This document shows, piece by piece, positions 1 to 22,357 of a stretch of DNA of 22,357 bases. Position numbers and translations under genes: made by a program. Position 1 is the first letter of the stretch. Each line of letters begins with the position of its first letter. The DNA is from a virus. Location: the IMG/VR virus record IMGVR_UViG_3300008952_000331, positions 1 through 22,357 of that record; one strand, 5' to 3'. The notes beneath the pieces were generated by a model, which saw only the letters and a list, made by a program, of their open reading frames with translations, had not been told where the DNA came from and made no database searches.

Positions 1-87
1 AATTTGTAGGAAGCAGGTATAGCCATCGAGTTTAGCTTGATCGAATGCCAGGGTATTGTCGTCTTTAGGGGAGAGTGGGTCTAGCAT
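1..87 (-). CDS. Partial reading frame at left edge, function unknown
   Basis: On the minus strand a frame is open from a TAA at 141-139 to the window edge. It reads as protein-like, mixed-composition sequence without low complexity. The first ATG in frame is at 87-85 and gives a peptide beginning MLDPLSPKDDNTLAF. The open frame extends 17 codons further upstream (LTVTLGAITTDN just before the ATG) without a standard start codon, and I see no clear Shine-Dalgarno sequence before the ATG, so the start is uncertain. The other strand is closed by stops in all frames here. It lies downstream of a strong leftward promoter at 459-431. I do not recognise the family. It is probably the first gene of the oppositely transcribed part of the phage genome. 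Confidence 0.4.
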   Translation of the reverse strand, partial: MLDPLSPKDDNTLAFDQAKLDGYTCFLQI

Positions 88-166
88 ATTGTCTGTAGTA
101 ATAGCGCCAAGTGTGACTGTTAAGTCTTTGAATATATATTATATATTTGGCGCTTGTTTTAGGAAT

Positions 167-198
167 CTATATTTTAAATATAGTCTGGCTTGCCAGAC
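167..198. repeat. Two overlapping inverted repeats
   Basis: CTATATTT-T-AAATATAG (167-183) is an 8-bp perfect dyad with a one-base centre. It abuts GTCTGGC-TT-GCCAGAC (183-198), a 7-bp dyad that as RNA would form a 6-bp stem with a CAAG or CTTG tetraloop. They lie in the leader between the strong leftward promoter and the left-edge reading frame. Possible roles are an operator, an RNA-processing hairpin or a weak terminator. A proper U-tract is missing on both strands, so a terminator is not favoured. Confidence 0.5.
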
Positions 199-430
199 AA
201 GCAGTGAGCGCAGCGAACTGCCTATGCTTGTATGAGCGAAGCGAATGCCTTTCTCTTTTGGCTTTAACTTTTTTTATTGGCGATCTTTTTGATAAAAAGA
301 CACACTGCTCCGCAAAAAATTGTTTTAAGGGCAAAAGAACAAGCTTGTTGGGGTGAAGCCTTATAGTCTTTATTTTTTTTAATGTTAAGACTTTTGCTTC
401 TTAGCCTTTGCTTTTGTCCTTATATAATAG

Positions 431-459
431 ATTATAGCATTTCGTACACGATTTGTCAA
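431..459 (-). promoter_or_regulatory. Consensus extended -10 sigma70 promoter, leftward
   Basis: Read on the minus strand, this is TTGACA (459-454), a 17-base spacer, and TATAAT (436-431), with TGC directly before the -10 hexamer (an extended -10). Both hexamers match the consensus exactly, and spacing is optimal. Start of transcription is expected near 424, running left. Such promoters are typical of phage early regions read by host RNA polymerase. Confidence 0.8.
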
Positions 460-635
460 TCTAAAAATGAGCGCTTATTGGCATTGTTCTTATAAGCATA
501 TGTACCTAAAGGTTAAAAAAGTTTCATTTGCACGAGCTTTGGAATAACTTTTAAGCCCAATATGTCATTATTTTAAAACAAGCAACAAATAGCATGGCAA
601 TTTCCTTTTAGAATTGTATGGTTAAGGAAGTCCTC

Positions 636-797
636 CTATTTGCTTATTTCTCCCTTGTTTTCATAGCGCCTGACATACCATGCCTCGCCGCACTCCTGGC
701 ACTCGTATCTGAGGTATTTTACCTCATAGGCGTAGTCTGTTTCAACCTTCTTCCCGGTCTTTGCCCGGCACTCTATGCAAATCTTCTCTCTTTCCAC
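636..797 (-). CDS. Small zinc-ribbon protein, 53 aa
   Basis: GTG start at 797-795 preceded by AAGGTG four bases upstream, with an in-frame TGA just before; stop TAG at 638-636. The 53-residue product has CIEC at 7-10 and CQEC at 33-36, a four-cysteine zinc-ribbon arrangement with a 22-residue gap, followed by a short aromatic and basic tail (AWYVRRYENKGEISK). It is the only small frame here with a good ribosome binding site and a recognisable fold signature. The opposite-strand frame over the same bases is a low-information shadow. Zinc ribbons this small act as nucleic-acid or protein-binding adaptors. In a phage this could be a host-takeover or transcription-control protein, but that is inference. 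The gene is led by the leftward arm of the bidirectional promoter, with about 65 nt of leader. Confidence 0.75.
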   Translation of the reverse strand: MEREKICIECRAKTGKKVETDYAYEVKYLRYECQECGEAWYVRRYENKGEISK

Positions 798-843
798 AAT
801 TCACCTTGGTTAGATATAATTACATCAGAAGTGTGTATTTTAC

Positions 844-873
844 TTGACTACATGGTAAGTTAATGTGTATAAT
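844..873 (+). promoter_or_regulatory. Rightward sigma70 promoter for the late operon
   Basis: TTGACT at 844-849, an 18-base spacer, and a perfect TATAAT at 868-873. Transcription should begin near 880, about 32 bases before the first gene of the rightward operon (GTG at 912). The -10 element is shared with a leftward promoter on the other strand. No other comparably good promoter was seen upstream of the terminase and head genes. Confidence 0.75.
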
Positions 874-897
874 AGTTATAAAAGGGTGAAAAGTCAA
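869..897 (-). promoter_or_regulatory. Leftward sigma70 promoter overlapping the rightward one
   Basis: On the minus strand TTGACT lies at 897-892, followed by a 17-base spacer and TATTAT at 874-869. The -10 overlaps the rightward TATAAT in the symmetric core TATAATA (868-874). Expected start is near 862, giving a leader of about 65 bases before the zinc-ribbon gene at 797. The two predicted start points are about 18 bases apart, and each lies inside the other promoter. Confidence 0.7.
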
Positions 898-911
898 CAT
901 TTTTATTCAAT

Positions 912-1220
912 GTGTCCAAAAACAAACGAAGGGTGGCCTCGCCACGCCGAAGGTTGGTGTTTACCAGGAGCCAGCCAAATCTTACTAAAGAGGTTGTTCA
1001 CAGCGCCAATGATCTACTGAAGACGAGCATTGATGATACTGTGTCAATCCCCTCGTCATTCCCGGAACCCTGGGAGTTGCAGCAGGGTCAGAAGAGAGTT
1101 ATGACCCGGCATCTCAAGAAGATGTTTCAGCACTCAGGGCTTATGAATGTCGATCCAAGTCCTGCTGATGAAGAACATTACGAGTTGCCCCACATGCCGC
1201 CACCCAAACCAAAGGGATGA
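912..1220 (+). CDS. Basic hypothetical protein, first gene of late operon
   Basis: 102 codons starting at GTG 912. The N-terminus is strongly basic (KNKRRVASPRRRLVF), the middle is hydrophilic, and the C-terminus is proline-rich (LPHMPPPKPKG). I see no transmembrane segment, cysteine cluster or known motif. There is no clear Shine-Dalgarno before the start, so translation may be weak or depend on the short leader of the promoter at 844-873. The last 74 bases overlap the next gene in another frame. It could be a nucleic-acid-binding or minor virion protein, but no family is recognised. Confidence 0.55.
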   Translation: MSKNKRRVASPRRRLVFTRSQPNLTKEVVHSANDLLKTSIDDTVSIPSSFPEPWELQQGQKRVMTRHLKKMFQHSGLMNVDPSPADEEHYELPHMPPPKPKG

Positions 1221-1356
1221 TGTCGATTTATTTGGCAATGCCTTTCACTGGTTTATCTGCGCGAACTGCGACGACGTTTGGGTTGAATCGCAGTATGGAG
1301 AACTAATTGAGTCAAACCCCTATCTTGAGTATATAAGCGAACTAATCCCACATTAA
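1147..1356 (+). CDS. Small zinc-ribbon protein, 69 aa
   Basis: The product carries CPTC at 14-17 and CANC at 38-41, with HWFICANCDDVWVE resembling the second knuckle of a zinc ribbon, then an acidic C-terminus (ESNPYLEYISELIPH). The start at 1147 has AGGG seven bases upstream and overlaps the preceding gene by 74 bases; an ATG at 1168 is a shorter alternative that still keeps both knuckles. The layout parallels the minus-strand zinc ribbon at 636-797: two CxxC pairs 20-22 residues apart, then a tryptophan. The two may be distant relatives on either side of the bidirectional promoter. Function is unknown. Confidence 0.65.
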   Translation: MSIQVLLMKNITSCPTCRHPNQRDDVDLFGNAFHWFICANCDDVWVESQYGELIESNPYLEYISELIPH

Positions 1357-1359
1357 ATT

Positions 1360-1707
1360 ATGACAGTTAAACACAATCCAAATCTAAGCAAAACTGGAGA
1401 CATCGTTGGTGGCGGAGGTTTCCGCTCCGTAGGTGGCGGTGGTGCCAAGGGCAGCATTATTACTGGTCGCAAAAGCACAATTTCAAAGCACCCGCGTAGT
1501 GGTAAGGGTAAACGCAGTAGGGATGTCCCTATAGGTTCTAGTGGCAAGTCTTTTGGGGAGCAATCCTATGGCACTACTATCAAGGTGCGCGTTAAATTTA
1601 AGGATGGCACCACTCATACAGATGAGGTGAAGGGGTTAAACGCTGGTCACGCACTTGCTCGCGCAAGAAGTAACTGGCCTGGAGCCGCTGTTATCAGGGT
1701 TAAGTAA
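1360..1707 (+). CDS. Glycine-rich hypothetical protein
   Basis: 115 residues. The first half is low-complexity, rich in Gly, Ser, Lys and Arg (VGGGGFRSVGGGG, then SGKGKRSRDVPIGSSGKS). The last 45 residues look folded: alternating beta-like KVRVKFKDGTTHTDEV and a helix-like ALARARSNWPGAAVIRVK. No known motif is seen. It sits three bases after the zinc-ribbon stop and abuts the peptidase gene. A flexible basic arm with a compact C-terminal domain suits a minor virion or nucleic-acid-binding protein, but this is inference. No convincing Shine-Dalgarno is visible before ATG 1360. Confidence 0.6.
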   Translation: MTVKHNPNLSKTGDIVGGGGFRSVGGGGAKGSIITGRKSTISKHPRSGKGKRSRDVPIGSSGKSFGEQSYGTTIKVRVKFKDGTTHTDEVKGLNAGHALARARSNWPGAAVIRVK

Positions 1708-2082
1708 ATGCCCCGCATTGACCAAATTACAGAACATTTCTCCCGCGAAGAATTCTTATGTAAATGCGGCTGCGGAGCGAATCACATTACCAAAGAGTTG
1801 GTGGACAGGCTTGAAGTGGTACGCATGATGTACGGGAAGCCCATGAAGGTGACCTCTGGTGTGCGCTGCGAATACCACAATAAAGGAGTTGGCGGAAGCG
1901 ACGCAAGCGAGCATTTAAATGGCAACGCCGCCGACATCGCAGTGAAAGGTTGTTTTAACCGCGATGCACTTATGGGATTCATGCGCACTCAATTCAAGCG
2001 CATAGGCATCGCCAAAGATTTTATTCATGCAGACATTGGCGATCAGTATGGAAAACCTTCGCCGTGTTTGTGGACTTACTAA
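1708..2082 (+). CDS. M15-family peptidase, probable endolysin
   Basis: 124 residues matching the short phage peptidase M15 type (D-Ala-D-Ala carboxypeptidase or L-Ala-D-Glu peptidase fold). The conserved elements are TSGVRC at 49-54, SEHLNGNAADI at 67-77 with zinc ligands His69 and Asp76, and FIHADIG with His107 as the third ligand. The N-terminus LCKCGCG is the Cys-containing lead-in often seen in this family. There is no signal peptide, so release through a holin is expected. AGGG lies upstream of ATG 1708, overlapping the end of the previous gene. Its role would be to cut peptide stems of peptidoglycan at lysis. The neighbouring holin and spanins support this. Confidence 0.9.
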   Translation: MPRIDQITEHFSREEFLCKCGCGANHITKELVDRLEVVRMMYGKPMKVTSGVRCEYHNKGVGGSDASEHLNGNAADIAVKGCFNRDALMGFMRTQFKRIGIAKDFIHADIGDQYGKPSPCLWTY

Positions 2083-2379
2083 GTGACGCTGAAGCAGCAG
2101 ATCAAGGCACTCCAGTTTGAAGATTTGATCTTAATAGACTGGGACGACGCTGGCGACATTGAAGGCGAAAACGCCTGGGCCGACTTGAGCGACAAGGATA
2201 ATTACAAAGAGATTCCAGTGAAGACCGTAGGGTTTTTCCTGAAGGCTACGAAGAAGACCATATATTTTTGCAACAACATTGAGTATTCCGATAAACAAAA
2301 TAGGCAGACGGCTGTACGGGGCCAGGTGCCAATCGGCTGTATAAACAGGATTTCAAAACTAGAGGTGAATAATGGTTAA
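2083..2379 (+). CDS. Hypothetical protein between peptidase and holin
   Basis: 98 residues from a GTG that directly follows the peptidase stop, so translation is probably coupled. The sequence is acidic at first (LILIDWDDAGDIEGENAWADL) and then beta-rich (KTVGFFLKATKKTIYFCNNIEY). The pattern of a W-containing strand followed by GFFL...YF resembles small SH3-like phage proteins next to holins, but I cannot assign a family. It has no membrane segment. It ends eight bases inside the holin gene. Confidence 0.6.
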   Translation: MTLKQQIKALQFEDLILIDWDDAGDIEGENAWADLSDKDNYKEIPVKTVGFFLKATKKTIYFCNNIEYSDKQNRQTAVRGQVPIGCINRISKLEVNNG

Positions 2380-2566
2380 GGTACTGATTGATCTGATTGA
2401 CAACTACGCCAAAGGCTACAAGACATACGCCATACTCGTGGTGGGTTTTGCGATGATGACTTGCCAAATGATGGGCTACCACCAGTTTCCGCAGGAAGCC
2501 TGGGGCATGCTCGGCATAGGCGGGGCCGCTACCTGGAAGATGGGGCAGGATCGCAAGAGGAAATGA
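2372..2566 (+). CDS. Probable holin, small membrane protein
   Basis: 64 residues with a good ribosome binding site (AGAGGTG before ATG 2372). It has a hydrophobic segment at about 18-36 (TYAILVVGFAMMTCQMMGY) and a second, shorter one at about 43-55 (AWGMLGIGGAATW), followed by the basic tail KMGQDRKRK. Size, membrane topology, charged C-terminus and position between an endolysin and spanin genes fit a holin with two membrane segments that would release the peptidase by permeabilising the inner membrane. Sequence-family assignment cannot be made by eye. The stop overlaps the next start (ATGA). Confidence 0.7.
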   Translation: MVKVLIDLIDNYAKGYKTYAILVVGFAMMTCQMMGYHQFPQEAWGMLGIGGAATWKMGQDRKRK

Positions 2567-2775
2567 TAACCTCATTAGTTATATTTATTGTATTCCTGGC
2601 ACTTTATTATGCACTGGAACTCGGAAAAAAAGTCGCACGCGGAACGGTTCACAAGGCGGGGCTGGGGATTCATGGAAAAATTAACAAGTCACGCACTGAA
2701 GCTCGCGAGAAGATGGACGCAGATATGCGCCGCTTACACGATAACCCTCGCGATATTTTTACTTCTGATAAGTAG
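2563..2775 (+). CDS. Probable inner-membrane spanin (Rz-like)
   Basis: 70 residues from ATG 2563, which overlaps the holin stop as ATGA, with GAGGAA just upstream. An N-terminal membrane anchor (TSLVIFIVFLALYYALEL, about 3-20) precedes a charged, helix-forming region (KSRTEAREKMDADMRRLHD). This is the layout of i-spanins. The second half is overlapped in another frame by a lipoprotein gene, the classic Rz/Rz1 arrangement. It is shorter than lambda Rz (153 aa), so the coiled coil would be short. Its role would be linking inner to outer membrane in the last step of Gram-negative lysis. Confidence 0.65.
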   Translation: MITSLVIFIVFLALYYALELGKKVARGTVHKAGLGIHGKINKSRTEAREKMDADMRRLHDNPRDIFTSDK

Positions 2776-2974
2776 CGGCTGTTCAACGGTCACTGGCGGC
2801 AGCTTGAATATAGCGTATCCAGACAGACCTCCAACACCCACGGCTATCTTTAAAGATGAGGGGCAACACTGCATCTCTGATGAAGAGTTGAACTCAATCG
2901 GAGAGGCATTTATTGAAACCCAGAGATACATCGCTGAAACTGAAGGCATTATTGACGCTGTTAACGGCAGGTAA
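2672..2974 (+). CDS. Probable outer-membrane spanin lipoprotein (Rz1-like)
   Basis: 100 residues from ATG 2672. An N-terminal basic stretch is followed by a hydrophobic core (YTITLAIFLLLISS) and GCS with Cys37 as the likely lipidated residue. The lipobox is ISSGC, with Ser rather than Leu at -3, so it is imperfect. The mature part includes a proline-rich patch (YPDRPPTPT) and a helical C-terminus. The first 104 bases overlap the inner spanin gene in another frame, as in Rz/Rz1. The n-region before the hydrophobic core is unusually long (about 20 residues); translation could start further upstream in the same frame. A two-component spanin implies a Gram-negative host. Confidence 0.65.
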   Translation: MEKLTSHALKLARRWTQICAAYTITLAIFLLLISSGCSTVTGGSLNIAYPDRPPTPTAIFKDEGQHCISDEELNSIGEAFIETQRYIAETEGIIDAVNGR

Positions 2975-3467
2975 GATTGCTGTATTAATCTTGCTGGCAA
3001 CTTTCACATTGCCTCATGCCGTGTCAGCCGAGTCTGGTTTTTACGACTGGACTAACGAAGATGAGGGGGTGATCGAGCCACCGAGGACAATGATGCTGGG
3101 GTGGAATGCCAACGAAGTTCCTCATAACATTTCAGTTTATTATGATGTGGATGGCGATGGCAACGCTGATATAGCGTTTGCTCATACCATTATCAAGATG
3201 AACACGGGTGTTTATTGTGATGCGGATAGGTTCACAAGTGATTTTTATTTAGTATTTTCAACATGCCCAAACCCGCACGCTGCTGATTACTATGTTACGA
3301 GGCAGTGGATTTTATATCGAATTTTAAAGAATGGAAACGGGTGGAAGCGCCTGTTTATGCTGATAGATGAACTTGACACCAGAAGAAAGACAATCATTTC
3401 GCAATGTGGACAAACAGCTCGGCATCAAGACGCGGGAGGAGAAGGAAGCCGCGGTTGCAGAAATTGA
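2952..3467 (+). CDS. Secreted hypothetical protein with signal peptide
   Basis: The best start is TTG 2952, with GAAGG six bases upstream (an in-frame TTG at 2913 would add 13 residues). The first 26 residues form a clear Sec signal: Lys8, a hydrophobic core VLILLATFTLP, and the cleavage motif AVSA before ESGF. The mature protein includes YYDVDGDGNADIAF, a DxDGDGxAD calcium-loop-like motif, and two cysteines (VYCDAD, STCPNP) that could pair in the periplasm. The last third overlaps the terminase small subunit gene by 101 bases and is of low quality (Arg and Gly-rich end), so that tail may have arisen by read-through. The function is unknown. Its position in the lysis cluster suggests a periplasmic lysis modulator or exclusion factor. 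Confidence 0.6.
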   Translation: MTLLTAGKIAVLILLATFTLPHAVSAESGFYDWTNEDEGVIEPPRTMMLGWNANEVPHNISVYYDVDGDGNADIAFAHTIIKMNTGVYCDADRFTSDFYLVFSTCPNPHAADYYVTRQWILYRILKNGNGWKRLFMLIDELDTRRKTIISQCGQTARHQDAGGEGSRGCRN

Positions 3468-3714
3468 AGATTTAGGTGTTGCAGGAACTATTAAGAAGGC
3501 AGTCGCTAACATTGGGGGAGTGGAAGAGCTTACTGCGTGGGCGCGGTCATCTGATCGCAATAGACGAGAACTTTTTGGTTGGTATGCCAAGCTCGCACAA
3601 AAGGAAGAGAACGACCAGGGCGTAAAAGTCCAGGTGAACATCGTTAACTATAATGGCGACCCTGACACTACCACACAAGTTTACACCGAGGCAATACCAG
3701 CTACCCCTGTTTAG
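3367..3714 (+). CDS. Probable terminase small subunit
   Basis: 115 residues starting MNLTPEERQSFRNVDKQ. It is highly charged and mostly helical (REEKEAAVAEIEDL, ELTAWARSSDRNRRELFGWYAKLAQKEE), with a flexible C-terminus ending in VYTEAIPATPV. It sits directly before the large subunit gene, which it overlaps by 62 bases. This is the usual place and size of a DNA-recognising small terminase, although no specific family motif is visible. The tandem mid-protein helices could form the oligomerisation segment. It overlaps the upstream secreted-protein frame by 101 bases, and no strong ribosome binding site is visible, so translational coupling is likely. Confidence 0.65.
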   Translation: MNLTPEERQSFRNVDKQLGIKTREEKEAAVAEIEDLGVAGTIKKAVANIGGVEELTAWARSSDRNRRELFGWYAKLAQKEENDQGVKVQVNIVNYNGDPDTTTQVYTEAIPATPV

Positions 3715-4975
3715 GGCGTTTGACGATGGATGCAAACGAGCGGTATTGGTCTGGCACAGGCGTGCCGGGAAAGATAAAACAGCTTTAAACCTCTGCGTAA
3801 AAGAGATGTTCCAGCGTGTTGGGCAGTACTATCATCTATTCCCAACCGCCAGGCAGGCCAGGAAGGCTATATGGGATGGAATAGATAAGGCCGGGCTGAA
3901 AGTGTTGGATCACTTTCCGAAAGAGCTTATCAAGTCGAAGAACGAAACAGATATGAAAATTACTCTCAGTAATGGGAGTATCTATCAACTGGTAGGAACG
4001 GATATGGGCCTTGATTGGCTCGTTGGCACAAACCCAGTGGGGCTGATCTTTTCGGAGTATCCGATTATGACTCCGAAGGCATGGGATTTGATGAGGCCAA
4101 TTATAAGAGAAAATGGCGGATGGGCGTTGTTCATATATACGCCGCGCGGTCAGAATCACGGTCATAAAATGTACGAGATGGCTGACAAGAACGACCAGTG
4201 GTTTTGTTCACGCCTAACTGTCAAAGACACAGCAAGAGATGCAGGGGGCGAAGACGGGTCGCCTGTTGTAAGCGACGAAGATTTAGTTGAAGAAGAAAAT
4301 GAAGGGATGTCTCCTGAGATGATTCAACAGGAGTATTTTTGTTCCTTCCACGCGGCAATCCCTGGAGCGTACTTTGCCAGGGAAATGACGAAGGCAGAGG
4401 ATGACGGAAGGTTTTTGAGCCTGCCCTGGGAGCCGAAGGTTGATGTTTGTACAGCGTGGGATTTAGGCGTTGATGACGCCACCTCGGTTATCTTCTACCA
4501 AACTGTTGGCAACGAAGTTCGATTAATCGACTACTACGAGGCTACGGGTGAAGGTCTTCCACACTATATCAACGTGCTTAAATCGAAGCCTTATGTGTAT
4601 GGCAAACATCATGCACCGTGGGACATTGAAGTGCGAGAGCTTACTACAGGAAAGAGCCGCCGTGATACGGCACGCAGTCTGGGAATCAACTTTACGGTCG
4701 GTAAGAAAGTCCGACTCAAAGAGGAAGCAATCGAGCAGGCTCGCCAGATTATAGCCAAGTGCTGGTTTGATAAGAAGAAGTGCGAAAAGCTTATCTCTGC
4801 TCTAAGGAATTATCACAAAGAGTTTGACGATAAATTAGGAACATATAAGAAGACACCAGTTCACAACTGGGCTTCACACGCCGCCGATGCGTTTATGCAA
4901 TTGGCGATGGATTATAGGGAGCCAAGGAGTGAGCCATTGCAAACACAAGCAGTACAGGAATTCGAAATCTTTTAG
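3653..4975 (+). CDS. terL: Terminase large subunit (packaging ATPase/nuclease)
   Basis: 440 residues. The ATPase domain has the degenerate Walker A VWHRRAGKDKT at about 33-43, Walker B GLIFSE at 130-135 with catalytic Glu135, and coupling motif YTPRGQN at 162-168. The C-terminal RNase H-like nuclease has the expected acidic residues: Asp270 in CTAWDLGVDDATS, Asp324 in HAPWDIE, and Asp412 in HAADAFM. It is short compared with T7 gp19 (586 aa) but complete for this class. It cuts and pumps DNA into the prohead with the small subunit and the portal encoded on either side. The ATG lies 62 bases inside the small-subunit gene. The WHRRAGKD form of Walker A is common in podovirus terminases. Confidence 0.95.
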   Translation: MATLTLPHKFTPRQYQLPLFRAFDDGCKRAVLVWHRRAGKDKTALNLCVKEMFQRVGQYYHLFPTARQARKAIWDGIDKAGLKVLDHFPKELIKSKNETDMKITLSNGSIYQLVGTDMGLDWLVGTNPVGLIFSEYPIMTPKAWDLMRPIIRENGGWALFIYTPRGQNHGHKMYEMADKNDQWFCSRLTVKDTARDAGGEDGSPVVSDEDLVEEENEGMSPEMIQQEYFCSFHAAIPGAYFAREMTKAEDDGRFLSLPWEPKVDVCTAWDLGVDDATSVIFYQTVGNEVRLIDYYEATGEGLPHYINVLKSKPYVYGKHHAPWDIEVRELTTGKSRRDTARSLGINFTVGKKVRLKEEAIEQARQIIAKCWFDKKKCEKLISALRNYHKEFDDKLGTYKKTPVHNWASHAADAFMQLAMDYREPRSEPLQTQAVQEFEIF

Positions 4976-5017
4976 ATTGAGAAACCTGAAGCAAAGCGAA
5001 AGGCTTGAAATCTTTTG

Positions 5018-5257
5018 ATGAATATCTTCGACACTTATTTCGTAATTATGGGCGGCGCACCCCCGCCACCCCCTCCACCACCACCTCCTCCGCCACCTCC
5101 ACCACCACCGGAGCCTGAAGTTGCGGCAACGGCTAGTAGGGAGAGGAATGCGTCACAGAGGAAGCGCGGCAGAAGTTCGCTGATTGCCAACACAGGCGGT
5201 GCATCTGGTTTGGGCGGCGACGATGACAGCAGCGTTAAAAAGACACTTGGAGGTTGA
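5018..5257 (+). CDS. Polyproline small protein, copy 1
   Basis: 79 residues. After MNIFDTYFVIMGGA comes an unbroken run of 17 prolines (15-31) written with all four proline codons, then a charged helix and a conserved end: RKRGRSSLIANTGGASGLGG and an acidic DDDSSVKKTLGG. The next gene is a paralogue with the same start pattern (MxIxD), a broken proline run and the same C-terminal motif. That supports ATG 5018 over the shorter ATG at 5048. Similar MGG-polyproline proteins with an RGR-S-L motif between terminase and portal genes are, as far as I recall, common in podoviruses and unassigned. It may be a minor head or connector protein. Translating 17 prolines would rely heavily on EF-P. Confidence 0.75.
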   Translation: MNIFDTYFVIMGGAPPPPPPPPPPPPPPPPPEPEVAATASRERNASQRKRGRSSLIANTGGASGLGGDDDSSVKKTLGG

Positions 5258-5259
5258 TG

Positions 5260-5502
5260 ATGCAAATACTTGATTTAATCAGTTTAGTTTGTTTTGGCGG
5301 GTCACCTTCATTACCTCCCCCGCCAGCTCCTCCTCCGCCTTTGCCTGACATAAGCGAAGAAGAGGAAAGGAGAGCTGTGGCAGAACGGGCAAAGCAGGCT
5401 AACAGGAAACGAGGCAGAAACTCTTTGATAACAAATCAAGGGGGCGCAACAGGTTTGCTCGATGACGATTCAGACGTTAAACAAACATTAGGCGGCAGTT
5501 GA
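5260..5502 (+). CDS. Polyproline small protein, copy 2
   Basis: 80 residues from ATG 5260, with TTGGAGG six bases upstream (ATG 5257 is too close). It overlaps the region around the stop of copy 1, and its own TGA overlaps the portal start as TGATG. The sequence has a hydrophobic N-terminus (MQILDLISLVCFGG), a proline stretch (PPPPAPPPPLPD), a helix (EEEERRAVAERAKQAN) and the shared tail RKRGRNSLITNQGGATGL with DDDSDVKQTLGG. Tail identity with copy 1 is high, so this is a tandem duplication within the head module. The function is unknown. Keeping both copies suggests divided roles. Confidence 0.8.
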   Translation: MQILDLISLVCFGGSPSLPPPPAPPPPLPDISEEEERRAVAERAKQANRKRGRNSLITNQGGATGLLDDDSDVKQTLGGS

Positions 5503-7172
5503 TGGCAAATGCTAAAGCATTAATACGGCGCAATGATTCCCTTAAGGATGATCGCAACCTTTGGGACGGGTTTTACCAGGATGTTGTTGACTACATAAGG
5601 CCGAGGAAGCAGACCACAGAAGAGAATCGGGTTGCTGGCACTATTCGCCATAAACATTATGACTCGACTGCTCCTCACGCGGCTAACACCCTGGCTTTAA
5701 TTATGGCGGACACACTTACGCCTAAAGCAATACAGTGGTTTGGTTTCAAAATTCCAGAGTCATCAGGGCTGAGTCAGTTCAATACAAATCAAAATGTATT
5801 AAATTGGTTTAAAACTGTTGAAGACGCTGTGCGTTTTGCGCTTGACCAGAGTAATTTTTATCCTGTTATCAACGAGGTGTACCTCGACTTTGACAGCTTC
5901 GCTACGATTTGCCTGTATGTCGAAGAGGCTCGCGTCAAGCAGAAGGGGTTCAACGGCCTGACATTCAGGGCGCTCCCTATTTCATCTTATGTTTTTGCAG
6001 AAGATGATGGCGGAGTGGTTGACACGGTGATGAGGGAATATGAGTTGACTGCCAGGCAGTTTGCGCAGCGCTTCCCAGATGTGTCTCCACCAAACGAGAT
6101 TAAGAAAGCTTTAGATAAGTCGCCAGACGACAAGTTTGAGCTGCTTCGCGTGGTAGCACCCGCTGAAGACATCGGCTCAAAAGTGAAGTTCAAGTATGCT
6201 TCAGTGGATATTTATAAGGATAAGGCGCTGGTTGTTGATGAGCGTGGCTACCATGAGTTCCCTTACATGGTTGGCAGATGGGATAAAGCAACTGGCGAGA
6301 TCAGGGGGCGAGGCCCGGCAGCCATTGCGCTGGATGACATCAAGTCGCTCAACCAATTAAGAAAACTGGAATTAATCGGGTTGGAAAAGGCAGTCAATCC
6401 CCCGATACTTGCCCCTGAAGAAGGGTTTGTCGGCACAGTCAAGCTGGGCAGCAACTCGATTGTCTATAGCCGTGACCCTGCGAATGTAAGAACAATGCCC
6501 ACAGAACTTCGGCTTGATTTGTCGAGTTTGAAGGCGGCTGACCTCAAGCAGGGTATAAGGGACATTTATTTAACAGACCAGCTAAACCTTCCGCGCACCA
6601 AGCAGATGACCGCAACTGAGGTTGCCCAACTGCGTGGCGAGATGGAGCGATTGCTCGGCCCGACTATTTCAAGGTTTGAATCTGAAGTGTTGGGGCCGAT
6701 GCTTGAGCGTGTCGTTGGCATCATGTTTAGAACAGGAGCGTTGCCAGCACCTCCGCCAGAGCTTGAGGAATTAAAGACAATTGACATCGAGTATGTAGGC
6801 CAATTGGCAAGGGCGCAGAAACTCGTTGAGATTGAATCTATAAACAACTGGGTAAACATGGTTGCTCAATGGGGGCAGATTGACCCCAATGTGCTGCAGG
6901 CTCCAGACTTGATGGCGGCAGCAAAGATTGCAGCTCCCATCCTTGGTGTTCCCAAGAGTGTGGTCAAAGGCCAGGAGAGGCTAGAGGAGGATATCGGGGC
7001 GCAGCAGCAGAAAATGGCACAGCAGGAACAAATGGCACAAGTAGGGGCAACCGCTGAAGCCGCGGGCAAGGCAGCTCCTATGGCCCAGGTAATGCAGAAT
7101 GGAGCAGAAAATTTAAGTGAAGAAGATAAGCAAGCGCTCGTCGGGCAGCTCGTCGGAGCCGCCGCTCAGTGA
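5502..7172 (+). CDS. Head-to-tail connector (portal) protein, T7 gp8-like
   Basis: 556 residues, close to T7 gp8 (536). The N-terminus (LIRRNDSLKDDRNLWDGFYQDVVDYIRPRK, in two helices) and DSTAPHAANTLALIMADTLTP near 50-75 are characteristic of the T7-type head-tail connector family (PF12236 type). The middle has the wing and stem regions (SLNQLRKLELIGLEKAVNPPILAPEEG), and the C-terminus is a Gln/Ala-rich helix (GAQQQKMAQQEQMAQ). It forms the dodecameric ring at the vertex through which DNA is packaged and on which the tail assembles. ATG 5502 overlaps the preceding TGA; the last 56 bases overlap the Bbp19-like gene. Confidence 0.93.
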   Translation: MANAKALIRRNDSLKDDRNLWDGFYQDVVDYIRPRKQTTEENRVAGTIRHKHYDSTAPHAANTLALIMADTLTPKAIQWFGFKIPESSGLSQFNTNQNVLNWFKTVEDAVRFALDQSNFYPVINEVYLDFDSFATICLYVEEARVKQKGFNGLTFRALPISSYVFAEDDGGVVDTVMREYELTARQFAQRFPDVSPPNEIKKALDKSPDDKFELLRVVAPAEDIGSKVKFKYASVDIYKDKALVVDERGYHEFPYMVGRWDKATGEIRGRGPAAIALDDIKSLNQLRKLELIGLEKAVNPPILAPEEGFVGTVKLGSNSIVYSRDPANVRTMPTELRLDLSSLKAADLKQGIRDIYLTDQLNLPRTKQMTATEVAQLRGEMERLLGPTISRFESEVLGPMLERVVGIMFRTGALPAPPPELEELKTIDIEYVGQLARAQKLVEIESINNWVNMVAQWGQIDPNVLQAPDLMAAAKIAAPILGVPKSVVKGQERLEEDIGAQQQKMAQQEQMAQVGATAEAAGKAAPMAQVMQNGAENLSEEDKQALVGQLVGAAAQ

Positions 7173-7380
7173 GCGGCAAATAGCACAAGCGTTTCACAAT
7201 ACATTTACGAGTCCAAACGGGAGGTTGGTCTATAACTGGCTGGAAAGCCAATACAACAACTCCTCCAGTTTTGTTTCAGGCGCCCCGGAGACAACGGCAT
7301 ACAACGAAGGTTGCAGGGCAGTTTTTCTCCAGATCAAACACAACCTGGAATACTGGAAAGAAAAAGGGAAAGACTTATGA
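7117..7380 (+). CDS. Bbp19-like small phage protein
   Basis: 87 residues from GTG 7117. After a Ser-rich lead, the segment AFHNTFTSPNGRLVYNWLE, then ETTAYNEGCRAVFLQIKHNLEYW, fits the Bbp19-like phage domain (F-x-tP-x-G-x-x-V/L near the start, then EG-R-x-V/L-x-x-I helix). In BPP-1 this small gene also lies between portal and scaffold. It overlaps the portal end by 56 bases and the scaffold start by four (ATGA). GGAG lies 12 bases before the start, so initiation is probably coupled. Function is unresolved; it may be a head-assembly helper. Confidence 0.75.
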   Translation: MKKISKRSSGSSSEPPLSERQIAQAFHNTFTSPNGRLVYNWLESQYNNSSSFVSGAPETTAYNEGCRAVFLQIKHNLEYWKEKGKDL

Positions 7381-8249
7381 GCGAAGCTATAACCTCGGAA
7401 GAGGCAGCTACTGAGCATGACGAGGCAGAGAGAGCAGTAAACATCGAGCCTGATTCACAGGGTGAGGTGGAACAGGCGGAAGCATCTTGGCGAGATTCAT
7501 TACCCGATGAACTGAAAGGAGTCAAAACGCTTGAAAAGTTCAAAGATACTGACGCCCTCGCAAAAGGGTATGTGCATCTGGAAAAGTATTTTGATGGAAC
7601 GATTAAAGTTCCTGGCGAGAACGCCACCCAGGAAGAGGTTGACAAGTATTACAGCAAGCTGGGTAGACCTGACACGATAGAAGGCTATGAGTATGAGAAA
7701 GCCGAAATGCCAGAAGGTCAAGCCTACGATGAAACTTTTGAGAAGGCGTTTCTGACTAAGGCTCACGCAGAAGGGCTGAACAACAAACAGGTTTCATCTT
7801 TGTACGAATGGTGGAACGGGCAGTCGAAAGATATACATGTCCAAAACACGGTAGCCAAGGAAAACAGTATTCAGAAGGCCGAGATTGAATTAAGGGCTGA
7901 CTGGGGCAGGCAGTACGATGAAAAGATTTCAGGTGTTGGTCGATTGGTCGATCAGTATGCCAGTGGCGAGGACAGGCAATACCTCATAGACAGCGGCATC
8001 GGCAATGACCCACACTTGGCAAGGATGCTGGATCGCATTGCCAAAGATCATGGAGAGGCTAAACATTTAGGTGATCCTAAGATCAATGCGTTTACTGACC
8101 CGGCTTCTGCACAGCAAGCTAAAGACGCTTTCTACAAAGATACTGAAAGCGACGATTACAAAGCATATTTCAACGAGAACCATCCTCGACACAAAGAGGT
8201 AGGGCAAATGTTGGAGCGTTGGAATAAAACAATTTATGGAGATGAATAA
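7377..8249 (+). CDS. Scaffolding (capsid assembly) protein
   Basis: 290 residues from ATG 7377, preceded by AAGGGAAAG and overlapping the prior stop. It is very acidic and helical, starting SEAITSEEAATEHDEAERA. Then comes WRDSLPDELKGVKTLEKFKDTDALAKGYVHLEKYF, a motif common to podovirus scaffolds, then KYYSKLGRPDTIEGYEY. The C-terminus is charged (HKEVGQMLERWNKTIYGDE). T7 gp9 is of similar size (307 aa). It sits between the portal and the capsid gene, where it would shape the prohead and then leave. There is no membrane segment or enzyme motif. Confidence 0.88.
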   Translation: MSEAITSEEAATEHDEAERAVNIEPDSQGEVEQAEASWRDSLPDELKGVKTLEKFKDTDALAKGYVHLEKYFDGTIKVPGENATQEEVDKYYSKLGRPDTIEGYEYEKAEMPEGQAYDETFEKAFLTKAHAEGLNNKQVSSLYEWWNGQSKDIHVQNTVAKENSIQKAEIELRADWGRQYDEKISGVGRLVDQYASGEDRQYLIDSGIGNDPHLARMLDRIAKDHGEAKHLGDPKINAFTDPASAQQAKDAFYKDTESDDYKAYFNENHPRHKEVGQMLERWNKTIYGDE

Positions 8250-8461
8250 TGGGCCTTCACACCTCGATCAAGTGTGTGGACTGCGTTCATCTCGTTCCGC
8301 GCACGCAAGTTTGCATGGAATATAAAGCATCGGTGGATGGTGACTCCGAGCGTAATTGCTACTTTTATAAAGTCGGCGCTTACGCAGAAGCCCAACCTGC
8401 AAAGGTTAAGGGCAAGCCAAAAAAGAAGGTGCGTAAAAAAGCACTTTCATCGGCTGCTTAA
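8249..8461 (+). CDS. Small Cys-rich basic protein between scaffold and capsid
   Basis: 70 residues; the ATG at 8249 overlaps the scaffold stop. Four cysteines, CVDC at 9-12, C22 and C37, suggest a compact metal-binding or disulfide module. The C-terminal half is Ala and Lys-rich (KVKGKPKKKVRKKALSSAA) and would bind nucleic acid or a negatively charged partner. It has no relative that I can name. It lies just ahead of the structured leader of the capsid gene, so a role as an RNA-binding regulator of that leader is possible but unproven. Alternatively it may be a minor head component. Confidence 0.7.
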   Translation: MGLHTSIKCVDCVHLVPRTQVCMEYKASVDGDSERNCYFYKVGAYAEAQPAKVKGKPKKKVRKKALSSAA

Positions 8462-8492
8462 CCCTCTGGGTAATTAAGCGCCACTTATTTGA

Positions 8493-8593
8493 TTTCCTGA
8501 CAACCCTTCGGGGCCAGGCAACACTGTCAGGAGAGTCCATAGTTTGGGCAACTCTCCGAAAAAACGATTCACAAAACTGTTTTTAGGAGAGTT
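8493..8593 (+). promoter_or_regulatory. Three-stem leader of the capsid gene, candidate switch
   Basis: Stem A pairs 8493-8502 with 8525-8534 (10 bp, one G-U) and encloses a CCC-UUCG-GGG hairpin (8504-8513). Stem B pairs GGAGAGT (8530-8536) with ACTCTCC (8551-8557). Stem C pairs AACTCTCC (8550-8557) with GGAGAGTT (8586-8593), extended inward past one mismatch by five A-U pairs; it covers the capsid Shine-Dalgarno sequence. A and B share 8530-8534, and B and C share 8551-8557. So A would free the blocking arm to hide the ribosome binding site, while B would expose it. No downstream U-run exists, so this is translational rather than a terminator. Confidence 0.6.
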
Positions 8594-8597
8594 TTAA

Positions 8598-9470
8598 ATG
8601 TCTACACAAATTAACAAGGCATTTGAGCAGCAGTTCTCGGATAACTTCATTCATCTGGCAAGCCAGAAAGAGTCGAAGTTGGGAAGTGCGGTTCGCGTTG
8701 AGAATGTCAACGATGCCAAGTCATTTCATTTTGACAGAATGGACACTGTAAATATGGTTCAATCTGTCAGTCGTCACGAAGATACTCCGCTTACGGAAGT
8801 ACCTTTTTCGCGCAGACGAGTTACCTTCAATACCTATCGAGCCGTTGATTTAATTGACAGTCCTGATCGCGTCAAGATGGCTAAAGACCCGACTTCCCCA
8901 TCAATGAAACAATTGGTGTGGGCGCTTAATCGTCAAAAAGATGATTTAATTATAAGCGCTGCTTCGGGGAACGCCTTTAGTATTGATTCGGCTGATTCAT
9001 CTACAAATGTCGTCCTTCCCGCAGCTCAGAAAATTGCTCATGGCAGCGCTGACATGACATTGGCAAAAATTATTGAGTGTCGAAAGATACTACTCGATAA
9101 CGATGTTGATACGGATGAAGAGTTGTATTGGGCGATTGGGCCTGCACAGTTGGAAGCGATGTTGAATATTTCTACTATTACGTCGAGCGATTATAATTCC
9201 ATCAAAGCTTTAATGAGCGGTGAAATTAACACGTTTATGGGCTTTACCTGGATTGTATCTACTCGCTTGTCGGTTGCTTCCAGCATCCGCAAAACTCTTG
9301 CCTGGGCTAAATCCGGCATGGGTCTTGCCATGAACGGTACTCCAAACATTCGCATTAGTGAGCGTGCAGACAAGAACTACTCTACCCAGATTTTCGTGGA
9401 AGCCAACATGGGCGCAACGCGAATTGAGGATGAAAAGGTTGTTGAAGTTTCTTGTGATGAATCTGCGTAA
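8598..9470 (+). CDS. Major capsid protein
   Basis: 290 residues with a strong Shine-Dalgarno (GGAGAG) before ATG 8598. Position after the scaffold, high-expression features (strong ribosome site, tandem stops TAATAA) and sequence support the major capsid. There is an N-terminal helix (INKAFEQQFSDNFIHLASQKESKL), then the charged loop DTPLTEVPFSRRRVTF, a helix with PTSPSMKQLVWALNRQKDDLII, and ITSSDYNSIKALMSGEINTFMGFTWI, which fits the P-domain of HK97-fold capsids of podoviruses. It is shorter than T7 gp10A (345 aa) and nearer in plan to the BPP-1 Bbp17 type. A 10A/10B type frameshift extension is not seen. Confidence 0.88.
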   Translation: MSTQINKAFEQQFSDNFIHLASQKESKLGSAVRVENVNDAKSFHFDRMDTVNMVQSVSRHEDTPLTEVPFSRRRVTFNTYRAVDLIDSPDRVKMAKDPTSPSMKQLVWALNRQKDDLIISAASGNAFSIDSADSSTNVVLPAAQKIAHGSADMTLAKIIECRKILLDNDVDTDEELYWAIGPAQLEAMLNISTITSSDYNSIKALMSGEINTFMGFTWIVSTRLSVASSIRKTLAWAKSGMGLAMNGTPNIRISERADKNYSTQIFVEANMGATRIEDEKVVEVSCDESA

Positions 9471-9516
9471 TAACGCATAACTGAATGTTTAATTTAATTT
9501 TTAAGGAGTATTAACA

Positions 9517-10071
9517 ATGACAACTGCATATTCAACGGAGATCACTAACTTTCGGGCGAACCCGCAAGTTAAGTCAACTCCTGGCAGCGCACATGGGAAG
9601 GTTCGTGTATGGTCTGATACCATCGCTGTCGCAACTACGGACATTGATGATGATGACATCATCCACATGGCTTTGATTCCCGGCAATGCCAAAATCAAAT
9701 CCATCAAGCTGTATAACGATGACCTGGATTCGGGTGGATCACCCGCTCTGGTAACAGACGTTGGTGTATACAACGGCCCTTCAGGCTTCAATGACACCGA
9801 TGCTTCAGCCACTCGCTATGACGCTGGTGCTGTGATTGATCGCGATTGTTACGGAACGGTTTCTACCGTTCTCCAAGCTGCGGTTACTGCTGGCACTGAG
9901 TTTCGTTATGAAACGCTGGGCATTGAAACCATTGGCAACTACATGTGGGAAGACGCTGGATTGAGTTCTGATCCTCGCGCTGACCTCTACATCTCTCTCA
10001 CGATTGAAACAGTTGCGGCTACTGCTGCTGCTGGCGACATCTCAATTGTTGTTGAGTACGTTGTAGACTAA
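9517..10071 (+). CDS. Probable capsid cement/decoration protein
   Basis: 184 residues; AAGGAG nine bases before ATG 9517. The sequence is beta-rich with little charge after the start (KIKSIKLYNDDLDSGG, TDVGVYNGPSGFNDTDA, ADLYISLTIETVAATAAAGDISIVVEYVVD), which fits a jelly-roll-like fold. It lies directly after the capsid gene in the same transcript and before a strong terminator, so it should be made in high amounts. In BPP-1 the cement protein Bbp16 is the neighbour of the capsid protein Bbp17. By position and fold type this is the likely equivalent. No family motif is recognised beyond that, so a head fibre or minor capsid role remains possible. Confidence 0.6.
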   Translation: MTTAYSTEITNFRANPQVKSTPGSAHGKVRVWSDTIAVATTDIDDDDIIHMALIPGNAKIKSIKLYNDDLDSGGSPALVTDVGVYNGPSGFNDTDASATRYDAGAVIDRDCYGTVSTVLQAAVTAGTEFRYETLGIETIGNYMWEDAGLSSDPRADLYISLTIETVAATAAAGDISIVVEYVVD

Positions 10072-10077
10072 CTGATC

Positions 10078-10109
10078 GGGGGCAGTCCAAAAGGCTGCTC
10101 CCTTTCTTT
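10078..10109 (+). terminator. Intrinsic terminator after the head module
   Basis: A 10-bp stem with two G-U pairs (10078-10087 with 10093-10102) and a loop CAAAA, followed by TTTCTTT. It starts six bases after the cement-gene stop. It would limit transcription into the tail genes or set the high 3' end of the capsid message, like the terminator T-phi placed after gene 10 in T7. Confidence 0.85.
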
Positions 10110-10211
10110 ATCAAATGAGAAAGTAAAAAAAGTTTTTAAAAAAGTGTCACAAACTAGGTGTCTCAAGTGACTTATATGTAATAGCAACAAAACATATAAG
10201 GATCTTAAAAA

Positions 10212-10436
10212 ATGCAAAAGAGATATAGAAAATTTAGGAGTACTTTAAAAACAAGAGAAAAGGTTAAATATCCACTAAGAAAAATTATAGAAAAGACCAA
10301 ACTTGCTGATGGTTTTTTTGATAAACAGCACGTTATTTTAGAATGTGGGCATGAGATAAGATGTTCAAGTGGATCAATTTACAAGGCAAGGTGCTATAGG
10401 TGTCCAAAAAAAAATATGGATTCAGAAGAGGCTTAG
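10212..10436 (+). CDS. AT-rich Cys/His-rich small protein, probable moron
   Basis: 74 residues from ATG 10212, with AAGGATC nine bases upstream. The N-terminus is very basic (QKRYRKFRSTLKTREKVKYP). The rest has a Cys/His cluster: LECGHEIRC, then ARCYRCPKK, giving C44, H46, C50, C60, C63 as possible zinc ligands. Codon use differs from neighbours: AGA, AAA, ATA and TTA dominate, and the gene is clearly more AT-rich than the capsid or tail genes. It stands alone between a terminator and the tail genes. This is the pattern of a moron gained by transfer. Function is unknown; DNA or RNA binding is likely. I found no canonical promoter upstream. Confidence 0.7.
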   Translation: MQKRYRKFRSTLKTREKVKYPLRKIIEKTKLADGFFDKQHVILECGHEIRCSSGSIYKARCYRCPKKNMDSEEA

Positions 10437-10475
10437 CACAGTTTAGTAAAATTGTGAATTATACAAGGAATTCAA

Positions 10476-11051
10476 ATGGCAAGTTTTGTAGAGATTGCAT
10501 CAAACGCACTTCGTTTACTTGGCGACGATCCGATTACATCATTCAGTGATGATACGGAGCGCGCCAGGCTAGTAAACGCCGTTTATGAGGAGTTGCGCAA
10601 TGAAGTTGCTCGCGCCGCTATTTGGAATTGTTGTAAGGCCAGACAGGTATTAGCTTCACTCACTGAAACACCTGCCTTTGGTTGGGCCTATTATCACCAA
10701 CTGCCTGCCGATTGTTTGCGTGTGGTGAATGTCCTTTCTGGCAGTTCTGTCATAGACCACGAGGTTGAAGGCCGTAAATTGATGACCGATGTGTCATCAG
10801 TCAATCTAATCTACATAAAACGAATTACAGACCCTAACGAATTTGATGCTCTGTTTATATCAGCGTACACCGCGCGAATTGCTGCGGAGTTGGCGCTCCC
10901 CATTACTGGAAGTAATACCGCGTCGAACGCCATGTGGCAATTGTATGAAAGAAAAGTTCGCGAAGCTCGCACAGTCGATTCCCAGGAAGGGACTCCAACA
11001 GGGTTTGACGCACAATCAATCGTAGACGCGCGCTCAGGGACGGTAGTATAG
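10476..11051 (+). CDS. Tail tubular protein A, T7 gp11-like
   Basis: 191 residues, close to T7 gp11 (196). The N-terminus ASFVEIASNALRLLGDDPITSFSDDTERARLVNAVYEELRNEVARAAIWNCC is distinctive of the podovirus gatekeeper family. It continues with YYHQLPADCLRVVNV and the helix YTARIAAELALPITGS, then a charged C-terminus. It forms the ring between the portal and the nozzle. AAGGAATT precedes ATG 10476. It ends exactly where tail tubular protein B begins, so the two are coupled. Confidence 0.93.
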   Translation: MASFVEIASNALRLLGDDPITSFSDDTERARLVNAVYEELRNEVARAAIWNCCKARQVLASLTETPAFGWAYYHQLPADCLRVVNVLSGSSVIDHEVEGRKLMTDVSSVNLIYIKRITDPNEFDALFISAYTARIAAELALPITGSNTASNAMWQLYERKVREARTVDSQEGTPTGFDAQSIVDARSGTVV

Positions 11052-13436
11052 ATGGCAAAAGCCCATGCAATGTATTCCAGTTTTACGACTGGAGAAATTA
11101 CTCCCAGGTTGGAAGGGCGGGTTGACCTCGCCAAGTATAAGGACTCCTGCCGCACGCTGGAGAATACTTTTGTCATGCCGCATGGAGGGGCGAAAAGAAG
11201 AGGCGGCCTGAATTATGTTGCCGATGTCAAGGCCGTTCAGACTGGCTCTACGCTGGTAAGCAATGGCACATTTGCCTCAGACATATCTGGATGGACTGAC
11301 AAATCAGTCGGCACAGGCTCAATAGCTCATAGTACCAACCTGATGAATATTGTTTCAACGAACGCCTCAAATTACGGGTGGGCGGAGGACAGTATCACCA
11401 CGGTGTCAGGGCGTAGATACATACTGGGCTTTACGATTGGCACTGGAGCGATCAGCGTTCAGATAGGAACGGCTACAGGTGGCGAGCAGATATATGCGTC
11501 CACCAGTTTTGCAGTCGGCGCGCACACGGTGGCGTTTACAGCAACATCGACATCGACGTTCATAGGGTTTAAGCATACAGCAAGTGCGACACATACCCTG
11601 GATGATGTCACGATGTTTCTGGCAACGGAAGACGCAAAGGTAAGACTTGTGCCATTTGAGTTTTCGGTGACGCAGCCATATATCCTTGAATTTGGCAATA
11701 CCTACATAAGGGTCTATCGAAACAATGGTCAGATACAAAGTGGTGGCGTTCCTGTTGAGATTACTACGACTTACGCCACAGCAGATTTGTTCGATCTACA
11801 GTTTGCACAGTCGGCTGACACGCTTTACATCGCACACAAGGATTATGCTCCAAGAAAGCTTACGAGAACTTCTCATACTTCTTGGACTCTTACCGCTATT
11901 AGTTTCACTGGAGCCACGTTTCCGAGTACCTTTTGCGCTGGCGCTGCTGGCACTGGGAGTGACGCTGGCAATACAAATCCAGGCGCGGTAACATTTTTTA
12001 ATCAGCGTCTGTACTGGGGCGGAAGCAACAATGACCCTCAAAAAATCTGGGGGAGTGAAGTAGCAGATTTTGAAGCGATGAACCAAGGGACGGCTGCTGA
12101 TGATGAAAGCGTTGAGTTCACACTCGTGGCAAACGAAGTTAATGCCATACAGTGGTTATCCGAATCCACCGATATGCTCTGCGGTACTCTCGGCGGTGAG
12201 TTCACGATCACTGGAGGGCAGGACGACAATATCAGCCCAACAAATATTAAAGCAGTCCGCCAGGCGAGCTTTGGCAGTAACAAGGTCATGCCGCTCAATG
12301 TAGGCAATCTGCTTCTGTTTAATCAGCGCGCTGGCAGGAAGGTGCGTGAGCTTGTATTTAACTTTGATGTAGACGGCTACCTGGCCCCTGACATCACGCT
12401 GTTAGCGGAGCATGTTACAGAGTCTGGTATCACCGACATGGCGTACCAGCAGGAAAACGATACGCTGATCTGGGCAGTCACCGCTGACGGCACTCTTATT
12501 GCGTGTACTTACCTCCGAGATCAAAATGTAGTGGGGTGGCATCGCCATCCCGTGGGCGGAGAATTAGCGGAGGTTGAAACGGTTGCCGTTATCCCATCCG
12601 CTGATGGTTTGCGGGATGAGCTATGGTGCGTGGTAAAGCGAAGAATAAATTCAACACACACGCGAAGATACATTGAATACATCAACCCAGATATATTTGT
12701 AGACTCTGGCTTAGTTTTAGATACGCCGATTACCATTACCGGGGCAACCCAGGCTAACCCTGTTGTGGTTACAACATCAGGCTCTCATGGTTTAAGCGAT
12801 GGTGATTTGGTAGACATTAAGGCCATCAAGGGTATGACCGAACTGAATGGCAACCGCTATAAAGTTGCCAACAAAACATCAACCACGTTTGAGCTAACCC
12901 TTCAGTCAGACGACAGCAACGTGGATGGCAGCAGCTATACCGCATATGATACGGGCGGTGAGGTAAGACTCGGCATTACCACAGTTACGGGATTAGAACA
13001 CCTGGAGGGGGAGACAGTCCAAATTGTAGGCAATGGCGCAGTGTTCCCTGACAAGACAGTATCTGCTGGCTCGGTCACAGTGTCGGAAGCAGTATCGGAA
13101 GCGTATGTGGGGCTGGCATATACCTCCACGGTAAAACCATCGAGGCCTGAGTTTGGGATGCCAATGGGCATTACCCAGGGTAAGTCGAAAAGATGGAATA
13201 ACGTGTTTGTGAGATTGCTCAATACAACTGGAATTGCAATCAACGGAGATCAGATGCCATTTAGAAAGTCATCTGACCCAATGAATGAGAAGGTTGCCGC
13301 ATTTACTGGCGATAAAAAAGTGTCAAACATGGGGTGGGACAAGGACGGCTTCGTGGAAGTCAAACAGGAGCAGCCTCTTGATATGCACGTTGTTGCCATT
13401 GGCGGAGATTTAAATACTGGTGAAGTCTTCACCTAA
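11052..13436 (+). CDS. Tail tubular protein B (nozzle), T7 gp12-like
   Basis: 794 residues, same length as T7 gp12. SSFTTGEITPRLEGRVDLAKYKDSCRTLENTFV at 9-41 and PHGGAKRRGGLNYVADVK at 43-60 are typical of the nozzle protein. The usual direct continuation AKVRLVPFEFSVTQPYILEFG resumes only at 195. Between them (about 61-194) lies an extra beta-rich module starting LVSNGTFASDISGWTD, like a carbohydrate-binding jelly-roll. A second added module near 556-640 (ITGATQANPVVVTT, HGLSDGDLVDIKAIKGM) resembles the FCCH-type beta-barrel often found in this protein. It forms the hexameric tail tip. The gene overlaps the next by 17 bases. Confidence 0.92.
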   Translation: MAKAHAMYSSFTTGEITPRLEGRVDLAKYKDSCRTLENTFVMPHGGAKRRGGLNYVADVKAVQTGSTLVSNGTFASDISGWTDKSVGTGSIAHSTNLMNIVSTNASNYGWAEDSITTVSGRRYILGFTIGTGAISVQIGTATGGEQIYASTSFAVGAHTVAFTATSTSTFIGFKHTASATHTLDDVTMFLATEDAKVRLVPFEFSVTQPYILEFGNTYIRVYRNNGQIQSGGVPVEITTTYATADLFDLQFAQSADTLYIAHKDYAPRKLTRTSHTSWTLTAISFTGATFPSTFCAGAAGTGSDAGNTNPGAVTFFNQRLYWGGSNNDPQKIWGSEVADFEAMNQGTAADDESVEFTLVANEVNAIQWLSESTDMLCGTLGGEFTITGGQDDNISPTNIKAVRQASFGSNKVMPLNVGNLLLFNQRAGRKVRELVFNFDVDGYLAPDITLLAEHVTESGITDMAYQQENDTLIWAVTADGTLIACTYLRDQNVVGWHRHPVGGELAEVETVAVIPSADGLRDELWCVVKRRINSTHTRRYIEYINPDIFVDSGLVLDTPITITGATQANPVVVTTSGSHGLSDGDLVDIKAIKGMTELNGNRYKVANKTSTTFELTLQSDDSNVDGSSYTAYDTGGEVRLGITTVTGLEHLEGETVQIVGNGAVFPDKTVSAGSVTVSEAVSEAYVGLAYTSTVKPSRPEFGMPMGITQGKSKRWNNVFVRLLNTTGIAINGDQMPFRKSSDPMNEKVAAFTGDKKVSNMGWDKDGFVEVKQEQPLDMHVVAIGGDLNTGEVFT

Positions 13437-13881
13437 AAGATGGATACAGCAGTATGAGCCGTGGCACATGGATGCGCTATCCATGCGATGGCGCGAGGAA
13501 GACACTTTCAAGTTAGTTGATAAGGATTTAGATAAGATTCTTAAAAAAACTAACAAAGGATGTTCTTTCACAGGGTTTGCTGAAGATAAGATTATCGGGT
13601 GCGCGGGAATACTGCCACTCTGGGATGGAGTAGGCCACGCCTGGGTAGTCATGGGCAAGGACTACAAGAAGCACCGCATCTGGATACACAAGCAGGTTAA
13701 AAGCATGTTTTTCAAGATTGCGGTAGGAATGGGATTTCAACGAGTCCAGGCAAACGTACAGGCTGACTTTTATGACGCTCTTCGATGGATTGAGGCATTA
13801 GGCTTCACATGCGAGTCAACCTTAAAGAGATACGGGCCTGATGGCAAAGATCACTATATGTATGTAAGGTTTTTTGAATGA
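13420..13881 (+). CDS. GNAT-fold acetyltransferase-like protein, gp13 position
   Basis: 153 residues. GTG 13420 overlaps the end of the nozzle gene; a later ATG would give MDALSMRW. The order of elements matches GNAT N-acetyltransferases: an N-terminal helix, CSFTGFAEDKIIGCAGILPLWDGVGHAWVVMGKDY (strands 2 to 4), HRIWIHKQVKSMFFKIAVGMGFQRVQANVQADFYDALRWIEALGFTCESTLKRYG (acetyl-CoA side, with the typical WIEALGF for helix 4 to strand 6) and YMYVRFFE. The classic Q/RxxGxG/A loop is missing, so it may not bind acetyl-CoA. Podoviruses often have such a protein at the place of T7 gene 13, where it could aid internal-core assembly. Confidence 0.75.
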   Translation: MKSSPKRWIQQYEPWHMDALSMRWREEDTFKLVDKDLDKILKKTNKGCSFTGFAEDKIIGCAGILPLWDGVGHAWVVMGKDYKKHRIWIHKQVKSMFFKIAVGMGFQRVQANVQADFYDALRWIEALGFTCESTLKRYGPDGKDHYMYVRFFE

Positions 13882-14420
13882 TAGATCATCATACTGAAGA
13901 CATTCAACGAAGCATGATGGAAAAATGCTTTAAGTTTGAGCCAACGACGATTGCTTTAGCTAGTTTGGCAGTCACAGTTGTAGGCACGGGTGTCACTGCG
14001 TATGGGCAAGCCCAACAGGGCAAGGCTGCCAACAAGATTGCCCAGCGCAATGCTCAGATACAGCAAAACAACGCTTTAATTGCCGAACAAAACGCTGAGT
14101 TTAATGCACAGCTAAAAGAACGTGAAGACAAGAGGCGGAGAGCCAGGCAGCGCACCAAGCTGTCTGCTTCAGGCGTTGAAGTATTTGATGGCACTAATTT
14201 GATTGCATTGGCAGAGCAGGAGTTTACAGACGATTTGAACGCTCAGTTGATACGGCGTGGCGGAACAATAGATGCGGCAAACCTTCGCCAGCAAGCTGGT
14301 ATTACTTCAGCGCAGGGCGAGGCGGCACAAACGGCAGGCTTCACCTCCGCTGGGGCTTCACTGCTAACTGGCGTGGGCAGCGCTGGGATGGATTACGCAA
14401 CCTTTAAACGAGCGAGTTAA
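13878..14420 (+). CDS. Internal virion protein B, T7 gp14-like
   Basis: 180 residues, near T7 gp14 (196). The start overlaps the previous stop (ATGA); ATG codons 12 and 13 residues later are alternatives. EPTTIALASLAVTVVGTGVTAYGQAQQGKAANKIAQRNAQIQQNNA at 21-66 has a hydrophobic stretch (24-42) followed by a Gln/Asn-rich helix, as in gp14-type ejection proteins, which insert in the outer membrane. The C-terminal half has RTKLSASGVEVFDGTNLIALAEQEFTDDLNAQLIRRGG, a well-conserved segment of this family. It is ejected with the gp15- and gp16-like proteins to form the DNA conduit. Confidence 0.9.
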   Translation: MIDHHTEDIQRSMMEKCFKFEPTTIALASLAVTVVGTGVTAYGQAQQGKAANKIAQRNAQIQQNNALIAEQNAEFNAQLKEREDKRRRARQRTKLSASGVEVFDGTNLIALAEQEFTDDLNAQLIRRGGTIDAANLRQQAGITSAQGEAAQTAGFTSAGASLLTGVGSAGMDYATFKRAS

Positions 14421-17113
14421 TGGCAATTAATTTGGATACCCGCGTGAGCGGAGTTGCGAGAAATGAAGGGTTTGCACAGACGATAAACCCCGCTCCGTTT
14501 GTCAATGCGTTCAATAGCACCATACAGACAGGCCAGCAATTGCAGGCACTGGGTGGAAAAGGGAGTGCGTTTGCCTTGGCAGAACAAAAGCTATACAACA
14601 CGACACAAACGGACATGCTGAACATTGAGCGCAAAACGACGATGAATGAGTTTGTCAATAATCAGCGTAAAATCGGCAAGCGTGAATTCTTAGAAGATGA
14701 TTACAGGCGGGGTTTTGCCCAAATCAACAAGGAGATTGTTAAGAAGGCCCCCAATGATCTCATCAAGGCTTTGGTAGCGGCTGAAGGAAATAACTATTTT
14801 GCAACCAATTTCCCTTCCATTCAGAAAGAAGCCCGTGTCTATCGGCTGAATGCTCAGAAGACACAAGTGCTAGATCGTGTCCGTGCTTTGCGGACTGAGT
14901 TGACCCAGACGGACAACCTTCTTAGAAAGCAGGAAATTTATAAGGATATAAACAAACTGTTGATTGGAGGTCAGGATCAGGGTTCTCTCGACCCTGATGA
15001 GGTTTCCAAGGAACTGTTTGAGGTGGCACAGGTAGAAGAAAGCGCACGTTTGACTAGGCAGTTATTCCAGGCAGAAACTGAGACGGAAGTTGATACAATT
15101 TTAGCCAAAGCTAAATATATGGATGATCCCCAGACGAAAGCGTTGCTGGAGATAAGAGCCTATGGTTGGGTGGCGGCAAAACGCAGGGCTAATATCGCGG
15201 CTCAAGATAAGGCGACGAGATTAGCTAGAGAGTCACTGGAAAAGCGCCAGGATGCGTATGAACGGGACATCAGTGTGCGCCTGTACGCTTCTGACGAGGT
15301 GCGAATTAGAGACTTTGGTGAAGACTCCGAAGTAACGATGGAAGAATTGATTGACAAAGTACATGCGGGTGATATTTCACAGCCGTATTTTGGAAAGCGC
15401 AAGGAGGAAATCATCCAGGGGTTTGTCTTCAAAGACAGACAAACTGATCCGACAGAATTCCGTCGTGTATCAGAGTTAGTTGAAAAGCAATTAAAAGACC
15501 CATATGCGGAACACATTGGCATTGATGATATCGAACTCAATGAATTAATCTCTAACAAACATAGAACTTTGCTGCAAGAACGTTTGATGACCGGCAAGCG
15601 CACCGAAGCAGATAATGTTCAACAAACATTTCTCAGAAAACTAAAAGCTGGACTGCAAATTGAAACATTTATGGCATTAGGCAAGGATGGTGATGTAAAG
15701 GCTAAAAATGCAATTCTTTACCAGTACGATTTGCGGACAAATCCACTACTCGGCGGAAAAGAAAATCCTATAGACGTCTACAACGAACTGATGGGGGATG
15801 AACTTGGAATCAACACGCCATCACATAAACTGAATAAACTTAGATTGCAGGGTCTGAAAGATCGTATTTTACGCCAGTTTAGAGTATTTGTTAAAGGCAT
15901 AGATAAGGACACGGGTGATGTCCTTGATGTCCCTGATGTTGCTGCGATGAAAGCCAAAATCAAAGCGGCGGTTGCTGATGGGTTTGATAAAAACGACGCA
16001 TCAGATATGACTGATGTGTTGCGACAAATGGAGGACATCGGTTGGACAGCAGAGGTTAGTGAGAAATATGGTGGCATCAAATCAAAGAAGACGCTGAACG
16101 CAGAAAAAAAAGAGAGAGAACGGAAAGCGGCAGAAGCAGAACGGTTGGCAGAACAAAAACGTCGAGAGGAATTGAGGCGACAGGAAGAGGATCGCCTTAG
16201 AGAAGAAGCGCGGATAGCGAGAGAAAAGGCAGACGCAGAAGAAGCAGCCAGGCATCAAAAAGAGATGGAAGCCAGAAAGGTTGTAGAAGCACAGGAAAAG
16301 GAACAACTGGCGATGGAGGAAGCGCAGCGCGAAGCTGATAAACAAATGCGTAGTAGTCTGGATGAGGTCAGTCGCATTGCTAAATCTTTCAACATTGATC
16401 CTGACAGATTGGTTGAGTCTATTGAGCCTTTATTTCAGGAGATGGGTGGCTTAGAACAAATCAACCAGGCATTAAGGCAGGCGGCAGAGGAAAAAGAGGC
16501 AAAGGAAAGAGCGGCAAGGGAAAAAGCGGCAGAGGAAAAAGCCAGGCGAGAGGAAGGGGCTAGACGAAAGTCCGAAGCCAAGGTGATAGCTAACCGAGCA
16601 GCAGAGAAGCAAGCGGCGAAGGAAAGAGCAGCAGAGAAGCAAGCGGCAAGGAAAAAAGAAGTGGAGAAAGCACAGGAGGAAGAAGATAAAAGACTTGCGG
16701 CAGAATTGAAACAACGACAACAAGAAGAAGGGAAATTAAGCAAAGAGAGGGAGGCTCAACAAAAGTCCGAAGCCAAGGTGATGGCTAACCGAGCAGCAAG
16801 GCAAAAGGAAGCAGAAGCTAAAAAGGAGGCAGATAAAAACCGTGCGGCTAAATTAAGACGATTGCAACAAGAGGCCCAGGACAAAAAAGATTTTGCCAAC
16901 CTCGCTGAAATTGAAAAGGCATTGGCAAAAAAAACCACAGGCCTGGGGAATAAGACGGAATACCCTGACGAGCGCCTTTTAAAACGACTACAGAATCTGG
17001 AAAATAGAAACATCGGTATTGGTGAAAAATTAAGTCCGATTGAAGCAAAAGAAATGGAAGTGATTAAAAAGGAAATCACAATTCGCAAATTAACTCCCTT
17101 ACCATTAGGTTAA
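14420..17113 (+). CDS. Internal virion protein C, T7 gp15-like, with long coiled coil
   Basis: 897 residues against 747 in T7 gp15. The start overlaps the preceding stop by one base. About 1-550 is a mixed helical region typical of ejection proteins (AINLDTRVSGVARNEGFAQTINPAPFVNAF at the start). From about 557 to 830 it is extremely Ala/Glu/Lys/Arg/Gln-rich, a long coiled coil, broken near 640-690 by SLDEVSRIAKSFNIDPDRLVESIEPLF. This coil contains near-identical DNA repeats and probably explains the extra length. It would be part of the internal core and extend into the periplasm with gp16. No enzyme motif is visible. Confidence 0.85.
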   Translation: MAINLDTRVSGVARNEGFAQTINPAPFVNAFNSTIQTGQQLQALGGKGSAFALAEQKLYNTTQTDMLNIERKTTMNEFVNNQRKIGKREFLEDDYRRGFAQINKEIVKKAPNDLIKALVAAEGNNYFATNFPSIQKEARVYRLNAQKTQVLDRVRALRTELTQTDNLLRKQEIYKDINKLLIGGQDQGSLDPDEVSKELFEVAQVEESARLTRQLFQAETETEVDTILAKAKYMDDPQTKALLEIRAYGWVAAKRRANIAAQDKATRLARESLEKRQDAYERDISVRLYASDEVRIRDFGEDSEVTMEELIDKVHAGDISQPYFGKRKEEIIQGFVFKDRQTDPTEFRRVSELVEKQLKDPYAEHIGIDDIELNELISNKHRTLLQERLMTGKRTEADNVQQTFLRKLKAGLQIETFMALGKDGDVKAKNAILYQYDLRTNPLLGGKENPIDVYNELMGDELGINTPSHKLNKLRLQGLKDRILRQFRVFVKGIDKDTGDVLDVPDVAAMKAKIKAAVADGFDKNDASDMTDVLRQMEDIGWTAEVSEKYGGIKSKKTLNAEKKERERKAAEAERLAEQKRREELRRQEEDRLREEARIAREKADAEEAARHQKEMEARKVVEAQEKEQLAMEEAQREADKQMRSSLDEVSRIAKSFNIDPDRLVESIEPLFQEMGGLEQINQALRQAAEEKEAKERAAREKAAEEKARREEGARRKSEAKVIANRAAEKQAAKERAAEKQAARKKEVEKAQEEEDKRLAAELKQRQQEEGKLSKEREAQQKSEAKVMANRAARQKEAEAKKEADKNRAAKLRRLQQEAQDKKDFANLAEIEKALAKKTTGLGNKTEYPDERLLKRLQNLENRNIGIGEKLSPIEAKEMEVIKKEITIRKLTPLPLG
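16567..16797. repeat. DNA repeats inside the coiled-coil coding region
   Basis: A 36-base unit at 16567-16602 recurs at 16762-16797 with a single mismatch (ATA to ATG, Ile to Met). The offset is 195 bases, or 65 codons, so the frame is kept; it encodes KSEAKV(I/M)ANRAA. In addition a 20-base unit at 16598-16617 recurs exactly at 16628-16647, a 30-base or 10-codon period. Identity at the DNA level points to recent duplication or recombination in the coil. Confidence 0.85.
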
Positions 17114-17114
17114 T

Positions 17115-20100
17115 ATGGCAGAGATTGAAGACAATGCAGTGTTGGGTGAGAAGGCGGTCAATGAACGCATTGACCAGGAGCGCTGGGAAAAAGCCCAAGA
17201 ATACCTGAACTCCGATGATGACGATCTTAGTGAAGATGTAAATATTACTGATGATGAAGGTGAAGAGCAGTATTTCCATCTACCGACAACGGATGCCTCT
17301 GGGCTGAAGAACGAGGGTGGATTTGAAATGCGCAATGCCCCGATTCGCGGCAAGGAAGCGCCGGGGGAAGCGGATGGGCGCACTGTTTTACATTCCAAAT
17401 TTATTCCGAAACTCCACAAGCTCCCTGGAATGCAAGTTGCTGGTGCTGGCTTAGATGGCATATCAAAGCTTCTTAATACTGTGCAGGATGTTGCTAATTT
17501 TGCCACTGGGCAGGCTGATCCAGAAACAGGAGAATCCCGATGGGGCGATGTAGTCCCAACCGTGCCGGAAGACGCAAGTATGAGCGGCGGCATGACGGAC
17601 ATTTCCCGCCCGATGATTACATATTTGGCGGATTTTTATCTCAGCAAAAAAATGACACAAACGCTGGGGATATTAAAAAATTCTAAAAAATCCAAGGCGG
17701 CGCTGGATGGGATTATTGCCAACTTTGTTGCCTTTGATAGAGATCACAGTGGATTGAGCGAATTGATTGAACACTATCCGCAATTATCAAATCCTGTTAC
17801 CCGTTTTTTACAGACAAGAAAAGAAGACTCCAATGTTGTTGCCAAATTAAAAAAGGTAACAGACGGTATTTTAGGCGGATTAATCTCTGATAAATTGTTC
17901 AGTGGATTTCTTAATGTTTTGCGTGTGTATCGTGATCGCCGGTTTGTCAGCAATTTGCAAAAAGACAGGGCAAGGCGGAATGCCAAGGGTCAACCGCTGA
18001 TTGGTAAACATGTTGAGGATTTCCCTGATGAGGGGGCGACTGGCAAGCGGCGCAGGCAATTGCGCAAACAAGATCAAAGCGAAACAGCTAAAGCCTTGCG
18101 GGATGAAGAGTCTGGTGTCGCTACCGGCAAAGTTAAAGATATACCACGCAGGAGTCCTCGATATAGCATTAATTACGACACGATTGATTCAATTCAGGAT
18201 ATAAAAAACATGATGGCGCAATTGCGCCGTATGACAGAAAATGAGTTGGTTGAAGATTTAAAGGATGCATCTATTCTTGAATTATTACCAGAAGTCAAAG
18301 AGGAGATTTTAGCAGACCCAACAACGGCTATTCAAGAAAGCTTTAAGGTTGACCCAAGACAAGCGACTCGTAAACAAAAAGTAGTAGCCAGAGTTTTGGA
18401 TGTGACATCAGCGGCACACATGCTTGATGTTAGAAATAAAGTATTAGCTGGCGAATTGCCAGAAGATGAAATGTTGCGGTCAATTATTTTATGGAAGAAA
18501 TTGCATAGCATTAAATCACAAATGCACGCAGATTGGGGGCGGACAGGTAAAGATATGCAAACCCCTGTCAGTCCGATGGAAGAAGCGTTGCCTGATTTTT
18601 CAGACGCCCTGGATGATTATGCAGCGGGTGAAGGGCTGGATATAGAAAACCTTAGTGGAATGCAGGCAGCAGAAATGCTTGGCCTTTTGGAAGATGCAAG
18701 CAAGCGTAAGCAATTTCTGGACAAGCTGGAAGGCCCAGACGGCCTGAGAATGTTTACGGAATTGTGGATGAGTGGTTTGCTCAGTGGTATCCCAACCCAC
18801 GAGGTAAACTTTGCCATGACCAGTTTAAATATTCTTAATCATTTTTTACCTGAAACTTTGTGGACGGCTACTTTTGACGCCCTGGGCGGAGTCCCTAAAG
18901 AAGATCGCACTCATTTTAGACAAGTTGGCAAATCGTTATACAAGTTTAACGAAACCATGCGACATGCCTACAAACTGGCAAAAGCCGCATGGAAGGTAAC
19001 TAAAACGGGTGGCGAATCTGAAGAACTAAAAGAAATAGGTGGCCCGAATGTTGTCAAGCTGGAGGGATTCGGAGAGCCACAGGCAACGGTTGCCAATTTA
19101 AATAAACTGATGAAGCGCCGTCAGGTGGCGGCAGGGAAAAAGGAAGAGTTCTTTCAATTTGATGAAACTGGCTGGATGGGGATGCTTTTTGACGGCATGT
19201 TTAATTTGTTCCGTACTGTGGGGGCGCGTCCCGTTATTACCTCGGATACCTATCTCAAGGCAGTCGCATTTCGCCTGGCACTTCTTGATAAGGCATGGGA
19301 AAGCGGATACGCGCAAGATTTAACAGGCAAGGCATTGATTGAACACGTTGATGAGTTTATGAAAAACCCGCCAGAGGATATGCAAATCCATGCACAAAGC
19401 CTGGCGAGGGAACTGACGTTCACCGCAGACCCTGGCCCGGCGGATGTTATCCCACTGGCTGAAGCAGCGGAAGATGCAGTCAATAAAATACCGTTACTGC
19501 GTTTGCCATTTCCGTTTATCAGAACGCCGATGCAAATCAACAAGGCAACATTTTCCAAATTGCCATTATTAAGCCTTTTTGTTAAAGAATCCAGGGACGA
19601 CATTTTTGGCAACGGCCCAGAGAAAGGGCGTGGCGCAAGGCGCAGCCGAGCATTAGCAAAACTTGCAATGGGTGGGTCAATTGCTTACCTGGCATACCAG
19701 ATGGCAGATGCTGGGACGGCAACGGGAAGCGGCCCTGTTGGCTCAAATGCCAAAGAGACACGGGCAACCTTAAAGGCTGCTGGCTGGCAGGAAGATTCCA
19801 TTGTCTGGCAAGCGGATGACAAATCATTGCATTTTTATTCGTTTGACCGCGCTGACCCGTTTGGCATGATCTTCGGCTTGATGGTGGATTTTAAAAAGTT
19901 TAGAACACACGTTGACCCAGAGGTGGCGGACAATGCGGAACTTGCTTTGTTGTTGTCAATATCAAAACAATTGCTATCCAAGACATGGGCAACTAATGCG
20001 AGAAAGATTTTCGATGCCATTCTCTCCCCAGACAGAACGGATGCGCGTTCTTTAAAACAATTGGCGGGAACATTAGTGCCGAGGTTGGTTGCGCAAATGG

Positions 20101-20774
20101 GGAAAAATATTGACCCGCATGTCAAGGAAACCAGGACGCTGTTTGACAATATTATAGCGAACACCCCTGGGGCTTCCAAATTCCTCGAAAACAGACACGA
20201 TTGGTTGGGAACGCCCATTGTCGATGAAGGACATTTGTGGAGTACGTTAACGCCAACTCGTCATTCGACCACCAGTGGCAGAAAAGATAGTGATCTGAGA
20301 TTAGAAGCTGCGGCAGTAGGGGCTAGGTTTGCCGTGCCTGACGGTTATGCAATAGACGAACAGGGTGTGGCGGTCAATATCACAGGGCCACAGGAAATAT
20401 GGTTGGTGAAACATATTGCCCGTGGCGTGAAAGCCCCAATCACAGAAACAGATAAGCGTGGCAACTCTAAAAAAGTGATGAAAACTTTTGTCGAATTTAT
20501 GCGGGATACGATCCAAACCGAAGCCTATCAATTAAAAAAAGACCCGTTGCAGCGTGATAAAAACGGGGAGCCTATGACAGTTCCAACAAGCAATGCTGAC
20601 CGTGCCGATGTATGGAGGTCGGTGTATAACGATTATAAAAAGGCGGCTGTCGTAGATTTTAAAGCGAAGTATCCAGCCGTGGCAGATCGTTTCCGCAGAA
20701 TGCTGGAAATCAAAATATCGGAGCGTGCAGGGCATGATATTAAAATTAGAAACAATATACCGACGTTGAGGTAA
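17115..20774 (+). CDS. Internal virion protein D, T7 gp16-like, without lysozyme domain
   Basis: 1219 residues against 1318 in T7 gp16. The start ATG is two bases after the preceding gene. The N-terminus is acidic and disordered (EYLNSDDDDLSEDVNITDDEGEE) and I see no lytic transglycosylase motif, unlike T7 gp16. The middle has mixed helices. Hydrophobic helices occur near 530-575 (MFTELWMSGLLSGIP, MTSLNILNHFLPETLW) and in SIAYLAYQMADAG. The C-terminal third has LVPRLVAQMGKNIDPHVKETR and NTPGASKFLENRHDWLGTPI (about 985-1040), a pair of motifs known from large podovirus ejection proteins. It would form the inner-membrane end of the ejection channel. Confidence 0.85.
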   Translation: MAEIEDNAVLGEKAVNERIDQERWEKAQEYLNSDDDDLSEDVNITDDEGEEQYFHLPTTDASGLKNEGGFEMRNAPIRGKEAPGEADGRTVLHSKFIPKLHKLPGMQVAGAGLDGISKLLNTVQDVANFATGQADPETGESRWGDVVPTVPEDASMSGGMTDISRPMITYLADFYLSKKMTQTLGILKNSKKSKAALDGIIANFVAFDRDHSGLSELIEHYPQLSNPVTRFLQTRKEDSNVVAKLKKVTDGILGGLISDKLFSGFLNVLRVYRDRRFVSNLQKDRARRNAKGQPLIGKHVEDFPDEGATGKRRRQLRKQDQSETAKALRDEESGVATGKVKDIPRRSPRYSINYDTIDSIQDIKNMMAQLRRMTENELVEDLKDASILELLPEVKEEILADPTTAIQESFKVDPRQATRKQKVVARVLDVTSAAHMLDVRNKVLAGELPEDEMLRSIILWKKLHSIKSQMHADWGRTGKDMQTPVSPMEEALPDFSDALDDYAAGEGLDIENLSGMQAAEMLGLLEDASKRKQFLDKLEGPDGLRMFTELWMSGLLSGIPTHEVNFAMTSLNILNHFLPETLWTATFDALGGVPKEDRTHFRQVGKSLYKFNETMRHAYKLAKAAWKVTKTGGESEELKEIGGPNVVKLEGFGEPQATVANLNKLMKRRQVAAGKKEEFFQFDETGWMGMLFDGMFNLFRTVGARPVITSDTYLKAVAFRLALLDKAWESGYAQDLTGKALIEHVDEFMKNPPEDMQIHAQSLARELTFTADPGPADVIPLAEAAEDAVNKIPLLRLPFPFIRTPMQINKATFSKLPLLSLFVKESRDDIFGNGPEKGRGARRSRALAKLAMGGSIAYLAYQMADAGTATGSGPVGSNAKETRATLKAAGWQEDSIVWQADDKSLHFYSFDRADPFGMIFGLMVDFKKFRTHVDPEVADNAELALLLSISKQLLSKTWATNARKIFDAILSPDRTDARSLKQLAGTLVPRLVAQMGKNIDPHVKETRTLFDNIIANTPGASKFLENRHDWLGTPIVDEGHLWSTLTPTRHSTTSGRKDSDLRLEAAAVGARFAVPDGYAIDEQGVAVNITGPQEIWLVKHIARGVKAPITETDKRGNSKKVMKTFVEFMRDTIQTEAYQLKKDPLQRDKNGEPMTVPTSNADRADVWRSVYNDYKKAAVVDFKAKYPAVADRFRRMLEIKISERAGHDIKIRNNIPTLR

Positions 20775-20777
20775 TAA

Positions 20778-22357
20778 ATGACAATCACAACCACCACAGC
20801 AACCAGGCAATTCAACGGCGACAACTCAACCGTCGTGTTTGCATACAATTTTAAGATACTCGCAACAGGCGACATTGACGTATATCTTGGCACACCTGTT
20901 GGCGCTCCCACTACCTGGACGCAGCAGACTGAGACAACGCACTATTCAGTAAGTGGCGCAGGAGATGCAGGCGGCGGAAATATCACCTTTGTGACGGCTC
21001 CGCCGACAGGCACAGGCAATGTTTACCTTCGCCGAAAGACTGCGCAAACGCAATCCACCGATTACGTCGAGAATAGCGCATTCCCTGCCGACTCGCATGA
21101 GGCGGCTTTGGATCGCGTCACTATTCAAGTGCAAGAATTACAGGAAGAGGTTGACCGATGCTTTAAGCTCGGTGATCCATCAAGCCCTGTGCCTGATGCC
21201 GGGGCTGTTAACTTAACAGATGCCGTTGCCGCACGCGCAAGCAAGGTAGTGGCGTTTGACTCCAGTGGCGACCTGGCTTCTGACCAGGAGCTTGGCACAC
21301 ATCAGGGCAACTGGGCAACTTCTACAGCCTACGCTTTAAGAGATATTGTAAAAGATTCATCTAACAGTAATGTGTATATCTGCGTCACAGCGCATACATC
21401 AACAGGCTCTACGCCAATTTCATCAAACGCTGATGTAGCTAAGTGGACTTTAATTATTGATGCCGCGAGTGCAACTACCAGCGCCACAAATGCTGCTGCC
21501 TCGGCTGTCGCTGCTTTGGCATCCAAAGTTGCGGCGGCAAGTTCTGCAAGTGCTGCTTCAACTTCTGAGAGCAATGCTTCAACCTCGGCAAGTACAGCCT
21601 CTACTCAAGCAAGTAATGCCTCGACTTCGGCTACTAATGCTGCCACATCAGCTACAGCCGCGGCGGCCAGTTACGATAATTTCGATGATCGCTGGCTTGG
21701 GGATAAGGCTTCCGATCCTAGCGTTGACAATGATGGCAACTCCTTGCTTGATGGGGCCGCCTATTTCAACACGACTAATAATGTGTTGATGGTCTATGAT
21801 CTCGGTGGGACAACCTGGAATCGTACTACTCCGACAAGCGCAGACCAAACTAAAATTAATACAGTAAGCGGTATCGCCTCAGATGTGACGGCAGTAGCTG
21901 GTAAAGCTACCGAGATAGGAAGACTTGGTACAGCCGATGCCGTTGCGGACATGGCGATACTAGGCACAGCCGATGTTGTGACTGACATGAATGTTCTCGC
22001 AACCGCAGATGTTGTAACCGATATGAACACGCTCGGAACCGCAGACGTTGTGGCCGACATGAACACACTCGGCACAGCGGACGTTGTAGCCGACATGAAT
22101 ACCCTCGGCACAGCGGATGTCGTAAATGATATGAATGTCCTTGGTACATCAGGGAATGTTACCAACATGAATACGTTGTCGGGCATCAGTGCGGATATTA
22201 CAACCGTATCGGGAATATCTGCCAACGTCACAACGGTCGCGACTAATGTAGCTGACATTAATCGCTATTCAGATGAATATACGATTGCCTCATCAGCTCC
22301 TGGTTCTCCAAGTGAAGGTGATCTTTGGTACGATTCCACTAACAACGTGCTTAAAGT
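20778..22357 (+). CDS. Tail fibre protein, T7 gp17-like N-terminus (partial)
   Basis: Open from ATG 20778 (GAGG eight bases upstream) to the window edge, 526 codons without a stop. Residues 1 to about 135 match the T7 tail-fibre N-terminal virion-binding domain (TRQFNGDNSTVVFAYNFKIL, AALDRVTIQVQELQEEVDR). At about 176-222, NWATSTAYALRDIVKDSSN and VYICVTAHTS resemble a chitin-binding type 5/12 module. An Ala/Ser/Thr-rich helix follows (230-296), then a trimeric DDRWLGDKASDPSVDNDG and YFNTTNNVLMVYD segment (303-350), a 12-residue tandem repeat (383-466), and a second SSAPGSPSEGDLWYDSTNN segment near 510. The receptor-binding tip lies beyond the window. Confidence 0.92.
   Translation, partial: MTITTTTATRQFNGDNSTVVFAYNFKILATGDIDVYLGTPVGAPTTWTQQTETTHYSVSGAGDAGGGNITFVTAPPTGTGNVYLRRKTAQTQSTDYVENSAFPADSHEAALDRVTIQVQELQEEVDRCFKLGDPSSPVPDAGAVNLTDAVAARASKVVAFDSSGDLASDQELGTHQGNWATSTAYALRDIVKDSSNSNVYICVTAHTSTGSTPISSNADVAKWTLIIDAASATTSATNAAASAVAALASKVAAASSASAASTSESNASTSASTASTQASNASTSATNAATSATAAAASYDNFDDRWLGDKASDPSVDNDGNSLLDGAAYFNTTNNVLMVYDLGGTTWNRTTPTSADQTKINTVSGIASDVTAVAGKATEIGRLGTADAVADMAILGTADVVTDMNVLATADVVTDMNTLGTADVVADMNTLGTADVVADMNTLGTADVVNDMNVLGTSGNVTNMNTLSGISADITTVSGISANVTTVATNVADINRYSDEYTIASSAPGSPSEGDLWYDSTNNVLK
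21924..22175 (+). repeat. Seven 36-bp tandem repeats in the tail fibre gene
   Basis: Seven contiguous 36-base units begin at 21924, 21960, 21996, 22032, 22068, 22104 and 22140, each encoding a 12-residue unit of consensus LGTADVVADMNT. The units have diverged mostly at third codon positions and at the residues after VV; the last is LGTSGNVTNMNT. A looser continuation follows. The repeat probably forms a regular trimeric shaft, and its number could vary between relatives. Confidence 0.95.

Follow-up and report, generated by a model that had tools for sequence, protein, structure and literature searches.

The capsid locus and its leader

The window, by which we mean the whole stretch of 22,357 nucleotides analysed here, represents part of the genome of a podovirus of the HTVC010P type. 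The major capsid protein gene (8598..9470, + strand, ATG at 8598) matches PHROG 3437, major head protein, with an E-value of 1.5e-85, and the isolated phages nearest to it by capsid protein are HTVC010P-type pelagiphages (39-46% identity). The gene is preceded by the Shine-Dalgarno sequence GGAGAGT (8586..8592, + strand), which among the listed genes of the window is used by the capsid gene only. Directly upstream lies a small Lys-rich ORF (8249..8461, + strand), for which neither a PHROG nor a phage match was found. The terminase-portal interval of the window (5015-5502) contains two small tandem ORFs with proline runs, which look like paralogues and end alike (SLI.N.GGA.GL..DD..VK.TLGG).

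A first-pass annotation of this DNA had proposed a translational switch at 8493-8593, made of three mutually exclusive stems (A, B and C). GGAGAGT indeed occurs at 8530-8536 and 8586-8592, with ACTCTCC between the two copies at 8551-8557; over the entire + strand there are three copies of GGAGAGT (the third at position 70) and one of ACTCTCC. The leader folds better than each of 200 dinucleotide shuffles (z -2.92). The structured element begins upstream of the annotated interval and spans 8456-8557, comprising a first hairpin, a middle domain of two helices (P1 and P2) and a second hairpin.

Hairpin I (8456..8479, + strand; GCUUAA-C-CC-UCU-GG-[GUA]-A-UUAAGC) lies outside the interval that had been annotated. 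It includes the stop codon (8459-8461) of the Lys-rich ORF, the 3' end of which is therefore within the hairpin, and it shows a three-base bulge (8470-8472) next to a C.A wobble (8462.8473); the same module is found upstream in relatives. P1, which encloses P2 and corresponds to stem A (8496..8531, + strand), has a core of UGAC (8498-8501) paired with GUCA (8526-8529), to which CC (8496-8497) and GG (8530-8531) may add; P2 consists of CCC (8504-8506), a UUCG loop and GGG (8511-8513). Hairpin II, the former stem B (8530..8557, + strand; GGAGAGU-CC-AUAGUUU-GG-[GCA]-ACUCUCC), has its bulge at 8548-8550 with an A-U pair beside it (8551.8536). Common to both hairpins is a module in which CC/GG is combined with a bulge of three bases (consensus RYA); the adjoining pair is G.U, A.C or A-U and only very seldom G-C, and the window carries this combination with its R.Y pair twice, at 8456-8479 and 8530-8557. 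Stem C is a possible alternative (8551..8592, + strand) in which 8551-8557 pairs with the Shine-Dalgarno sequence at 8586-8592, to the exclusion of hairpin II.

The best fold (TTTCCTGACA/TGTCAGGAGA) does share GGAGA between stems A and B, as had been claimed, but the true overlap is limited to GG(A), the part of stem A that is conserved in relatives being TGRY/RYCA plus CC:GG only. The two stems need not exclude each other, since a four-pair P1 coexists with stem B. A transcription attenuator would require an intrinsic terminator in the leader, and there is none: the sole terminator-like site across 7800-10600 is a hairpin at 10078-10102, situated after the gene next downstream of the capsid gene. 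A leader peptide running through hairpin II from a TTG or GTG start near 8544 was also considered and dropped, one relative (L022) having no start codon there.

In L044, L122, L124 and their relatives the RNA element is located wholly within the C-terminal coding part of the Lys-rich ORF. The counterpart reading frame spans the entire element in the L044 group, and in L044 itself it stops 20 bases upstream of the capsid ATG. In these phages, the same bases thus encode both a protein and an RNA structure.

Covariation and homology searches

Compensatory changes were present in the direct relatives of the window (L004-L006). A DNA pattern limited to the element's first half plus the GTCC of hairpin II retrieved 22 contigs, against fewer than one expected by chance according to our own estimate, and all those that were read out corresponded to the region upstream of this clade's capsid gene; a looser pattern retrieved 39 contigs. 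In an alignment of 19 distinct leaders of the window's clade (A3), P1, P2 and hairpin II were paired in 100% of the cells. Four pairs were changed on both sides, and the covariation score was matched by none of 500 shuffles and by no slid version. The compensatory changes affected two pairs of P1 and one of P2, and no cell was broken in either helix. P1 appeared as CCTGAC/GTCAGG, CCTGGC/GCCAGG or CCTGGT/ACCAGG, and hairpin II as GGAGAGT/ACTCTCC or, in L005, as GGGAAGT/ACTTTCC. Part of the clade has an additional helix, P3 (GCAT..ATGC or GCGT..ACGC). Covariation in at least two stems, which the annotation had named as the support to look for, was found in P1, P2 and hairpin II of these 19 leaders; stem C showed none.

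Hairpin I, P2, P3 and hairpin II occur in a sister clade (alignment A5). There, the 25 pairs were formed in 96.4% of cases, 11 of them had changed on both sides, and the covariation score was reached by 0 of 500 shuffles. In hairpins I and II alike, the G.U pair adjoining the bulge never varies, whereas its neighbours covary. We built a model (R2) from nine members of this sister clade and none of the window's clade. Applied to 71 loci (531 kb) with E-values up to 10, it gave 27 matches, 25 of which fell in capsid leaders. Members of the window's clade were matched in their capsid leaders by this model, the best being L044 (E 2.6e-4), L129 (4.7e-4) and L045 (8.2e-4), and the window itself reached an E-value of only 1.2, at the correct position; all these values are rough, owing to a short calibration. 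With the same reservation, MW202898, a metagenome-assembled complete phage, was matched with E 0.0034, and weaker matches were obtained for Vibrio phage K300 (E 0.75) and Skadi (E 0.94).

In the alignment of the resulting 31 leaders, 20 of the 25 pairs were changed on both sides, a figure that leans towards the structure of the model because the alignment was fitted to it. A further model (R3), built from these 31 sequences, matched seven loci outside its training set, all seven in capsid leaders, including that of HTVC010P itself (E 0.01, again a rough value). In K300 and Baldr, the one convincing pair of hairpins in the genome is the pair at the capsid gene; a second pair in K300 (1032-1152) falls inside coding sequence, and we attribute it to chance. 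No pair was found in Alteromonas phage ZP6 (L149) under the stricter pattern, and the modules are visible by eye in its leader. K300 (L147) and ZP6 both have an annotated gene for 2-aminoadenine synthesis (PurZ type), so that their DNA may contain a modified base.

None of the 4,227 Rfam families matched the window or its relatives at or above the curated score, weak chance matches appearing only at permissive thresholds. A nucleotide search of phage records gave no match, and a literature search found no description of the leader, the limited collections searched making this no proof of absence. The leader is real, structured, conserved and absent from Rfam. The covariation and the lack of an Rfam match bear out the annotation's view that a structured RNA of no recognised class precedes the capsid gene, and the best reading is that of a new phage cis-regulatory RNA family. 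Its compact, multi-helix form with conserved bulges, in a leader, is what one might expect of a riboswitch, an RNA that binds a small molecule. Yet no Rfam riboswitch matches it, it precedes the capsid gene only rather than a metabolic gene, and searches of 596 bacterial genomes (0 of 297, then 1 of 299 with E 0.0066, at low sensitivity) gave a single match at the level of chance, so that we regard a riboswitch as highly improbable.

The shared module and pairing with the Shine-Dalgarno sequence

The same module was present in many leaders of 80 capsid loci, most of them at 44-74% identity. The numerous phages related to the window that carry the folded leader are for the most part marine. With a script pattern that had partly been derived from the same leaders, hairpin II was found in 50 of 76 non-redundant leaders, against 0.9 in shuffles (maximum 4) and in 0.6% of 1,464 control windows; hairpin I in 42 (3.0 in shuffles); and both together in 31 (0.15 in shuffles). 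Among candidates chosen by sequence only, 66 had outer stems of at least three pairs, compared with 0.8 in shuffles. The same search did not recover the module in every member of the family. The middle domain consists of P1/P2, with P3 as well in many relatives, and hairpin II ends at a median of 38 bases from the capsid ATG.

While every type of pair occurs in the outer stem of hairpin II, the R.Y pair by its bulge was G.U in 22, A.C in 21, A-U in 7 and G-C in none of the 50 non-redundant leaders; when the bulge pattern was relaxed, G-C was observed beside the bulge in 2 of 57. The identity of the bulge follows the adjoining pair, GUA going with G.U (21/22) and AUA or ACA with A.C (23/24). 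An A.C wobble resembles a G.U wobble in shape, and the choice of pair beside the bulge therefore seems to reflect a requirement for a particular three-dimensional shape. The exchange of A.C for G.U at this place makes a sharp structural prediction.

We considered the possibility that hairpin II and stem C are the alternative states of a switch, in which folding or a ligand would leave the capsid Shine-Dalgarno sequence free or masked. Stem C had been drawn correctly in the annotation and can form in the window's clade: the six-pair core between the hairpin arm and the Shine-Dalgarno sequence is intact in 19 of 19 leaders. Except in the L122-type group, for which the two states are predicted to be about equal (-1.1 to +1.1 kcal/mol), the masked state is predicted to be favoured by 3.1 to 11.7 kcal/mol. 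In the L122 group, furthermore, the 5' arm of hairpin II has drifted to G.U pairing with ACUCUCC and the Shine-Dalgarno sequence unchanged. Against this, stem C has no covarying pair in the window's clade, and, for the spacer that separates its arms, shuffling did not weaken the folding (mean z +0.38). Its A/T extension (AAAAAAC..GTTTTT) is not common to most of the clade, L005 having a similar one.

Outside the window's clade, stem C is absent. In 43 of 50 non-redundant relatives the arm lacks complementarity to the Shine-Dalgarno sequence (2-5 pairs), although hairpin II persists, and the seven leaders with 6-7 such pairs all belong to the window's clade. Of the two repeats and ACTCTCC, expected by the annotation to be kept in relatives, the sequences that make up stem C are conserved within that clade; in other clades the hairpin arm does not show the complementarity. 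The conservation of both strands is already accounted for by hairpin II and the ribosome. GGAGAG is a usual Shine-Dalgarno sequence in this phage family also where hairpin arms differ. A simple attenuator would in addition leave two RYA-bulge hairpins, the wobble pair and hairpin I unexplained. With stem C lacking covariation, its spacer unselected and the complementarity confined to one clade, the switch is not supported as the purpose of the element, and we judge such a mechanism unlikely. The pairing of the arm with the Shine-Dalgarno sequence may be used in the window's clade; it does not appear to be what the family conserves.

Several other capsid leaders deserve mention. More distant loci (L009, L010, L013) have different, apparently structured capsid leaders to which the module search is blind; those of L009 and L010 both carry GGACACTCC..GCGAAG. 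HTVC028P-like pelagiphages (L039, L153, L154, L158) have a simpler hairpin, GAU-CCGN..NCGG-ANA-AUC, which may be a reduced hairpin II. In L167, a capsid gene of this family is present within a 439 kb bacterial contig (Phyllobacterium onerii), which suggests a prophage, and its leader contains a matching hairpin (GACG-C-CCGG..CCGG-ACA-A-CGTT).

Place in the transcript and candidate functions

In about nine leaders, a -10 box is situated 10-14 bases 5' of the first hairpin. K300 has TTGACG-17-TATAAT and ZP6, by eye, TTGACA-17-TATAAT. Over all leaders the excess of -10 boxes was modest (13/57, against a background of 8.5%), and a promoter scan of the window recognised no sigma-70 promoter directly before the element. 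The spacing between a sigma-70 -10 box and hairpin I in several relatives places the predicted 5' end of the capsid transcript at this hairpin.

Such a position would suit an RNA of the put type, which in the nascent leader would bind host RNA polymerase and thereby promote read-through of a long structural operon by antitermination or anti-pausing. HK022 putRNA is about 70 nt long, with two stem-loops, putL lying just downstream of PL (PMC9378689). The likeness, drawn from descriptions, lies in the two bulged hairpins, here near the predicted transcript start. The annotations of K300, Baldr and ZP6 show no phage RNA polymerase gene, Skadi is likewise described as lacking its own RNA polymerase (PMC10504331), and the window has its terminator-like site (10078-10102) downstream. 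However, put belongs to early genes and has RNA polymerase as its partner, whereas the element described here goes with a single late gene, from which it keeps a fixed short distance, and a recognisable promoter is not seen in every clade; we consider this function quite unlikely.

In several clades hairpin I starts near the 5' end predicted for the transcript, and capsid mRNA must be abundant; both points would also agree with a passive 5' structure shielding this mRNA from decay, or with a site at which a host RNase processes it. Passive protection, though, requires neither a conserved bulge, nor a wobble pair that depends on it, nor two copies of the module, and the helices are short for RNase III, making this explanation very unlikely in our estimation.

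The comparison of sequences shows hairpin I, a middle domain and hairpin II, with one module shared by the two hairpins, at a site a few tens of bases 5' of the capsid start codon. The most likely reading of this arrangement is a protein-bound regulatory leader, the mechanism of which we infer; a ligand, a role in contacting the polymerase or passive protection of the mRNA also fit the anatomy. More precisely, we see about an even chance that the leader acts in cis as a structured RNA which HTVC010P-type phages have conserved, and that it is bound by protein through its two bulged hairpins and influences capsid expression. The putative protein, of phage or host origin and possibly a dimer, would bind both hairpins and set the translation or the lifetime of the capsid mRNA. 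Hairpin II would end at about the upstream edge of the ribosome footprint, followed by an A/T-rich spacer and then the Shine-Dalgarno sequence. In the window's clade only, opening of hairpin II would allow its 3' arm to mask the Shine-Dalgarno sequence; since it is the opened hairpin that frees the masking arm, binding at hairpin II would there favour translation.

Going further, we lean slightly towards the view that these leaders form a class of phage RNA that is widespread and so far undescribed, the two bulge-plus-wobble modules (G.U or A.C) making up a tandem recognition site. Located at the 5' end of the major capsid mRNA or close to it, this site would control the synthesis of the capsid in oceanic HTVC010P-type phages. 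These phages are abundant in the ocean, and the leader may bear on the way in which they time capsid synthesis, having no RNA polymerase of their own. Should the module prove to be bound by a protein, it would constitute a new motif for RNA recognition and give experimental access to the control of late genes in these phages. The paper on Skadi identified no ribonucleotide switches (PMC10504331), though the group to which this phage belongs bears the present leader.

Comparative analysis of marine phages and metagenomes has revealed other structured RNAs, the manA and wcaG motifs (PMC2864571). These are, however, associated with metabolism or exopolysaccharide genes in T4-like cyanophages, and no Rfam model matches the element described here. 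With the riboswitches and attenuators that mask a Shine-Dalgarno sequence, the element shares an arm which, in the window's clade, can choose between its own hairpin and the Shine-Dalgarno sequence; it differs from them in that the masking stem lacks covariation and is absent in other clades, and in having no known ligand. In the translational operators of phages, such as the MS2 coat-protein hairpin and the T4 gp32 and RegA operators, translation is controlled by the binding of a protein. The present leader differs from these in having two three-base-bulge modules and a middle domain, in leaving the Shine-Dalgarno sequence outside the structure in most relatives, in belonging to a double-stranded DNA podovirus and in that its binder is putative; it resembles them in being a small RNA structure upstream of a gene of the phage, in this case the capsid gene, which a bulged hairpin precedes.
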